DNA of 64,000 nt from contig JAFSSM010000010.1 of assembly GCA_017451025.1 (NCBI GenBank), forward strand, positions 1-64,000. The letters run 5' to 3'. This stretch comes from Synergistaceae bacterium (GTDB taxonomy: Bacteria; Synergistota; Synergistia; Synergistales; Aminobacteriaceae). Every line of letters starts with the position of its first letter. Position 1 is the first letter of the stretch. A program made the translations under genes and the position numbers. Of this stretch, positions 1 to 64,000 are shown piece by piece. The notes under the pieces are model-generated. The model searched no databases. It saw only the letters and a program-made list of their open reading frames with translations, and had not been told where the DNA came from.

Positions 1-142
1 CCGCACACGACTTGAATGCTCCGTTGCCGCGATTATCTATCCCTATCAGCTCGTAAGGGCAGTCCTGAGTTTTCAGGGTGTTCACAAAATCTCCGTACAT
101 CTTTTCGTCGTTCCAGCAGCAAATTACCGTTACCTCGCTCAT
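1..142 (-). CDS. Glycosyltransferase-like protein, N-terminal fragment (runs off the window)
   Basis: An open frame starts at an ATG at 142 and runs leftward out of the window, giving 47 visible residues beginning MSEVTVICCWNDEKMYGDFV. A hydrophobic beta strand followed by a Trp-Asn-Asp turn and later a GIDNRGN segment resembles the nucleotide-sugar entry of family 2 glycosyltransferases. The gene begins just 6 bases beyond the stop of the ABC-F gene on the same strand, so the two are probably co-transcribed. Only the N-terminus is visible, so the family call is tentative and neither acceptor nor sugar can be named. Confidence 0.5.
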   Translation of the reverse strand, partial: MSEVTVICCWNDEKMYGDFVNTLKTQDCPYELIGIDNRGNGAFKSCA

Positions 143-148
143 AAAACA

Positions 149-2071
149 TCACTCCTTCATAGTCTCGAGCTTTAAGCTCTCCTCTTCCCAGCTGGAATAT
201 AGCTTTTTCAGGCTTCCGTCAAGATTGTTGCGCTCAATCATCAAGCTCTGCACCCTCGCAGAATCCTTCAGTGTCTCCGGCTCACACAGTGCTCCGTCAA
301 TTTCAGCTAGCCTCGCCTCAACCTCCGCAATCTCACGCTCAATCCCCGCAACCCTCTTCTTTGCCTCGCGAAACTCACGCAAACTTTCCGCGCTTGGCCG
401 TGATTTCCTGACAACCTGAGGTTTTCCAGATTCAGGCTGTTGTTCTGCAAGACTCTCCTCCCGCTTCTCCAAAAACCACGAGTAATTGCCCGGATAATCG
501 TAGAGCCTGCCGTTCCGAATCTCCAACACCCTCTCAGCAAGCGCGTCCAGAAAATGGCGGTCATGCGACACGATCAACAGCGTACCCTGATATTTTAGTA
601 AGGCACGTTCCACAATTTCGCGGGTGTTCTGGTCTAAATGGTTGGTAGGCTCATCGAGAATCAGGAAGTTCGTCTCCTCCAGCATCAGCTTGTAGAGTGC
701 CAGCCTTGCCTTCTCTCCGCCAGAAAGAACACTTGCGCTCTTGAAGATGTCATCTCCGCTGAACAGGAAAGCTCCTAACAAATTCCGCCGCTCTACATCA
801 TTGAGCTTCGACGACACTGCGCGGGCTTCCTCCCAGACCGTTCGGGTGTAATCTATGTTCTGCGCACTCTCCTGCGAATAATACGCTGGCCTTACGTTAT
901 GGCCAAGTTCAACGCTCCCTGATGTAGGATCTTCGGTCATGCTGAGAAGCCGGAGCAGCGTAGACTTTCCCGCACCGTTCACTCCGACAAGCGCAACCCG
1001 TTCACCGCGATTCAGCACGAAACTCACGCCATCGAACACCTGAAGTTCTCCGTAACGCTTGGCCAAGTTCCGGGCCTTGAGGACTTCCCAGCCGCTAGCA
1101 GGTGCTTCCGGAATCGTCAGCTTCACCGTCCTGCTGTCCTGTGCAAGCTCGATCCGCTCTATCTTTTCGAGCTGCTTAATCCTGCTCTGAACTTGCGCGG
1201 CCTTCGTCGCCTTGTACCTGAAGCGTTCCACAAACGACTCTATCCTCGCAATTTTCGCCCTCTGCTGCAAAAACGCCTTCTCCAGAAGCTCGCGGCTCTG
1301 CTCCTTCGCAGCAAGATACTCATCATAGCTGTACGGATAAAGCGTAATAACCCCGCGCTCAAGGTCTGCAATATTTTCCGCCGTATTCTCCAGAAAACGA
1401 ACATCATGCGACACGGACACTACTGCTCCCTTGTGAGTCCGCAGCCACCCTTCAAGCCATTCCATAGATTCGGTGTCCAGATGGTTAGTCGGTTCATCGA
1501 GCAGCAATACATCAGGAGCAGAGAGCAGCAACGCTGCCATAGCAATACGCATCTTCCAGCCGCCGGAAAAGTACCTGCAATTTTTCCCTGCGTCATCTTT
1601 CCTGAAGCCAAGTCCGTGAAGAACCTTCATTGCCATTGCCTCGAACGCAAAGCCTCCGAGATTCTCGAACCTGCGCTCAAGGCGTGAATGTTCGTCCAGA
1701 AGTTCGGAGTGCATTTCCGGATTGAGCGAGAGCTTTTCCTCGACGGCCCGCAATTTTGCCTCGACTCCTGCGATGCCTGCACGATCCTTCAGGTAATCCA
1801 TCAGCGGCACAGCGTCAATTTCCACCAAATCCTGCGGCAGATAGCCTACAGTGAGGCCGCGCGATCGTTCGACAGTTCCGCCGTCCTGTTCCTGCATACC
1901 CATAATGACGCGCAGAAGAGTAGTTTTTCCTGCACCGTTAGGCCCGACGATCCCGATTCGTGCATTATCCGGAATCTGGAGGTTCAGGCCGCGAAAGATT
2001 ACTTGTTCACCAAATGAGAGTGTTAGATTCTTGATGTCTATCATGATGGGAATAATAGTATCACAGGACAT
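149..2071 (-). CDS. ABC-F family ATPase (two ABC domains, no membrane segments)
   Basis: This protein of about 640 residues has two nucleotide-binding domains in one chain and no transmembrane segments, the ABC-F (Uup/EttA/YheS-like) arrangement associated with ribosome-acting translation factors. Domain 1 has Walker A GPNGAGKTT near residues 43-51, signature FSGGWKMR and Walker B LLLDEPTNHLD. Domain 2 has GVNGAGKST, LSGGEKAR and LILDEPTNHLD. A charged linker joins them and the last ~90 residues are a charged, coiled-coil-like tail. Two starts are possible. ATG at 2071 has AGGGGG seven bases upstream, but that sequence is also the 3' arm of the hsp20 terminator. ATG at 2044 (MIDIKNLTLSF) fits the usual family N-terminus but has no clear ribosome site. 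Which family member it is cannot be decided here. Confidence 0.9.
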   Translation of the reverse strand: MSCDTIIPIMIDIKNLTLSFGEQVIFRGLNLQIPDNARIGIVGPNGAGKTTLLRVIMGMQEQDGGTVERSRGLTVGYLPQDLVEIDAVPLMDYLKDRAGIAGVEAKLRAVEEKLSLNPEMHSELLDEHSRLERRFENLGGFAFEAMAMKVLHGLGFRKDDAGKNCRYFSGGWKMRIAMAALLLSAPDVLLLDEPTNHLDTESMEWLEGWLRTHKGAVVSVSHDVRFLENTAENIADLERGVITLYPYSYDEYLAAKEQSRELLEKAFLQQRAKIARIESFVERFRYKATKAAQVQSRIKQLEKIERIELAQDSRTVKLTIPEAPASGWEVLKARNLAKRYGELQVFDGVSFVLNRGERVALVGVNGAGKSTLLRLLSMTEDPTSGSVELGHNVRPAYYSQESAQNIDYTRTVWEEARAVSSKLNDVERRNLLGAFLFSGDDIFKSASVLSGGEKARLALYKLMLEETNFLILDEPTNHLDQNTREIVERALLKYQGTLLIVSHDRHFLDALAERVLEIRNGRLYDYPGNYSWFLEKREESLAEQQPESGKPQVVRKSRPSAESLREFREAKKRVAGIEREIAEVEARLAEIDGALCEPETLKDSARVQSLMIERNNLDGSLKKLYSSWEEESLKLETMKE

Positions 2072-2073
2072 GA

Positions 2074-2104
2074 AAAATCCCCCTGCCTGTTTCCAGACAA
2101 GGGG
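2074..2104 (-). terminator. Rho-independent terminator after hsp20
   Basis: The arms 2079-2089 and 2094-2104 pair at 9 of 11 positions around a TTTC loop, and on the minus strand the hairpin is followed by ATTTTTC. It lies about 20 bases after the hsp20 stop. Its 3' arm supplies the G-rich ribosome site of the upstream start of the ABC-F gene. Confidence 0.75.
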
Positions 2105-2125
2105 ACATTTTGTGCTTTATGCAGG

Positions 2126-2578
2126 TTATGCTTCGGACTTGATGCTCAATTTCTTGTGGGCTTTGTCCTGGCTCTTCTCTGCAACTTCAACGGTGAGCAC
2201 TCCGTTCTTGAAGGCGGCCTCTGCACTTTCCGGGTCTGCCTCAACTGGGAATGACACCACCCGCTCAACCTTACCGTAACGCCTCTCACTGCGGAAATAA
2301 CTCTTTCCGTCGTCGGTGCCTTCTTTTGTCTCGGACTTCTTTTCGGCAGAAAGCGTAAGCCTGTCAGAATATACATGAAGGTCTACATTTTCGGGGTCAA
2401 TGCCCGGCAATTCTGCTTCAACGAAAATCTTTCCGTCCTTGCGGTAAACGTCGAGCTTTGCGCCAAATCCCTTGAAGCCTTCGTCGAAAAACGGTGCGGA
2501 GATGCTTCTAGTTATCGAGTCAACGAACTCTTCAGGGTCAAACATTCTCATCATTGGATAAAATCTTTCTCTTGCCAT
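2126..2578 (-). CDS. Hsp20 family small heat-shock protein
   Basis: A small heat-shock chaperone of about 150 residues that would hold unfolding proteins in a refoldable state. The alpha-crystallin domain spans roughly residues 45-140: LDVYRKDGKIFVEAELPGI opens it and the conserved FKNGVLTVEV strand closes it. I chose the ATG at 2578 (MARERF) because AAAGGAGA lies about 10 bases upstream; the ATG at 2587 is almost on top of that ribosome site. The gene stands alone between a TATAAT-type promoter and a strong terminator. No CIRCE or HAIR-type operator was seen upstream. Confidence 0.93.
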   Translation of the reverse strand: MARERFYPMMRMFDPEEFVDSITRSISAPFFDEGFKGFGAKLDVYRKDGKIFVEAELPGIDPENVDLHVYSDRLTLSAEKKSETKEGTDDGKSYFRSERRYGKVERVVSFPVEADPESAEAAFKNGVLTVEVAEKSQDKAHKKLSIKSEA

Positions 2579-2629
2579 AGTAATCATTCTCCTTTGTGTT
2601 ATGTCTGTGATTTCCTCACAACGCGGAGA

Positions 2630-2635
2630 ATTATA
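2630..2635 (-). promoter_or_regulatory. Candidate -10 box upstream of hsp20
   Basis: TATAAT on the minus strand, about 52 bases before the hsp20 start. No convincing TTGACA-like -35 sits 16-18 bases further upstream. Called from sequence match and position only. Confidence 0.4.
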
Positions 2636-2703
2636 CTCCTGACATTTTTAAACTATATCGTAATAATTACTGACTTTCTGATAATTTATGACCTATTTAT
2701 TCT

Positions 2704-2982
2704 CTAAGCTATCGCCTCCTCAAGTACACGCCTCACGTTTTCACGGCACTCTTCGTACTTCTCGCCGCTATGTGCCTCGTACACCTTCACATCATTCACA
2801 AACATCGTCGGCACATGATAATAGTCATACTTGGCCGAAATCTCCGGGTGCTCGTTCTCCTCAACCCACTCGACACTGACCGCCGCATACTTCTCATTCT
2901 CAGACACAAGCTCCTGCAATGCCTTCATCGCCTGACGGCAATACGGACATCCATTCATACGAAACGCCAATACTTTCTTCAT
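2704..2982 (-). CDS. Glutaredoxin/thioredoxin-like protein with a CPYC active site
   Basis: A 92-residue protein starting MKKVLAFRMNGCPYCRQAMK. The CPYC motif at residues 12-15 is the classic glutaredoxin redox centre, followed by an alpha helix and a YHVPTMFVND segment holding the cis-proline (VPT) that completes the thioredoxin fold. It probably reduces protein disulfides or mixed disulfides in the cytoplasm. GGGG lies about 10 bases upstream of the ATG. It is a single gene, divergent from the membrane glycosyltransferase to its right. Its partner reductase is unknown. Confidence 0.85.
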   Translation of the reverse strand: MKKVLAFRMNGCPYCRQAMKALQELVSENEKYAAVSVEWVEENEHPEISAKYDYYHVPTMFVNDVKVYEAHSGEKYEECRENVRRVLEEAIA

Positions 2983-3017
2983 TACACTAAATCCCCTTCC
3001 AATTTTCGCAGATAAGA

Positions 3018-3023
3018 TATAAT
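3018..3023 (+). promoter_or_regulatory. Candidate -10 box for the glycosyltransferase/secreted-protein pair
   Basis: TATAAT lies about 65 bases before the glycosyltransferase start and 30 before a purine-rich AAAAGGAGA. No clear -35 hexamer. Confidence 0.4.
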
Positions 3024-3066
3024 ACTCTCTATCTCAAAATTTTTTCACTAAAAGGAGACTTTCGCC

Positions 3067-3105
3067 GTGAGCAGGTCAAGTTATTTCTATGCTAAGGCTC
3101 GGTAA
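3067..3105 (+). other. Possible 12-residue leader ORF overlapping the glycosyltransferase start
   Basis: GTG at 3067 sits about 10 bases after the only good ribosome site here (AAAAGGAGA) and opens a 12-codon frame ending TAA at 3103-3105. That stop lies 15 bases inside the downstream gene, whose own ATG at 3089 has no ribosome site. This arrangement would suit translational coupling. It could also be a chance GTG near a poorly conserved start. Confidence 0.3.
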
Positions 3106-4672
3106 ATTTTTACGCTCAAAGCCTGCCTTGCTGTTCGGGGCGTTATTGTTCTACTTATACTTCAGAGGAATCAGCGATCACGGACTCATTGACCCTGTCG
3201 AGGGAATCAATGCTTCCGTTGGGCTTCACATGTTCGCCGCCGGAAATTACTTCGTCCCCAAAATCGGCGAAGCCCTCACAGCAGGAAAAACTATGCTCTA
3301 CTGGTGGCTATCCGCCCTCTCCCTAAAATTGTTCGGCTGGAGCGAATTTTCGGTGCGCTTCTGGTCTGCACTGTCAGGTCTCGGAATGATCTGGGCTTCA
3401 TCGCTTGCCGCAAGGGAGCGTTCATCAAGAAGTGCCTGGCTCGCCGCAGGAATTTGCGCCTCCATGACAGGGTGCTTTGTCGTTTCGCAGATAGCTTCTT
3501 CACACGCACTCTATTCCTGCCTCACAGCTATAACTATGGCCGGTGCGGTCAGGTCGCGCACAAATAAACTCTGGCTCATCCCCGCTCACTTGGCCTCCTC
3601 TCTGGCATTCATGGCTCACGGTGCATCTGGACTCTTCCTTGCTTGGATGGCAGTCATCGCATATTCAGTTCTGAGCGAGGACTGGGACATGATGCGCAAT
3701 TTCTTCACATGGCCTGCCGGAATAATTATCACAATAATCTTTGCGGGCTTTTACCTCGTTGCACTGATAATCTCAAACCCCGAGCTAATTCACTTCATGA
3801 GATGCCAGAATCACATCTACTCTTTCGGCGGAATAACAGGCTGTGCTGTGTTCGTGTTCATGTGCTTCGTCCCATGGACAGGCTTCATGATACGAGCGTT
3901 GTTCGAGACAATCCCGAAAAAATTTCCGGCTCCTCAATCATCAGAACTATTCCTGATGGTATGGGCAGGAGTTTTCGGCGTGGCCGCTATTGCGTCGGGA
4001 GATATGCTCGCTGTAAGTTCGTGTGTACCAGCGTTGTCCGCAATGCTCGGCCTTAAACTCGATGCCTGGCTCGCCACGAAAAAGCTGTATTCGGTGCGAA
4101 TGTCGGTCATGCTTAACGTCCTGATTCTGGTGCCTGTGCTCTACATGCTGCTTCCTTTCACCGTAAACATCTTCCCGCTCGTCAAGGCTTCCCTCCTCTC
4201 GCTCATTCCTTGGGGAATTTTGGGTGCTCTGGCTCTGTTCGCAGGCTGGTACTACACCCGCACAAAGCAGATCAAGAAATGGGTGCGCAACGTTCCGGCG
4301 GCGGCGTTGTTGTGCCTGATGCCGTTAGCCGGAGTCTTTAATTTGGCGGCTGACACTTATTCGGTGAGGGACATCGGAAAAAAGCTCGGCACTACGATTG
4401 AGGGGAACGAGACGGTCATACAGTACGGCGTGAATTATCCGTCGGTGTATTTCTACACGTTCAGGAACTCCAGCATAATTGACGCGGATCTTACGCCCGG
4501 AGTTCAGGAGAAGAAATTTCTGGAGGATTTCTCGTTAATCGGGAAAGTATGGGGCGGAAAAGAACGAGTATTCCTGATTATGAGGGAAGACATGCATTCG
4601 GAAGAGCCTCTGCCTCAAAATGTATCGCACATTCTTGAAGCTGAAGACATACTGCTTCTGAGTAATCAATAG
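3089..4672 (+). CDS. Polytopic membrane glycosyltransferase (GT39/ArnT/PMT-like)
   Basis: This 527-residue, strongly hydrophobic protein has about ten predicted membrane segments. Near the N-terminus an acidic motif (DHGLIDPVEG) occupies the first periplasmic loop, where ArnT/PMT-type enzymes carry their catalytic Asp-Glu pair. The family moves a sugar from a lipid-phosphate carrier onto lipid A or protein on the outer side of the inner membrane; the substrate here is unknown. The C-terminal ~90 residues form a soluble domain. ATG at 3089 is the only start after an in-frame stop at 3068, but its ribosome site is weak. The next gene begins 18 bases later and is probably co-transcribed. Confidence 0.75.
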   Translation: MLRLGKFLRSKPALLFGALLFYLYFRGISDHGLIDPVEGINASVGLHMFAAGNYFVPKIGEALTAGKTMLYWWLSALSLKLFGWSEFSVRFWSALSGLGMIWASSLAARERSSRSAWLAAGICASMTGCFVVSQIASSHALYSCLTAITMAGAVRSRTNKLWLIPAHLASSLAFMAHGASGLFLAWMAVIAYSVLSEDWDMMRNFFTWPAGIIITIIFAGFYLVALIISNPELIHFMRCQNHIYSFGGITGCAVFVFMCFVPWTGFMIRALFETIPKKFPAPQSSELFLMVWAGVFGVAAIASGDMLAVSSCVPALSAMLGLKLDAWLATKKLYSVRMSVMLNVLILVPVLYMLLPFTVNIFPLVKASLLSLIPWGILGALALFAGWYYTRTKQIKKWVRNVPAAALLCLMPLAGVFNLAADTYSVRDIGKKLGTTIEGNETVIQYGVNYPSVYFYTFRNSSIIDADLTPGVQEKKFLEDFSLIGKVWGGKERVFLIMREDMHSEEPLPQNVSHILEAEDILLLSNQ

Positions 4673-4690
4673 TAAGGAGAATTTGTACAT

Positions 4691-5398
4691 ATGCGGAAAA
4701 TTTTTGTGTCTGCACTGCTCATAGTTTTAGCGTTCACGCTCAGTGCCATAGCTGAAGTTGAACCCAACGCCGAGATTCACAGGGTCATAGGCGGTCTGTA
4801 CTCGCTCGTGTGTGCAGTGAACCTCAACGGCAACACCAATCCCCACATCAACCAGCTGCGCCAGTTCTTCACCGGTATTCCTGATGACTGGCACAACGAA
4901 GCCCAGCTTACGCGTTCCGGCGGTGAAATTTGGGCCGGTGTATCGGTGGGGAAATACTCAACAGCCCGGCATTACTTGCGTGATAATTCGGCGGAACTGG
5001 GCATTGCGGAAGAACCAGAAGGGTATTCATGGCTCGGAGGCGGATATGCCTGGCTGAAGGCTTCGGTCATCAAGGACATCAAGGCCGCGCGCGGAACAGG
5101 CAAAGATTCAGGTACTATATTCCTGAGCACAGACGGTGTGAACTGGTGGCAGGCATTCCCTGATTTTACGCGGGAAGCGGCTGCGGAAATCATGAAGCGC
5201 TGGGGAGCACGGAGAGTTCCGGAATTGCACAAACCTTCGGGCGAAAAATCGGAGAGCCTGTACGAATCGGTAAAGCCCTCTGATGTTCAGAAACCCAAGA
5301 ATATGCACGTCGGACGCAGAAAAAGCAGCTTCGACATGGAAATTGGTTTAGGCAGGGACGTATTCATTGACCCGGTCCCGAACAGACGGAGACGCTAG
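4691..5398 (+). CDS. Secreted protein of unknown function
   Basis: A 235-residue protein with a clear signal peptide (MRKIFVSALLIVLAFTLSAIA, cleavage near residue 21). The mature part has many Trp, Tyr and Gly residues (YSWLGGGYAWLKAS, STDGVNWWQAF) and ends in an Arg-rich tail (NRRRR). I do not recognise a family. AAGGAGA lies 10 bases before the ATG. It follows the membrane glycosyltransferase by 18 bases, so a shared role in the envelope is plausible but unproven. Its TAG stop is the first base run of a G-rich repeat, so its C-terminus may have been altered by that element. Confidence 0.75.
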   Translation: MRKIFVSALLIVLAFTLSAIAEVEPNAEIHRVIGGLYSLVCAVNLNGNTNPHINQLRQFFTGIPDDWHNEAQLTRSGGEIWAGVSVGKYSTARHYLRDNSAELGIAEEPEGYSWLGGGYAWLKASVIKDIKAARGTGKDSGTIFLSTDGVNWWQAFPDFTREAAAEIMKRWGARRVPELHKPSGEKSESLYESVKPSDVQKPKNMHVGRRKSSFDMEIGLGRDVFIDPVPNRRRR

Positions 5399-5425
5399 GG
5401 GTTAGGGGCAGGGGGTAGGGAGTAG
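5395..5425 (+). repeat. G-rich telomere-like repeat, copy 1
   Basis: CTAGGGGTTAGGGG is followed by CA, GGGGG, TA and GGG. Four runs of three or more G are separated by 2-3 bases, a canonical G-quadruplex pattern. It contains the stop codon of the preceding gene. Related copies are at 34317-34349 and, reversed, at 56411-56458. Confidence 0.75.
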
Positions 5426-5481
5426 ATTCATAATTATTACCGTCCAAAACAGACAATAATCACTCTAAGGAGGTTATATTC

Positions 5482-6471
5482 ATGGCAGTACTAATTTGCG
5501 GAGGAGCTGGATATGTCGGCTCTCACAACGTAAGGGCCTTCAAGGAACACGGAGAAGATGTTATCGTTGTTGACAGCCTCGAAACCGGACACAGAGCATC
5601 AGTTCCGGAGGACGTGAAATTCTACCAGGAGGATATTCGCAACGGCGAAGCTCTGGACAAGATTTTTGCGGAGAACCAGGTTGAGGCAGTGGTGCACTTC
5701 TGCGCATATTCTCTTGTCGGCGAGAGCATGGAACTTCCGTTAAAGTATTTTGACAACAACGTTGGCGGAATGATTAGCCTGCTCGAAGCAATGCACAGGC
5801 ATAACGTCAAGCGCATAATCTTTTCGTCAACAGCGGCAACCTACGGAGAACCCAAGAGAGTCCCAATTCTTGAGACTGACCCTACAGAACCGACCAATCC
5901 TTACGGCGAGAGCAAGCGCATCATGGAAAAGATGATGAAGTGGGTAAGCTCACAGCATGATATTCGTTATGTGTCCCTGCGCTACTTCAACGTTGCCGGA
6001 GCGTGGCGCGACGGAACTATCGGCGAGGACCACAAGGTCGAGACCCACCTAATCCCCCTGATTCTTCAGGTGCCTCTGGGGAAACGCGAGCATATCACCA
6101 TTTACGGCGACGACTACCCCACAAACGACGGCACATGCATTCGCGATTACATTCACGTCGAGGATTTGGCGAGGGCACATCTTCTTGCGCTTAATTACCT
6201 TAGGGACGGCGGAGAGAGCAACATTTTCAATCTCGGAAGCGGGGACGGCTATTCGGTTATGGAGATGATAACTGCCGCAAGAGAAGTTACAGGCCACCCG
6301 ATTCCTGCGGTGATTGGCACGCGCAGAGCAGGAGACCCCGCAAAACTGGTAGCTGACTCGACGAAGGCCGGAAAGATTCTCCGCTGGAAGCCCGAAATCA
6401 CGAAAATGCAGGACATTATCGCCAGCGCGTGGAAGTGGCACAAATCGCACCCTAAAGGCTACGAGGACTAA
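5482..6471 (+). CDS. galE: UDP-glucose 4-epimerase
   Basis: A 329-residue short-chain dehydrogenase/reductase that would interconvert UDP-glucose and UDP-galactose in the cytoplasm, supplying sugars for surface polysaccharide. The NAD-binding motif GGAGYVGS is at residues 7-14. The catalytic Ser-Thr stretch is in SSTAATYGE and the YxxxK pair in NPYGESK. CIRDYIHVEDLA and FNLGSGDGYSV are typical GalE signatures. Length is normal for the family. AAGGAGG lies 10 bases before the ATG. Its stop overlaps the next start (TAATG), so galE, the PAS protein and rsmA form one operon. Confidence 0.93.
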   Translation: MAVLICGGAGYVGSHNVRAFKEHGEDVIVVDSLETGHRASVPEDVKFYQEDIRNGEALDKIFAENQVEAVVHFCAYSLVGESMELPLKYFDNNVGGMISLLEAMHRHNVKRIIFSSTAATYGEPKRVPILETDPTEPTNPYGESKRIMEKMMKWVSSQHDIRYVSLRYFNVAGAWRDGTIGEDHKVETHLIPLILQVPLGKREHITIYGDDYPTNDGTCIRDYIHVEDLARAHLLALNYLRDGGESNIFNLGSGDGYSVMEMITAAREVTGHPIPAVIGTRRAGDPAKLVADSTKAGKILRWKPEITKMQDIIASAWKWHKSHPKGYED

Positions 6472-7742
6472 TGAGCGTCTGGAGCGGAGTACTCGACAGC
6501 TGTCCCGGACTTTTGTGCTGTGTCGTAAACATTAAGGGCCGGTTAATCTACGCCACTCACGGCTACAAGGCCATAGCCGCAAGACTTTTCGGCCACAAGT
6601 GCGAGGAGGGCAGGAATTACCCGCCGCTGATCAGCGCGATGGACAGGGAGATTCACGATGCACTGACTGCGGCATGTCTTGGCGAGACCAACGCTATAGA
6701 GTTCGCGGAGGGCACCAACCAGCAAAATATCTGGGACCTCACGGCCTCTCCATTAAGGCTTGTCGACGACGGAGAGAGCAAAATTTCCGGCGTGGTTATC
6801 CGCATAGTCTCGTCGATGAGCACAGGCCAGACTCAGGCACCGGTAATCAGGAGCAACCCGAACATCCTTGAGGCTGTACCGTTTCGGGCGTGCGTAACCG
6901 ACAGCAAGGGAGTAATTCTCGCCGCCAATAAATTCCTGTCTTCGAGTCTGGGCGTTGACCCTTCAGGAAGCAGCATCGCAGAAATTCTCGAGCCTGATGT
7001 GCACTCCGAGCTTCTCCACATAATCACGAAACGTTCAGGCAGTGCGGAAGGGATTATGCAGGACACTTCGCCGCACGAAAATTTCTTCCAGTTCACGCCC
7101 GAAGAAGTATATCTTGATGCGGCACTCAACGATATTCCGGCCAAGAAGGAAACAGAATCCAGGCGGATACGTCTTCACGCAAGCCCGATCGACTGGAACG
7201 GCCAGGAGTCCACAATGCTAACTTTCGAGGACATCACGGAGACCAAGCGCACCAGCGAGCAATTGCGCAAACTTTTGACGTTCGACACGCGCACAGGGAT
7301 TCTCAACCGCAGGGGCCTCGAACACATTCTTATCCGCAAAATCAGCACAGCAGTCCGTGAATCGCAGGAACTTTCGCTGATAGCACTTGCTCCGGACAAC
7401 TTGAAGCAGGTTACGGAGAACTCTGGGTATGTTGCGGGCGAAAGAATGATACGCAATTTCGTGTGGACGGTTAAGGATTTCATCAGCGGCCGGGCTGAGA
7501 GCATGGCGGCCAGGTATTCGCGCGACGAGTTCATGATTATTGCGCACTGTTCCGGAGCTGTCGCTGTGGTCATGGCGAACGAAATTCGAGCACGTGCTGA
7601 TGGAGTGCCTGTGAGTGCAGGAGTAGCTGACTTTTCGGACGGGATGTATTCGGGCGTGAACGAGTTTATGGGTGCGGCGTATGACGCTATGATCCGCGCG
7701 AGGTCTGAGGGCGGAAATATTACGGTGCTTGCCGGGCGATGA
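6471..7742 (+). CDS. PAS-type sensor with a degenerate GGDEF domain
   Basis: A 423-residue soluble signalling protein. The N-terminal third and the segment around residues 140-265 look like two PAS folds; the second ends in the PAC-like phrase LTFEDITETKR. From about residue 270 a diguanylate-cyclase-like domain begins (LTFDTRTGILNRRGLEHIL). The active-site GGDEF is replaced by SRDEF at residues 350-354, and the region just before it is short. Synthesis of cyclic di-GMP is therefore unlikely; a GTP-binding or regulatory role is more plausible. The start overlaps the galE stop and the end overlaps rsmA by four bases, an odd place for a sensor. Confidence 0.75.
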   Translation: MSVWSGVLDSCPGLLCCVVNIKGRLIYATHGYKAIAARLFGHKCEEGRNYPPLISAMDREIHDALTAACLGETNAIEFAEGTNQQNIWDLTASPLRLVDDGESKISGVVIRIVSSMSTGQTQAPVIRSNPNILEAVPFRACVTDSKGVILAANKFLSSSLGVDPSGSSIAEILEPDVHSELLHIITKRSGSAEGIMQDTSPHENFFQFTPEEVYLDAALNDIPAKKETESRRIRLHASPIDWNGQESTMLTFEDITETKRTSEQLRKLLTFDTRTGILNRRGLEHILIRKISTAVRESQELSLIALAPDNLKQVTENSGYVAGERMIRNFVWTVKDFISGRAESMAARYSRDEFMIIAHCSGAVAVVMANEIRARADGVPVSAGVADFSDGMYSGVNEFMGAAYDAMIRARSEGGNITVLAGR

Positions 7743-8488
7743 AGGCACTGAAGCGTTACGGGCAGAACTTTTTGGTGGACAGAAACATTCTCGGATTAAT
7801 GCTGAGGCGATCTGAGGCAGGAGAGGATGACTGTATTCTGGAGATAGGTCCGGGGCACGGAGTGCTGACCCGGGCACTGCTTGAGGCAGGGGTAAAATGC
7901 GTTCATGCTGTCGAAGTTGACGAGAGGCTGAAGCCTGAACTTGAGGAACTTTCGCGCAATGATAACAGGCTTGTGCTTCACTGGGGAGATGCCGTGAAAC
8001 ATGATTACGCTTCACTTGTGCCGTTCCCGAATAAGGTAATCGCGAATATACCCTACAACATTACGACACCGTTAATCTGGGAATTGCTGAAGTATGCCCG
8101 TCTTGGCCTGACCTATCACCTGTACATGCTGCAGAAGGAAGCCGCAGACAGGCTAACCGCTCCTCCGGACACTAAGGCGCGCTATCCGCTGGGGGTATGT
8201 GTTGAGGCAATGGGCAGGGCTAACATCGTACGGAATATCCCTCCTGAATGTTTCAGGCCCATTCCCGAAGTGAACTCTGCGCTGACCGAAATTGTGCTTA
8301 AACGGAATTTTGAGCTTGCTGGTGATTCTGCGTGGAGTGAACTTCTGCACAGGGGTTTTGCACAGAGACGAAAGACCCTCGCCAATAATCTTAGAGGCTA
8401 TGCCGATGCCGGAGAACTTGGCCGGAAGCGCGCGGAAGACCTGACGAGCGATGAATGGATAAAAATATACTCCTCCGTAAGACGCTGA
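7739..8488 (+). CDS. rsmA: 16S rRNA dimethyladenosine transferase (RsmA/KsgA)
   Basis: A 249-residue methyltransferase that dimethylates two adjacent adenines near the 3' end of 16S rRNA during small-subunit assembly. The family opening GQNFLVD is at residues 9-15, the SAM-binding glycine loop is in EIGPGHGVLT, and the catalytic NIPYN tetrad region is near residue 104. FAQRRKTLANNL near the C-terminus is also diagnostic. The start ATG overlaps the preceding stop (ATGA). The last codons form one arm of the terminator hairpin. Confidence 0.95.
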   Translation: MKALKRYGQNFLVDRNILGLMLRRSEAGEDDCILEIGPGHGVLTRALLEAGVKCVHAVEVDERLKPELEELSRNDNRLVLHWGDAVKHDYASLVPFPNKVIANIPYNITTPLIWELLKYARLGLTYHLYMLQKEAADRLTAPPDTKARYPLGVCVEAMGRANIVRNIPPECFRPIPEVNSALTEIVLKRNFELAGDSAWSELLHRGFAQRRKTLANNLRGYADAGELGRKRAEDLTSDEWIKIYSSVRR

Positions 8489-8510
8489 TGCACAACGGAG
8501 GAGTTTTCTT
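8469..8510 (+). terminator. Terminator overlapping the 3' end of rsmA
   Basis: ACTCCTCCGT at 8469-8478 pairs perfectly with ACGGAGGAGT at 8495-8504, followed by TTTCTTC. The rsmA stop lies in the 16-base loop, so coding and terminator sequence are shared. The next gene converges from the right. Confidence 0.8.
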
Positions 8511-8519
8511 CGGGAGCAG

Positions 8520-9798
8520 TTACAGGTCTGTGGTTTCGTCTTCTTCCTGAAGTTCGACTTCATCGTCCTCCAGTTCATCGGGCATAGGGATTTCTTCCGG
8601 AACCGGAATATTTTCAAAGGCCATAGGCTCGCCCTTGCTCTCTTCTTCTTCAGAATCAGAAAATACCTCTTCCTCAGTAAAGGCCATCGGTTCACCGGGA
8701 CTTTCTTCTTCCTCCCCTTCCTCTTCCTCTGGAATATCCGCCTCAATATCTGTCTCGATTTCCGCATCAATTTCTGGAAGCGCGTCCAGTTCTGCGGGGT
8801 CAGGCAGTGGCAGAAGTTCCGCAGGTTCCTCCGTCTCTTCGATGAACTCCATCACTTCAGGTTCATCTTCGATGTCGATTAAATCCTGTTCTTCAGCAGG
8901 GGCAGGTAAGATGTCTCCCAATTCTTCAGGCTCTTCTGCTAACTCTATAGCATCTGCGCTTTCGGTGATGTCCTGTTCTTCGGTTTCGGGGGTGCTGTCC
9001 TCGAATTTCTCCTCTATCTCACGAAAGGCTTCGGCAAGTTCCGCGTCAGGTTCGGCCTGTCCTTCAGGGATTAGGTCTCCAACTTGTTCCACTGCTTCAG
9101 GTTCGGCTTCAGGTTCAGGTTCGGGAGCAGGTTCAAGTTCTGTTTCTGGAGTTTCTTCCATTTCCGGCACAACTTCCTGTTCGGGTTCAGGCTCAGGCTG
9201 TACTGCTTCAGGTTCTTCTGCGGCCAGGTCCTCAACGTCAACGTGAACGTCCTCCTCACTGACCGGCGGAAGCTCCACAGTCTCAGTTACGGGCAGGTCC
9301 TCGAACTCGCGGCCGTTCTGCACAACAGGAATGAACACAGCGATAATTTTTGTGCCCTTGCTGTCCTGTGCCGCATCGTGAATTGCCTTGACGACCTCGT
9401 TGTACAGCCACGAATGCCTGCTGTCCTTGAGGGAGATTACCTCGCGAATTTCCGGCTCGGTGTCCTGTGCTTCAGGCTCTGGTTCTGGTTCTGGCTGAGG
9501 CTCCGGTTCTGGCTGAGGCTCCGGTTCTGGCTGAGGCTCCGGTTCTGGCTCTGGTGCAGGCACGGGTTCCGGCTCCGGCTCTAACACTTCTGGTGCGGGT
9601 GCTGGTGCTGAAACAGGCTCAGCCGATTCAGTGCCCAGAAAGCGGCCGGCCAGGAAATTGCCTTCTTTTTTGGGCTTGGCCGGTTCAGGGCGGAAATGTT
9701 CCCACGTGGTTTCTTCGTAGCCGTTCGCGCGGCGGTATGTATTGTCCTCGTGCTCCATCACTGCACGAATATTCTCGAGTGCTTTGCTTCTCATGCTC
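8520..9798 (-). CDS. Acidic Pro/Glu-repeat protein, partner of the adjacent ParA
   Basis: A 426-residue, extremely acidic and probably mostly disordered protein. A basic N-terminal stretch (residues 1-55, KALENIRAVMEHEDNTYRRA) looks foldable. A PEPEPQ-type tract follows at about 70-110. A short possibly folded island at about 118-180 includes ISLKDSRHSWLYNEVVKAIH and GTKIIAVFIPVV, and long Glu/Asp-rich sequence runs to the end. GEPMAF occurs twice near the C-terminus. Its ATG overlaps the stop of the ParA gene (TAATG), so the two are translationally coupled. It may be an adaptor or cargo scaffold for ParA; no known family is recognised. Confidence 0.75.
9485..9550 (-). repeat. 18-bp tandem repeat encoding Pro-Glu-Pro-Gln units
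   Basis: The unit GGTTCTGGCTGAGGCTCC (plus strand) occurs three times in a row with imperfect copies on both sides. It encodes the PEPEPQ repeat of the acidic ParA partner. Copy number is likely to vary between strains by slippage. Confidence 0.8.
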
Positions 9799-9799
9799 A

Positions 9800-10474
9800 T
9801 TATTCAGCATCACCTCCGCTCTTCCACACTTCACGCACGTCCTTTTCGCCGTTCTGCATACGCTCTACAGCCTTAGTTATCTTCAGGTACACGCTCTCGT
9901 AGGGATGGCGGTTTCTTGCGGGAAGTCCCACTGACCAGATGCGCCCGCTCGTTATGTTGTAGGGAATACCCTTGTGCATCGGGAGCTCTCCGGCCACAGG
10001 GAAAATTCCCTCCTGTATGATCTGGTTCACGACCTTAGCCATCGATGACGTGTCGAACCCTACTTTCACCAGCGGAAGCTGTGAGGCTGTTTTGCCCTGC
10101 TTCTCAGCAATCGTCCACAAAAGCCTTAAAGGTGATACCGAGAAATAATCGGGCCTCACGGGAATTACCGTTATGTCAGAAAACTCTACTGCATATTTTG
10201 TTGATTCATCGAGGCTGGGCGGGCAGTCAATCACTATCCATTCTTCTGGAGCGTCCGCATCGCTATCCTCGAGAGTATCCTTTGTGCGGAAATAATCACT
10301 AAAACTGCTGTCCTTCAGGAAACTGAACGCCGACGTGAAATTCTTGGAAGGGTCAAGATCAACAGCGAGCACTCTGTTATGCCTCACCAAAGCTATCTGC
10401 GCCAAAATAACCGCCAGAGTTGTCTTGCCGACTCCTCCCTTGCGGTTGAACACTGCCACTGCAATTTTTGACAT
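9800..10474 (-). CDS. ParA/MinD-family ATPase
   Basis: A 224-residue deviant Walker ATPase. The N-terminal motif FNRKGGVGKTT carries the signature lysine of ParA/MinD proteins. WIVIDCPPSLDE is the Walker A' region, and PVRPDYFS matches the switch-like segment. Such ATPases move DNA or protein cargo by cycling on the nucleoid or membrane. The ATG at 10474 follows AGGTGAT by six bases; an upstream in-frame GTG overlaps that ribosome site. No ParB is nearby. Instead it is coupled to the acidic repeat protein, which suggests a dedicated protein- or organelle-positioning role rather than chromosome partition. It is the fourth gene in a run from the NhaC homologue. Confidence 0.85.
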   Translation of the reverse strand: MSKIAVAVFNRKGGVGKTTLAVILAQIALVRHNRVLAVDLDPSKNFTSAFSFLKDSSFSDYFRTKDTLEDSDADAPEEWIVIDCPPSLDESTKYAVEFSDITVIPVRPDYFSVSPLRLLWTIAEKQGKTASQLPLVKVGFDTSSMAKVVNQIIQEGIFPVAGELPMHKGIPYNITSGRIWSVGLPARNRHPYESVYLKITKAVERMQNGEKDVREVWKSGGDAE

Positions 10475-10498
10475 CGTATTTATCACCTGTACGTATAG

Positions 10499-11347
10499 TT
10501 ATTCAGATTTTACCATCATCATAATTGATATTAGCACAACTGCAATTCCCGTAAAGTTCACAGCCCCGATTCTTTCTCCGTATAACGCAGCTCCGATAGC
10601 TATTGCTGTAACCGGCTCAATTGATGCAATCACTGGAACTTTCCCTGTATCGCGGACTTTTCCCAGTCCAATATAGTACACCACGTACGCAATTGATGTA
10701 GGCACAAGCCCGTAAAGAAACCCTGCACCCAGAATTTTGGCGTTGACGGAAAGAGCAGGCCGCAAAACGCACAACAGGAACAACGCCGCGAAGAAGTAGC
10801 TGTATGCACTAACGATCATAGGGTCAGCGCGTTTCCCTGCCGCTCTGCCGAGAACTGCTGCCATTCCGTAGCAGAAACCGGAACCAAGCCCCGCAATAAT
10901 TCCCGTCCAGTTCAAGGACTCCGCTGAAATTTCGCCGCCCGTAACTGTGAGAATGCACCCCGCTATGTTCACGAGAAGGGCCAGTATCTTCATAGGGGAA
11001 AATCTTTCGTGGAAGAATATCCGTGATGCTATCGCCGTGAAGACCGGTGCTGTGTACATCAGGACGCAGGCAATACCCATTCCGTTTATGCGTATCGAGG
11101 CTGTGTAGCATATGTTGAAGACTCCGTGTGAGATCAGCCCGAGCATTGCGCAGAGAAGTATAGCCTTAGTGTCGCGAAGCCAGGCAGATTTTCCGAACCG
11201 GATTATCGCAATCACGGACATTATCGCGAACGCAAAGGACATTCTCAGCGTGCAGATCTGTGATGCATCCGCACCTAGTGCGGCCATTGTGTTCACGAAT
11301 ATTCCTATTGTTCCCCAGAGGACTCCGGCCACAAATACATAAACCAT
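10499..11347 (-). CDS. EamA/DMT-family transporter
   Basis: A 282-residue inner-membrane protein with about ten hydrophobic helices arranged as two EamA repeats (GVLWGTIGIFVNTMA at the start; GLVPTSIAYVVYYIGLGKV and EPVTAIAIGAALYGE in the second half). The family exports or imports small metabolites, often amino acids; the substrate here is unknown. ATG at 11347 is chosen because AGGTGA, which includes the trpF stop, lies just upstream. Only a few bases separate it from trpF, so export of an aromatic amino acid or related compound is possible but only inferred. Confidence 0.85.
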   Translation of the reverse strand: MVYVFVAGVLWGTIGIFVNTMAALGADASQICTLRMSFAFAIMSVIAIIRFGKSAWLRDTKAILLCAMLGLISHGVFNICYTASIRINGMGIACVLMYTAPVFTAIASRIFFHERFSPMKILALLVNIAGCILTVTGGEISAESLNWTGIIAGLGSGFCYGMAAVLGRAAGKRADPMIVSAYSYFFAALFLLCVLRPALSVNAKILGAGFLYGLVPTSIAYVVYYIGLGKVRDTGKVPVIASIEPVTAIAIGAALYGERIGAVNFTGIAVVLISIMMMVKSE

Positions 11348-11351
11348 CGGC

Positions 11352-11966
11352 TCACCTTTTGGGCTTGAAGTTGCGGACAGCAAGCAGAAACTTCATGACC
11401 TTCCTGTAGTCCTTGACGCGGTTCGACTCAACTCCGGTGCTCACGTCCAGAGCATAGGGCTGAGGGTCAAGGCTGAGTGCTTTGTGTACGTTGTCAATGT
11501 TGATGCCGCCCTTCAGGAAATAGTTCCTTCTCCGTGCACTCCCGATAAATGACCACTCGAACGGCTGGCCGTCCTTTGTGCTGTCCAGCATAACGTAATC
11601 CGCAGTAGTGTACATTGCACGTTCTGCCTCCATTGCGGATTTTACCCTGAACGAACGGATTATCGGGCACCTGGTGTACTCGCGCAGGGACGCTATGTAT
11701 TCTCCCGTTTCCGTACCTCTGAGCTGCACCATATCCAGCCCGGCGGTCTCAACGGTAAGAGCAACTTCCTCGAGCCTTGCGTTCTGGAACACTCCGACTG
11801 CCTTTATGCCGCGCCTTAACTTCGAGCGCAGATACCCGGCGTGTTCCGGCGCAATAAAATTCTTGCTCTTGCTGGCGAACACAAACCCTACATAATCGGG
11901 CACAAGCTCATTCACGATGCTTATCTCTATATCGTGGGATATTCCGCAAATTTTCACTTTTGCCAT
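11352..11966 (-). CDS. trpF: Phosphoribosylanthranilate isomerase-like protein
   Basis: A 204-residue single-domain TIM barrel that would catalyse the Amadori rearrangement of phosphoribosylanthranilate in tryptophan synthesis. KVKICGI at the N-terminus holds the catalytic cysteine. DYVGFVFASKSKN, VGVFQN, VQLRGTE and YALDVSTGVES are the expected phosphate- and substrate-binding strands. The ATG at 11966 follows AGGAG by 10 bases. No other trp gene is in the window, so the enzyme stands apart from its pathway here and is followed by an EamA transporter. Confidence 0.88.
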   Translation of the reverse strand: MAKVKICGISHDIEISIVNELVPDYVGFVFASKSKNFIAPEHAGYLRSKLRRGIKAVGVFQNARLEEVALTVETAGLDMVQLRGTETGEYIASLREYTRCPIIRSFRVKSAMEAERAMYTTADYVMLDSTKDGQPFEWSFIGSARRRNYFLKGGINIDNVHKALSLDPQPYALDVSTGVESNRVKDYRKVMKFLLAVRNFKPKR

Positions 11967-11992
11967 CGCAATTTGCTCCTGTACATAACAAA

Positions 11993-12028
11993 TGCAGAGC
12001 CGGGCCTTTGGTAAGCCTAAGCTCTGCA
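11993..12028 (-). other. Hairpin in the antiporter-trpF gap (attenuator or weak terminator)
   Basis: TGCAGAGC at 11993-12000 pairs perfectly with GCTCTGCA at 12021-12028, with an inner GGC/GCC pair. On the minus strand it is followed by TTTGTTATG, a poor U-tract. It sits between the antiporter stop and the trpF start, where it could reduce readthrough or act as an attenuator. No Trp-codon leader peptide was found. Confidence 0.5.
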
Positions 12029-12045
12029 GGTTTTCACAGCACAGC

Positions 12046-13518
12046 TTAATCCTTAATGAGCTGTACTTCAGGTTCACGCGGAAGTCCGAACAGCGGAATT
12101 AGCCTGTCAAGTCCGGTGAGTGTGAGCAGCAACATCGACAGCACCGCAATCCACGCCAGATAGTTGTGCAGGATAATATCCGCAATGCTGATAGTTCCTT
12201 CTGCCATAGGATAGACCGCGTAAATTATGCCGACGAAGAATGCAAGGTACACGTGCCAGGGGATAAGCTGAGAGCCGAAAACTCCCATAGCGTCAGTAAA
12301 TGTTGCGTTGCGGAGAGCGAGCTTGTACATAGCTTTCGGGTCTGCCTTGACGTTGCGCTCCGTGAGGTCTTTGATGATAGGGCTGATAGTAACGATCTGG
12401 GCCATTTCGTCCGCAAGTGCCGCATTTCCGATAAGGCATAACAGGCCGTTTGCGAACATTAACTGCCTTACGTTATGTGCGCACTTCATGATGAGCTTCG
12501 CAATGCTGTCAAACGCGTCCATTCTCCGCATGACTCCTCCGAAAGCCGCAATCCAGAGCATCATCACGATAACCCAGCTTCCGGCATCGGCAAAACTTGA
12601 CTGCACCATCTCGAGGAATTTGCCAAGACCCGTTACTGTTCCAGCCAGGTATCCGAAACAGAGCGAGCTGATAATTCCCGAGCTGAGGCACACAAGAGTA
12701 TTGACACCTATAGCCGCGAGCACAAGTACTATTATCAGCGGAATAACCATGTAGTACGGAACTCCGGCTCTTACCTGATTCAGAAGAGTAACTGCCGCAG
12801 GACGCTTTTCGTTGAGGGCATCCCATACTGATTGGGGAATCTGAGTTATAGCTTCGTTAGCGTTGCCGATCGTGTCAGGAAGTCCCATGTTCACCGCCGC
12901 AAAATAGAACGCCGCAATTCCGGCCGCAAGACACAGGAACGACCAGACTCCCTGATGTCTGACTCTGTCGGTTATCTGGACTCCCTGCAATGATGAGCTT
13001 ACGACCGTAGTATCTGAGATGAGGCCGATGTTGTCTCCGAAGCATGAACCGCCAGCTATTGCCGCAATGGTGAGTATGGTTGAGCCGTTCACTATATGAT
13101 TCAGCCAGAGGAATATCGGTGCACATGCCGCGAAAGTTCCCCATGATGTGCCTGTAGCGATTGAGAGGATTGCTGTAACGACTAGTGAGGTTGCGGCTAC
13201 GAGCTTGGCCGTGAGTCCGAGTGATAATGCCATGTTGATGATTGATGCGGCAACTCCTGTCTCCATAAAGCAGGTAGCTACTGCGTAAGCGAGCTGAAGA
13301 ATCAGGAACACCAGCACTATATTCTTCATGCTGTCCACAGCGGACTCCATAAGGTCCGAGAATTTGGCTCTGGCGCATATAGTTCCGATGATCAAGGCGT
13401 AGATCAGAGCGATCGGTGCGGCAATAAGAATGTCAAGCCCGAAGCCTGCTGAGCCGTTCATCAATATTCCCAGTACAAGGACGGGGCTTAACTTGAGCAA
13501 AGCTAACATGAAATTCAC
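12046..13518 (-). CDS. NhaC-type Na+/H+ antiporter family membrane protein
   Basis: A 490-residue inner-membrane protein with about twelve hydrophobic helices. SIATGTSWGTFAACAPI and AGGSCFGDNIGLISDTTVV are typical of the NhaC/ArsB-like superfamily. These carriers exchange sodium or couple organic anion movement to ions, fitting a cell that also encodes Rnf. The ATG at 13518 follows GGGAGT by eight bases. It heads a minus-strand run (trpF, EamA transporter, ParA, acidic protein), though the hairpin before trpF may partly insulate it. The exact substrate cannot be read from the sequence. Confidence 0.83.
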   Translation of the reverse strand: MNFMLALLKLSPVLVLGILMNGSAGFGLDILIAAPIALIYALIIGTICARAKFSDLMESAVDSMKNIVLVFLILQLAYAVATCFMETGVAASIINMALSLGLTAKLVAATSLVVTAILSIATGTSWGTFAACAPIFLWLNHIVNGSTILTIAAIAGGSCFGDNIGLISDTTVVSSSLQGVQITDRVRHQGVWSFLCLAAGIAAFYFAAVNMGLPDTIGNANEAITQIPQSVWDALNEKRPAAVTLLNQVRAGVPYYMVIPLIIVLVLAAIGVNTLVCLSSGIISSLCFGYLAGTVTGLGKFLEMVQSSFADAGSWVIVMMLWIAAFGGVMRRMDAFDSIAKLIMKCAHNVRQLMFANGLLCLIGNAALADEMAQIVTISPIIKDLTERNVKADPKAMYKLALRNATFTDAMGVFGSQLIPWHVYLAFFVGIIYAVYPMAEGTISIADIILHNYLAWIAVLSMLLLTLTGLDRLIPLFGLPREPEVQLIKD

Positions 13519-13597
13519 TCCCTGAAAAGAAAAAATTTGTGTAATTTTACCAGATTAACGCGCGGCCTGTATACTTGACACAATGAGTGAGGTTTTT

Positions 13598-13640
13598 GCG
13601 GCTCATTGAGCGGGCGGGCGGGTGGGGCGAAATGAGCCGC
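13598..13640 (+). repeat. Inverted repeat with a G-quadruplex motif in its loop
   Basis: GCGGCTCATT at 13598-13607 pairs perfectly with AATGAGCCGC at 13631-13640. The loop contains GGGCGGGCGGGTGGGG (13612-13627), four G runs with one-base spacers. A second overlapping pair, GGCGAAA with TTTCGCC (about 13626-13650), could form instead. It lies between the FliD terminator and the antiporter promoter region. Confidence 0.8.
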
Positions 13641-13653
13641 CTGTTTTCGCCAC

Positions 13654-13686
13654 AAAAAACGGCAAGCCCCCGTGTGAGAGCCTGCC
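13654..13686 (-). terminator. Terminator after the FliD-like gene
   Basis: On the minus strand GGCAGGC pairs with GCTTGCC (one G-U pair) and is followed by six T. It lies about 22 bases after the stop of the FliD-like gene. Confidence 0.8.
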
Positions 13687-13707
13687 GCAAAATTCCTGCA
13701 CTGCCTG

Positions 13708-16700
13708 TTAGCTGGAGCTGCTGTTGTTGTTGTTGTTGCTGTAACCGTTGAGCTGGTTCAAGATTGCCGCAATCGAACTCGCCTGCTGTGAGAGTTTCGC
13801 TATGCTCTGTTCCGCCGCCGCATACTTCGTCCTGAGTGCTTCCTCCTGACGGTCAAGCCTGTCCTGGTATTTCTCCAGATACTCGTCAATCGAGGCGATG
13901 CGCGTATCTAGGTCCTCGATCCTGCGCGTCAATGTTCCCGAAGTAGCACCGCTCGCGCTGGTCGTCAGCATTGACTTCAGCCACGAGTCCATATTGCTGG
14001 CGAACATAAGCATCATTTCCTGCACCTCGCCGGAATCGTCCTCCAGTGCCTCCATGAACTTGTTCTCGTCAAATTCAAGCTCTCCGCTCTTGCCGTAATC
14101 CGTCGAGGTCGTCGCAAGCCCAAGCTGGAACAATCCGTTGTACGTGTAGTTCATCTTGAGGGCATTCATCGCAGAACTTCCGCTCATCGTGATTGTGTCG
14201 TTGCTGGTCGATGTAATCACAAGGCGGTCATCCTCGATGCTCGCCCTCACAAGCTGCTGATCCCTGAGCTTCCCGGTCTCATCGTAGAAGTTGTTGTGCA
14301 TCTCGACATTGCTGCTGTCGTTAATCATGTCCACAACATCCTGCAGAGATTGTGTCGGCAGAAGCGTTAGGTCCATGTACGTCCCGCCAATTCTCAGCCT
14401 GAGCGTCGCGTTATTCCTGAGGCCGTTATTGCCGAGCGTGCCGTAAATTTCTGAGGCACTCACTCTCTGCGTAAAGCTGTAAGTGAAAGTCTGTGCCATC
14501 AAGTTGCGCATCTGGCTCTTGGTCTGCCGCAGAAGTGAATCTCCGTGAAGAAGTCCCCATCTCATCCTGAAGTCGTCGCTGTCAATTGTTGCGGCGGTGT
14601 CCTTGTCGACTTCGGACTCGGTCATTCGCGTATTCATCCAGCTCATCAGGGAATTGTAGTTCTCAACGAACGTGTTAATACCCTCTACAGCTTTCTCTGC
14701 GTCCTGGTAGACATCAAGGCTTACTTCTCCAAGTCCCTTTAGGTTGAGAGTCATACCCTTTATGAGTTCGTTTCCGTATGACTCGCCTATGTCGTTCTTG
14801 TCGCGCTGAAACTCATTGCCATCAAGAAGAAGTATCGCGTTATGGGCTTCCGTTATGTTCTCCTCGTCGGACAGGCCAAGTGCCTCTATCAATCCGTCAC
14901 CGTCATCACTGAGGCTGAAGGAGTTAGCATCGTACTCGTAAGATATGCTTACCTCGTCGCCGTATGCGGGCATGTTTGACCTGGTTGTGCGATCCCCTGA
15001 ATACCAGTTGAAGTAATAGCCGCCAACGTTTCCATCTTCAGAGTACAGCGATGTTGGGTCCACAGTGAAGGCATACGCTTTTTTGATGGCATCATTCGCG
15101 GTGTAGGTAATAGTATTTCCGTTCCCGTCCGTCTCGCTTAAGTCCGAATAGTCAGCGTCCAGCTTGTAGCTTATGCCGTCGCCATACTGGACAGAGAGCG
15201 ACCCCTTGCTTGTAGTCATTCCCAAGTCCGACATTCTCAGCACGGAACTTCCAGAACGGTAGCCGCTAAACGTAGTCTCGTTGCCGTTATCGTCAACGTG
15301 ATTGATGGTGTAGGAGTTTCCGCTCGACGGGTAATACCATTCGTAGCCGCCCTCTGAGTCAGGAATCCACCTGATATTTGCCATGCCGTCGGAGCCTTCT
15401 TCTATTGTGAAGTCTATATGCTCGTAGAATGTTTTTACTCCTTGGGTTATCGTCGTTGTACCGCTGGAGAATACGCTTGCTGCGGGACTCACACTGTTTC
15501 CTGAACTGTCGGTGCCTCCCATGACAGAATCCGTCGCTGAACGTGTTACCGTAGTGCTGACTACTTCGCCGCCGCTTTCACCGCGCCCTGTGTATGAGAG
15601 GGAAAGCGAAGCCCCGTTGGCAGGTCTAGAAGTTGAGCTGCTCAGCCAGTGAATTACCGGCAGAGGTTTATCGTCATCACTTGCGGCAGCCGCAGAGGTT
15701 ATCTCGTAGTCGGTGCCGTACTCATAGGTTGTCGTGCCGCTGGACAGCGAGAACACATCTGCAAATGCTTCCTGCACTCTCTCCTCAAAATCGCTGTCCT
15801 CTTCCTTCTTGCCCTGTGTCAGCTTCAGGTCGGAGAGCAGGTTGCTGTAAGTCAGTTTAGCTCCCGAAAAATCGGTGATGCTGGTATTATCCGAGCTGTT
15901 ATCATAGGTGGTCTCGGCTATCAGTCCGGAGAACGCCTTATAAGTCAGCGTGTAGCTTCCTGACGGGTGCTCGAGGCTGTCGTCCGCGTACCAGTGGATT
16001 GAGCCGTCGCTCTCAAGCGTAAACTCTTCTTCGTAATTATAAGTGTTTGTGCCGTCGCTGATGGTGATAACTGCGTCTTCAGGAAGTGCGGTGGACTTTG
16101 AGAGACTGTAGACAGAAAAATTGTTGTTGAGGGTCAATGTCTTGCTCACGCTGTCGTCGGAGAAGTGTACGGTGTACGTGGCTGTATCTGCGGGCTTTTG
16201 GCCGTCATCGCTCCACTTAACGGTCATGATGGGGTTATTTTCCGCGTCGGTACCTGCCTCAAACGTAAAGTCCGTGCCGTAAGTGTAGCGTTTCTTTGCG
16301 CTGTCGGTGATGTAGAAAGCGGTCGTCTTATCGGTAATTGCATCGGCCTCCGCATAGGTCATGATGTGCTCGTCAGTAAGCTTAATTTTGACTGTCTGCG
16401 TTGTGTCAGCCATCGCAATATCCTCAGAGTCATAGACGGTGGGCTTCAGAGCGTCAGGGTTCAGGGTGATTTTTCCGCTTGTGCCTGTGCGTGTACCGGT
16501 ATAATAGACCCTGTAGCTTCCTGCTGTTGGAGCACTAACCTTCCAGTTCACGGTCATGGTCTTTTCTCCGGAGGAATTCGTTGATAGTGAAAGCTCAAAG
16601 CCTGAATCTCCGTAATTATATTTATTGCCCTCGCTGTCTACGATAGAGAAACCTGAAGTGTTAGACATCGGATCAGTGTAGGAGTCGAAGTCCTCGTCGA

Positions 16701-18615
16701 GAGTGATCGTGTTTGTGCCTGCAGCTATGTTCTGAGTACGGTACGTCGCTGTACCCGAGTAACTCACCGTGTAGGCAGCGTCATTGCTTGGCTTGGCTAT
16801 CTCGGTGTAACGCCATGTGATATTGCCATCAGCATCAATAGCGTAATCAGCGTCGGTGCTGTCCATCCATGTGATATTGCCATCAGCATCAACTGTGTAA
16901 TCTGTATCTTCCGTGCCTCTGGTGTACGTAACGCTTCCGCTCGTTACCTCAATGTTTGCGATGTCCTCAGCGGTAAGTGTAACTTCCAGAGCGTCGGCCA
17001 AGTTCTTGCTGGCTGTTGATGGTGTAAGTTCGGCAGAATACGTTTTAGTGCTCTCGTCAGTGAATGTAAACGTGTAATCCCCTGATGATGGAGCTTCCTT
17101 CCAGCCGAGAGTGCTTATACCCTTTTTCGCTGTGTACGTCGAGACCTCGATATTTGCGTCCTTAATGTCTGTTGTAGTGTCGCCGTTAGTGTCGCCGGTA
17201 ACAAGCCACGAAAATACGTAACCGTCTCCCTTGTCGTTCACGCGGATAACGTAATCCCTGCCGTAAACATAGCCTTCATCTTCATCAGTCATTGTGCTGT
17301 CCTTCATGGTGAAGAGCGATGAATCTTTTGGGTCAAGGTATGTCCTGAGCACTCCGTCAGAACCGGCTATTGTTAATGTTGGGATTGAGGCGTTATATTT
17401 TTCCTTGTAGACATCCTCAATTTTTTCGAAATCGGTAGCGGAAATAATGTCGTCAGCTGACGATGTGCTTGACCTTGAGCCGGTGATATTTGCTTCGGTT
17501 GTCTCGGTCTTCTTCAGGCTCACCGTGTAGCTGCTCGGAACTCCCTTGACTGTCTCGGTCTTGAGCCATTCCACCTTATCATTCTTGATGGTGAAGTCTT
17601 CGCCGTAAGTATAGGTCTTACCGTAAGCGTCAGTGATGCTCACACGTGAAGCCAGCGTCCCTTTGTCCGTCATCGTGAAGCCCTTAATCTCCGCCTCGCC
17701 TGTACCGTAAGTACCGGTCGCCGTGTACACATCACCGTCTGCCATCGTGTATTTGACATCCACACTGTCCTCTAGTGCTACGTGCGTCGACTCGTCATAC
17801 TGCCTCCAGCGAATCTCCGTGCCGTTCACAACATCGTAGTCCGTCCCGCGCGTGTAAGTAGTGCTTCCGCTCCTGACTACCAGGTTGTCAAGATTGTCCT
17901 CAGAGACAGCAATATCTATCGTTGCTCCGCTTTCTTCGTTGGTGATTAAATCCTGAAGGCTCGATAGCCCGCTAGACTTGTAGCCGCCCCTCACGATGCC
18001 CTCAACAGTCTTTGTGCCCTTGCCGGTGCTGTCGCTCTTGATGATGAGCCGGTTATCTACTACCGAAGCTGTAAGTTCCATAGGATTATCGAGCGTCTTG
18101 ATGACTGTGTTGATCCTGGACTTGAGGGACTGCAGGCTGTCGGTTGAGTAGACATCTATTCCTACCTTCTGGCCTCCTGCTGTGATGTACATCGTGCTGT
18201 TCTTGCTGCTTACCCCTCCGTTCAAGAGGGTTGATGCAATTGACGAACCTGTGATTTGCTTTGACCTGTTAGTCTGCGCTGTGGCTAACTGCTGGACGAC
18301 AATATCATACACATTGACTTCTGCGTCGGCATTCACCGTAGCGTTAAGCACACCCTTATATGAACCGGAAGTGTCTACCCGCTCAATGTCAACAGCCTTA
18401 GCCTTATATGTTGAGGGCAGTTTCAACGGAGTCAATGAACTCTGTATAGACTGCACCATGACCTTCATTTCTTCGTAGAGGGTCTTTTTGTTTTTAAGGT
18501 CAGTGCGTTTCGTAACCTGAACTTGGGCAGGTTTAGCGGCAGCAGTGATTATTTCGTCAATCATGCTTTCCCAGTCCATGCCGGAAACTACACCTGAAAT
18601 GCTCATAGATGGCAT
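13708..18615 (-). CDS. fliD: Giant FliD-like flagellar hook-associated (filament cap) protein
   Basis: A 1635-residue protein. The N-terminus (SISGVVSGMDWESMIDEII, then VTKRTDLKNKKTLYEEMK) is the FliD N-terminal domain that anchors the filament cap. The C-terminal ~330 residues (SLMSWMNTRMTES, GELEFDENKFMEAL, a coiled coil near DTRIASIDEYLEKYQDRLDRQEEAL) are the FliD C-terminal domain. FliD is usually 450-700 residues. Here about 1000 extra residues (roughly 220-1250) form about ten degenerate units built around YxYGxDF, then (I/V)xW, P-x-x-G-x-Y and VxYxG, probably beta-rich domains exposed on the cap. The C-terminus is Asn/Ser-rich. AGGAGG lies 11 bases before the ATG. The gene follows lysA by 65 bases. 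No other flagellar gene is in the window. Confidence 0.85.
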   Translation of the reverse strand: MPSMSISGVVSGMDWESMIDEIITAAAKPAQVQVTKRTDLKNKKTLYEEMKVMVQSIQSSLTPLKLPSTYKAKAVDIERVDTSGSYKGVLNATVNADAEVNVYDIVVQQLATAQTNRSKQITGSSIASTLLNGGVSSKNSTMYITAGGQKVGIDVYSTDSLQSLKSRINTVIKTLDNPMELTASVVDNRLIIKSDSTGKGTKTVEGIVRGGYKSSGLSSLQDLITNEESGATIDIAVSEDNLDNLVVRSGSTTYTRGTDYDVVNGTEIRWRQYDESTHVALEDSVDVKYTMADGDVYTATGTYGTGEAEIKGFTMTDKGTLASRVSITDAYGKTYTYGEDFTIKNDKVEWLKTETVKGVPSSYTVSLKKTETTEANITGSRSSTSSADDIISATDFEKIEDVYKEKYNASIPTLTIAGSDGVLRTYLDPKDSSLFTMKDSTMTDEDEGYVYGRDYVIRVNDKGDGYVFSWLVTGDTNGDTTTDIKDANIEVSTYTAKKGISTLGWKEAPSSGDYTFTFTDESTKTYSAELTPSTASKNLADALEVTLTAEDIANIEVTSGSVTYTRGTEDTDYTVDADGNITWMDSTDADYAIDADGNITWRYTEIAKPSNDAAYTVSYSGTATYRTQNIAAGTNTITLDEDFDSYTDPMSNTSGFSIVDSEGNKYNYGDSGFELSLSTNSSGEKTMTVNWKVSAPTAGSYRVYYTGTRTGTSGKITLNPDALKPTVYDSEDIAMADTTQTVKIKLTDEHIMTYAEADAITDKTTAFYITDSAKKRYTYGTDFTFEAGTDAENNPIMTVKWSDDGQKPADTATYTVHFSDDSVSKTLTLNNNFSVYSLSKSTALPEDAVITISDGTNTYNYEEEFTLESDGSIHWYADDSLEHPSGSYTLTYKAFSGLIAETTYDNSSDNTSITDFSGAKLTYSNLLSDLKLTQGKKEEDSDFEERVQEAFADVFSLSSGTTTYEYGTDYEITSAAAASDDDKPLPVIHWLSSSTSRPANGASLSLSYTGRGESGGEVVSTTVTRSATDSVMGGTDSSGNSVSPAASVFSSGTTTITQGVKTFYEHIDFTIEEGSDGMANIRWIPDSEGGYEWYYPSSGNSYTINHVDDNGNETTFSGYRSGSSVLRMSDLGMTTSKGSLSVQYGDGISYKLDADYSDLSETDGNGNTITYTANDAIKKAYAFTVDPTSLYSEDGNVGGYYFNWYSGDRTTRSNMPAYGDEVSISYEYDANSFSLSDDGDGLIEALGLSDEENITEAHNAILLLDGNEFQRDKNDIGESYGNELIKGMTLNLKGLGEVSLDVYQDAEKAVEGINTFVENYNSLMSWMNTRMTESEVDKDTAATIDSDDFRMRWGLLHGDSLLRQTKSQMRNLMAQTFTYSFTQRVSASEIYGTLGNNGLRNNATLRLRIGGTYMDLTLLPTQSLQDVVDMINDSSNVEMHNNFYDETGKLRDQQLVRASIEDDRLVITSTSNDTITMSGSSAMNALKMNYTYNGLFQLGLATTSTDYGKSGELEFDENKFMEALEDDSGEVQEMMLMFASNMDSWLKSMLTTSASGATSGTLTRRIEDLDTRIASIDEYLEKYQDRLDRQEEALRTKYAAAEQSIAKLSQQASSIAAILNQLNGYSNNNNNSSSS
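16811..16892 (-). repeat. Direct repeat within the FliD-like gene
   Basis: A 26-base stretch beginning CCATGTGATATTGCCATCAG occurs at 16811 and again at 16867. It encodes the duplicated phrase DADGNITW. The near-identity at DNA level shows a recent internal duplication, whereas the other repeat units of this protein have diverged. Confidence 0.8.
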
Positions 18616-18680
18616 GAAAAAATCAACCTCCTGTTCTTGTGGAATCCTGCAATCAATATCGGTGAGGTTATCTGCAAAAA

Positions 18681-19955
18681 TTAGACAGCCTGCCCGCGCA
18701 CAAGGTCTTCGAGGCTCTGGCGTTCAGCTGCTATCCTTGCCTTCCCTTCCTCAACAAAAACTACAGCCGGACGCGCAAGGGTGTTGTAGTTGCTGGCCAT
18801 GCTGAAGGTATATGCTCCGGAGTTGTACAGCGCGATAACGTCCCCTGCCTCGAGGAACGGCAGCTTTGCGTCCTCAATGAGAATGTCTCCGGACTCGCAG
18901 CATTTCCCGACAACCGATACATGAGTCCCGCCGTCCCTGTCGTAAGGTTCTGCTTCAGGGTCAGACACTTTTACGGCCTCGTACTCTGCCTGATAGAGTG
19001 CATATCTCGGGTTGTCCGCCATGCCTCCGTCAACAGCAATGTACGTAACTTTCGGAAGCTCCTTGATGTTCTCGACGGTGTAGAGGGTAATTCCTGCCTC
19101 AGAGACTATCCAGCGGCCAGGCTCGAGAATCACTCTCGGAACTTCCAGCCCCAAGCGTCCGCAACCTTCAATGAGTGCCTTCATCATCGGCTCTGTGTAG
19201 AACTCCGAGTGCATAGCACTCACCTTCGGGCTGATTACCGCTCCAAATCCTCCGCCTACGTTCAGCTCATGAACAGTAAAGCCCAGCGTGTCCTTGAGGT
19301 TCTTCATCAGTTCAAGTATCTTCCCGATTGCTTTTACGTAGTCGTCCGTGTCGAATAACTGCGATCCTACATGAAAGTGCAAGCCGCGCAAATCAATGTA
19401 CTTGCTGTTCTGTGCGTAGGTTATTGCTTGCGGAAGCATCGGGCCTTCATTCGGGAAGCCGAACTTGCTCCCGGTCTGTCCTGTAGCAATATACGCATGG
19501 GTGTGTGCGTCTACTCCGGGTGCAACGCGTATCATGATTTTCTGCGGACGGCCTGCCTCCTGCGCGAAATGCTCTATGGTCTTCAGCTCGTCAGGGTGAT
19601 CCACAATTATCCTGCCAATTCCGGAACGCACAGCATACGCAATTTCTTCACGGCTCTTTGCGTTGCCGTTGAACTCTATCCATTCCGGCGGGAAGCCCGC
19701 GCTAAGTGCAGTGTACATTTCGCCCATCGAGACGACATCGAGGCCAAGACCTTCATCGTGTATTATCTTGGCCAGTGCCTTAACGAGAAAAGCCTTCGCC
19801 GCGTAACGTACTCTCGTGTTCGGCCAGCGGTTCAGGAATGTATCCCTAAGCTCCCTGCACCTTGCGCGGATAATGCCTGTGTCGTAAACGTAGAGAGGAG
19901 TCCCGAACTTTTCCGCAAGCTCCAAGCAGTCAACGCCGCCCCAAATCAAATTCAT
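18681..19955 (-). CDS. lysA: Diaminopimelate decarboxylase
   Basis: A 424-residue PLP enzyme that makes L-lysine from meso-diaminopimelate. YAAKAF carries the PLP lysine near residue 54. LHFHVGSQ, LNVGGGFG and LEPGRW are the usual alanine-racemase-fold barrel motifs, and VVGKCCESGD plus NSGAYTFSMASNYN complete the active site from the partner subunit. The ATG at 19955 follows GGAGT by nine bases; a TTG precedes it directly. The gene is divergent from the PAS-GTPase and upstream of the giant FliD gene on the same strand. Confidence 0.95.
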   Translation of the reverse strand: MNLIWGGVDCLELAEKFGTPLYVYDTGIIRARCRELRDTFLNRWPNTRVRYAAKAFLVKALAKIIHDEGLGLDVVSMGEMYTALSAGFPPEWIEFNGNAKSREEIAYAVRSGIGRIIVDHPDELKTIEHFAQEAGRPQKIMIRVAPGVDAHTHAYIATGQTGSKFGFPNEGPMLPQAITYAQNSKYIDLRGLHFHVGSQLFDTDDYVKAIGKILELMKNLKDTLGFTVHELNVGGGFGAVISPKVSAMHSEFYTEPMMKALIEGCGRLGLEVPRVILEPGRWIVSEAGITLYTVENIKELPKVTYIAVDGGMADNPRYALYQAEYEAVKVSDPEAEPYDRDGGTHVSVVGKCCESGDILIEDAKLPFLEAGDVIALYNSGAYTFSMASNYNTLARPAVVFVEEGKARIAAERQSLEDLVRGQAV

Positions 19956-20026
19956 CAATAAACACTCCTTAAATGTGGTAATATGTCGGAGACCAAAATT
20001 ATAACAACATAGAGTGCTGAATAAAA

Positions 20027-22207
20027 ATGCCGGTTAAAAACCTGTCTCAATGGGAACGTGATAATTTCTCAGGCACCGCGTATACCCCTGACCTGACCGT
20101 GATATTTCCTTCAAGGGAGATATATCTTTCGTCTGCCTTGTTGAACGTTATGCACTTTTCCTCCGAAACATGCCCCAGCACTCTCGACCAATGGTACGAA
20201 CTCTGCCACCCTGAAGACCACGCCAAACTCTCCACGATTGAGCGCGCAATATACGGCCACGAAGATTCGCTGTCCATCACCAGAAAGCTCTACTGCGGAG
20301 ACGGAGTCTACAGGGCATTCCGTCTTGATGCGTTAATTCTCAGGGACAGCAATAAACGTCCCGTAAAACTCATAGGCCGTGAGACATCAGCATTGACTGC
20401 CTGGCTGGAATGTGCAGATGACGGCGACGTAATAGAGTGCGGTAATCGTATGCTCGAGGCTGTTATGGTGCAGGGGGTAATGACTCTGAGGGACAGGGGA
20501 GAGATTGAGGATATGCAGGCCGAGAATCTGAGGCTTCGGCGCGAAATCCAGAAACGTATTTTTTCGCCTTTGCCGTCAGTTCTGCCGGAGTTCGTCAGAC
20601 CAGAAGGAGATACTTTCCTGCGCAACACTCTTGAAGAAAATATCAGCCTGGCCTTGAACGTCCTGACAGGCAACAGCCAGCTTAAAGCACTCCGCCGTTC
20701 GCTGAACATTCCCTCCCTGACTGTAGGAGTCTGCGGCCTAACCGGAAGCGGAAAGTCGTCGTTCGTGAATGCCCTGCTCGGTGAGAGGCTGATTCCAGAA
20801 GGAAAACGGTCTGTGTTCAGCCCGCCGGTATTCTGCCGTGAAGGAGAAGGCAGGAGTGCTCTGGTGCACTATCAGGACGGACGTAGCGACGCTGTACGCG
20901 GAGGAAAACTGACTGCCTCGCGAATGAGGGAGATACACAGCACAACGGGAGTTGCCCGCGTGGAAATCACTATGCCCGGTGCGCTGATACCTTCGGGAAT
21001 GTGCTTTGCGGACACACCTGGCTACGACGCTATCACCGGCTCAGGCGGAGCATACCTGCGCAACATTCTTCCGGAACTGGACATGATAATTTACGTTGTG
21101 CCTGTGCGTTCACGCCTTAAAGGCTCGGATTACGAATACCTGAAGCTGATTATGAGCATGAACAGCAGAATAATCTTTGTGGTATCGCAGACGGATCTTG
21201 AGTGCGACGATTCGGAAGCAGGAAGGGTTGTTCACACTGCAGGGGCCAAAATTGAGGCAGATATTCTTGCGTTACGGAATGACCTGAAGCGATTCTGCGG
21301 CCAGGATTTTATGGTTGTGCCTGTTTCTGCCCGCAACGCGCTCGACAAATTCTACGACAGGAACTCTCCATTGTGGTCAGGCTCAAACGTTGAAGAAGTG
21401 GTGAAGTTTCTGGCCGACAGTCAGGAATCACCCTTCATGTTCCGGGCTGAACGTACATTGAAGATTTTGGAGGGAGCACTTGCTGGAGGAGGACTGACCG
21501 GCTCGTCGCGCTGGAGGCTTCAGGATTACGCCGGGAACCTGCGGAAAATTCTTCAGGGCAGGGACAACGAACCTTCACACAAATATTCCTTCACGTGGAG
21601 CATCAAGCCTGAACAAAGAGAGGGCAGGAATCTTCTGCACTCACTAATAACCTCGCTGAGGGAGCATGATTTCCGCACACGCTTCTTTGCGCTGGAGGCA
21701 TTCAGGAAGGAACGCAACGCAGTTCTTCTCGGTGCGGACAGAAGCCAGAGCTTGAAACTGCTTGCTCGTCTCGCCCACAATCTGGCTTACGAGAATCTGC
21801 CGCAAGGGTCTGTGAGTTCCGGTGAGTGGCTGAGTTCAGGGAATGATATTCCGTTCGGGTGCATAAGGCTTCCGGTTATCCGTGAGGGCGAAAATTTTTT
21901 GATTGCTCCTTCCGACACGGAAATTATGTCCAATCCTGACTGGCACAGTCTCTTCAAGAAATTCACTCCGGTAGTGAGCGTTGACTTGGCCAGAATAGAC
22001 TCGGGACTCTCCGATTTGTCGCACTCGCCTTACCTTACGGGATTAGCACTGAATGACTGGGTGCTGTCGTTCGGAAATGCGGGGCTGTTCGGAACAAGAC
22101 AGAAGGACTTGGTGCAGAGCGTACCCGAACGTGTGCGTGAGTTTGTGGAGGCGAGCGGGCTGAAGAGTCCCAATTGGTTTATCTTCGAGAACTACAGAAT
22201 ATTCTAG
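20027..22207 (+). CDS. PAS domain fused to a dynamin-like GTPase
   Basis: A 726-residue soluble protein. Residues ~10-125 resemble a PAS fold with a PAC-type end (FRLDALILRDSNKRPVKLIG). Residues ~155-195 are a Glu/Arg-rich coiled coil. From ~200 a GTPase of the dynamin/Era-like class follows: P-loop GLTGSGKSS at 236-244, a serine/threonine switch segment, DTPGYD at about 329-334, and SQTD near 387-390 in the place of the usual N/TKxD. The last ~250 residues are helical and unrecognised. Bacterial dynamin-like proteins remodel membranes; fusion to a PAS sensor suggests signal-controlled GTPase activity. It is divergent from lysA and overlaps nudC tail to tail by four bases. Confidence 0.8.
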   Translation: MPVKNLSQWERDNFSGTAYTPDLTVIFPSREIYLSSALLNVMHFSSETCPSTLDQWYELCHPEDHAKLSTIERAIYGHEDSLSITRKLYCGDGVYRAFRLDALILRDSNKRPVKLIGRETSALTAWLECADDGDVIECGNRMLEAVMVQGVMTLRDRGEIEDMQAENLRLRREIQKRIFSPLPSVLPEFVRPEGDTFLRNTLEENISLALNVLTGNSQLKALRRSLNIPSLTVGVCGLTGSGKSSFVNALLGERLIPEGKRSVFSPPVFCREGEGRSALVHYQDGRSDAVRGGKLTASRMREIHSTTGVARVEITMPGALIPSGMCFADTPGYDAITGSGGAYLRNILPELDMIIYVVPVRSRLKGSDYEYLKLIMSMNSRIIFVVSQTDLECDDSEAGRVVHTAGAKIEADILALRNDLKRFCGQDFMVVPVSARNALDKFYDRNSPLWSGSNVEEVVKFLADSQESPFMFRAERTLKILEGALAGGGLTGSSRWRLQDYAGNLRKILQGRDNEPSHKYSFTWSIKPEQREGRNLLHSLITSLREHDFRTRFFALEAFRKERNAVLLGADRSQSLKLLARLAHNLAYENLPQGSVSSGEWLSSGNDIPFGCIRLPVIREGENFLIAPSDTEIMSNPDWHSLFKKFTPVVSVDLARIDSGLSDLSHSPYLTGLALNDWVLSFGNAGLFGTRQKDLVQSVPERVREFVEASGLKSPNWFIFENYRIF

Positions 22208-22962
22208 TGATTATCCAGAAAGTTATTGATGAGTCTTCGCGCGATGCTCGCACCGTCAGGAAGATTCATATCCCGAATTTCGTCGGGAGGAAACCATCCT
22301 GCGCGCCCTATCTCCACACCGTCAGGCGTAAGCTCCCCTGATTCGTACATGGCGGTGAAACCAAGCATAAGGCTGTTCGGAAACGGCCACACCTGCGAGC
22401 CGAAATACTTTACTCCTTTCACTCTGATACCAACTTCCTCCAAGATTTCCCGATTCACAGCGTCTTCCAGAGATTCGCCAGGCTCAACAAACCCCGCAAT
22501 AACGCTGTACCTGTCATCCGGCCAAGCAGTATTGTGCGCGAGCAACAGGCTGCCTTCTCGTTCAACCGCAACAATAACTGCCGGAGACTGCGGAGCGTAG
22601 TAGATTTTTCCGCAGGCCCCGCATTTTCTGCCGTAATCGTGAGAGTTCGGGACAAGTTCGCTCCCGCACGACGGACACAGCCGGAAATTTCTGAACCAGT
22701 TAGCGAAAATCCACGCTCCTCCTGCCTGCGCAAACACCTTGCTTCCTGCGATGTGCCACAGTTCGCGAAGCCCTATAAGCTCCTCACCTTCACGAAGAGT
22801 TTTTGCGTCAACATCGGCCCATTGTGTGAGTACCTGCCAGTTCTCCGGAAAATCGGAAGTCTTCCTGAGAATCTCCAGCCCCTCATGTGAAGCTATATAT
22901 CCATCGTCGAAATCGTATGTCTCGTGCTTGACGAGTATTTTGTTCTTGCAGAACACCAGCAT
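22204..22962 (-). CDS. nudC: NAD(H) pyrophosphatase / NAD-cap hydrolase (NudC type)
   Basis: A 252-residue Nudix hydrolase that cleaves NADH, and in characterised relatives NAD-capped RNA, to nicotinamide mononucleotide. Four cysteines at 96, 99, 114 and 117 form the zinc ribbon. The Nudix box spans 157-179 (GFVEPGESLEDAVNREILEE), and SQVWPFPNS at 189-197 is the NudC-specific motif downstream. AAAGGAGG lies 12 bases before the ATG. It converges on the PAS-GTPase gene, with stops overlapping by four bases, and diverges from the YedF-like gene. Confidence 0.93.
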   Translation of the reverse strand: MLVFCKNKILVKHETYDFDDGYIASHEGLEILRKTSDFPENWQVLTQWADVDAKTLREGEELIGLRELWHIAGSKVFAQAGGAWIFANWFRNFRLCPSCGSELVPNSHDYGRKCGACGKIYYAPQSPAVIVAVEREGSLLLAHNTAWPDDRYSVIAGFVEPGESLEDAVNREILEEVGIRVKGVKYFGSQVWPFPNSLMLGFTAMYESGELTPDGVEIGRAGWFPPDEIRDMNLPDGASIARRLINNFLDNH

Positions 22963-22987
22963 AATTTTTCATGCCTCCTTTGTGCCG

Positions 22988-22993
22988 TATAAT
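22988..22993 (+). promoter_or_regulatory. Candidate -10 box for the YedF-like gene
   Basis: TATAAT is 31 bases before the YedF-like start codon, implying a leader of about 25 bases. No strong -35. Confidence 0.45.
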
Positions 22994-23024
22994 ATACCCC
23001 AAAAACACAGGTGATGAACAAATT

Positions 23025-23603
23025 ATGCTTACACTGACCGCCGCAGGAAAATCAAACAGCGACATCGAAAAGCTCCTTCAGGAAGCGTCCGGTGATGAAG
23101 AACTTAAAATACTAATTGACGGCCCCGCGCAAGCCTCAGAGATTAAGAAACTGCTGGAAGATAGCGGCTTCAACGATGTGGTCCCGGAAGATGATGAAGG
23201 AATGCTCTACCTTCTCGCCACAAAGAAGCCCCTTGAACCTGACACCCCCAAAGCTCCGCTTCAGAAAGTCAGCATAATTCCGCCGGCTTCTCCAAACTCG
23301 ACAGGAATATTTATAGCTGGCGACAGGGGAAGTTTTCTGCACAAGGTCCTGGATTCGCTCGCGAGTGCCAGCATAAAGCCTGATGTTATAGGTCTCGTGA
23401 ACAATGCCGTGAAGCTGGCGGCGTATAACTCCAAATCGTGCAGCAGCCTCAAGAAACTCGAGGCAGACGGCGCAAAAATTCTCGTGTCGGATGCCTGCGC
23501 TGACAGAATGGGCATAACTGAGGCACTGGGAACCGGAATGCTCTGCGACATGAGCGGAATATTCGACGCTGTATTTGCGTGCGGAAAGGTTATCAGCCTG
23601 TAA
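23025..23603 (+). CDS. Divergent YedF-like (TusA/DsrE-type) protein lacking the usual cysteines
   Basis: A 192-residue protein. The C-terminal half (residues ~85-192) matches the DsrE-like domain of YedF selenium/sulfur proteins in layout: GIFIAGDRGSFLHKVLDSL, then PDVIGLVNNAVKLA, LKKLEADGAKILV, and a final hydrophobic strand. The family's CGTC motif is replaced by SDACAD, leaving one cysteine in a different place. The N-terminal ~75 residues look TusA-like but have no CPxP motif. Persulfide or selenide transfer by the usual route is therefore doubtful. The start ATG follows GGTGAT. An ATG 54 bases earlier lacks a ribosome site. Confidence 0.65.
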   Translation: MLTLTAAGKSNSDIEKLLQEASGDEELKILIDGPAQASEIKKLLEDSGFNDVVPEDDEGMLYLLATKKPLEPDTPKAPLQKVSIIPPASPNSTGIFIAGDRGSFLHKVLDSLASASIKPDVIGLVNNAVKLAAYNSKSCSSLKKLEADGAKILVSDACADRMGITEALGTGMLCDMSGIFDAVFACGKVISL

Positions 23604-23646
23604 GGTATACTATAGGCAAAATTTCCCCACAGGAGGACAAATCGCA

Positions 23647-24183
23647 ATGTCATACAAATTGGGAGAAGTAATATTGTCGAGGGACACGATAGCCCGCCGC
23701 GTCAAGGAGCTGGCCGACGAAATCGCAGGCAGTGCTGACCGTGAGAAGGGGCTTGTGGTCGTAGGGATTCTGACAGGAGCAGCGTTTTTCCTGACGGACT
23801 TAGTGCGCGAACTGCCCGAAGACCTGGACGTTAGGGTAGATTTCATGTCGGTAGCGTCCTACGGAGACAGCACCCAGTCGAGCGGAGTGGTGAGGATTTT
23901 CCACGACCTGAAGTCCAGCATTGAGGGCAAGAATGTTATTGTCGTTGAGGACATCGTGGACTCCGGGCTTACGCTGTCGCACCTGCTCGGGCTTCTTCAG
24001 GGGAGGAACCCTGCGAGCCTGAAGGTATGCGTTCTTCTGGACAAGTATGAACGCCGCAAGACTGAGGTCAATGTAGATTACTGCGGGTTCAGGATACCGG
24101 ATAAATTTGTGGTAGGCTACGGACTTGACTGCGCAGGAATGTGGCGGCACTTGAAGGACATAAAATACGTCATAGAGGAATAA
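23647..24183 (+). CDS. hpt: Hypoxanthine phosphoribosyltransferase
   Basis: A 178-residue purine salvage enzyme that adds ribose-5-phosphate from PRPP to hypoxanthine or guanine. VIVVEDIVDSGLT is the PRPP-binding loop. ILTGAAFFLTDLVREL and FMSVASYGDSTQSSG, the flexible loop, are both typical. DKFVVGYGLD near the C-terminus is the purine-contacting region. GGAGG lies 10 bases before the ATG at 23647. It is a normal-length family member, followed at once by a strong terminator. Confidence 0.95.
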   Translation: MSYKLGEVILSRDTIARRVKELADEIAGSADREKGLVVVGILTGAAFFLTDLVRELPEDLDVRVDFMSVASYGDSTQSSGVVRIFHDLKSSIEGKNVIVVEDIVDSGLTLSHLLGLLQGRNPASLKVCVLLDKYERRKTEVNVDYCGFRIPDKFVVGYGLDCAGMWRHLKDIKYVIEE

Positions 24184-24191
24184 CCGCGTCA

Positions 24192-24227
24192 ATTATCCCC
24201 CCTTGAAGCTGAGGGGGTAATTTTTTT
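24192..24227 (+). terminator. Terminator after hpt
   Basis: CCCCC and GGGGG arms with flanking ATTA/TAAT pairing around a 10-12 base loop, followed by seven T. It begins 9 bases after the hpt stop. Confidence 0.9.
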
Positions 24228-24244
24228 AGGGAGGGGTATACCTC

Positions 24245-25230
24245 ATGATGAAGGAAGCTGCTGCATGTATATTTCTCCTGCTTCTGGCATCATCTGCGGG
24301 GGCATCGCCGGAACTGTACAGTATTCACCACTCAATAACCGGCATGAAGGATGGACACTCTGATTTATCGGACGCAAGATTGTTCGGGTTATCCTGACTA
24401 CATGCCCGTCAACCTTCCGCCTTACGGTGAGGCTCAGGCACTGTCCCGGACTTCAGGGCCACGCAGGAGCAGATGAATAACTTTGTGCCATACATCGAGA
24501 TTCTCAGCCCGTAACGTACATTGAGGCAGGGGAGACTCCCGAAGGTGTCATCAGCTTTGAGTACACACAGGCAATAGGGATTCAGAGCTTGTGAGCTATG
24601 AGGACGGCATGGGATTTTCGCCAGGCATCGGAGCAAATTTCAGGGTCAATGAGGCCAAGTACCTGACCAATGAAGGACGAAGGATTCTTCCTGCAGGAAG
24701 GTACATCATGCAGAACATGCAAAAAACTATCACATTCACTCTTCCTGATGAGCTGAACCTTAATTGCTCGCACTCGTGCAGCTGAACGATATTAAGCGTG
24801 AACTATGACAGTACCCTTGTGATTTTCGGACACAATTACGGCACGAGGAGCATCGGTATTCCCGTACATGAGCAACTGGCAGTTCGTGAATGAACCTGCA
24901 AGCGGCTTCTTCAACCTTCCTGAACTTAACGCTGAAGTACTCAACAATATTGTGAATGCTGTAGACGGCATCAACGACGCTGGCGATATTCGCCCCATAA
25001 CGTTTGACGATATCGGGGAATTTTCAGCCACTACGAAAGAAGTGCGGAACTACTTCGAGGCAGAGAACACAGAATGTGTCGGGAGGTTCAGCACGCTGGA
25101 TGTTGAGGCTTCGGGCTGGTACGCAATGAAGGTTACTACGACGAATGAGCTGTACGATGCGCTGAAAGGCCGGAGCGTTGACGACTTCAATGTCTACGCA
25201 CTCACCGGCAAGGAAGCATTGAGAGGATAA
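24245..25230 (+). pseudogene. Decayed gene for a secreted protein (several frameshifts)
   Basis: An ATG at 24245 opens a good signal peptide (MMKEAAACIFLLLLASSAGA) that ends at a stop after ~50 codons. Coherent protein-like stretches then continue through the region in changing frames: a PVNLPPYGEAQALS piece, DFRATQEQMNNFVPYIEILS, a VTYIEAGETPEGVISFEYTQ piece, SYEDGMGFSPGIGANF onward, and finally an open 120-residue tail from 24868 (MSNWQFVNEPASGFF) to 25230. At least five frameshifts are needed to join them, so this is real decay rather than one sequencing error. The parent family is not recognised. Confidence 0.7.
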
Positions 25231-25274
25231 TCTATTTGCCTCCGAAATATAAGTTTTATAACGGAGGCGGATAA

Positions 25275-25448
25275 CATGGAAAAAGTATTCGTAGTGTTAA
25301 TAATTCTTGTTCTGTTTGCTTTTGTTGTTTCCTCCATAACTTGGTTAGTAAGCAGCTATTCTGATTTCGATATAAGCCGTGAGGAACTCCCCATACCGCC
25401 GCAACATCAGCATCATAACCTTCCTGGTTCAGTTTCAGCGCAAGAATA
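25275..25448 (+). CDS. Small single-span membrane protein with a duplicated-DNA tail
   Basis: A 57-residue frame starts at ATG 25275 with GGAGG about 10 bases upstream. Residues 1-30 form one hydrophobic helix (MEKVFVVLIILVLFAFVVSS), then a short polar stretch. From about residue 37 the coding sequence enters the duplicated antisense fragment of the esterase gene, so the His/Pro-rich tail is translated from borrowed DNA and ends at a chance TAG. It is either a truncated relic of a membrane protein or a new chimeric ORF. Function unknown. Confidence 0.4.
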
Positions 25449-25526
25449 GCCGGGATCGCCAGCAATGTATCCCTGTCCTTTACACCGTGCCTAATCCTCC
25501 AGTACTTGGCCGTGTTTACGCCCTCC
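25383..25526 (+). repeat. 144-bp duplicate of the esterase 3' end (copy of 26057-26200)
   Basis: This stretch matches 26057-26200 with about 9 mismatches in 144 bases, same orientation, 674 bases apart. On the minus strand it still encodes KYWRIRHGVKDRD and ALKLNQEGYDADVAAVWGVP, the C-terminal region of the esterase at 25996-27399. It is the remnant of a duplicated or recombined paralogue. Confidence 0.9.
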
Positions 25527-25601
25527 TTTAGCCAGTAAAGTTTGACTTTCATGGATTTTATGTTAATCTTTCCCAATCTTACCGAAAGGAAGTTATGCGT
25601 T

Positions 25602-25928
25602 ATGGATAGACTGGAATATTTCAGCGATGGTTACCTAATAGACCCTATGCACTCAGCTGGCAGACGCTATGAGGTAGCTTGCATAACCGCAGAATATGGC
25701 AATGACAGACCTGATATACTGGGTGTTAGCAGAATTACGAGCATCAACATTGAGTACGTAGATCGCAATATTCCCTCTCAATTGGAAAGCGACGCTGAAG
25801 CAGCGTTATGGAACGAACTGGCAGCTTTAGAGTACATTGATGAAGATGATGATTTCAAGAATGAAGCTGCAAGTGATGTAAGCGCACACACAGGGGTATC
25901 GATGGACAGAATTATTATTGAGCGGTAA
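25602..25928 (+). CDS. Small acidic protein of unknown function
   Basis: A 108-residue cytosolic protein starting MDRLEYFSDGYLIDPMHSAG, with an acidic centre (YIDEDDDFKNEA) and no signal peptide or membrane span. AAAGGAAG lies about 10 bases before the ATG. No family is recognised. It sits in a decayed stretch between the duplicated fragment and the esterase gene, so it may be an orphan brought in by the rearrangement. Codon pattern looks like real coding sequence. Confidence 0.5.
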   Translation: MDRLEYFSDGYLIDPMHSAGRRYEVACITAEYGNDRPDILGVSRITSINIEYVDRNIPSQLESDAEAALWNELAALEYIDEDDDFKNEAASDVSAHTGVSMDRIIIER

Positions 25929-25995
25929 CTTAGCCCATTAGTTAATGGCGGACTGGAGATTAGTGATTGAGAAGCTGACCTCCAGTCCTAATATT

Positions 25996-27399
25996 TTACT
26001 TGCAGATACCGTCAAGCCACTCGAACAGTTCCGGCAGATCATAATTCCCGTCGTGGGGAACTCCCCACACCGCCGCAACATCAGCATCATAACCTTCCTG
26101 GTTCAGTTTCAGCGCAAGAATAGCCGGGATCGCCAGCGATGTATCCCTGTCCTTCACCCCGTGCCTAATTCTCCAGTACTTGGCCGTGTCCACGCCATCC
26201 TTGCCGATAAAATTCATCGGGTTCATGACGTAAATTTTCTCAGCATCCGCCATCGCAGGCTTCTCTGCCGTAGAATGCTTGAACGCATAATCCGTAAAAT
26301 GCTTGTCGTCAAACTCGTTGTTCTCGAAGCTCTTCATGTTCAGCGAGTCAAAAGCCGGGGCCGCCTTCATTCTCGTTGCCCACACAGCATATCCCTCAAG
26401 GTCAACACCCGTCACCTTCCCGTCCTCAACTTCAAGCCAGTCAAGCCCGAGCACATTTTCGCCAGCGTCAAGTGCTTTCTGCGCCGCCGCTATGTACAGA
26501 CCCTCGATGTACTCCTTGAACGTCCCGTCTCCGTCCTCGTCAAGTTCATAGCCGTCAAGATTAAGGCTGTTCAGGTACGCGGGAAACGCCGCCTTCAGTG
26601 CATCAGAGGCCGCCTTCATGTTATCGTCCATCTCACGCGCAGGCCCCATGTAGTACGTGTTCACGCCGTTGAATATCCATTCATAGGGCATGTCTGCATT
26701 CTCGAGGTTAGTTATCGGGCAGTACACAACCGACGCAAAAATATCATCGCGCTCTTCCTCCGCACCAATCTCCTTGAGGTACGGTTCGTACTCTTTTGCG
26801 TTGCCCGTTGCTCCCAGAAGTGATGACAGTGCTCCGCCAGCACTCAGACCATCGGAAATTATCTTTTCGGTGTCGCCAGCAGGAAGCCTGTCCTTGTTGT
26901 GGCGTACCCATCTTACCGCCGCCTTGTAGTCAACGATTAGAGCGGGTGCTTTGCCGTTCGGGAGAGTACGGCCTCGAATTGCAGGAGAAATCACCACATA
27001 TCCCTTCGAGATAGCGTAGAGTGCAACGTTCGGGGTTCCGTGCCTCGAGTCGTTCGCGGGGATAAACTGCTTGCCGGGCATGTAGCCGCCGACTCCGTTG
27101 GGCATAAGTATCGGTGCGGTCTCGGCGGTGTAGCCGTTGATGGAGCCGCCTTCGTGGAAATACTCCTCCGGAACGTAAATGTTAAGACGCTGGTACTCAG
27201 GCTCAACAGGATTATTAACGTAGGGAATATCAAGCCATGACCTGAACGTTACGAGCTTGTTTCCGGCCAGCATAGTCTGGGATACTCTGTTGCCAGGAGG
27301 CATGGTGATTGAGTCAGCAGGGCCTTGCGAGAAGTTGGCGGCAAATGCACACGAACTTACAGCCAGCAACATAACTGCACATAACAACTTGATACGCAT
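25996..27399 (-). CDS. Exported esterase of the alpha/beta-hydrolase fold (tannase-B-like)
   Basis: A 467-residue protein with signal peptide MRIKLLCAVMLLAVSSCAFA. The mature part is an alpha/beta hydrolase: LNIYVPEEYF starts the core, SDGLSAGGALSS near residue 195 holds the nucleophile serine in GxSxGG form, and a C-terminal WGVPHDG supplies the likely catalytic histidine. A large cap region lies between. The layout is that of subtype-B tannase or feruloyl-esterase-like enzymes that hydrolyse plant-derived esters, but substrate cannot be assigned. It is a single gene; part of its 3' end is duplicated at 25383-25526. Confidence 0.72.
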   Translation of the reverse strand: MRIKLLCAVMLLAVSSCAFAANFSQGPADSITMPPGNRVSQTMLAGNKLVTFRSWLDIPYVNNPVEPEYQRLNIYVPEEYFHEGGSINGYTAETAPILMPNGVGGYMPGKQFIPANDSRHGTPNVALYAISKGYVVISPAIRGRTLPNGKAPALIVDYKAAVRWVRHNKDRLPAGDTEKIISDGLSAGGALSSLLGATGNAKEYEPYLKEIGAEEERDDIFASVVYCPITNLENADMPYEWIFNGVNTYYMGPAREMDDNMKAASDALKAAFPAYLNSLNLDGYELDEDGDGTFKEYIEGLYIAAAQKALDAGENVLGLDWLEVEDGKVTGVDLEGYAVWATRMKAAPAFDSLNMKSFENNEFDDKHFTDYAFKHSTAEKPAMADAEKIYVMNPMNFIGKDGVDTAKYWRIRHGVKDRDTSLAIPAILALKLNQEGYDADVAAVWGVPHDGNYDLPELFEWLDGICK

Positions 27400-27479
27400 A
27401 TTAACAGCTCCTTGTTGTGTAATGGGATTGATTAATTGTAGCAGACATCACAAAGCGTATTTCTACATACCGCATAACA

Positions 27480-27511
27480 AAAACGGGATGCCCCGTCTCC
27501 AGGACACCCCG
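27480..27511 (-). terminator. Terminator after the thioredoxin-like gene
   Basis: On the minus strand CGGGGTG (27505-27511) pairs with CATCCCG (27484-27490) and is followed by TTTTTG. It lies about 19 bases after the stop of the thioredoxin-like gene. Confidence 0.7.
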
Positions 27512-27529
27512 CCAGTCATTCACAACAGC

Positions 27530-27877
27530 CTAGATGTTCACTCCGGCCTTCGCAAATATATTCAGCACTTCCTTCATCGACTTGTACCCCACAGCCTGAG
27601 ATACCGTCTTGCCCGCCGCATTGCGGAATATCAGCGTAGGCACGTAACGCACGTTGTACTTCTTCGCAATGTCGGGGTTGTCCTCAAGGAATATATGCGC
27701 CGTCGTGATCTTCCCCGCATAATTTGCCTTAATCTGGCTGAAAACTTTTTCCATTTGGGCACAGGCAGGGCACGTCTTCGTCGAAAGCATAGTTACCGAA
27801 GGAAGAGCAGCCGAAGCACACGAACACAACACCATCACCAGAACCAACGCCGACATAAATCTTACACTGAGCTTCAT
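27530..27877 (-). CDS. Exported thioredoxin-fold protein (CPAC)
   Basis: About 115 residues, starting MKLSVRFMSALVLVMVLCSC with a signal peptide that may be a lipoprotein signal, cut near CSCASA. The mature part has TKTCPACAQMEKVFSQI with a CPAC redox pair and the cis-proline segment YVPTLIF, so it is a compact thioredoxin domain that would act on disulfides outside the cytoplasm. GGGAGT is upstream. ATG at 27877 gives the best spacing, but 27883 is nearly as good. It stands alone between the esterase and a divergent operon. Confidence 0.8.
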   Translation of the reverse strand: MKLSVRFMSALVLVMVLCSCASAALPSVTMLSTKTCPACAQMEKVFSQIKANYAGKITTAHIFLEDNPDIAKKYNVRYVPTLIFRNAAGKTVSQAVGYKSMKEVLNIFAKAGVNI

Positions 27878-27970
27878 TCTCATACACTCCCTCATAATTT
27901 GGATGTGCGCATTGTACAAAACTTTAGGTATTCCTCACAATACACAATAATCACGAAATTTCAATTGCGC

Positions 27971-27976
27971 TATAAT
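27971..27976 (+). promoter_or_regulatory. Candidate -10 box for the exported-protein operon
   Basis: TATAAT lies 46 bases before the first gene of the 28-34 kb operon and just after AT-rich sequence. No convincing -35. Confidence 0.45.
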
Positions 27977-28021
27977 CTTTACATTCATCAAAAATTTATC
28001 GCTAAGGAGATTCCTTCTGAC

Positions 28022-29206
28022 ATGGACGAACAAGGAAAAATTATCAGCACCTGCGACGTAGATGAGAACCTCGCGCTCCAAATGTGGACAAGGGGCCGCA
28101 CTCCGCGCCTCTCCATCTTCAACAAGGTCAAAAATTCCCGCAAGCTGATACATATTGCGTGGACAGAAAAGCTCGACAGAACATTAACCATCAACGGCAA
28201 GAAGCCCGGCGAAACCATCACTTACGTAGTGAAGGACTTCGAACCTGCCATCGCTAAAATACTTGCAGACTTTGCGGCCAAGACAAACTTCAAGGTCAAG
28301 TTCCTGAAACTTGTGCTAGACCTCGAGAAGGCAATTAACCGCCCGGAAATCGCAAACTCTAAGGCAGACCTCGCAATGATGACCGAAGAAAAGAAGTCAG
28401 CTCTGTGGATTGCGGACTGCACCGGCGGAGACAGAAACACCGGAGTCTTCCGTCCGTTCTTTCCGCTGACCGAAAGCGAAGCGGCGGTTGCGCTCGAGGA
28501 TAAGCTCCAGATTAACGGCGTAGCGATGAAGAATTACGACGGCCTCGCGAAAACCGGAGTCCCTGCTGCCATTAAAGAAGCTAACCCTGAACGCTGGCAC
28601 AACACCGTGCGCGTAACTGCTGCGGCAATGCTTTTAGGCTTTACCTACTGCGGAGCGGACGGCACGAAAATGGCCGATGAGATTTGGGCGGAAGGCGAAA
28701 AGAAGGCTCCGACTCAAATCGGGCAGGTTGCCATGAAGGCTCCTGTGCGCAAATTCTCGTTGAGCGATGCGGGACTGATGAGACTCGGCTACAAGCTCAC
28801 GTCATATATCCGGCACTGTTACTACATTGATGATCTGGAGATTGAGTACGTCGGCGACAGCATCAAGGAACTTCAGGACGCGGGCTTCACCCGTTCGAGG
28901 CGCATCGACTTCAACACCGGGACACTCGGCGATGTTCCGTACAGGGTAACGTTCTACGAGAACGCGGAGGAGGGCATGACAGCTTTCGGGTGCAACCCCA
29001 GAATGCAGACCGCCAGGCACACCGGCGATATGGTTTTGATGCTCCCGACGGCTACGTACAAACAGGCACTCGCGAATAACACTATGGGCAATGCAGAGGA
29101 CGATTTTTACACGATAAGCCGTCTTCTTTGGGCTAAACGCTTCAAGGAGTGGTACGAAACTCTGAAGCCTTACGTCAGAAAATTTGCGGGCCTTATCGAG
29201 AAATGA
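28022..29206 (+). CDS. Unknown cytosolic protein, first gene of the exported-protein operon
   Basis: A 394-residue protein with no signal peptide or membrane span. AAGGAGA lies 12 bases before the ATG. Residues 1-60 contain an acidic start and a WTRGRTPRLSIFNKVKNSRK stretch. The rest is mixed alpha/beta with a Lys-rich region (residues ~70-130) and aromatic segments such as RHCYYIDDLEIEYVGDS. I recognise no family. The stop overlaps the next start (ATGA), so it is translationally coupled to an exported protein. It might be a cytosolic regulator or substrate-handling component of that operon. Confidence 0.75.
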   Translation: MDEQGKIISTCDVDENLALQMWTRGRTPRLSIFNKVKNSRKLIHIAWTEKLDRTLTINGKKPGETITYVVKDFEPAIAKILADFAAKTNFKVKFLKLVLDLEKAINRPEIANSKADLAMMTEEKKSALWIADCTGGDRNTGVFRPFFPLTESEAAVALEDKLQINGVAMKNYDGLAKTGVPAAIKEANPERWHNTVRVTAAAMLLGFTYCGADGTKMADEIWAEGEKKAPTQIGQVAMKAPVRKFSLSDAGLMRLGYKLTSYIRHCYYIDDLEIEYVGDSIKELQDAGFTRSRRIDFNTGTLGDVPYRVTFYENAEEGMTAFGCNPRMQTARHTGDMVLMLPTATYKQALANNTMGNAEDDFYTISRLLWAKRFKEWYETLKPYVRKFAGLIEK

Positions 29207-30249
29207 TGAAGCGTTTTGTGTGCGCAGTGTTCCTCCTGCTTCTGTTTGCGGGCACATGTTCGGCAGGGGGACAGCGCAGACTCTCGGTAGTGATATTCCC
29301 GACGATAAACTCAACGGGACTGGAAATTTGGGAGAGCAAGTATTATCCCTACAACGTGCTTGAACAGAAAATGTCGAACTACTTCGAGGAATTGTGCAAA
29401 CAGTCTCCGCTGATTGAGGCAAGAGTCCTCGACGAAGCTAACATGAACCGCTGGCTGTCGGGTTCACGGCGCGGTGATGATATGGCCGTCCAATTGGAGA
29501 TGTATTCGGCAATAATGAAGGATAAGCACGTTCTGGGCACTATGAGCACCGGCAGGGTACAGCTCAGGCTCAGGGTGTACGACTCGCGTCGCGGAGGACA
29601 GCTCGCAGTCCGTAACGTCAAGGGCACGGACAAAAGATTCACACTCGATTCTGACGAGGACGTTTACTGGTTCGACGGAGTAATAACCGGGCTGGGAGTT
29701 CCTTTCGAGAACGGGATAGACTTTTTCGGGCTGACTAAGACCGACTACAAGGGACAGAAGATGAGCCGCTTAACTTGGGCACAGTTTCAGGGCACTTCGC
29801 AGTGGCAGTCCATCAAGAACGCAATCGCTCAGGCCTACAACGAAGCGATGAATCAGGTTCGCAATGTCATCCGCAGCAATGAGCCTAACGCCCAGCTATT
29901 GGCGAACGACAATTTTTCCGCGTCGTATGAGACGGTCGGGAGAATACTTGCTCCCACTGCGACAGCTACACGCAAAAAGCGCGACTACATAATTTCGCTT
30001 GGCCGTTACGCGAACGGTGCGCTTGACGGCGTGAAAGTCGGCGAGGTTCTCGACGTGGTGAGAGCAGATACTTATGTTACGGTAGTGCCCAGTGATCCGG
30101 TTGTGGTACTGCCAAACGTAATAGGCAAGGTGAAAGTGATAAAGGTCTACGATGATAATGCGGTAGTCAGGGTAGTGAAGGACAACAAGAAAGAGCCAAT
30201 AACCTTGAAGGATATTGTTGTGAAGCACACAACTATAACGGGGAAGTGA
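29203..30249 (+). CDS. Exported protein resembling FlgT/CsgG-type outer-membrane factors
   Basis: A 348-residue protein with signal peptide MMKRFVCAVFLLLLFAGTCS. The mature N-terminus RRLSVVIFPTIN, followed by a tyrosine-rich helix and RVLDEANMNRWL, looks like the CsgG/FlgT-type periplasmic fold. The C-terminal ~70 residues (GALDGVKVGEVLDVV, then KVKVIKVYDDNAVVRVV) resemble the small beta domain at the end of FlgT-like proteins. The resemblance is by eye only. It overlaps its upstream neighbour by four bases and is six bases from the next start. Confidence 0.6.
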   Translation: MMKRFVCAVFLLLLFAGTCSAGGQRRLSVVIFPTINSTGLEIWESKYYPYNVLEQKMSNYFEELCKQSPLIEARVLDEANMNRWLSGSRRGDDMAVQLEMYSAIMKDKHVLGTMSTGRVQLRLRVYDSRRGGQLAVRNVKGTDKRFTLDSDEDVYWFDGVITGLGVPFENGIDFFGLTKTDYKGQKMSRLTWAQFQGTSQWQSIKNAIAQAYNEAMNQVRNVIRSNEPNAQLLANDNFSASYETVGRILAPTATATRKKRDYIISLGRYANGALDGVKVGEVLDVVRADTYVTVVPSDPVVVLPNVIGKVKVIKVYDDNAVVRVVKDNKKEPITLKDIVVKHTTITGK

Positions 30250-30254
30250 TAAGG

Positions 30255-31565
30255 ATGAAGAGAATTATTCTGCTTATGCTGCTGCTGGCTGTGTCGCCTG
30301 CGTTCGGTGTCGATGATGACAGTACACCGTACATGCCTTATCCCGAGACTCCTCAGGCACAGAGCGCACCGGCGAAGAAGCCTGCTCCCAAGAAGAAGGC
30401 GGCTCCCAAAAAGAAACAGCCCGCGAAGAAACCGGCCCCCAAAAAAACACCGGCGAAGAAGGCAGCTCCGGCACGTTCAAGTTCGCTCCAGAATGGTATA
30501 GCCCTGATGCAGCAGGAACGCTATGAACAGGCGAAGCCCTATTTGTTGAAGGCTATTCAGGAGAATCGCAACGACCCTAACGCTTGGTATTGGTACGGTG
30601 TTTACCACGAAAAGACCGGCGGATTCCATCAGGCACAGTATTTTTACTCGAAGGCAGTAACGATTGACCCGGCGTTTGAGCCGTTATCGCGCGTGGTGTT
30701 CTACCCTGAAGACCCGGAAAAAACTCCGCTGTGGGACCCGAAGCGTCCGGCACGAGTCTATCCCGTTGAAGTTGCGAGTACCGGAGGACTAACGACAGTC
30801 CCGGCAGGACGAAGCTCATTCCCCACTGCTCCGAATGACCCGGAACTTCCGCACGTACCTGTATACACTCCGCCAGAACCGGGTTCTTCTCCGCTCGATG
30901 GTGATGCTTGGAGTCCTGCTGTGTACGTTCCGCCCGGCCCGGATGAAGTACAAACCGAAGGCGAAATGTCCCCTGTGTATCTGCCTCCTGAACCTCAGAG
31001 CATAGTTGCACAGGTTCCTTCGCGTCAGGTGCTCGAAGTCCCGATTTACGATTACCCTGAAGGCTACGAGACAGAGTATTACGCTCCGACTTCCGACGGT
31101 ATTCTGCGGGCCGATAAGCCCCTGTACAGTCCTCCCAACCCTGGCGAAAAAGCTCCGGCAGTGCCCAAGCAGGCAAAGCAGACCGTCAAGAAGCAGACCG
31201 AAACGAAAACAGCACCGAAGGCTTCAGCGACTCGCAAGGCTTCAGTCCCGGACAGCAGGATAGTCCGCCAGACTCAGAAGCCCAAGCGCACGACAGCTAC
31301 AGCCAAGCCCGCGCAAAGCACTACTACCCGCAGGAGGCAGACAGTCTCTCAGGATGTCAGGCCGCGTTCAACGCCGCAGACTCAGCCGGCGCGTACACCG
31401 GAACCGACACGCACTCCTGAGCCGGTAACTCTGCCGCCGGAACCTGAGACCAGACAGCAGGAGAGACCGCAGTACTATCCGCCGGTAGGACAGCAGGCAC
31501 CAGACCCCGGCACAATCTCTGAGAATCCTAATCTGCCTCCGGTCGGACAGGGAAACCAGTATTGA
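30255..31565 (+). CDS. Exported TPR protein with Lys/Pro/Ala-rich and proline-rich tails
   Basis: A 436-residue protein. The signal peptide is residues 1-18. Residues ~37-75 are a KKPAPKKKAAPKK-type low-complexity basic tract, as in cell-wall or membrane spanners. Residues ~78-145 carry two TPR-like helical repeats (LQNGIALMQQERYEQAKPYL, WYWYGVYHEKTGGFHQAQYF). The remaining ~290 residues are rich in Pro, Tyr and Glu with recurring VYxPPEP units. ATG at 30255 is preferred over the GTG at 30246 because it directly follows GATAAGG. The architecture suits a periplasmic scaffold bridging envelope layers. Confidence 0.7.
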   Translation: MKRIILLMLLLAVSPAFGVDDDSTPYMPYPETPQAQSAPAKKPAPKKKAAPKKKQPAKKPAPKKTPAKKAAPARSSSLQNGIALMQQERYEQAKPYLLKAIQENRNDPNAWYWYGVYHEKTGGFHQAQYFYSKAVTIDPAFEPLSRVVFYPEDPEKTPLWDPKRPARVYPVEVASTGGLTTVPAGRSSFPTAPNDPELPHVPVYTPPEPGSSPLDGDAWSPAVYVPPGPDEVQTEGEMSPVYLPPEPQSIVAQVPSRQVLEVPIYDYPEGYETEYYAPTSDGILRADKPLYSPPNPGEKAPAVPKQAKQTVKKQTETKTAPKASATRKASVPDSRIVRQTQKPKRTTATAKPAQSTTTRRRQTVSQDVRPRSTPQTQPARTPEPTRTPEPVTLPPEPETRQQERPQYYPPVGQQAPDPGTISENPNLPPVGQGNQY

Positions 31566-31578
31566 TGAGGTGATATTC

Positions 31579-32370
31579 GTGAAGAAATTGTTTGCGTCAA
31601 TGATTTTGGTGCTTGGCCTGTGCGGATGCGCCTTGTCTGCGGATAAGGCTATTCTCGTTACTCAGCCGGCGTACCACAACATGAAGTTCTACGTGTACAA
31701 GCCCGTGAACGTCCCTAAAGACTTTTACGTTACGTTTGACGGCTACCTGGTCTACAAGAACTCTAGGGGAGTGTGGAATTACGGCAGTGCGGAGAAGAGC
31801 GGAATTGCCCGCACAGATTACGTTGTGGGCGCGGTGATTCCGTCGGTGGTCAGGCTGAAGCCATACAGCACAAAAATTTCGTCGGTCGCTCCGATTCTGG
31901 GCACTGCTCAGGCAGAAACAGGCATTTCCTCAATTCCGGCCAAGTCCCCGCGAATCGTCTACATGCCTCCTGCTTCAGGGCTTGAGCTTTATGATTCGTC
32001 CATGCTGTCGCCCAATAATCCGGACTGGACTCAGAACTCAAACTTTATGGCTCTGGGCAAATGGCAGAAGAGCATCGACAGAATCGGCGTAACTTACAGG
32101 CCGGCGATTCCGGTTGCGTGGAAGGGAGATTATCCCGAAGTGATTTACGCGTGGACGGGTCTTCAGTGGAGGCAGCTCGACGCAAAAACTGCACATGCTT
32201 CTGCGTTAAGCACTCTGCGCCGGTCAATGTATGACCTCAGCCGTTACGTCCGCAGGGTCAACGTCATGAGCTGGACTGATGATGATACTCACGTGCTCTC
32301 GCAGTATTCGGTGATGTGGGGCTATGAATGGATGGGACAGATTTTTCTGGGAAATGAGGATTGGCGATGA
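31579..32370 (+). CDS. Exported protein of unknown function, paralogue A
   Basis: A 263-residue exported protein starting at GTG 31579, placed by AGGTGAT a few bases upstream. The signal ends near LCGCALSA and may be a lipoprotein signal. The conserved core is KFYVYKPVNVPKDFYVTFDG, KNSRGVWNYG, DYVVGAVIPS, DRIGVTYRPAIPVAW and VIYAWTG, and the end has WGYEWMG. The same elements in the same order occur in the next gene, so these are tandem paralogues. No known family is recognised. It overlaps the next gene by four bases. Confidence 0.72.
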   Translation: MKKLFASMILVLGLCGCALSADKAILVTQPAYHNMKFYVYKPVNVPKDFYVTFDGYLVYKNSRGVWNYGSAEKSGIARTDYVVGAVIPSVVRLKPYSTKISSVAPILGTAQAETGISSIPAKSPRIVYMPPASGLELYDSSMLSPNNPDWTQNSNFMALGKWQKSIDRIGVTYRPAIPVAWKGDYPEVIYAWTGLQWRQLDAKTAHASALSTLRRSMYDLSRYVRRVNVMSWTDDDTHVLSQYSVMWGYEWMGQIFLGNEDWR

Positions 32371-33125
32371 AACGGAAAGTACTGCTTGCTTTTGCGCTGG
32401 CTGTGTGTGTGTGTTCGCAGGCTTCGGCAAAACGTTATATCACCGAGCCGCTGTTGGTCCCGCAGTCTCCTTACGCCGGAATGACTTTCTACGTGTACAG
32501 GCCCTACAACATGCCGCAAGACTGGTACATCACGCTTGACGGCTATCCTGTGCACAAGAACTCCGACGGAACTTGGGTGTACGGGACTTCCGAAGGTCCT
32601 AACCTCGTTCCGACGAATTACGTTGTTGGTTCAGTAGTGCCGTCGATGGCGGGGATCACTAAGTGGATTTCCGACGCGCAGATCTCGGAATTGCGGAAAC
32701 TCCCGAACGCTGAGACTATGGAAGTCCGGCAGAAGGGATATACCCGCAACCAGATGGCGCAGGGTCAGAATTACTCGACATACATTCCTGATTGGACGTT
32801 CAGCCCGACGTTTATGGCGATCGGGAACTGGAAGGGCACCGTAGACAGAATAGGCGTGCTCAACAACCCTGCAATGCCCGTTGCATGGTCCGGGAAGAAT
32901 CCTAAGGTGATTTACGCGTGGACTGGCAAGGGCTGGCACCAGATAAACGTGAAAGAATCACAATCGCCAATCTCAGCAATTATGCACGACTATGCTCTGC
33001 TGAAGAGGAGTCTGCGAGAATCCGGCTTCAAGTGGTACGAACAGGATATGCCCATACTCGCACAGCAGACGAAGGCGTGGGGATACTACTGGCTCGGTGA
33101 AATTAGTATTAAGAGAGGTGATTAG
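32367..33125 (+). CDS. Exported protein of unknown function, paralogue B
   Basis: A 252-residue protein with signal peptide MKRKVLLAFALAVCVCSQASA. It matches paralogue A in order and spacing: TFYVYRPYNMPQDWYITLDG, KNSDGTWVYG, NYVVGSVVPS, DRIGVLNNPAMPVAW, VIYAWTG and WGYYWLGE. The ATG overlaps the stop of paralogue A. Many exposed Trp and Tyr residues suggest binding of carbohydrate or another surface partner, which is only an inference. The AAA ATPase gene begins six bases later. Confidence 0.72.
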   Translation: MKRKVLLAFALAVCVCSQASAKRYITEPLLVPQSPYAGMTFYVYRPYNMPQDWYITLDGYPVHKNSDGTWVYGTSEGPNLVPTNYVVGSVVPSMAGITKWISDAQISELRKLPNAETMEVRQKGYTRNQMAQGQNYSTYIPDWTFSPTFMAIGNWKGTVDRIGVLNNPAMPVAWSGKNPKVIYAWTGKGWHQINVKESQSPISAIMHDYALLKRSLRESGFKWYEQDMPILAQQTKAWGYYWLGEISIKRGD

Positions 33126-33131
33126 CAATCT

Positions 33132-34334
33132 ATGTGTGTACTATTGGCATGTGATGCACCTGTAGACAGCCTGCTTGTTAGGCTGAGTACAGCTTTTAGC
33201 AGCAATGACGCGGTCGAGATTCACATTCTGTTCCACGAACTGATCTCCATTGCCTGCAAGAATCGCTATGCGTCCGGCAACCTCTGGCACAACTACTTGA
33301 CACACTACATGTTGAGCAACGAGAACTTCTTTTCGCTGGCGTGTGAACGCAGGGATCCGCCGCAGGGTTCATTGAGGGATGTGGCAATGCATGATTTTGG
33401 AGCGTTTATGCGATTATTCGGGCTGGATAATGAACACATGCACTACATCGACAATTTCAGTGGCAGCGAGTCCGAAAATTCTCCTGTGTGCGAGATCAGC
33501 AAGGCCATAGCGGAAGCGACAACCCCTCAGAGAATCTTTGACATAGTAACGAATTTCTACAAGAGGCACGGAACAGGAAAGTTTGCGTTTGGGCGTGCGT
33601 TCAGGCTTAAGGGAGAAGAGCTTTGCGCTGTGGAACACGTAGGGGATGTGAGATTGTCGGACATAGTGGGATATGAGCTGCAGAAGCGGGAATTGGTCGC
33701 GAACACTGAGGCATTTTTGGCGGGCCGTCCTGCAAATAACGTTCTGCTTTACGGCGACGGAGGCACAGGAAAATCCACGAGCATCAAGGCAATTTTGAAT
33801 GAGTACGCTCCTCAGGGCTTGAGGGTGATTGAGATCTACAAGCACCAGTTCCGAAATATTCTTGACCTCACGGAAAAATTGAGGGACCGCAACTACAAGT
33901 TCATACTGTTCATTGATGATCTGTCGTTCGAGGAAGGGGAAGTTGAGTACAAGTACTTGAAGGCGGTTATCGAGGGAGGAATTGAGACACGCCCGGATAA
34001 CATGCTGATATATGCGACTTCGAACCGGCGGCATATTGTGCGCGAGGTGTGGAAGGATCGCGACGACATGGAGCACAAGGGCGACATTCACAGGTCTGAC
34101 ACTGTGGAGGAGAAGTTATCGCTGGCTTCGAGGTTCGGGATAGCGATAAACTACTCGAGTCCGAGACGCGATGAGTATCACGAAATAGTTAGGACACTTT
34201 CGGAGAAGGCAGGGCTTGAGATTGAGGATAAGGAGCTTTTTGCGGGTGCTGACAGGTGGGAAATTCGGCACGGAGGAATGACCGGAAGGGCAGCACGCCA
34301 GTACGTAGATTACCTGCTAGGGATTAGGGGCTAG
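33132..34334 (+). CDS. DUF815-type AAA ATPase
   Basis: A 400-residue cytosolic ATPase. An N-terminal region of ~170 residues without clear homology is followed by an AAA core: YGDGGTGKST (Walker A, ~205-215), FILFIDDLSFEEGE (Walker B) and ATSNRRHIVRE (sensor 1). The block KAVIEGGIETRPDNMLIYATSN is characteristic of the DUF815 family, whose function is unknown. It closes the operon of exported proteins, six bases after the previous stop, so it may power assembly or quality control for them. The last four residues are encoded by a G-rich repeat (34317-34349), so the native C-terminus was probably replaced. Confidence 0.8.
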   Translation: MCVLLACDAPVDSLLVRLSTAFSSNDAVEIHILFHELISIACKNRYASGNLWHNYLTHYMLSNENFFSLACERRDPPQGSLRDVAMHDFGAFMRLFGLDNEHMHYIDNFSGSESENSPVCEISKAIAEATTPQRIFDIVTNFYKRHGTGKFAFGRAFRLKGEELCAVEHVGDVRLSDIVGYELQKRELVANTEAFLAGRPANNVLLYGDGGTGKSTSIKAILNEYAPQGLRVIEIYKHQFRNILDLTEKLRDRNYKFILFIDDLSFEEGEVEYKYLKAVIEGGIETRPDNMLIYATSNRRHIVREVWKDRDDMEHKGDIHRSDTVEEKLSLASRFGIAINYSSPRRDEYHEIVRTLSEKAGLEIEDKELFAGADRWEIRHGGMTGRAARQYVDYLLGIRG

Positions 34335-34349
34335 GGGCTAGGGGCTAGG
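34317..34349 (+). repeat. G-rich telomere-like repeat, copy 2
   Basis: CTAGGGATTAGGGG is followed by three CTAGGGG-type units, giving four G runs with 3-4 base spacers. It contains the stop codon of the AAA ATPase gene and immediately precedes its terminator. Confidence 0.8.
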
Positions 34350-34365
34350 AAAAGGCAAAAGAGAA

Positions 34366-34393
34366 CCTCCCGCGAAAAACGGGAGGCTTTTTT
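34366..34393 (+). terminator. Terminator after the AAA ATPase operon
   Basis: CCTCCCG pairs perfectly with CGGGAGG around a 7-base loop, followed by CTTTTTTAT. The restriction gene converging from the right ends at 34392, so the same hairpin probably serves both strands. Confidence 0.9.
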
Positions 34394-35218
34394 ATGCGAA
34401 CAGTTTGCTGAAAATATCTGCTTCCAGATCTGAGATGTTGTAGAGAGTATCGAGGAAACTGAATGTTTCATGAAGGCTGTTTTTTGCGTAGAGCCAGCCT
34501 TTGCCGTCGGTTATCCACACAAAAGTGAAACCTGGAATGTTGCGTGCTTCTTCTGCGATTAGTCGGTAACTTCTGGCGGTTTCGTTGAGTTTTGAGCCGC
34601 CGCCAGTGTAGAAATTGGTCTCGATAGCGTATAAAGTGTTGGGCGTTTGTACGGTGAAATCCCAGCGTTTGTTTTGGGGAAGCGAAGATATAGGAAGCTT
34701 CAGCGAGGATGAAGGAACTTCCCGGTCGTAAGGAATGCCGGATTTCTTGAGGAAGCCCTCAACCAGATGTTCCATTTGATGGCCGCCCCTATTTTTGCGT
34801 CCGTTGGAGTTCATTCCTGCCTCAACCCCAGTAACATAATCATACAAGTGAGAGATTAGATGTTTCTCCAGCATGTCGAATAACCCTGTTTTGGCATGAA
34901 ACAAGCGTACTGTTCGGGAGTCTGAACGATCTTGTTGAAACGGTAAGTTATCGCGGCGTTTTCATCCTGACAGTATATTTCGTAACTTCTGACAGCTAGA
35001 AGTATCGGGACAGCCTTAAGGCAGCTGGGGTATTCAGCTATAAGGTGCAGGAAGTCTGCCTCTATGTTCTCAGAGTTCACCAGTGAGTTCAACGTGAAGA
35101 TTTCCGTCTTCAGCTTTTTTGCATTCTTGTAGACCTTCTCAAAGTCTACGTAATAACCATATCCGTTGATGGACTCCCTGAATGTACCTAGCCACTCATC
35201 AAAATTTCGTCTGATCAT
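34392..35218 (-). pseudogene. DpnII-like type II restriction endonuclease, split by a frameshift
   Basis: Two overlapping frames together match a DpnII-type GATC endonuclease. The 5' part (35218 to about 34885, RRNFDEWLGTF, YYVDFEKVYKN) runs into a wrong-frame tail after FMPKQ. The 3' part resumes as KTGLFDMLEKHLISHLYDYV, DYVTGVEAGMNSNGRKNRGG, IETNFYTGGGSKLNETARSY and FVWITDGKGW. Adding one A to the A run near 34893 restores a single frame of ~275 residues. Either the nuclease is inactive, the A run is a phase-variation site, or this is a sequencing error. The ATG overlaps the methylase stop. Confidence 0.85.
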
Positions 35219-35985
35219 AAACTTTTCAGCCTCCTTATAGATAAATCTATGTACTCATGGCTATTGTCTATCCCTATATAACTGCGACTCAGCTTTTTAC
35301 ATGCTACCCCTGTTGTCGACGAACCGCAGAACGGATCGAGTACAAGCTCTCCTTCCTGCGTCGAGGCCAAGATTATCCGTTCAAGAATATACATCGGCTT
35401 TTGCGCAGGATGCTTCCCGTGAGTCTTTTCTGCATGTGGAGTAAGAGTTCCAGTCCAAACGTCTTTCATCTGCTTTCCTCCGTTGAGTTCCTTCATCAGA
35501 TGGTAGTTGAAGTAATGTCGAGTATTTTCGTTTTTCCGTGCCCATAATATCGTCTCTGTGCTGTGCGTAAAGTATCTGCATGAAAGATTTGGCGGCGGGT
35601 TGGTCTTCTGCCAGGTGATATTGTTGATTATCTTGAAGCCTTCCTGTTCGAGAGCCATACCTACAGAATAAATGTTGTGGAGAGTCCCTGTTACCCATAT
35701 TGTGCCGTCAGGTTTGAGAACTCTGCGGCAGAGACGAATCCACCTGCGGTTGAAGTCGTGCTTGTCTTCTAAGGTTTCTGCTTTGTCCCAGTCTCCTTTG
35801 TTCACCGATACCCTCTTTCCACCGCTACAAGAGAAGCCTCCATTGGACAGAAAATAAGGGGGGTCAGCAAAAACCATGTCCACACATTCCGGACACATAT
35901 CCTCAAGCGCAAGGAAAGCATCGTGCAGGAAGAGTGATGAACATTCATCAGCAAAGTAAGGTTGTAAAGTATAGAAATATGACAT
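35215..35985 (-). CDS. DpnA-like adenine DNA methyltransferase
   Basis: A 256-residue DNA methyltransferase. The catalytic DPPYFLSNGG motif comes first and the SAM-binding DPFCGSSTTGVA motif near the C-terminus, the beta-class order shared with DpnA. Together with the DpnII-like nuclease this predicts methylation of the adenine in GATC. ATG at 35985 follows GGAG by six bases; a GTG 12 bases earlier overlaps that ribosome site. Its stop overlaps the nuclease start (ATGA). DpnII systems often have a second, Dam-like methylase; none is present here. Confidence 0.85.
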   Translation of the reverse strand: MSYFYTLQPYFADECSSLFLHDAFLALEDMCPECVDMVFADPPYFLSNGGFSCSGGKRVSVNKGDWDKAETLEDKHDFNRRWIRLCRRVLKPDGTIWVTGTLHNIYSVGMALEQEGFKIINNITWQKTNPPPNLSCRYFTHSTETILWARKNENTRHYFNYHLMKELNGGKQMKDVWTGTLTPHAEKTHGKHPAQKPMYILERIILASTQEGELVLDPFCGSSTTGVACKKLSRSYIGIDNSHEYIDLSIRRLKSL

Positions 35986-36071
35986 ACGAATCTCCACATA
36001 AAAATTTTATGAATGATCTTAGCAACTGATATCGCAATGTCCATAAGCCAATTTTACAGAAACAAAGAAAT

Positions 36072-36104
36072 ACCCCCCGCTTTCACGAGGGGCACGTTTT
36101 TTTC
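36072..36104. terminator. Hairpin terminator after the class I aldolase gene
   Basis: A CCCC(x)CG / CG(x)GGGG hairpin around CTTTCA, with seven T on the plus side and TATTTCTTTG on the minus side. The minus-strand aldolase gene ends 7 bases to its right, so it probably terminates that gene. Confidence 0.65.
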
Positions 36105-36110
36105 TGAGCT

Positions 36111-37187
36111 TTACGCTATCGTTATATCCTTGCACAGGTACACGTCCTGCACCGCATTAATTATCTGCACGCCCTCGCTCATCGGACGCTGGAACGCTTT
36201 ACGCCCGAGAATCAGTCCCATTCCTCCTGCCCTCTTGTTGATGACCGCAGTCCTTACTGCCTCGCTCAGGTCGCTAGCTCCGCCTGACGCTCCGCCAGAA
36301 TTGATGAGTCCTGCACGTCCCATGTAGCAGTTAGCCACCTGATAGCGCGCAAGGTCAATCGGGTGCTCGGTCGTCAGCTTGTCATACATTTCTTGCGAAG
36401 TCTTGCCGTAGCCTTTGCCCATAGCAGGATAACCGCCGTTGTTCGTGGGGAGCTTCTGCTTGATGATGTCCGCCTCAATCGTTACGCCCAAGTGGTTAGC
36501 CTGGCCGGTGAGGTCCGCGCTTGCGTGGTAGTCCGTAACCTTGTCGTCCTTCTTGACCTTGAACGCGGAATTGCGCAGGTAGCACCACAAAATTGTTGCC
36601 ATTCCCATTTTGTGAGCCTCGCTGAACGCACGGGAAATCTCCTGAATCTGGCGCGTGGACTCAGGGCTGCCGAAGTATATTGTCGCGCCGACTGCCACTG
36701 CTCCGAGATTGTACGCCTGCTTTACCGACGCAAAGAGCACCTGGTCAAACTGGTTGGGATATGTCAGCAGCTCGTTGTGGTTGAGCTTGAGCACAAAGGG
36801 AATCTTGTGCGCATACTTGCGGGCTGTTGCGCCCAGAACTCCCAGAGTTGTAGCTACGGCGTTGCACCCGGCTTCCATTGCGAGCTTGATGATATTTTCG
36901 GGGTCGAAGTATATCGGGTTAGGCCCGAAGGATGCTCCGGCTGAATGTTCAATGCCCTGATCTACCGGCAGAATTGAGATGTAACCGGTGTTAGCGAGGC
37001 GGCCGTGCGAGAAAAGAGTCTGCATTGCACGCATAACAGGGATAGGGCGGTCGGACATGCTGACTACGCGGTCAACGAAATCCGGGCCGGGAAGTGAGAG
37101 CATATCCTGCGGGATTGTTTCGCACTTATGTGTCAACAATGACTCTGCTTCTGAGCCTAAGAGAGCTTCAATTTTTCCGAGTTCCAT
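36111..37187 (-). CDS. fbaB: Class I fructose-bisphosphate aldolase (DhnA/FbaB family)
   Basis: A 358-residue Schiff-base aldolase that interconverts fructose-1,6-bisphosphate and the two triose phosphates. [15 protein letters not shown] is the family opening of the barrel, FVLKLNHNE and [11 protein letters not shown] follow, and [17 protein letters not shown] near the C-terminus is the phosphate-binding part. Lysine residues in the barrel fit the class I mechanism, with no metal-binding class II motif. GGAGG lies 11 bases before the ATG. It is a single gene with its own -10 box and terminator. Confidence 0.92.
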
Positions 37188-37225
37188 TGAAATAATAGCC
37201 TCCTTAAAGTTGATGTTACCCGAAT

Positions 37226-37231
37226 ATTATA
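37226..37231 (-). promoter_or_regulatory. Candidate -10 box for the aldolase gene
   Basis: TATAAT on the minus strand, about 40 bases before the aldolase start. No clear -35. Confidence 0.4.
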
Positions 37232-37258
37232 CGCCCGATTAATTTACAGAACTGCAGA

Positions 37259-38164
37259 TTAGAACCAGTGCAAATGATACCATCTGGCACCAAGACGTTT
37301 GAGCGTATAGTTTGACAGAGATTTAGAATGCTTTGCATAATCCAGAGCCATTTTGCCGTTGTTATCTTCAATGGCTATATCGGCACCTGCATTAATTAGA
37401 ACATTGACCACAACATCGCTATTGCTCATATCTGCTGCGTATATCAATGGCGTTTTTCCGTCTTGGTCTCGGGCATTGATGTTTGCACCTGCATTGATTA
37501 ACGCCTTAAGTGCTTCAATTCTGTCTTTTGTTCCCGAAGCTAGCATAAGTGCAGTCTGAGAGTTATCATTCTTAGCATTGACATCAGCTCCTGCTGCAAT
37601 CAAGGCATTAACGACTTCGTAAGAAGCGCGAGAACGGTGGCCGAGAGCTTTCATCAAGACTGTATTATTTTCATCGTCCCTAGCGTTGACATCAGCTCCT
37701 GCCTTCACGAGTAGACTGACTACATCAGGATAATTCATGTCGCTATAAGCCTCCTCTAACAGAAATATTCTGCTGACGTATGCTCCTGCATCAATGAGCG
37801 TCTGAACTACTTCAGGAGTGTTATTCTGGGCCGCGTAAACTAGAGCAGTGTTACCCTCATAATCTTTAGCGTGTACATACTCTCCGGCTTGAAGTAGCTT
37901 CTTAATGTCAGAAGATGTTCCATGTTTAGCAGCGTCCATAAGAACAGTAACTGAGGCTATTTGCATCCTATTTTCAAATTCGGTCTGTACCCTAGCCTCG
38001 ATTTCAGCCTCAAATTCAGCTTCCTGCTCCAATTGCTCGTAATACATTTCTCGGACAACTTCGTCCATTCCCTCTAAAGCTGGATTAGTATAGTAAGAGG
38101 CAAATACAGGCTCAAAGGTAAACAGCACCATTATCAGCTCCAAATAGACAGCGCACTTCTTCAT
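37259..38164 (-). CDS. Exported ankyrin-repeat protein
   Basis: A 301-residue protein with a signal peptide (MKKCAVYLELIMVLFTFEPV, cut near ASYY). Residues ~40-65 form a Glu-rich helix, and residues ~75-285 hold six to seven ankyrin repeats (GNTALVYAAQNNTPEVVQTL, AGADVNARDDENNTVLMKAL, AGANINARDQDGKTPLIYAA). Ankyrin repeats bind other proteins; with export, the partner would be in the periplasm or outside. The start lies four bases after the stop of the HdeD-like gene, so it is the last gene of a four-gene operon. Ribosome site is weak. Confidence 0.85.
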   Translation of the reverse strand: MKKCAVYLELIMVLFTFEPVFASYYTNPALEGMDEVVREMYYEQLEQEAEFEAEIEARVQTEFENRMQIASVTVLMDAAKHGTSSDIKKLLQAGEYVHAKDYEGNTALVYAAQNNTPEVVQTLIDAGAYVSRIFLLEEAYSDMNYPDVVSLLVKAGADVNARDDENNTVLMKALGHRSRASYEVVNALIAAGADVNAKNDNSQTALMLASGTKDRIEALKALINAGANINARDQDGKTPLIYAADMSNSDVVVNVLINAGADIAIEDNNGKMALDYAKHSKSLSNYTLKRLGARWYHLHWF

Positions 38165-38168
38165 GGCA

Positions 38169-38675
38169 TTACAGCATTAAGAAGCCTTCCAATACCGTCA
38201 ACACTCCTGACGCTATGAACGATCCTCCCAGAATCATCGTCAGTATAACCGAGAGCGATACGTTCAGCGGAGAAGCAAACACCAGTCCTCCCAAAGCAAT
38301 TAGGGCTATCCCGTTGATGAGCATTAACCACCAGCCTTTTCCCCCAGCTCCTCCAAACCACAACGACATACCGATTCGCGAAAATCCCGTGCAGATAAAC
38401 CACAGCCCTATCACGAACGGAATAATCAGTGCCGTAATTCCCGGCTGGACTATCATGTACACTCCCATCACAAAGTCCAGAAGTCCGAGCAGTATAAACC
38501 TCTTCAGTCCGAAGAAGTAGAACGCGCTGAAGTAGTTTATTCCTGATGCGAGCAGGCCAAGCCCGATAAAGAACCCGACCGTCATCAATGCATCAACAGG
38601 ATACCTCATTGCGAGCCCCCCAAGAACGACAAGAATAATCCCCGTAATAATATAGTTTGTGCGAAAATTCCTCAT
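38169..38675 (-). CDS. HdeD/DUF308-family inner-membrane protein
   Basis: A 168-residue protein with six hydrophobic helices and recurring Gly-rich turns (IITGIILVVLGGLAMRYP, GLGLLASGINYF, LMLINGIALIALGGLVF). This is the DUF308/HdeD layout, linked to acid resistance in enteric bacteria. Its role here is unknown. The ATG overlaps the stop of the HAD gene, and the ankyrin gene follows at once. Confidence 0.82.
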   Translation of the reverse strand: MRNFRTNYIITGIILVVLGGLAMRYPVDALMTVGFFIGLGLLASGINYFSAFYFFGLKRFILLGLLDFVMGVYMIVQPGITALIIPFVIGLWFICTGFSRIGMSLWFGGAGGKGWWLMLINGIALIALGGLVFASPLNVSLSVILTMILGGSFIASGVLTVLEGFLML

Positions 38676-39283
38676 GATCTGCCCTCCTCAAGCATTGCGT
38701 TCAATTCCTGCTGTGTCTGCGCCAGCGTTACGAACTGTATTGCGTTGAACCCGAAATCATGCCCGGCCTTCACGTTGCGCTCCAGGTCATCGATGAACAC
38801 ACACTCCGAAGGATTCAGGCTGAATTTGTCGGCTATGCACTGGTAGATTCTGCGGTCTGGTTTGATGAGCTTAACATCACACGAGAACACTCCGCCATCC
38901 AGAAGCGGCAGGAAGTCTAATACGCCGGGATTCTTGGCCATAACGTAGCGTGAGTAGTTCGACAGATAGAGAAGCCTGTACCCTCTGGCCTTGAGGTCAG
39001 CGAGCCACAACGGAGTCGCCGGACGTTTTTTGAGGGTGTCGCCGACGTTCTCGAAGACTTTGCGGAGTTCTGCTTCGCGTTCGGGAGCATGAGCAATTAT
39101 CGACGCGAAGACCTCTTCGGGTTCATCACCAGCGTCTAATCTGTCCCAGCGTCTATTTCCCCAAACTGCCGCGTCAAGTTCATCAATCAGTTCTTCGCGG
39201 CCCGGAAACATCCTGTGAATGAAGCCGTCCCAGTCAAAATCGATCAGCACTCCGCCTATGTCGAAGATTATCGTGCTAATCAT
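38672..39283 (-). CDS. HAD-superfamily hydrolase (YihX-like)
   Basis: A 203-residue haloacid-dehalogenase-fold hydrolase. FDIGGVLIDFDWDG holds the nucleophile aspartate at residue 8, LLYLSNYSR is motif II, a KPDRRIYQ lysine is motif III, and VFIDDLERNVKAGHDFG is motif IV. These features match sugar-phosphate phosphatases of the YihX type. It overlaps the nicotinamidase-fusion gene by eight bases and the HdeD-like gene by four. Its central part resembles the C-terminal extension of the upstream fusion protein, which suggests that the extension arose by duplication of a gene like this one. Confidence 0.88.
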   Translation of the reverse strand: MISTIIFDIGGVLIDFDWDGFIHRMFPGREELIDELDAAVWGNRRWDRLDAGDEPEEVFASIIAHAPEREAELRKVFENVGDTLKKRPATPLWLADLKARGYRLLYLSNYSRYVMAKNPGVLDFLPLLDGGVFSCDVKLIKPDRRIYQCIADKFSLNPSECVFIDDLERNVKAGHDFGFNAIQFVTLAQTQQELNAMLEEGRS

Positions 39284-40343
39284 GAACGTCTACCTTCACG
39301 AGCATCCGGCTCAATGCTTTGCGCAGGTGGTTAATATCCGGTGAAGGCAATGTGCGGAATCCTGCGGCCTCTGCGGCTCTGCAGGTATCTTCATCTGCGG
39401 CAAACAGAGACTCCTGCGGAACAATCCCCGCAATGTTTTCCGGAGCTTGGGGCTTGACGAACTCGACAGCATCGGTGTCAATGCTGTAATTTGACATCAG
39501 CACAACCCTGTAGCCGCTTTCCTTTAACGTGGGGATATTCGAGGGGACAGCCGGGTGCTTGCCGATACGTCCAAACGCATCACGTATCTCCTGCTCGCGT
39601 TCTGGTGCGGCAGATATTGCGGCTGTCATGAGTTTTGCAGGGTCTCCGGAGAAGCGGTTTCCCCATGCTGAATCGATGATGCTGTTAATCAGGCTGTTCT
39701 CGTCAAACAGCTTCTTCATAGCATCATGGCAGCAGGAACCTATCGCCCAATCACCAAAGTGTTCTCCGAGAATTATTGCCTTGATTTTGTCCGCATCCGC
39801 TCCAAGTGCAGACAGCTCTGCAATGGTTTTCTTGTGGCCTTCTCCGTCAACCCAGCCCAGCATGGACGCAGATACATCGATATTCCGCCAGGATGCTACA
39901 AACTCTAACACAGTTTCCTTGACGCAGAACTCCGTAGCTATTCCGCAGATAAGCACGTCTTGCCCGAGCACTTGGCTCAAATCATCTCCTTCAATGTTTC
40001 TGGCCCGGAAAGCGGAGTATTCCTCGATAGCGTCATAAGTGCCCTTTCGGTAGATGTTCGATTCACTGGGACGCTGTTCTGGGTTCTTGATGTCAGTTGT
40101 GAATGCGCTGTGAAGTTCCGCACCGTGAGTCCCTGCCTGGCAGTGAACCGGCCAAGTCCCGCCGTTGGGAATGTAGCTGCAATGTTTAGGGCCGTGCCAG
40201 TCCGCAGAGTAGAACACGCGAGCGTCAGGATGTGCGTTGATGTACCTGATGATGTTTTTCACGGCTTCCTCTGCGTGTGCACAGGCCAGAGTTCCGTCAA
40301 TGAAGTCGTATTGGCAGTCCACAACCAAAATATCTTTCGTCAT
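39276..40343 (-). CDS. pncA: Nicotinamidase fused to a degenerate HAD-like domain
   Basis: A 355-residue protein. Residues 1-200 form an isochorismatase-fold nicotinamidase: catalytic D9, K100 and C140 are in the expected contexts (VVDCQYDF, YRKGTYDA, ATEFCVKE), and metal ligands lie in SADWHGPKH. It would convert nicotinamide to nicotinate for NAD salvage. Residues ~205-350 match the adjacent HAD hydrolase (SAWGNRFSG, APEREQEIRDAFGRIG, SGYRVVLMSNYS) but lack the N-terminal motif with the nucleophile aspartate, so the extension is probably not catalytic. The downstream cobT uses nicotinate mononucleotide but is a separate transcription unit. Confidence 0.85.
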   Translation of the reverse strand: MTKDILVVDCQYDFIDGTLACAHAEEAVKNIIRYINAHPDARVFYSADWHGPKHCSYIPNGGTWPVHCQAGTHGAELHSAFTTDIKNPEQRPSESNIYRKGTYDAIEEYSAFRARNIEGDDLSQVLGQDVLICGIATEFCVKETVLEFVASWRNIDVSASMLGWVDGEGHKKTIAELSALGADADKIKAIILGEHFGDWAIGSCCHDAMKKLFDENSLINSIIDSAWGNRFSGDPAKLMTAAISAAPEREQEIRDAFGRIGKHPAVPSNIPTLKESGYRVVLMSNYSIDTDAVEFVKPQAPENIAGIVPQESLFAADEDTCRAAEAAGFRTLPSPDINHLRKALSRMLVKVDVHD

Positions 40344-40645
40344 AATGAAAATTTCTCCTTTCTTTCTGCTACAATACTTTTGGCCTTTAATGAGTCAGGT
40401 TTGGGGAGTTAGCTGAACTAATCGTTTCAGTTCGTAAAATCCTGAACGTACATAAGACTTTAACACACAGTTAGGCGTTCTGTAAAAACGGATTATACAA
40501 GTAAGCGGATAACCTGCGAATGGTTTACCGGGTAGAAGCTGAAGCAAACCAGCTCAGGCGAATAAGAGCACATTGATGCTAAACTTCTCCTGAAGTCGTG
40601 TAACAAAGACAGTTTGCACTGGCAGTCCACAACTTTTTTCTCCCT
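40344..40645. other. 300-base intergenic region with hairpins and a relic of the pncA start
   Basis: No gene. On the minus strand TATAAT near 40492-40497 could be the pncA promoter. CCTG, TGGTTT, AAACCA and CAGG at about 40512-40557 form a nested hairpin. A 15-base block GTTGTGGACTGCCA(g/a), followed by ACGACTTCA, occurs here (minus strand, about 40590-40635, with a 20-base insert) and again at the start of the pncA coding sequence. This looks like a duplicated or recombined fragment. A small RNA or leader is possible. Confidence 0.4.
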
Positions 40646-41686
40646 TCATAATAATTCATCGAAATTCCCCATGCCGTTAATTATAGCTAGTGCGTTATCA
40701 ATTATATTCATCATAATTGCACAGCCTGTTCCTTCACCCAGACGCATACCCAGTTTCAGCGGAGCTTCGAGGTTCATGAATTTTGCGGCCCTGGAGTATG
40801 CAGGCTCAGGAGATTCGTGCGACGCAAACATGTACTCGCGCGTTATAGGCTCAAGCATGTACGCCATCAATGCCCCTGCAATCGAGATTACGCCGTCGAT
40901 AATCACAGGGACATGATACGCCGCTCCTCCGAGAAACACTCCGGTCATTGCGGCAATGTCCAGCCCTCCGACACACGAAAGTATGTTTACGGGGTCAGTG
41001 AGGCTCTCCGAGTGAAGAGCAAGTGCCTCGAGAATCACTCTCTGTTTCCGCGCGAAAGCCTCGTCATCGAGTCCTGCGCCCCTGCCGACAAGCGAAGCAT
41101 CCCGTGAGCCAGTTCCTGCCATAATGCACGCACACGCAGGAGTGGTGTTTCCCATTCCGACCTCTCCTGTGCCGATAAGGCTAACTCCCTCTAACTTGGC
41201 CTGATGCACAAGTTCCGCGCCGAACAGGATAACTTCTTCGGTGAGAGTTAGGGGCATTGCGCGGCCATGAAGGAAGTTTGCGGTTCCTTCCGGAAGAAAT
41301 TTGCGGGTGATGATGTTTTTGTGAGGAACTAGCTCCTTTACGCCTAAGTCATATATGCGCAAATCTGCTCCTGCCTGACGCGCAAGAACATTTATCCCGC
41401 CGTCCTGAGTCTCTGCGTAGACGCGCATTAATTTCCGCGTGAAATCCTGCGGCGATGAACACACTCCCTCAGAGTAAATTCCGTGATCTGACCCGAACAG
41501 GAATATAGCTTTGCGGGTGAGAGTATTGCGTGGTTTTCCGGTTATGCCTGAGACTCGAATCGCAATGTTCTCAAGATGTCCGAGACTGCCCTGCGGTTTC
41601 ACGAACGATTCCAGCAGGTTCTTGGCCTGAAGCATTGCGTTAGAGTCAGGCTTAGTGATAGAGCGCAGTATTTCCTGAAGATTCAT
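40646..41686 (-). CDS. cobT: Nicotinate-nucleotide--dimethylbenzimidazole phosphoribosyltransferase
   Basis: A 346-residue enzyme that makes alpha-ribazole phosphate for the lower loop of cobalamin. KPQGSLGHLE at the N-terminus, FGSDHGIYSEGV, GEVGMGNTTPA and a final LGEGTGCA with the catalytic glutamate are the family signatures. AGGAGT lies eight bases before the ATG. It follows the RecO-like gene by 13 bases. No other cobalamin gene is in the window, and no B12 riboswitch was found upstream. Confidence 0.93.
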   Translation of the reverse strand: MNLQEILRSITKPDSNAMLQAKNLLESFVKPQGSLGHLENIAIRVSGITGKPRNTLTRKAIFLFGSDHGIYSEGVCSSPQDFTRKLMRVYAETQDGGINVLARQAGADLRIYDLGVKELVPHKNIITRKFLPEGTANFLHGRAMPLTLTEEVILFGAELVHQAKLEGVSLIGTGEVGMGNTTPACACIMAGTGSRDASLVGRGAGLDDEAFARKQRVILEALALHSESLTDPVNILSCVGGLDIAAMTGVFLGGAAYHVPVIIDGVISIAGALMAYMLEPITREYMFASHESPEPAYSRAAKFMNLEAPLKLGMRLGEGTGCAIMMNIIDNALAIINGMGNFDELL

Positions 41687-41699
41687 GATGACTCCTGAA

Positions 41700-42329
41700 T
41701 TATGTTTCGTTGAAGAAGTTTAGTGCGAGTTCTGATGCTACCTTAAAGATATTTTCCCGAATATTTGGTGATAGCCTGCTGTTGAATAGAGCGATTATAC
41801 CTTTGTACGTGAGAGCTGCTACCTGTGAGAGAAGTATTATTTCTTCCTGAGAGAAGCCCTTTGCGGTGTGAAATGGTTCGAGTTCCGGAGCGAGTCCCCA
41901 TTCTTCGAGCCAGAGGCGCAAAAATCTCCATTTAGCGGCTTCGGCCGGGACAACAGGAACGGTGAGCAGCTTCATGCACCAGTATAAATTCGTCAGCAGA
42001 GAGTCGTCCGGCTGTTCTGGGATAAGGTATTTTCTGAGATATTGAGAGCAAAGCATTGCGGCGACAATCGAGTCTCTGCGGCAGCGAATGTGCAGCATGT
42101 CGTCTTTGATGTCTGCCTCGAAGAGAAAGTAGCCTTTTCCCCTCGCCGTCTTCTGGAAGGCAAAATATCCCCACACGAACGGCTCAGAATCGCCAAGCAT
42201 ATTTTTGGAGGAAACGTTCACGATGCCTTCTCCCTCGAGGAATAGCGTACTCCAGAGGCGGTCTTCGCTGACAGTTTTTCGCCAGAGCACTACGCCCTTG
42301 CGTGTCGGGAAAGGCTCACCTCTGAACAT
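41700..42329 (-). CDS. recO: RecO-like DNA repair protein
   Basis: A 209-residue protein. Residues ~8-75 (RKGVVLWRKTVSEDRLWSTL, ARGKGYFLFEADI) look like the RecO OB-fold, followed by a helical region (YLRKYLIPEQPDDSLLTNLY, LRLWLEEWGLAPEL) in the expected order. RecO helps load RecA at gaps. The four zinc cysteines of many RecO proteins are absent. ATG at 42329 is placed by AGGAGGT six bases upstream. Overall similarity is moderate, so the assignment is tentative. Confidence 0.6.
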   Translation of the reverse strand: MFRGEPFPTRKGVVLWRKTVSEDRLWSTLFLEGEGIVNVSSKNMLGDSEPFVWGYFAFQKTARGKGYFLFEADIKDDMLHIRCRRDSIVAAMLCSQYLRKYLIPEQPDDSLLTNLYWCMKLLTVPVVPAEAAKWRFLRLWLEEWGLAPELEPFHTAKGFSQEEIILLSQVAALTYKGIIALFNSRLSPNIRENIFKVASELALNFFNET

Positions 42330-42394
42330 GACAGACCTCCTAAAGATATTTGGGATGTGCAAATTATATCCTACATTCAGAATGAAAAGCTAAG

Positions 42395-43099
42395 TTATTT
42401 GCGTGAATTATGGATAGTTTTCTTGATGTGAGGTTCTATTTCTGTCCGGAACAGCCAAAATCCCCAGTCTATGCCCCCAAATGGTACTCTGCTTCTTCCT
42501 CTGCTTTTTCTCTCTGCGGTAAGTTTCTTGAGCTTGCTGTTCATGCCGAGAGCCTGCCACTCGGATACGTACAGGGACATAAAGCCGCGTTTCCGGGCTT
42601 CGATGCTTTTTGCGCCGTCAGTATTTGCGAGAATGCTGAACGGTATAATGTCCTTCTTGCCCAGCATGAATTGCATTGCATCCGACAATTCAGAGACATC
42701 AAGCGTACCCGCCTCCATCTGCCGAAGCACTATCGGGCTAATCTGCTTCTCGTCCGCAAAGTCCTCGTTAATCCTAACGCAGGATAACCCCTTCTCCTTC
42801 TAGCCCGGCGCAAAATACACCGTCCCAATGAATAAATTAGCCGCCCAACCATAACGCGGAGTGTGTTCCTTCGCAAGGTCAAAGTACTTCACAGCCTCAT
42901 CACGAATCTCCTCCGTAACTTTTCCGTCCTTCAGCAAACTTGTCCAGGCACTTGCGGCCTTACGTTCCCACAATTCTTGATTCATGTCTCCGCGAATTAC
43001 GTCCATGATGTCAGATTCGGGCCATATGTTCCCAAGATTGAGTCTGTCCTGCTCTGTCCTGCGTGGAGAGTATACGGTTAATAGAGACTGTCTCCACAT
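42395..43099 (-). pseudogene. Unknown protein gene interrupted by an in-frame amber stop
   Basis: One reading frame runs from about 43099 to 42395, broken only by TAG at 42800-42802. Upstream: NQELWERKAASAWTSLLKDG to NLFIGTVYFAPG. Directly after the stop and in frame: KEKGLSCVRINEDFADEKQI, then ELSDAMQFMLGKKDIIPF and a basic C-terminus. No good start codon lies just after the stop, so two separate genes are unlikely. Elsewhere in the window TAG is an ordinary stop. The likeliest explanation is a nonsense mutation; amber readthrough is possible. Family unrecognised. The true start may be at an internal ATG. Confidence 0.55.
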
Positions 43100-43189
43100 T
43101 CAGGGCAGCCATTATGCGAGGCACACCGTGAACAAAAATTTAGTCGAGCTGACCACAACGCAACGCAAAAATTTTCCCGCTAATTACGC

Positions 43190-43195
43190 TATAAT
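43190..43195 (+). promoter_or_regulatory. Candidate -10 box for the rnf operon
   Basis: TATAAT lies 57 bases before the rnfC start in AT-rich sequence; no convincing -35. Confidence 0.45.
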
Positions 43196-43251
43196 TACGG
43201 CATTCACATTTTTCAAATACAATCTATTTTTGAGGGGAGTGCTGTATCACT

Positions 43252-44610
43252 ATGAACCTGCCAACGTTCTTGGGCGGAGTCCATCCGCCTGAAGGCAAGT
43301 CTCTCACGGAAAATAAGCCTGTAGAAACTCTCAGGCCCACAGACGTGCGGGAGTTCATCTATCCTATGGGACTTCACATCGGCGCACCGTGTTCTCCGCT
43401 CGTCAAGAAGGGTGATGCTGTTCTTGCAGGGCAGAAAATCGGCGACACTGACGCTTTCGTCTCTGCCCCGAAGTACTCTGCGGTGTCCGGGACGGTCAAA
43501 GCCGTTGAGCCCCGCATGGTCTACACCGGCGCAATGGAGATGTGCGTAGTTGTCGAGAGCGACGGAAAATATACCCCTGCTCCGTCATTGCACGAGGCAC
43601 TTGGCCGCAAGCCGACACCTGCCGACTACGTGAAGCTGATCCGTGAAGCCGGAATTGTAGGAAGCGGAGGAGCATGTTTCCCGACACACGTAAAGCTCTC
43701 GCCGCCGAAGGATAAGCCCATCAAGCACATAATCGTGAACTCTGCGGAGTGTGAACCGTTCCTGAACTGCGATAACAGGCTCATGATTGAGAACCCTGAC
43801 GAAGTGCTGAAAGGGTTAGAGTTCGTGCTTGAGGTATTCCCTGAGGCTGAAGGAGTAATAGCAATCGAGAACAACAAAACTGAAGCCATAGCGACGATGA
43901 CCTCGCACAACAAGAACCCCCGCATTAAGGTTATGCCCTTGCAGGTGAAGTACCCTCAAGGCGCGGAAAAAATGCTCATCTGGTCGGTAACCGGCAAGGA
44001 AGTTCCGTTAGTGCCTGCGCTTCCTGCCGATGTAGGGTGCATTGTGCTGAACACCCGCACAGCCTGGCAGATTTGGGCCGCAATCGAGAAGGGGCTTCCT
44101 GTTCACGAGCGCATAATCACCGTAACAGGAGACGCAATCGTCGAACCGAAGAACCTGCTGGTTCCGTTGGGCCTGAATATGAGGGACTTAATCCACGAGT
44201 GCGGAGGATTCACTGAGGAGCCGGTGAAGGTAATATCCGGCGGGCCTATGATGGGAATTGCTATGAGGTCAATAGATGTCCCGGTCGTCAAGGGAACGTC
44301 AGGAATCTTAGCCCTCACGAAAAAGTCAGCCTATCTTGCGGAAGAGAGCGCGTGTATCAGGTGCGGGAAATGCGTTGAAGTCTGCCCGATGCACTTAGAG
44401 CCTACGAGCCTTGACCACGCTGTGAGGCGCAGGGACTACGCGGAGTTTGAGGCACTCGGCGGAATGAACTGCATAGAGTGCGGAAGCTGTGCGTACACCT
44501 GCCCGGCATCGCGTCATCTCGTGCAGAGCTACAAGGATGGCAAAGCTACAGTAACCGCAAACAGGCGCAAAGCAGCGGCAGAAGCTAAAGCAAAGGCGGA
44601 GGCGAAATAA
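43252..44610 (+). CDS. rnfC: Rnf complex subunit C
   Basis: A 452-residue membrane-associated subunit of the ferredoxin:NAD oxidoreductase. It holds the NADH/FMN-type domain (GSGGACFPTHVKLSPPK is the glycine-rich part) and two ferredoxin-type clusters, CIRCGKCVEVC and CIECGSCAYTC, near the C-terminus, plus a Lys/Ala tail. It is the likely site of NAD reduction. GAGGGGAGT precedes the ATG by about 11 bases. It is first in an rnfCDGEAB order, the arrangement known from acetogens and other anaerobes. Confidence 0.95.
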   Translation: MNLPTFLGGVHPPEGKSLTENKPVETLRPTDVREFIYPMGLHIGAPCSPLVKKGDAVLAGQKIGDTDAFVSAPKYSAVSGTVKAVEPRMVYTGAMEMCVVVESDGKYTPAPSLHEALGRKPTPADYVKLIREAGIVGSGGACFPTHVKLSPPKDKPIKHIIVNSAECEPFLNCDNRLMIENPDEVLKGLEFVLEVFPEAEGVIAIENNKTEAIATMTSHNKNPRIKVMPLQVKYPQGAEKMLIWSVTGKEVPLVPALPADVGCIVLNTRTAWQIWAAIEKGLPVHERIITVTGDAIVEPKNLLVPLGLNMRDLIHECGGFTEEPVKVISGGPMMGIAMRSIDVPVVKGTSGILALTKKSAYLAEESACIRCGKCVEVCPMHLEPTSLDHAVRRRDYAEFEALGGMNCIECGSCAYTCPASRHLVQSYKDGKATVTANRRKAAAEAKAKAEAK

Positions 44611-44615
44611 TTATC

Positions 44616-45575
44616 ATGGACACGAAATTAACCGTATCAACTTCCCCGCACATACATTCGGAGTTCACTACCCGCAACATCATGGGCATGGTGATTTTCG
44701 CTCTTGTGCCTGCGGGAATTATGGGAGTGTATTTTCTCGGCCTCCGTTCGCTCGGAGTTATAGCCGCGTGCATTATTGCCTGTGTCCTCAGCGAATGGGC
44801 ATGGCAGAAGTTCGTAATGCACACCAAATCCACAATCTGCGACCTCTCGGCTGTGGTTACGGGGCTTCTTCTTGCGTATAACCTTCCTCCTACGATTCCA
44901 ATCTGGATGTCTGTAGCAGGGAGCTTGTTTGCGATAATCATCGTCAAGCAGTTCTACGGCGGAATCGGCTGTAACATCGTCAACCCTGCACTTGCCGCAC
45001 GCGCAATGATGCTTATATCTTGGCCGACGGCAATGACCACGTGGACGATTAACGGCATATCCGGCGCGACTCCCTTAGCCGCAATGAAGGCAGGGACAGT
45101 TTCAGGGATGCCCTCGCTGTGGGATTTGCTCACGGGCAACATGGCGGGCTGTATAGGTGAGACTTCATCACTGCTCCTGATTCTGGGCGGGGCTTATCTC
45201 GTCTGGGAAGGCGTAATCTCCGCGCGCATACCCTTAACGTACATTCTTACGACGGCGATTCTGTCTGCGCTGTTCAATCACGGCGGCGGCATGTTCCCGA
45301 TTCACGAGATGCTTACGGGCGGCCTGTTAATCGGAGCTATCTTCATGGCCACCGATTACACAACATCCCCCATGAGCGAGAAAGGGCAGTACATTTACGC
45401 GGCAGGGTGCGCTCTGCTCACGGCGTTAATCAGGACGTGGGGCGGATACCCTGAAGGCGTGTCGTTCTCAATCCTCATCATGAATGTTGCTGTGCCGTTA
45501 ATCGACAAGTACACAGAGCCGCGAGTCTTCGGTGCTCCTAAAAACGGCTACTTCAAGAGAACAGGAGGCAAATAG
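44616..45575 (+). CDS. rnfD: Rnf complex subunit D
   Basis: A 319-residue integral membrane subunit with eight to ten helices. The motif SGATPL near residue 150 is the expected site of covalent FMN attachment through the threonine. SPHIHSEFTTRNIMGMVIFA and EWAWQKFVM are typical of RnfD/NqrB. It helps to form the ion-translocating core. It begins five bases after rnfC. Confidence 0.94.
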   Translation: MDTKLTVSTSPHIHSEFTTRNIMGMVIFALVPAGIMGVYFLGLRSLGVIAACIIACVLSEWAWQKFVMHTKSTICDLSAVVTGLLLAYNLPPTIPIWMSVAGSLFAIIIVKQFYGGIGCNIVNPALAARAMMLISWPTAMTTWTINGISGATPLAAMKAGTVSGMPSLWDLLTGNMAGCIGETSSLLLILGGAYLVWEGVISARIPLTYILTTAILSALFNHGGGMFPIHEMLTGGLLIGAIFMATDYTTSPMSEKGQYIYAAGCALLTALIRTWGGYPEGVSFSILIMNVAVPLIDKYTEPRVFGAPKNGYFKRTGGK

Positions 45576-45577
45576 CC

Positions 45578-46177
45578 ATGTCTGAAGCTGTAAAGAATAA
45601 CGACACTGTAACAATGGCCGACTACATCAAGAAGGCCGTACACTTGGGCGGGACATTGCTTGCTGTTACTGCTGTAACGGGAATAATTCTTGGTGTTGTC
45701 GAGCACTACACGAGCGCGGCCATCAAACAGGTTGAGCTTGCGGCCAAGAACGAGGCCTTCAAAAACGTAATGCCCATCGCACAGACCTTCGAGGCCATAG
45801 ACAAGGCAGAAGACGATTTTGTGATAGACATCGTGCAGGGCAAAGACGGCGATAACGTCGTAGGCTGGTGCATGACCGTTGAGACAAAGAGCTACGGCGG
45901 GCCTCTGCAGTTCATTGCGGGCATAACTAAGGACGGCGCAGTGAAGGCAATTAACATTCTGAGCCATTCCGACACGCCGGGACTGGGAGCAAGGGCAACA
46001 GAGCCGGAGTTCTACGGACAGTTCACCGACAAGACAGCTTTACCGTTGAAAGTCGTGAAGAACGGCGTTAGCAATCCCGACGAGATAGCCGCAATCTCCG
46101 GCGCAACAATAACATCAACCGCAGTAACCGACGGAGTGAATGCCGCCGTTGAGTACTGGAGCAAGAATCTTAAGTAG
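45578..46177 (+). CDS. rnfG: Rnf complex subunit G (covalent flavoprotein)
   Basis: A 199-residue subunit with one N-terminal membrane helix (LGGTLLAVTAVTGIILGVV) and an outer FMN domain. SGATITS near residue 173 carries the threonine that is flavinylated by ApbE; no apbE gene is visible here. HSDTPGLGARATEPEFYGQF is also diagnostic. It passes electrons between the cytoplasmic and membrane parts. The start is two bases after the rnfD stop. Confidence 0.94.
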   Translation: MSEAVKNNDTVTMADYIKKAVHLGGTLLAVTAVTGIILGVVEHYTSAAIKQVELAAKNEAFKNVMPIAQTFEAIDKAEDDFVIDIVQGKDGDNVVGWCMTVETKSYGGPLQFIAGITKDGAVKAINILSHSDTPGLGARATEPEFYGQFTDKTALPLKVVKNGVSNPDEIAAISGATITSTAVTDGVNAAVEYWSKNLK

Positions 46178-46193
46178 AAGGGGGCTGTGTAAA

Positions 46194-46898
46194 TTGAGCC
46201 AGAGCAAGCTGAAGATTATTACCAACGGAATACTTACTGACAACCCGACGTTTGTGCAGTGCATCGGACTGTGCCCGACGCTCGCGACAACAACCAGCGT
46301 TGCAAACGGTATCGGCATGGGCATAGCCGCAACATTCGTCCTCACTGCCTCGAACATCGTTATCTCTATTCTGCGCAAGATGGTACCTGACGAAATCCGC
46401 ATACCGATATTTATCGTGGTAATCGCTGGGTTCGTTACGGTTATAGAGTTCCTGATGAAGGGCTTTACCCCTGAGCTGAACAAGTCGCTCGGAATATTCA
46501 TACCCTTAATTGTCGTGAACTGCATCATCTTGGCCAGAGCTGAGGCCTTCGCGTCGAAGAACGGAGTGTTTGACTCTGCCCTTGACGGTATAGGTATGGG
46601 CTTGGGCTTCACGATTGCACTTTCACTTCTCGGGTCAGTGCGTGAGATTCTGGGTGCAGGTACATGGATGGGGACTCCTGTAGTGAGCTTTGACCCTGCT
46701 ATGTTAATCGTGTTAGCTCCGGGCGGTTTCATAATTCTCGGGTGCAGTATGGGGCTGTTCAGGGCAATTCAGGCACGTGCGGCCAAGTTCAAGGGACTTG
46801 CGGCAACACCTGCTGAAGCTCGTCCTGCGGGGTGCGGTTCGTGCTTAATGGCGAAGTTCTGCCAGAGAGACGCAGAAGAGTGCAAGGAGGCGAAGTAA
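46194..46898 (+). CDS. rnfE: Rnf complex subunit E
   Basis: A 234-residue integral membrane subunit with about six helices, homologous to RnfA and NqrD. NPTFVQCIGLCPTLATTTSV contains the first conserved membrane cysteine, and GFVTVIEFLMKGFTPELNKS the second half. A C-terminal Cys-rich tail (GCGSCLMAKFCQRDAEEC) is longer than usual for the family. I chose TTG at 46194 because AAGGGGG lies nine bases upstream and residue 2 onward (SQSKLKII) fits; no ATG is available nearby. Confidence 0.93.
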   Translation: MSQSKLKIITNGILTDNPTFVQCIGLCPTLATTTSVANGIGMGIAATFVLTASNIVISILRKMVPDEIRIPIFIVVIAGFVTVIEFLMKGFTPELNKSLGIFIPLIVVNCIILARAEAFASKNGVFDSALDGIGMGLGFTIALSLLGSVREILGAGTWMGTPVVSFDPAMLIVLAPGGFIILGCSMGLFRAIQARAAKFKGLAATPAEARPAGCGSCLMAKFCQRDAEECKEAK

Positions 46899-46901
46899 GC
46901 T

Positions 46902-47489
46902 ATGTCGATGACAGAATTATTCCTGCTGTTCATCAGCTCAATCTTTGTGCACAATATCCTGCTTTCGCGGTTCTTGGGGTGCTGTCCGTTCATGGGTGTA
47001 AGCTCAAAGCTGAAGACTGCTCAGGGAATGGGTGCGGCTGTCGTGTTCGTCATAGTGCTTGCGTCATTGATGACTTGGCTCACGTACAACTACCTGCTTG
47101 TTCCTCTGCACCTCGAGTACCTCTACACGCTGTCGTTCATTCTGGTGATTGCGGCACTGGTTCAGTTCGTGGAGCTTGCGCTGAAGAAGCTGAATCCCGT
47201 TCTGTATAAGTCATTAGGAATCTTCCTGCCACTCATCACGACGAACTGCGCAGTTCTCGGCGTGGCAGTCCTCAACATGAACGAGGGCTACGGACTCGCG
47301 GCGGCACTGGTGAACGCTCTCGGCTCATCGCTGGGCTTCCTGCTGGCAATCTCCCTTATGGCCGGAATACGCGAGCGCATCGAGAACAACGACGGCATAC
47401 CTGACGCACTGCGGGGGCTTCCTATGGCGTTAATCACGGCTGGCTTAATGTCGATTGCCTTCATGGGCTTCAACGGCATCATCAAGTAA
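46902..47489 (+). CDS. rnfA: Rnf complex subunit A
   Basis: A 195-residue membrane protein with six helices. FVHNILLSRFLGCCPFMGVS and LGIFLPLITTNCAVLGVAVL carry the two conserved cysteine regions. RnfA and RnfE together hold an iron-sulfur centre inside the membrane. It starts three bases after rnfE and is followed by rnfB. Confidence 0.95.
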   Translation: MSMTELFLLFISSIFVHNILLSRFLGCCPFMGVSSKLKTAQGMGAAVVFVIVLASLMTWLTYNYLLVPLHLEYLYTLSFILVIAALVQFVELALKKLNPVLYKSLGIFLPLITTNCAVLGVAVLNMNEGYGLAAALVNALGSSLGFLLAISLMAGIRERIENNDGIPDALRGLPMALITAGLMSIAFMGFNGIIK

Positions 47490-47501
47490 GGAGGGTTAAT
47501 T

Positions 47502-48335
47502 ATGGATATAGGACATGCAATGATAGCTCCCCTCGCTTTGATGGGAATTATGGGCGGAGTTTTCGGGGTACTGCTCGCGATAGCCTCTATAGTGTTCAGG
47601 GTTCACCAGGACGAGAGAATAGGGCTTGTGCGTGCGGCTCTTCCCGGTGCGAACTGCGGAGGGTGCGGGTATCCCGGCTGCGACGGTTACGCTTCTGGTG
47701 TTGTAACAGAGGGTGCACCCGTCAACAAGTGTGCTCCCGGCGGTGCTAAGGTAGCTGCTGCAATCGCGGCAATAATGGGTGTAGATGCTGGTGCTGCTGT
47801 TCCTGTGAGGGCGTTCCTGAGGTGCAAGGGCACGTGTGAGGCCTCGCCCCGTACGGTGAACTATGACGGTATTCACGACTGCCGCAGTGCCGTAACAGTT
47901 CCGGGCGGCTCACCGAATGCCTGTCCCTTCGGCTGTGTCGGAATGGGTACGTGCGTAAGTGTCTGCCAGTTCGGTGCGCTGTCGATGGGTGAGGATGGCC
48001 TGCCTAAGGTTGACGTGAGCAAGTGTGTCGGTTGCGGAGCTTGTGTCGAGAATTGCCCGAAGGGACTCTTTGTGCTGGTGCCTGTAACTGCGGACGTGAT
48101 TGTAGCCTGTGCGTCGCACTGGAAGGGCCCCGCCGTAAAGAGCGTGTGCAGTGCAGGATGCATCGGGTGCACTCTGTGCGAGAAGAAGTGCCCGAAGCAG
48201 GCTATCACTATGGACCATGACCTCGCGGTAATCAATCAGGATTTGTGCGTGAAGTGCGGCATCTGCGCGAAGGTCTGTCCGGCCAAGTGCATCAAGCAGG
48301 GCGAGAAGTATGTAGTCGTCGAAAAATCGGCTTAA
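47502..48335 (+). CDS. rnfB: Rnf complex subunit B (multi-cluster ferredoxin-oxidising subunit)
   Basis: A 277-residue subunit with an N-terminal membrane helix. A [4Fe-4S] domain follows (ANCGGCGYPGCDGYASG with a later NKCAPGG), then a series of ferredoxin-like clusters: CPFGCVGMGTCVSVC, CVGCGACVENCP, CIGCTLCEKKCP and CVKCGICAKVCP. This is the long, cluster-rich form of many strict anaerobes and the entry point for electrons from reduced ferredoxin. AGGAGGG precedes the ATG. Its stop abuts the stop of the gene converging from the right. Confidence 0.95.
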   Translation: MDIGHAMIAPLALMGIMGGVFGVLLAIASIVFRVHQDERIGLVRAALPGANCGGCGYPGCDGYASGVVTEGAPVNKCAPGGAKVAAAIAAIMGVDAGAAVPVRAFLRCKGTCEASPRTVNYDGIHDCRSAVTVPGGSPNACPFGCVGMGTCVSVCQFGALSMGEDGLPKVDVSKCVGCGACVENCPKGLFVLVPVTADVIVACASHWKGPAVKSVCSAGCIGCTLCEKKCPKQAITMDHDLAVINQDLCVKCGICAKVCPAKCIKQGEKYVVVEKSA

Positions 48336-48992
48336 TCAGTCTTCTTCCTCTTCATCCTCTTCCTCTTCATCGGGGAGGAGGATTTTTGTTTTGCTGATAA
48401 CCCAGTCTAACACTTTTTCGGCGTAATGCTTTATGAATGCCGCAAGAGTATTCAGGTAGACGAAGACCATTGATATTAGCGTGCACACTGCCGCAATGTC
48501 ATCGAGTGCACCGGGTGCATCAGGGAAAAAGTAGATTACTATGCTCCCGAGAACTGTTGCGATTGTTCCGAGAATGCTCATCAATTCGCCGGGCATCACC
48601 AAAATCACCAGAAAATATATCTGGAATGACAGCCGTATTATTTTCAGCACACTATCCAGCGGAGTGTAGAGGCTTCCCCACGTGAAAAGCGCAGACCCTC
48701 CGCTCAACACCCAGAAGGCATAAGCGCACCCAATCCCCGACGCAACGCGCAGGACCGGGTTCTTCAGCATAGCCAGCAGCAGGAGATACACAGCAACAGG
48801 CGGCAGAAGTGAGAGCACCGTAACCGAGAACACATAGCGCAGCATCGTCCAGAACAGGCTTGTAATTTTGCCGAGCCCCCACGCCGTCCAGCTCCCGCCG
48901 AAGACGAACGCAGAAATGTTCCAGACCGCATAAACAGCAAGCCCGACAAGCACGCACACAACAATTTTCTTCACGAACGATAAATACTTCAT
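48336..48992 (-). CDS. Membrane protein of unknown function with an acidic tail
   Basis: A 218-residue protein with about five or six hydrophobic helices (VVCVLVGLAVYAVWNISAFV, LLPPVAVYLLLLAML and others) and a strongly acidic C-terminal tail (PDEEEEDEEEED). No known family. A TATAAT box lies only about 8 bases before the ATG, so the message may be nearly leaderless or the box is fortuitous. It ends directly against rnfB with no spacer, so the two convergent transcripts overlap. Confidence 0.75.
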   Translation of the reverse strand: MKYLSFVKKIVVCVLVGLAVYAVWNISAFVFGGSWTAWGLGKITSLFWTMLRYVFSVTVLSLLPPVAVYLLLLAMLKNPVLRVASGIGCAYAFWVLSGGSALFTWGSLYTPLDSVLKIIRLSFQIYFLVILVMPGELMSILGTIATVLGSIVIYFFPDAPGALDDIAAVCTLISMVFVYLNTLAAFIKHYAEKVLDWVISKTKILLPDEEEEDEEEED

Positions 48993-49063
48993 GACATGGC
49001 ATTATACCCTACTTAATGTGCTAAAATCGCTGATTAATTTTCCATCGTTAGGAGAGATAGTTA

Positions 49064-50179
49064 TTGTTCAGATTCTTCAACCCGTTCTTCCTCATGCCGT
49101 GCCTGATTTGCCTTTACGATGTTCTCAGCATGATTTGCCCTCTCAGATTCTCTTTGTGGGCAAAAATTCCGATGGCACTTCTCATCACAGCAGGACTCGC
49201 CAAAATCTTCATGCTCAGGATGACTCCGGCAGGCTTTGAAGTTTACGAACTGCCCCGTCCGGCTGCACTGATATTGTCCGGACTCTTCAGCTTTATGGTC
49301 TGCGCTCTCTTCATGCTAATCGTTAAGGATGTAATATTCCTCGTCTGGAAGGTTATCGTCCGCCAGGCATTCCCTGCACATTACGCCTCGCTGTGCGTCA
49401 TGATTCTGGCCGCGTGCGCAACAATCTGGGGAGCGTATCAGGGCACAAGGGTTCCTGACGTTCTCACCCATGAAGTCCGCATTAAGAATCTTGGTCCTGA
49501 GTTCGACGGAATGAAGGCAGCTATGCTTGTGGATATTCACGTCGGCAGTGTGAATCGCAGGGAGTTTGTGCGGGCAGTAGTGGACAAGACAAACGCATTA
49601 AGCCCCGACGTAATACTGATACCTGGTGATTTTGTTGACGGCCAGGTGCGCAACAGGAGCGGCGACCTCGAACCATTAAGGGACCTCCGCGCAAAATATG
49701 GAGTGCTCGCCGTTACGGGCAATCACGAATATTATTACGACCTGGCTGGCTGGCTGAAGACTATTGAGGGTTTCGGTGTGAAGTGGCTGGAAAATGAGAA
49801 CGTCATTCTCACGTCGGGAGATTCCAGACTGGCGATTGCGGGAGTGCCTGACCCGACGGGCGGGAACAGGAACACTCCGAAAGCACTTGCGGGAATTTCT
49901 GAGGGTATACCAATAATCTTGATGGATCACCAGCCGAGATTTGCGGGGGAGAACGCGGAGCTTGGTGTGAACCTGCAATTATCGGGACACACACACGGCG
50001 GGCAGATGCCAGGTATTCGGCAGCTTGTAGCGCGGAGCAACGGAGGATTTGTGCGAGGGTGGTATGACGTTGGGGGAATGAAGCTGTACAACAGTCCTGG
50101 CACATCGCAGTGGGACGGATTTATCGTGAGGCTGTTCGACCCGTCGGAAATTTCGCTGTTCATTCTCAGAGCAGAATAG
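49064..50179 (+). CDS. Membrane-anchored metallophosphoesterase (YkuE/YaeI-like)
   Basis: A 371-residue protein. Residues 1-130 contain four or five hydrophobic helices. From ~140 a calcineurin-type phosphoesterase follows: MLVDIHVG, ILIPGDFVDG, TGNHEYYY, LMDHQP and SGHTHGGQMPG supply the metal ligands. Relatives with this order include UDP-diacylglucosamine-type and YaeI phosphoesterases; substrate cannot be assigned. The start is TTG at 49064, about nine bases after GGAGA; no ATG is close. A TAAAAT box lies at 49022. Confidence 0.85.
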   Translation: MFRFFNPFFLMPCLICLYDVLSMICPLRFSLWAKIPMALLITAGLAKIFMLRMTPAGFEVYELPRPAALILSGLFSFMVCALFMLIVKDVIFLVWKVIVRQAFPAHYASLCVMILAACATIWGAYQGTRVPDVLTHEVRIKNLGPEFDGMKAAMLVDIHVGSVNRREFVRAVVDKTNALSPDVILIPGDFVDGQVRNRSGDLEPLRDLRAKYGVLAVTGNHEYYYDLAGWLKTIEGFGVKWLENENVILTSGDSRLAIAGVPDPTGGNRNTPKALAGISEGIPIILMDHQPRFAGENAELGVNLQLSGHTHGGQMPGIRQLVARSNGGFVRGWYDVGGMKLYNSPGTSQWDGFIVRLFDPSEISLFILRAE

Positions 50180-50584
50180 TATTTCATGAATGACTGGATC
50201 CCTTTGCTGAGAGGCAGGGGGATTTGGTGTAATTTAGGGGTATATTTCCGAGATAATTACCTTATAATTTACGATACTTCCCAGACATAAATAGAATCAA
50301 CGCTAAAGACTCCTCGAAGTGTTGCCGAAAAAAAGAATATCCATGAAGTAAGGGTAACAAGCTCCGAATAAAGAGCGTATATACACTGTTTCAGGAGGAA
50401 GAGGTTATGCATATCTGAATGAGGAGTGAGTGTAAATTGACGCAGGAGTCATTGAGGAGGCGGATCGTGACGCACAAGAATTTTGCGGAAGTTGGCGGGC
50501 ATGAGTTGAAGGGTGCCCGAGGAAGGAAACAAGTTAATGTTCATCCCGCGAAGGACGGGAAGGATAAACAAGGAGGTTAATACA
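50180..50584 (+). promoter_or_regulatory. Promoter and ~310-base structured leader of the large exported protein
   Basis: A TATAAT box at 50263-50268 implies a leader of about 310 bases. GCTC/GAGC flank CGAATAAA at about 50371-50386, GGGCAT pairs with GTGCCC around 50498-50518, and CCCG/CGGG form a small hairpin near 50546-50561. AAGGAGG precedes the ATG. No known riboswitch was recognised. A similar GCTC-(CGAATAA)-GAGC element lies at 40550-40569. Confidence 0.45.
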
Positions 50585-53500
50585 ATGAAGAAACGTGTGT
50601 TTATGCTGGCTGTCTTGGCCGGTGTGTTGCTGTCGTTCGCATCTTCAGCACTGGCAGCAGCACTGACCGCCGACACTTGGTACTACAAGATATCCAAGTT
50701 TGAGGATACCCCTAGTGCGATCTACAATGCGAAAATTGGTGACTCAATCACTGTGCACTTCAACATCGTAGTTGAGGCTAAAGGCTATCCTCAAGATAGT
50801 AACATCACGGAACCAACCGACATGTACAAGAATGCAAATCTGCTCAAGTGGAAAGTCGTAGATGCTACTAATAACTCAGATGTTACTACTGGTGATAACG
50901 CCTATTTTGAGATTGAGAAAGACGGTGTGACCGTAACCAATAGTCTTACCGGAGCTAAAGCATCTGGCGACGATATGTCGTATCTCTTGTCAGGCACTGC
51001 TTTAGACGATGGTGAAGTAACGAAAACTCTCTCACTCGGTGTCGACATAAAAGTTAAAGTGCTGAAAAACGGAGGTAAAATCAAGGTTATCGCCTCTCTT
51101 TGGGATGTCGATAATGGAGCACAACTTGTAGACACGGACAATCAAAAGAGAGCGACTGAGAAGAATGATTCTAAAGCAACGCTTGGCGGAAATGATGGTT
51201 TAGAAGTTACTGGTGAATGGGGCTATGCCGATGACCCCGCCAACCCCGACAGTGCCAAGTGGGACGGCAAAGACCCAGTCTTCGAGAGCAACCCCGGCAA
51301 CAACACAACCGCCAAAGCCAAGCCCAAGCTCGGCAAGATCGAGAAGACAGCACTCACCTTTACGGCAGGCACTCCCGGAGAGCTCTCTATCCCCATCAGC
51401 GGCCCCGTAACAGAAGTTGACGTCTACATCGCCGCCAAAGATGCCATCAAGCTCGGCTGGCTCCCGAAGGGTTCAACAACGAACATCCGCCTCAACCAGG
51501 ACAACATCGAGGACTACAAGATACCCTTCAGGATTACGAGCTACGACTTCAGCGGCAACACCGGCCTCACTGGAGACTCCAGCAAGGAAGGCAAGAAGGC
51601 TGACAAGGAGACCGCAAAGAACATGTCCTCCACGCTGACCCTCGCCTTCAACGGCGGCTACTTCAGCTACAAGGGCTTCCCGCTGACTATCTCCCTGAAG
51701 AACAAGGAGACCTCAAAGGCTGTCGCTAAGGCCATCAAGATTAATGTTGAGCCCAACACTAACACGCCTCAGTGGTGGTTCAATGACTACCATGATGTGG
51801 AGACAGCGGTTACCAACGCCCAGCTCGTAACTGAGACCACTACGGATGGTGTTACGACGAGGACAGCGAAGACATTTTCGGCAGAAAATGTGCTCACTGA
51901 TACGAATATCAGCTTCGACGAGGAAACTCGCACAACCTCCTACGTGAATGGCGATGACCTTGCCTTCAAGCTCAGCAAAGGCAATGCATACTATGATGCT
52001 ACCACGAGTCAATGGAAGGTTTCCACAGATGTCGGCGACGCTACGGATATAACGGCTACAATCTCGGGCACGCATATTGATTATGACGTTGGTTATGACC
52101 ACGTGATCGACACCAAGAACAACAAGGAAGACAAGAAGCTCGAGATCGCCATCCCGCTTGTCGCTGGTGACGAGAACTTGGGCAAGCTCTCTGAGGCAGC
52201 CGAGCATCTCCTTACCTACTACATCAGCGGAGATTACGGCCCGTTCGTCATCACCCAGAAGGGCGCGGACAAGTCCAAGAACGGCATCGTGGTCGAAATC
52301 ACATCACCCGATTTCAACTACAGGGGCGAAATTGGCAAGGACAACGAGGGCGAAGATACCGGCAATGTAGGCTCTGTAACGTTCAGCGGAAAGCTCCTTA
52401 AGACCGACAAGGAGAACAAGACTGCTGTAACCCTCACAGTAAGCAACGCGGCGGGCAAGAAGGGCACCGCGAAGATCACGGTAATAGGCAAAGTTCCTGC
52501 ATCGTTCGACGTCAAGAAGTACCCCGTCTCGAAGGACGGAAACAGGTGGTTCACCACGAAGCCCGTCGAGGCCGGCAAGATCCCCAGCGTGAAGCCGAAG
52601 GCCACAGGGTCAAAGACGATAACCTACTATGTCGGTGATTGGCAGCTGGATGAACTCAACACGTTAGGTCTGTCGTTCGACGAGAAGAAGGGCGCGGTAG
52701 TCGCTTACCCGAAGGGCACAAAGAACACTATCCCTACGTCCAACGACGGCGTGTATGCTCCTATGGAGCTTGTAGTTTATGCCACTAATGGTGTCGGAAA
52801 TGGCGAATATGACGACGCCTCGGCTCACACGATGATGGGCATCACGGGTGCGAAACCGTCCCTCAACGTCAAGAAGGTAGATTTCGCCGGAACTGAGTAC
52901 GTGAACGGCACGATCAAGACCTTTGCGCTCAATGCAGGTAAGACTAAGCCCGCAGCCTACAACACGGCAGGAGCTAACGTCATTGTTTCGCCCGACTCTG
53001 CAGGCAAGTCTGCACTCGATAAGCTCGGCCTTGAGATGATTACTTGGAAGAGCGTCATGGCACTGGAGAGTACCGACGTAACGGCCACAGATGGTATGGA
53101 GATAGTCAAGAGCGGCGACAAGACTCCGTACAAGCTCCTGAGCGGCGACAAGGAAACAGTCCTGGCGCAGAATGTCTATGCGAATGGTCCTTACACAAAG
53201 AAGAACGCAAACACAGGTGTTGTAAGCGTCAGCATTGATAAAAAGCCTGCTGCAGTTACGGCAGTCTGGCTGAGGAAGGGCAGCCAGACAACCACCGAGC
53301 CCGACGAGAACTACAAGAACATGGGCATCATCAGGGTTACGAATGCCAGCAAGATGAAGGAGACCAAGAAGGCCAAGATCAACGTTACGCTCGACAATAT
53401 CGGCGCAGCAGGAAAGGGCACAATTGAGCTCAACATCGCGGCGAAAGTCAGTTCCGACAATAAGGCCACACTGTCCGCAGCATACGTGGAGACCGGCACC

Positions 53501-53959
53501 GGCACACCCGCCAGTGTCAAGGCCAGAAAGGGCAGCGCAGGCCTGACTGGCAACGCCGGACCGAACGCACAGGCAGAAGCAGAGGCAAAGGCAGAATCCG
53601 AAGAAGCAGCAATCACCTTCGGTGCACCGAGAACTATTGCAGACCTCTCCGCCGCACAGAAGGCCTTCCTCGCTGAGAAGGGCTACACCGTAATCGCTGT
53701 ACTGCCCGAGATTACCGCAAAGGCAGAAGGCCAGCAGGATATCGACGTTGAACTCGACGAAGAAGCTCCTGAAGGCGAAAAACTCATCTGGCTCCCGTTC
53801 CCGAAGGACGCAGGGTCAGAGGATGACGACATTGTTGATTTCTATGACGAAGCAGGCGCACTGGTTGAAGGAGTTCCTGCAAGCCATAAGATCATAGCCT
53901 CCCCGTGGTTCAGAGAGGGAGTAACCTACGAGCCTGTTATCGCCATCGAGGCGGAGTAG
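50585..53959 (+). CDS. Large exported surface protein of unknown function
   Basis: A 1124-residue protein with a clear signal peptide (MKKRVFMLAVLAGVLLSFAS, cut near ALAAA). The mature chain is rich in Lys, Asp, Thr, Gly and Asn, low in Cys, and appears to consist of repeated beta-sandwich-like segments, each ending in phrases such as AKITVIGKVPASFDV, VSNAAGKKGTAKI or AKINVTLDNIGAAGKGTIEL. A short Ala/Glu-rich linker (NAQAEAEAKAESEEAA) precedes a final ~120-residue acidic domain. It could be an S-layer or adhesin-type protein; no membrane anchor or sorting signal is visible. The strong ribosome site and long leader suggest high, regulated expression. Confidence 0.75.
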   Translation: MKKRVFMLAVLAGVLLSFASSALAAALTADTWYYKISKFEDTPSAIYNAKIGDSITVHFNIVVEAKGYPQDSNITEPTDMYKNANLLKWKVVDATNNSDVTTGDNAYFEIEKDGVTVTNSLTGAKASGDDMSYLLSGTALDDGEVTKTLSLGVDIKVKVLKNGGKIKVIASLWDVDNGAQLVDTDNQKRATEKNDSKATLGGNDGLEVTGEWGYADDPANPDSAKWDGKDPVFESNPGNNTTAKAKPKLGKIEKTALTFTAGTPGELSIPISGPVTEVDVYIAAKDAIKLGWLPKGSTTNIRLNQDNIEDYKIPFRITSYDFSGNTGLTGDSSKEGKKADKETAKNMSSTLTLAFNGGYFSYKGFPLTISLKNKETSKAVAKAIKINVEPNTNTPQWWFNDYHDVETAVTNAQLVTETTTDGVTTRTAKTFSAENVLTDTNISFDEETRTTSYVNGDDLAFKLSKGNAYYDATTSQWKVSTDVGDATDITATISGTHIDYDVGYDHVIDTKNNKEDKKLEIAIPLVAGDENLGKLSEAAEHLLTYYISGDYGPFVITQKGADKSKNGIVVEITSPDFNYRGEIGKDNEGEDTGNVGSVTFSGKLLKTDKENKTAVTLTVSNAAGKKGTAKITVIGKVPASFDVKKYPVSKDGNRWFTTKPVEAGKIPSVKPKATGSKTITYYVGDWQLDELNTLGLSFDEKKGAVVAYPKGTKNTIPTSNDGVYAPMELVVYATNGVGNGEYDDASAHTMMGITGAKPSLNVKKVDFAGTEYVNGTIKTFALNAGKTKPAAYNTAGANVIVSPDSAGKSALDKLGLEMITWKSVMALESTDVTATDGMEIVKSGDKTPYKLLSGDKETVLAQNVYANGPYTKKNANTGVVSVSIDKKPAAVTAVWLRKGSQTTTEPDENYKNMGIIRVTNASKMKETKKAKINVTLDNIGAAGKGTIELNIAAKVSSDNKATLSAAYVETGTGTPASVKARKGSAGLTGNAGPNAQAEAEAKAESEEAAITFGAPRTIADLSAAQKAFLAEKGYTVIAVLPEITAKAEGQQDIDVELDEEAPEGEKLIWLPFPKDAGSEDDDIVDFYDEAGALVEGVPASHKIIASPWFREGVTYEPVIAIEAE

Positions 53960-54070
53960 GCCGCAAGGGACTGACCTTCGGAAATACGAGAAGGCACGCG
54001 CGATAAGTGAGGGAAACTTCTACTCAGACATCTGCTCGTCTGATTATGAGTAACCTCAAGGTTGCAACCC

Positions 54071-54106
54071 GCCCTGTCTGGAGAAATCCGGGCAGGGCAT
54101 TTTTTT
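54071..54106 (+). terminator. Terminator after the large exported protein
   Basis: GCCCTG pairs with CAGGGC, extended by CTGG/CCGG, with the loop AGAAAT, and is followed by seven T. It lies 110 bases after the stop. The 110-base 3' region also has a CAGAC/GTCTG hairpin and a GGTTGCAACC palindrome. Confidence 0.9.
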
Positions 54107-54120
54107 ACGGAGTTGAGTGC

Positions 54121-54126
54121 TATAAT
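54121..54126 (+). promoter_or_regulatory. Candidate -10 box for hydG-hydF
   Basis: TATAAT lies 47 bases before the GTG and 83 before the ATG candidate starts of hydG, directly after the preceding terminator. Confidence 0.45.
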
Positions 54127-54203
54127 CTCGCTATTCACACAAAATTTTCTGAAGGGGAAGATTCTTCGTGTCTCTGACCCTGAAGAAGGAGGGCAAAACT
54201 ATT

Positions 54204-55649
54204 ATGACTTACAACCCATCATCACCACACGCAGACGACTTTATTAACCACCAGGAGATTCTTGACACGCTGATTTATGCCGAAGCGCACAAGAATGATT
54301 ACGCGCTTATCAACGAGCTGCTCGAGAAGGCAAGGCCGAAGTTCAACGAGAAAGGGTGTACGTGTGCAGGACTTACACACCGCGAGGCTTCGGTGCTGTT
54401 AGCTTGCGAAGACCCCGAGACCATTGCGAAAATCTACAAGGTCGCCGAAGAGATAAAGCAGGCTTTCTACGGGAACAGGATAGTGCTGTTTGCGCCCCTC
54501 TACCTGTCGAACTACTGCATCAACGGCTGTCTGTACTGTCCCTACCACACGAAGAATAAGACCATTACGCGCAAGAAGCTGACGCAGGAAGAGATTCGTG
54601 CGGAGGTTATTGCTTTGCAGGACATGGGGCATAAGAGGCTTGCGATTGAGGCGGGCGAGGACCCGGTGAACAATCCCATCGAGTATATCCTCGAGAGCAT
54701 CGACACGATTTACAGCGTCCACCACAAGAACGGGGATATTCGGCGTGTGAACGTCAACATTGCGGCGACGACTATCGAGAATTTCCGCAAGCTCAAGGAA
54801 GCCGGAATAGGGACGTACATTCTGTTTCAGGAGACGTATAACCGCAAAGGCTACGAGTACCTTCACCCGACCGGGCCTAAGCACGATTACGCATATCACA
54901 CAGAGGCGCACGACCGGGCACAGCAGGGCGGAATTGATGATGTAGGATTGGGAGTGCTGTTTGGGCTTCAGGGCTACAAGTATGAATTTGCGGGGCTGTT
55001 GATGCACGCGGAACACCTAGAGGCGGTTTTCGGAGTTGGTCCTCACACAATAAGCGTGCCTCGCGTAAAACCTGCGGATGACATTGACCCTGAGGAGTTC
55101 AACAACTCAATTCCCGACGAGATATTCACGAAAATTGCGGCATGTATCCGAGTTGCGGTGCCTTACACTGGAATGATTATCTCGACGCGCGAGAATGAGG
55201 CAGTCCGTGCAAAGATGCTCGAAGTGGGAATTTCGCAGATAAGCGGCGGCTCGAGGACGAGTGTAGGAGGATACACGGAGGAGGAGAGGCCTCACGACAC
55301 GGAGCAGTTCGACGTTTCGGACCAGAGGACGCTTGACGAGGTTGTGCAGTGGCTGATGAAGCAGAATCATATTCCGTCGTTCTGCACGGCGTGTTACAGG
55401 GCAGGGAGAACGGGAGACCGGTTTATGGCGTTGTGCAAGAGCGGGCAGATTCTCAACTGCTGTCATCCCAACGCGTTAATGACGTTGACGGAATATTTAG
55501 AGGACTATGCTTCTCCGGAGACGAAGAGGATCGGGTATGAGATGATTGCGCGGGAATTGGAGAGGATACCGCGTGAGAACGTGAGGGAGATTGCGCGGAA
55601 GAACATAGAGGCCATGAGGAATGGTAATGCACGGGACTTCAGGTTCTAG
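54204..55649 (+). CDS. hydG: [FeFe]-hydrogenase maturase HydG (radical SAM tyrosine lyase)
   Basis: A 481-residue radical-SAM enzyme that splits tyrosine to supply CO and cyanide for the hydrogenase H-cluster. The SAM-cluster motif is C105-x3-C109-x2-C112 (CINGCLYC). The C-terminal cluster is carried by CTACYRAGRTGDRFM and a CCHPNAL segment, as expected for HydG rather than ThiH. Starts are ambiguous. ATG at 54204 follows AAGGAGG by about 11 bases; an in-frame GTG at 54168 also has a GGGGAAG site and would add 12 residues. It overlaps hydF by about 23 bases. Confidence 0.95.
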   Translation: MTYNPSSPHADDFINHQEILDTLIYAEAHKNDYALINELLEKARPKFNEKGCTCAGLTHREASVLLACEDPETIAKIYKVAEEIKQAFYGNRIVLFAPLYLSNYCINGCLYCPYHTKNKTITRKKLTQEEIRAEVIALQDMGHKRLAIEAGEDPVNNPIEYILESIDTIYSVHHKNGDIRRVNVNIAATTIENFRKLKEAGIGTYILFQETYNRKGYEYLHPTGPKHDYAYHTEAHDRAQQGGIDDVGLGVLFGLQGYKYEFAGLLMHAEHLEAVFGVGPHTISVPRVKPADDIDPEEFNNSIPDEIFTKIAACIRVAVPYTGMIISTRENEAVRAKMLEVGISQISGGSRTSVGGYTEEERPHDTEQFDVSDQRTLDEVVQWLMKQNHIPSFCTACYRAGRTGDRFMALCKSGQILNCCHPNALMTLTEYLEDYASPETKRIGYEMIARELERIPRENVREIARKNIEAMRNGNARDFRF

Positions 55650-56937
55650 TCTGAACGACACTCCTTCGGGAGAGCGTGTGCACATAGCGTTTTTCGGGTT
55701 GAGGAACGCGGGCAAATCGAGCCTCGTCAACGCCGTAACCGGTCAGGACTTGGCCGTAGTGTCCGACGTTAAGGGCACAACCACAGACCCGGTGCGCAAG
55801 GCGATGGAGCTGTTGCCTCTTGGGCCTGTGGTGATAATCGACACGCCCGGCCTTGACGATGAGGGAGTGCTCGGTGAATTGCGGGTGAAGCGTGCGCTGA
55901 ATGTGTTAGCGGGTTGTGATGTGGCGGTACTGGTTCACGATGCAACGCAGGAATTTGTGCAGGCAGAACGCGACTTGCTGGCAGTGTTCGAGGAACGCAA
56001 GCTCCCCTACATCATAGCTAACAACAAGGCAGACCTTCTCCCGGAGAGGGGGCGGGCTGGGGCAACGACACGGGCATGTGTCGTGCGCGACGCAGGGGTT
56101 GAAGGACGCGAAGGCATGCCGAGCGGACTTCATTTAACCTTGAACGAAGTGAACGTCAGCGCACTGACCGGCGAAAACGTCAACGCTCTCAAGGAACGCA
56201 TAGCCTCACTCGCTCCCAAAAAGGACTCCGGCAAAAAGTTAGTCGGTGATTTATTGACGGCGGGGGATGTCGTGATTCTGGTTGTGCCTGTCGACAAAGC
56301 TGCTCCTAAGGGCAGATTGATTCTTCCTCAGCAGCAGGTTATAAGGGATATTCTGGACTCGGGGTGTTCCGCTCTGGTATGTCAGCCTCCACAGCTGCCC
56401 GCACTGCTCTCACCCCTAACCCCTACATCCCTCACCCCTACCTCCCTACTACCCCTTAGACTTATCATCACCGACTCGCAGGTCTTCGGCCAAGTCGACG
56501 CAATAGTCCCGCGCGAAATTCCCCTAACGTCATTCTCAATACTCTTTGCACGCTACAAGGGGGATTTGCGGACTCTGGTTAATGGTGCGGAAAAACTCTC
56601 GGGCCTTCACGACGGCGACAAGGTATTAATCTCCGAAGGGTGCACCCATCACCGGCAGTGCGGCGACATCGGCACTGAGAAGATGCCCGCGTGGATTCGC
56701 AATTTTTCACACGCAAATCCTGAGTTCTCGTTCACTTCAGGCGGAGAGTTCCCGGACACAGAAACCCTCAAGAATTATGCTCTTGTCGTTCACTGCGGGG
56801 GCTGTATGCTCAACGAACAGGAGATGACTTCGCGGCTTGAACGTGCAAAGCTCGCAGGAGTCCCTATCGTGAATTATGGTGTAGCTATTGCTCATATGCA
56901 CGGAATACTTAAGAGGAGTCTGGAACCCTTTGCGTAA
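55627..56937 (+). CDS. hydF: [FeFe]-hydrogenase maturation GTPase HydF, with insertions
   Basis: A 436-residue GTPase scaffold on which the H-cluster precursor is assembled. GLRNAGKSS is the P-loop, DTPGLDD is G3 and NNKADLL is G4. The C-terminal cluster ligands are in GCTHHRQCGDI and HCGGCML. Two stretches look inserted: about 38 residues after NKADLL encoded by G-rich DNA with a perfect inverted repeat, and about 17 residues (SPLTPTSLTPTSLLPLR) encoded by a C-rich repeat at 56411-56458. Both remain in frame. ATG at 55627 follows GAGGA by six bases and lies inside the end of hydG; an ATG at 55621 is too close to it. Confidence 0.92.
   Translation: MHGTSGSSLNDTPSGERVHIAFFGLRNAGKSSLVNAVTGQDLAVVSDVKGTTTDPVRKAMELLPLGPVVIIDTPGLDDEGVLGELRVKRALNVLAGCDVAVLVHDATQEFVQAERDLLAVFEERKLPYIIANNKADLLPERGRAGATTRACVVRDAGVEGREGMPSGLHLTLNEVNVSALTGENVNALKERIASLAPKKDSGKKLVGDLLTAGDVVILVVPVDKAAPKGRLILPQQQVIRDILDSGCSALVCQPPQLPALLSPLTPTSLTPTSLLPLRLIITDSQVFGQVDAIVPREIPLTSFSILFARYKGDLRTLVNGAEKLSGLHDGDKVLISEGCTHHRQCGDIGTEKMPAWIRNFSHANPEFSFTSGGEFPDTETLKNYALVVHCGGCMLNEQEMTSRLERAKLAGVPIVNYGVAIAHMHGILKRSLEPFA
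56041..56084 (+). repeat. G-rich tract and perfect inverted repeat inside hydF
   Basis: GGGGGCGGGCTGGGG (56048-56062) is followed by ACGACAC (56065-56071), a 6-base loop and GTGTCGT (56078-56084). It lies in the stretch of HydF that appears longer than in typical family members. Confidence 0.55.
56411..56458 (-). repeat. G-rich telomere-like repeat, copy 3, inside hydF (reverse orientation)
   Basis: Read on the minus strand it has six G runs of GGG or GGGG spaced by TTA, TGA, TGTA, AGGTA and TAGTA-like units, the same style as copies 1 and 2. On the plus strand it is translated as a low-complexity Ser/Leu/Thr/Pro segment in HydF. Confidence 0.75.
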
Positions 56938-58702
56938 TTTTGTCCGTCTTGTCAGAGAATTGTTCAGTTATTATCCGGTGAAACTGCCTGTGCAGATTTT
57001 CATGATACTGTTTTGCGCGGCGATAAACACTGCTCCGTCGGTCTTCATCCAGAAAATTATTGCGATTATTGAGCTGTCGGACGCAAATACTTCTTGGATT
57101 GATATACGTTCCGGAGTAATTAGCCTTCTGGGAGTTCTGGGAGGCTTCTACGTGCTATCACTGCTTGGTGCTGTGCTGGTAGGCCAGATTGGTGCAGAGA
57201 CAACACAGGGGGTATTGCTGAGGCTCAGGCGCAAAATGTTCGACCAGATGCAGACACTTCCGCTGAAGTTCTTTGACAGCAACCCCCACGGCGACATCAT
57301 GAGCCGTTACACCAACGACGTGGACTCTATCCGTCAAATGGTATCACAGGCCATGCCCCAGATGCTCACAGCCTTGACGACTGTAATCGTCATTCTCGGA
57401 ATAATGCTCTACTTTTCTGTGTGGCTGACGCTCGTAACACTTGGGGGAATCGCGGTAATGTTTGCTGTAACCAAAAAGGTCGGGGGCAGAAGCGCGAGGA
57501 ATTTTCGTGCTCAGCAAAAGTTCACGGGCAAGCTGGAGGGTTTTGCTGAGGAGATCATGAACGGCCAGAAGGTCGTCAAGGTCTTTTGCAGAGAGGACGA
57601 GTGCACGGAGGACTTCGAGCGCATCAACACTGAACTGTTCACCGAATCCGAAAAAGCCAACAAGCGGGCAAATACACTCGGGCCTATCCTCAATAACATT
57701 GGGAATATCCTTTACGTGGTTACTGCTCTTGCTGGAGGTATTCTCATTATTGCGGGAGTTCCGAACCTCAGCATTTCGGGTCTGCCTATGAGCATTAGCG
57801 TAGCAATTCCCTTCCTGAACATGACTAAGCAGTTTGCGATGAACATTAACCAGCTCTCAATGCACTTGAATGCAATAATTCAGGGCCTAGCAGGAACAGG
57901 CCGGATCTTTGCGCTGACAGACTCACAGCCCGAAGTGGACGAAGGCAGAGCTGAGGCTGGAGATTCTGCTTCAGGAAGCATAGAGTTTCAGGGTGTGGAT
58001 TTCGGGTATTCTGATGATGTGAGAGTCCTGCACGGTATAACGCTGACGGCAAAGCCCGGACAGAAGACGGCACTAGTCGGTTCAACCGGAGCAGGAAAGA
58101 CGACGATAGCGAACCTGATTCCGAGATTCTATGACGTTCAGGCAGGGGAGATACTGTACGACGGGCGCAATATCCGTGAGTTCAGGAAGGCATCTCTGCG
58201 CAAAAAGCTGGGAATAGTCCTTCAGGATACTAACCTGTTCACGGGTACGGTGCTCGAGAATATACGTTATGGGAATCTTGAGGCGAGCGATGATGAGTGC
58301 GTTGCGGCGGCACGTCTTGTCGGTGCTGATGAGTTTATCGCTAGGCTCCCTGAAGGCTACGCTACTCACTTGGCCGGTAACGGTTCCAATCTGAGTCAGG
58401 GACAGCGTCAGCTAATTGCAATTGCACGTGCCGCTGTGGCTAACCCTGAAGTTATGATTCTGGACGAGGCTACCAGCTCAATCGACACACGCACCGAGTC
58501 TCTGGTTCAGCGAGGAATGGATGCACTGATGAGGGGGCGGACGGTGTTCGTGATTGCGCACAGGCTGTCTACGGTGAGGGATGCTGACTTGATTTTGGTG
58601 ATGGAGCACGGAGAAATTATCGAGCGCGGGACTCACAGCGAGCTTATGGCGCAAAGAGGCCAGTACTACAGGCTGTACACCGGGGCATTCGAGCTTTCGT
58701 AG
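56930..58702 (+). CDS. ABC exporter half-transporter (MdlB/LmrA-like)
   Basis: A membrane ABC half-transporter of about 590 residues. The first ~320 residues hold six membrane helices, with the coupling-helix phrase SNPHGDIMSRYTNDVDSIRQ. The ATPase domain follows: GSTGAGKTT (Walker A), NLSQGQRQL (signature), VMILDEATSSID (Walker B) and IAHRLST (H-loop). Such exporters move lipids, peptides or drugs outward as dimers; substrate unknown. No ATG is available near the expected N-terminus. TTG at 56930 follows AGAGGAG by about 11 bases and overlaps the end of hydF. A small coiled-coil gene follows in the same operon. Confidence 0.9.
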   Translation: MRNFVRLVRELFSYYPVKLPVQIFMILFCAAINTAPSVFIQKIIAIIELSDANTSWIDIRSGVISLLGVLGGFYVLSLLGAVLVGQIGAETTQGVLLRLRRKMFDQMQTLPLKFFDSNPHGDIMSRYTNDVDSIRQMVSQAMPQMLTALTTVIVILGIMLYFSVWLTLVTLGGIAVMFAVTKKVGGRSARNFRAQQKFTGKLEGFAEEIMNGQKVVKVFCREDECTEDFERINTELFTESEKANKRANTLGPILNNIGNILYVVTALAGGILIIAGVPNLSISGLPMSISVAIPFLNMTKQFAMNINQLSMHLNAIIQGLAGTGRIFALTDSQPEVDEGRAEAGDSASGSIEFQGVDFGYSDDVRVLHGITLTAKPGQKTALVGSTGAGKTTIANLIPRFYDVQAGEILYDGRNIREFRKASLRKKLGIVLQDTNLFTGTVLENIRYGNLEASDDECVAAARLVGADEFIARLPEGYATHLAGNGSNLSQGQRQLIAIARAAVANPEVMILDEATSSIDTRTESLVQRGMDALMRGRTVFVIAHRLSTVRDADLILVMEHGEIIERGTHSELMAQRGQYYRLYTGAFELS

Positions 58703-58715
58703 AGGAGGTGTGAGA

Positions 58716-58859
58716 ATGGACGAAGTTGAAGAACTGAAGCGTAAACTTGAAGAGGTAACCCGTGAGCGCGACGAACTGAAGGCAAAACTTGAGGAGTTCG
58801 AGGCAACTTACGGAGTAACCGGCGCAATAGAGGACTGGTTTGAACGCGGCTTCTACTAG
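58716..58859 (+). CDS. 47-residue coiled-coil protein
   Basis: ATG at 58716 follows AGAGGAGG by about six bases, 13 bases after the ABC exporter stop. The product has a heptad-patterned coiled coil (MDEVEELKRKLEEVTRERDE, then LKAKLEEFEA) and a short C-terminal tail (IEDWFERGFY). Composition and ribosome site support a real gene. A self-associating or adaptor role is likely; no family is recognised. Its TAG stop overlaps the end of the convergent esterase pseudogene. Confidence 0.7.
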   Translation: MDEVEELKRKLEEVTRERDELKAKLEEFEATYGVTGAIEDWFERGFY

Positions 58860-59475
58860 CGTACAGACTCCCAGAATTTCGCGGCCTCGCTGACCCAGCC
58901 TTCAAGCTCACTGTTGGCGAGGCCAAGACCGAAACCGTGCCCGCCCTTATCCGCGCAGGAAAGCCCTTGTGAAATTTGCTGACCAGCGAATATTTGTCCT
59001 GTTGTTCCTGCGTGAAATCCTCTCCGAACATCAATTCACCGCACCGGGTTCACGGGACGCAAGAGCACCCGCCAGATGTCCCCCAGCAGAGAAACCGCAT
59101 ACAGCATATCCATCCGAATTAATATCCAGTGAGCCACAGAGAGATAGAATTTTCTTCAGGGCATTAGCCGCATCATCGAGGGGTTTCGGGAATAACGCAG
59201 GGCCTGTTATCCTGTAGTTGAGGATGAACGCGTGATAGCCCAACTCGTTGAACGCCGCCGCAACAGGAAAACCAATTTCATTTTGCTATGGCACTCTCAA
59301 GGTAATTCAGGCCGTAAATTATTGTTCCAGGCTCCCAGTCGTCAAATAGCTTCTGCATCTCATGAAGCGATAAATTTACGTCGGGAATGTTGCAGTTGCC
59401 GAGAAAATACCTGCTGTAATCCCTGAAGGCCGGTGCGTCCAGAATTTCCCTGAACGTTGAAGTCTCTGTGAACAT
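58856..59475 (-). pseudogene. Broken alpha/beta-hydrolase (esterase/lipase) gene
   Basis: The frame opens at 59475 (MFTETSTFREILDAPAFRDY) and stops after 65 codons. Homologous sequence resumes in another frame (IGFPVAAAFNELGYHAFILN, nucleophile motif GFSAGGHLAG near 59075), and a third frame supplies the end (GGHGFGLGLAN, then WESVR and TAG). A piece with the oxyanion-hole region seems deleted between the first two parts. About 206 codons remain of an enzyme that normally has 260-300. A dead esterase gene. Confidence 0.78.
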
Positions 59476-59511
59476 TTTGCTAGGTCTCCTTTCCGTGAAT
59501 AGGGGGAATGT

Positions 59512-59517
59512 TATAAT
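59512..59517 (+). promoter_or_regulatory. Candidate -10 box for the nitrilase-rarA pair
   Basis: TATAAT is 38 bases before the nitrilase start and just after G-rich sequence. No clear -35. Confidence 0.4.
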
Positions 59518-59554
59518 GCAAGTTCATCTATTCTATCACCAGGAGGGATAAATA

Positions 59555-60370
59555 TTGCCGGTGTTCAATGCGGCACTTATTCAGATAGACAGCCAGGACG
59601 ACAAGGACGCTAACCTCGCAAAAATCTCACAGATGATTGACGAGGCGGCGGCCAAGCACGCGGACTTCATTGCACTTCCCGAGTTCGTGAACTACATCGG
59701 CGGACGTATGGGCTTCATTGAGAACGCCGAGAGCATTCCTGACGGAGAGACATCACAGCTTTTCAGCAGGAAGGCCCGCGAACATCACGTGTGGCTTCTC
59801 GGCGGGAGCATCGTTGAACGCATTCCTGATGACGACTCTCACGTCTACAACACTTCAGCTGTCTTCAACCCTAAAGGCGAGCTTGTTGCTCTGTACCAGA
59901 AAATTCACCTGAGCATAAGCAGGACATTCGACGAGTCGCAGGTTATTGCGGCGGGAAGCAGAGTAGTAACTTTCACTACACCATTCTGCAAAATGGGTAT
60001 ATCTATCTGCCATGACCTGCGCTTCCCTGAACTGTTCCGCGCTATGGCCGTCAGAGGGGCAAAAGTTATCGTACACCCTTCGGAGTTCAACATAGTTACT
60101 GGCCGGGATCACTGGGAGACACTTTTGCGGGCAAGGGCAATCGAGAACACGTGCTACATAATTGCTCCTAACCAGATTGGCGCAAAGAAGAATTTGACAT
60201 CATGCGCGCGCTCAATGGTGATTGATCCGTGGGGGAACGTCATAGCCCGTGCGTCAGACCGTGAATGTGTCTTGATGGCAGAGATTGATACGGATTATGT
60301 AGACACTGTGAGGGAGAGAATGCCCAGCCTGTCGCAGAGAAGGCCGGACGTTTACGGCGGAAATGCCTGA
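59555..60370 (+). CDS. Carbon-nitrogen hydrolase (nitrilase family, omega-amidase-like)
   Basis: A 271-residue cytosolic amidase. The catalytic triad is visible as E43 (ALPEFVNYIGG), K116 (LYQKIHLS) and C152 (SICHDLRFPEL). GxxxRARAIENTCYIIAPNQ is the usual C-terminal region. The closest functional pattern is omega-amidase/Nit2 (deamidation of alpha-keto acid amides), but related enzymes act on other amides. The start is TTG at 59555, seven bases after AGGAGGG. It overlaps rarA by eight bases. Confidence 0.87.
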   Translation: MPVFNAALIQIDSQDDKDANLAKISQMIDEAAAKHADFIALPEFVNYIGGRMGFIENAESIPDGETSQLFSRKAREHHVWLLGGSIVERIPDDDSHVYNTSAVFNPKGELVALYQKIHLSISRTFDESQVIAAGSRVVTFTTPFCKMGISICHDLRFPELFRAMAVRGAKVIVHPSEFNIVTGRDHWETLLRARAIENTCYIIAPNQIGAKKNLTSCARSMVIDPWGNVIARASDRECVLMAEIDTDYVDTVRERMPSLSQRRPDVYGGNA

Positions 60371-61661
60371 TACACTCTCACTCTTCACAACTCCAAGCAC
60401 TGAGCCGTTAGCCGCAAGAATGCGTCCCCAATCCCTCGATGATTTTGCAGGACAGCAGCACCTAATTGCTCCAGGAAAAATTCTCCGCCGCATAATCGAC
60501 AGCGACAACATACCCTCAATGATTTTCTGGGGGCCTCCAGGTGTGGGAAAAACCAGTCTGGCGAGCATTATTGCCCTCAAGACTCAAGCCGCCTTCATCA
60601 ACTTTTCAGCAGTAACCAGCGGCATCAAAGAAATTAGGGACGTGATGAAGCAGGCAGAAGCCAACCGCAATTTCGGTGAGCGCACAATCCTTTTCGTCGA
60701 TGAAATTCACCGCTTCAACAAGGCACAGCAGGACGCATTCCTGCCGTTCGTCGAGAAGGGCAGCATAATTCTCATCGGAGCTACTACGGAAAACCCTTCG
60801 TTTGAGATTAACGGTGCTCTGCTCTCAAGGTGCAAGGTCTTTGTGCTGAAACCTCTTAGCGTCGACGACATTACAGGACTGCTCAGACGAGGGCTAGGCT
60901 TCCTCTCCGAGAAAGTTTCTGCTGATGACGACGTACTGCGCACAATCGCAGAGTTCTCAAACGGTGATGCAAGGTCTGCGCTATCACTTCTAGAGATGAC
61001 CGCCATGAACTCCGATAACGGAAAGATTACCCCTGAAGTTCTGGAGATGTGCACTTCCCGAAAATCCCTGCTCTACGACAAGAACGGCGAAGAACACTAC
61101 AACCTGATCTCTGCCCTGCACAAATCAATGCGCAATTCTGACCCTGACGCGGCGGTCTACTGGCTGGCGAGAATGCTCGAGGCCGGCGAAGACCCGCTGT
61201 ACATTGCACGCAGGGTTGTGCGGTTTGCGAGTGAGGACGTTGGACTCGCAGAACCCGGAGCTTTGGGAATGGCTGTTGCGGCGTACCAAGCCTGCCATTT
61301 TCTCGGAATGCCCGAGTGCTCCGTGCACCTCACTCAAGCCGTAATTCACATGTCCATTGCACCGAAGAGCAACGCTGTTTACTCCGCATATAACTCTGCT
61401 CGTGAAGATGCTCTGCACACACTCGCTGAACCTGTGCCCCTACACATTCGCAACGCCCCCACAAAACTTATGCGCGAGCTGGATTACGGCAGGGGCTATC
61501 AGTACGCTCATGATTACGACGAAAAGATTACGGCTATGGAGTGCCTGCCTGAGAGTCTGCGGGGAAAAGAATATTACCGGCCAAGCGGACAGGGAAGCGA
61601 AGCCAAATACAAACAGCGTCTTGATGCAATAAAGTCATGGAAAACGGAGCACAGAGTATAA
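60363..61661 (+). CDS. rarA: Replication-associated recombination ATPase RarA (MgsA)
   Basis: A 432-residue AAA+ ATPase related to clamp-loader subunits that acts at stalled replication forks. RPQSLDDFAGQQHLI is the family N-terminus. GPPGVGKTS is Walker A, ILFVDEIHRFNK Walker B, ATTENPSFEINGALLSRCK sensor 1 and NGDARSALSLLE sensor 2. The C-terminal RarA-specific helices (HKSMRNSDPDAAVYWLARML, LTQAVIHMSIAPKSNAVY) are intact. It overlaps the nitrilase gene. Its stop lies inside the TATAAT of the next gene. Confidence 0.95.
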   Translation: MPDTLSLFTTPSTEPLAARMRPQSLDDFAGQQHLIAPGKILRRIIDSDNIPSMIFWGPPGVGKTSLASIIALKTQAAFINFSAVTSGIKEIRDVMKQAEANRNFGERTILFVDEIHRFNKAQQDAFLPFVEKGSIILIGATTENPSFEINGALLSRCKVFVLKPLSVDDITGLLRRGLGFLSEKVSADDDVLRTIAEFSNGDARSALSLLEMTAMNSDNGKITPEVLEMCTSRKSLLYDKNGEEHYNLISALHKSMRNSDPDAAVYWLARMLEAGEDPLYIARRVVRFASEDVGLAEPGALGMAVAAYQACHFLGMPECSVHLTQAVIHMSIAPKSNAVYSAYNSAREDALHTLAEPVPLHIRNAPTKLMRELDYGRGYQYAHDYDEKITAMECLPESLRGKEYYRPSGQGSEAKYKQRLDAIKSWKTEHRV

Positions 61662-61696
61662 TAGCCTAAAATTTTTACAGGAGGTTTTCACAATTC

Positions 61697-62935
61697 ATGA
61701 AAGCTCAGTCTGTAGCACGTAATTACTTCTTCCTGATGATACTTCTGCTCGCAATGATACTAGGTGCGCTCGCGGGATGGCTCTATCCTGCGTTCGCAGG
61801 AAACATCGCATTCTTAGGTACGATATTCATCCGCATGATGTTCTGCATTGTCGTGCCGATGGTCTTTGCCTCAATAGCCGGAGCTGTCGCAAACGCAACT
61901 GACCTCCGCCGTTCCGGGCGCATAATGTGGACGACGATAATCACCTTCGTCATAACCGGAGCGATCGCCGCAGTGATTTACTTCTTCCTCGTGCTGGTGT
62001 TCCCGCCGGTAACCGGAGCCTGGACGAACGCCGCAACTGAAGAATTGGGCGGACATGCAACGATGACGCAGATGATCACCAACTTCTTCACGGTCGAGGA
62101 CTTTGTGGGCCTGCTCTCTCGCAGGGCGATGCTGCCGTTAATCGTGTTCTCGGTGCTGTTTGGTTTTGCGGTGAACCTCAGCGGCGAAGAGGGCGAGCCG
62201 GTCAAGAAATTCCTGGCCAGCCTCACCGCAGTAATGCTCAAGTTTGTGAACATCGTAACGTACTACGCACCGATAGCGTTCTTTGCGATTTTCGCCGGAC
62301 TTGTCGCTGATTACGGCCCGCAAATCACGGAGGACTATGCGCGTGCACTTGGCCTGTACTATCCCGTGTGCTTCATCTATGTGTTTACGGCGTTTCCAAT
62401 TATGGCGTGGATCGGTGCAGGCAGTGAGGGAGTCCGAGCAATGTTCTCGCGTATCCTGAAGCCCGCAATCGTCTCGCTGGGAACTTGCTCAAGCGTTGCG
62501 ACTATCCCGACGAATATGGAGGCCGCCGCTGACACAGGAATATCGCGTGATGTGTCGGATATAGTGCTTCCGCTTGGTGCTACGATGCACATGGACGGGT
62601 CGTGCTTCTCGTGCGTGCTGAAGATTGCGTTTGTGCTGGGAGTTCTGGGTAAGCCAATGACGATGGCGGACTTGCCGATGATTGTGCTTGTGGCGGTGTT
62701 CTCGTCGGTGGGAATGAGCGGAGTACCTGGCGGCGGGTATATTGGGGAATATATTATCTGCACGCTGTTCTTCCCTGAGAACATAGAGCTGGCTTTCCCG
62801 ATTTTGGTAGCGATTGGGAATTTGGTCGACCCTCCGGCAACGATGATTAATGCTGCTGGTGATTATGTGGTGTCGTTTATTGTTTCGAGGTTTGTTGACG
62901 GGCCTGACTGGCTGAAGAAGGCGCAGAGAGCCTAA
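61697..62935 (+). CDS. Dicarboxylate/amino acid:cation symporter (DAACS family)
   Basis: A 412-residue inner-membrane symporter with eight helices and two re-entrant loops. GTCSSVATIPTNMEAA, ATMHMDGSCFSCVLKIAF, VPGGGYIGEYIICTLF and NLVDPPATMINAAGDY are the substrate- and Na+-binding segments of the GltP/DctA fold. The motif LVDPPATMIN differs from the NVxGD of glutamate carriers, so the substrate may be another acid. AGGAGG lies about 11 bases before the ATG. A TATAAT box overlaps the rarA stop and a terminator follows. Confidence 0.92.
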   Translation: MKAQSVARNYFFLMILLLAMILGALAGWLYPAFAGNIAFLGTIFIRMMFCIVVPMVFASIAGAVANATDLRRSGRIMWTTIITFVITGAIAAVIYFFLVLVFPPVTGAWTNAATEELGGHATMTQMITNFFTVEDFVGLLSRRAMLPLIVFSVLFGFAVNLSGEEGEPVKKFLASLTAVMLKFVNIVTYYAPIAFFAIFAGLVADYGPQITEDYARALGLYYPVCFIYVFTAFPIMAWIGAGSEGVRAMFSRILKPAIVSLGTCSSVATIPTNMEAAADTGISRDVSDIVLPLGATMHMDGSCFSCVLKIAFVLGVLGKPMTMADLPMIVLVAVFSSVGMSGVPGGGYIGEYIICTLFFPENIELAFPILVAIGNLVDPPATMINAAGDYVVSFIVSRFVDGPDWLKKAQRA

Positions 62936-62943
62936 GTAACACA

Positions 62944-62976
62944 TTCTCCCCCGTGATGAATGGGGGAATTTTTTTT
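62944..62976 (+). terminator. Terminator after the symporter gene
   Basis: CCCCC pairs with GGGGG, extended by TTC/GAA, around GTGATGAAT, followed by eight T. Confidence 0.9.
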
Positions 62977-63066
62977 GTGCATTATTTATTGACGCATATC
63001 AATCAAGAGTGTAAACTTCCCGCTAAATAGATGGCCGTCTATAAAAATTGAGGAGTGAGGATAATC

Positions 63067-64000
63067 TTGTGGAACTTCATTCAGAATCAAGTGCTCGGCA
63101 TGAAATGGCTCAGTGTTTTAGTGAGCAGAGCTTTGACTTCAGCGGGGCTTGATGTGTCAGGAAAAATAGGCGGCAGTATTCATTTCTTCATTTACGACGT
63201 GATAAAGATTGCAGTGCTTCTGTGCGCATTAATCTTCGTTGTGTCATACATACAGACATATTTCCCGCCCGAACGCAGCAAGAGAATTATGGGACGCTTC
63301 AGGGGACTCAAGGCTAATCTTGTAGGCGCGTTGCTCGGAGCGGTTACGCCGTTCTGTTCGTGTTCGTCGATCCCAATCTTCATGGGCTTCACGAGTGCGG
63401 GGCTGCCGCTGGGAATGACTTTCTCGTTTCTCATCTCTTCACCTATGATTAATCCGGGAAGTCTGGTCCTGCTGATGAGCATATTCGGCGCAAAAACAGC
63501 TGTAGCATATATCGTTATGGGCTTATGCCTCGCGGTTCTTGGCGGAACGTTCATTGAAAGCCTTCACATGGAATCGGAGATTGAGGAGTTCGTTTATTCG
63601 CGGCCAGGAGTAATTGACGCAGATATAGAGTTCTTGAGCTTCACGGCAAAACAGCGGCTCGAATATTCCCGCAGAGAAGTCATAGCTACATTCAGAGTTG
63701 TTTTTCCGTACATTCTTGCTGGCGTTGGAATTGGTGCAGTGATTCATAACTACGTGCCAGAGAGATTTATTCAGGGCATTCTTGGGAACAATAACCCTTT
63801 CGGAGTGGTTCTTGCTTCCATTGTAGGAATACCTGTTTATGCTGACATTTTCGGGACAATACCGATTGCGGAAGCTCTGCTCGCTAAAGGCGCAATGCTC
63901 GGAACAGTTATCAGCTTCATGATGGCGGTTACGGATTTGAGCCTGCCGTCTATAATTATGTTGCGCAGGGTCATCAAACCGCGATTGCTGGCTGTGTTCG
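63067..64000 (+). CDS. YraQ/ArsP-family permease (DUF318), 3' end outside the window
   Basis: A frame starting TTG at 63067, after AGGAGTGAGG, runs open to the end of the window (311 residues seen). It encodes several membrane helices (VLLCALIFVVSYIQT, LGAVTPFCSCSSIPIFMGFT, LISSPMINPGSLVLLMSIF, ILAGVGIGAVIHNYV). The PFCSCSSIP motif with paired cysteines and the later PVYADIFGTIPIA segment are typical of the DUF318 permease family, which includes ArsP organoarsenical exporters. Substrate unknown here. The gene is cut off by the window edge, not broken. Confidence 0.85.
   Translation, partial: MWNFIQNQVLGMKWLSVLVSRALTSAGLDVSGKIGGSIHFFIYDVIKIAVLLCALIFVVSYIQTYFPPERSKRIMGRFRGLKANLVGALLGAVTPFCSCSSIPIFMGFTSAGLPLGMTFSFLISSPMINPGSLVLLMSIFGAKTAVAYIVMGLCLAVLGGTFIESLHMESEIEEFVYSRPGVIDADIEFLSFTAKQRLEYSRREVIATFRVVFPYILAGVGIGAVIHNYVPERFIQGILGNNNPFGVVLASIVGIPVYADIFGTIPIAEALLAKGAMLGTVISFMMAVTDLSLPSIIMLRRVIKPRLLAVF

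Follow-up and report, generated by a model that had tools for sequence, protein, structure and literature searches.

What is the function of the tightly packed gene run at positions 28022 to 34334 of this Synergistaceae DNA, and do all of its genes belong to one unit? The window, that is, the whole stretch of 64,000 nucleotides that was analysed, corresponds to contig 57 of a 2.35-Mb genome. It was found that six consecutive ORFs lie on the plus strand in this region, with a spacing ranging from −4 nt (a 4-nt overlap) to +13 nt. A preliminary description of the locus had rightly pointed out the close packing, while its count of seven genes was one too many, as no seventh ORF was found. The features are as follows.

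27966..27976, plus strand: promoter-like TGCGCTATAAT, upstream of g1
28022..29206, plus strand: g1, cytosolic 394-aa protein without a Pfam family
29203..30249, plus strand: g2, exported FlgT_C-domain protein
30255..31565, plus strand: g3, exported TPR protein with Lys-Pro and Pro-rich stretches
31579..32370, plus strand: g4, exported; g4/g5 family, Synergistota-specific as far as searched
32367..33125, plus strand: g5, g4 paralogue, the more widely conserved of the two
33132..34334, plus strand: g6, DUF815 AAA ATPase, probably a genus-level passenger
34366..34392, plus strand: intrinsic terminator at the operon end (terminator prediction; fold z-score −4.84)

The operon has well-marked ends, with a promoter-like site that is conserved at one and a strong terminator at the other. 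Of 13 same-genus genomes, 11 have the sequence GCGNTATAAT ahead of g1 (window position 27966-27976). This site gave no score in a generic sigma-70 scan, and a search for sigma-28 promoters before g1 or g2 yielded scattered, non-conserved matches only, none of which stands out. N-terminal hydrophobic export signals were read from the sequences of g2, g3, g4, and g5, and none from g1 and g6. Most of the products are therefore exported, as the envelope location given in the preliminary description implied.

The neighbouring genes lie on the minus strand. A periplasmic thioredoxin-like gene (window 27530-27880) is divergent from g1, and the two are also paired in some other genera, where a CcdA-like gene accompanies them, as judged by eye. 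On the other side, a DpnII-like restriction-modification pair was recognised by eye at 34392-35997. Its DNA methyltransferase gene (35215-35997) lies beside an endonuclease-like frame that is broken into two overlapping ORFs (34392-34904 and 34856-35218).

The conserved exported core

Is the gene order conserved in relatives, a check that the preliminary description had called for? It was revealed that g2-g3-g5 or g2-g3 are kept together in other genera and families, while g1 and g6 are found elsewhere or are absent there. The g2-g3 adjacency extends across six families, of which f11 (L182) is a distant one. Three genomes of family f8 encode beside g2 a single chain that combines the TPR protein with the C-terminal domain of g4/g5, with E-values of 1.9e-29 to 3.2e-32 against the g4/g5 profile (set of 14 proteins). 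In another genome (G004), a TPR protein adjoining g2 carries FlgT_C (E 9.2e-4). These two kinds of fusion speak for a joint action of g2, g3, and g4/g5, and a conserved gene order indicates a real unit. The ancient unit is g2-g3-g4/g5, all members of which are exported.

The g2 product had been described as a FlgT/CsgG-like exported protein. A C-terminal FlgT_C domain was found in all 27 of the g2 family members scanned with Pfam (best E 1.8e-12), and none of the 27 matched the CsgG domain, so that only the FlgT half of this description and the export signal can be retained. The window g2 alone scores 25 bits against FlgT_C, for which the cut-off is 27; in the genome search, it reaches 27.8 bits, above the cut-off. 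The FlgT_N and FlgT_M domains were unmatched in the same 27 members. A sequence-profile search of PDB with g2 returned nothing at E < 0.1, and FlgT was not recovered. As for g3, TPR_2 was matched with 32.1 bits (cut-off 27) in two stretches, and the exported TPR protein with Lys-Pro and Pro-rich spanners was thus correctly recognised from the beginning.

The two tandem exported paralogues of the preliminary description are also real; g4 and g5 are 38% identical to each other. Their family has no Pfam match. It has conserved N-terminal and C-terminal blocks rich in invariant Trp residues. A scan of 84,980 species detected 75 loci, all in Synergistota, and most of the related records bearing g4/g5 are assemblies of Synergistota from the guts of ruminants and other animals. 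The AlphaFold model of g5 is fair (pLDDT 81.5). No PDB match below E 0.1 was obtained for g5 by sequence profile, and the best hit of a structure search (Foldseek, VIA-align) has Z 3.8 over 69 residues, which is within the range of common arrangements.

The family occurs in other contexts as well. An exported M48 peptidase (E 4.9e-25) encoded in the same genome (contig C55, L043:6771-8492) has both g4/g5 domains at its C-terminal side, and its tail ends in QWDVD. In addition, several Synergistota have a second, secreted g4/g5 branch (loci L164, L166-L170, and L172-L177) with Gly/Asn-rich tails, many of which end in WDVD or WDK.

The cytosolic g1 protein has no convincing Pfam family, as judged from a scan of 33 members. 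Its AlphaFold model is confident (mean pLDDT 91.6). A sequence-profile search of PDB gave no match with E < 0.1, and the best structural match (Foldseek, VIA-align; Z 6.1 over 64 residues) is within the range of common arrangements. Such weak or missing structural matches of g1 and g5 do not by themselves demonstrate a new fold. PADLOC gave no defence-system match for g1, g2, g4, g5, or g6. In family f8, g1 is directly followed by the gene of a conserved protein that reaches about 600 aa in length (L054, L058, L059, and L060); one member was scanned and had no Pfam match.

Distribution of the families with flagella

The search for g4, g1, g2, DUF815, FlgH, FlhA, and secretin covered 188 Synergistota genomes. 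A genome was regarded as flagellated if FlgH or FlhA was found; the presence lists were compiled by hand from the search results, with sizes that match the tallies for all sets but DUF815, and many of the genomes are incomplete. The g1 and g2 searches covered Synergistota, and only g4/g5 was scanned across the 84,980 species. FlgH or FlhA was found in 114 of the 116 genomes bearing g1, 121 of the 123 bearing g2, and 104 of the 106 bearing g4/g5. The exceptions are the same two genomes for all three families (G059 and G142), which are 64-65% complete. Conversely, g1, g2, and g4/g5 are all absent from 50 of the 52 genomes without FlgH and FlhA. When the genomes were collapsed to 63 genera, without a species tree, the association gave p-values of 3.6e-7 (g1), 4e-9 (g2), and 6.6e-6 (g4/g5).

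Sister species show the same pattern. The finished genome G030 has no flagellar markers and no g1, g2, or g4/g5, while flagella, g1, and g2 are all present in its sister species G031 and G032. Likewise, G028 lacks them in contrast to four flagellated congeners (G025, G026, G027, and G029). Some flagellated genomes are without g2 (15 genomes), g1 (22), or g4/g5 (32). Thus, not every flagellum depends on the set. Since the exported families are found almost only in flagellated Synergistota species, they are probably accessory parts of the flagellum at its passage through the cell envelope.

Two other leads were rejected. A secretin-based system was considered as a partner of the core; secretin, which served as a control, is near-universal (177 of 188 genomes) and unlinked. 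In Fretibacterium fastidiosum, FlhA appears beside the core; this adjacency is not taken as evidence because the stretch contains long runs of N, that is, scaffold joins. No adjacency of family members to flagellar genes was found elsewhere.

Does the ATPase follow the same distribution? The cytosolic DUF815 AAA ATPase named in the preliminary description is beyond doubt as an assignment: g6 matches nearly the whole domain (PF05673) with E 1.5e-89 and 299.9 bits (cut-off 23.8), it has no export signal, and its translation contains the P-loop GDGGTGKS. Counting strong, full-family matches only, DUF815 and the flagellar markers gave an odds ratio of 0.94 in the 188 genomes, and by genus, the link with flagella is weakly negative (p 0.012). 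Within the genus, the distance of g6 from g5 is at most 3 kb in 33 of 43 members; g6 lies elsewhere in 7 and at an unresolved place in 3, as compared by eye. In G085 and G086, two genomes of the same genus, g5 is separated from the DUF815 gene by a gene that, by eye, resembles a type I restriction specificity subunit (L085:12019-13233 and L086:5936-7141). A literature search on DUF815 gave two mentions, both made in passing.

It had been proposed that all six products build an envelope-assembly or secretion machine driven by the ATPase. The presence of the AAA ATPase in the operon in those 33 members fits such a machine. However, the DUF815 gene is missing from most genera that have the core and is present in relatives without flagellar markers and in relatives without the core, and g1 as well as g6 lie elsewhere outside the genus. 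The ATPase is not conserved with the exported parts, while the core tracks flagella and g2 has FlgT_C. A machine of this kind is therefore very improbable. Rather, g6 is probably a genus-level passenger outside the module, which joined the operon within this genus.

Possible roles of the exported proteins

By analogy with Vibrio FlgT and the TPR proteins of other motors, I propose that the flagellum of Synergistota has accessory parts made of the exported g2, g3, and g4/g5 proteins; g1 would be their partner in the cytosol, and g6 a passenger. This reading is rather likely on the basis of the comparative analysis. The three exported components would most likely form a periplasmic or outer-membrane ring, collar, or anchor around the basal body. 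The g2 protein may be a FlgT-like ring part, g3 a TPR scaffold with extended Pro-rich arms, and g4/g5 may supply Trp-rich domains attached to that scaffold, while g1, whose phylogenetic distribution is the same, would act in the cytosol and probably help to assemble or regulate the flagellum. Gene order, domains, fusions, and co-occurrence with flagellar genes were observed directly, and from them I infer that the proteins sit at the motor, form a complex with the shape of a ring, and affect motility. In its more specific form, an undescribed envelope ring or collar of Synergistota made of a FlgT_C protein, a Pro-armed TPR scaffold, and a new Trp-rich family, together with g1 as a new cytosolic flagellar factor, the proposal is a tentative one, somewhat short of even chances.

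Co-occurrence is expected both for motor parts and for genes that go with a motile lifestyle, and cannot tell the two apart. The proteins could instead be envelope or surface proteins, for example for wall or outer-membrane maintenance or adhesion, which are kept and lost with flagella and work outside the motor. The lack of adjacency to flagellar genes, the flagellated genomes without these genes, and the g4/g5 domain in the M48 peptidase and in the second secreted branch agree with this explanation; FlgT_C in all g2 members and the tight co-losses between sister species speak against it, and I regard it as unlikely. It is less probable still that they are chaperones or quality-control factors that help to assemble flagellar rings in the envelope and leave no lasting structural part. 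The TPR scaffold, the M48 peptidase with the g4/g5 domain in the same genome, and the divergent thioredoxin gene adjoining g1 would suit this role, but the M48 protein is encoded elsewhere, and the FlgT of Vibrio is structural (PMC6504787).

For flagellar accessory proteins, as favoured here, the co-occurrence suggests functions for g1 and g4/g5, two families absent from Pfam. Synergistota is a phylum with two membranes, and literature searches returned no study of its flagellar motor. The predicted lineage-specific accessory structure is directly testable in cultivable motile members.

Comparison with FlgT, DUF815, and TPR motor proteins

In Vibrio, FlgT is a part of the H ring together with FlgO and FlgP; FlgT is needed to anchor the flagellum and for its passage through the outer membrane (PMC6504787, PMC7693769). 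Like Vibrio FlgT, g2 is exported, has FlgT_C, and tracks flagella, mostly alongside the L-ring protein FlgH. The proposed accessory proteins may work like FlgT-type accessories. In contrast to the Vibrio H ring, FlgT_N and FlgT_M are unmatched in g2, and a search of this genome up to E 1 recovered neither FlgO nor LPP20/FlgP; full membership of a Vibrio-type H ring therefore fails. A further difference from Vibrio FlgT lies in the partners to which g2 is linked instead, namely a TPR protein and the g4/g5 family. The references of PMC13023049 name a distant homologue of FlgT in Rhodobacter sphaeroides, with MotB and FliL as its interaction partners. Compared with DUF815 ATPases, g6 is a clear member with nothing distinctive, and it is distributed independently of the exported module.

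TPR proteins are known in other flagellar motors, namely MotC, MotK, and a Borrelia TPR protein (PMC13023049). Compared at the generic TPR level, g3 has in common with them that it is a flagellum-linked TPR protein. Unlike these motor proteins, g3 bears Lys-Pro and Pro-rich arms, and fusions to the g4/g5 domain occur among its relatives.
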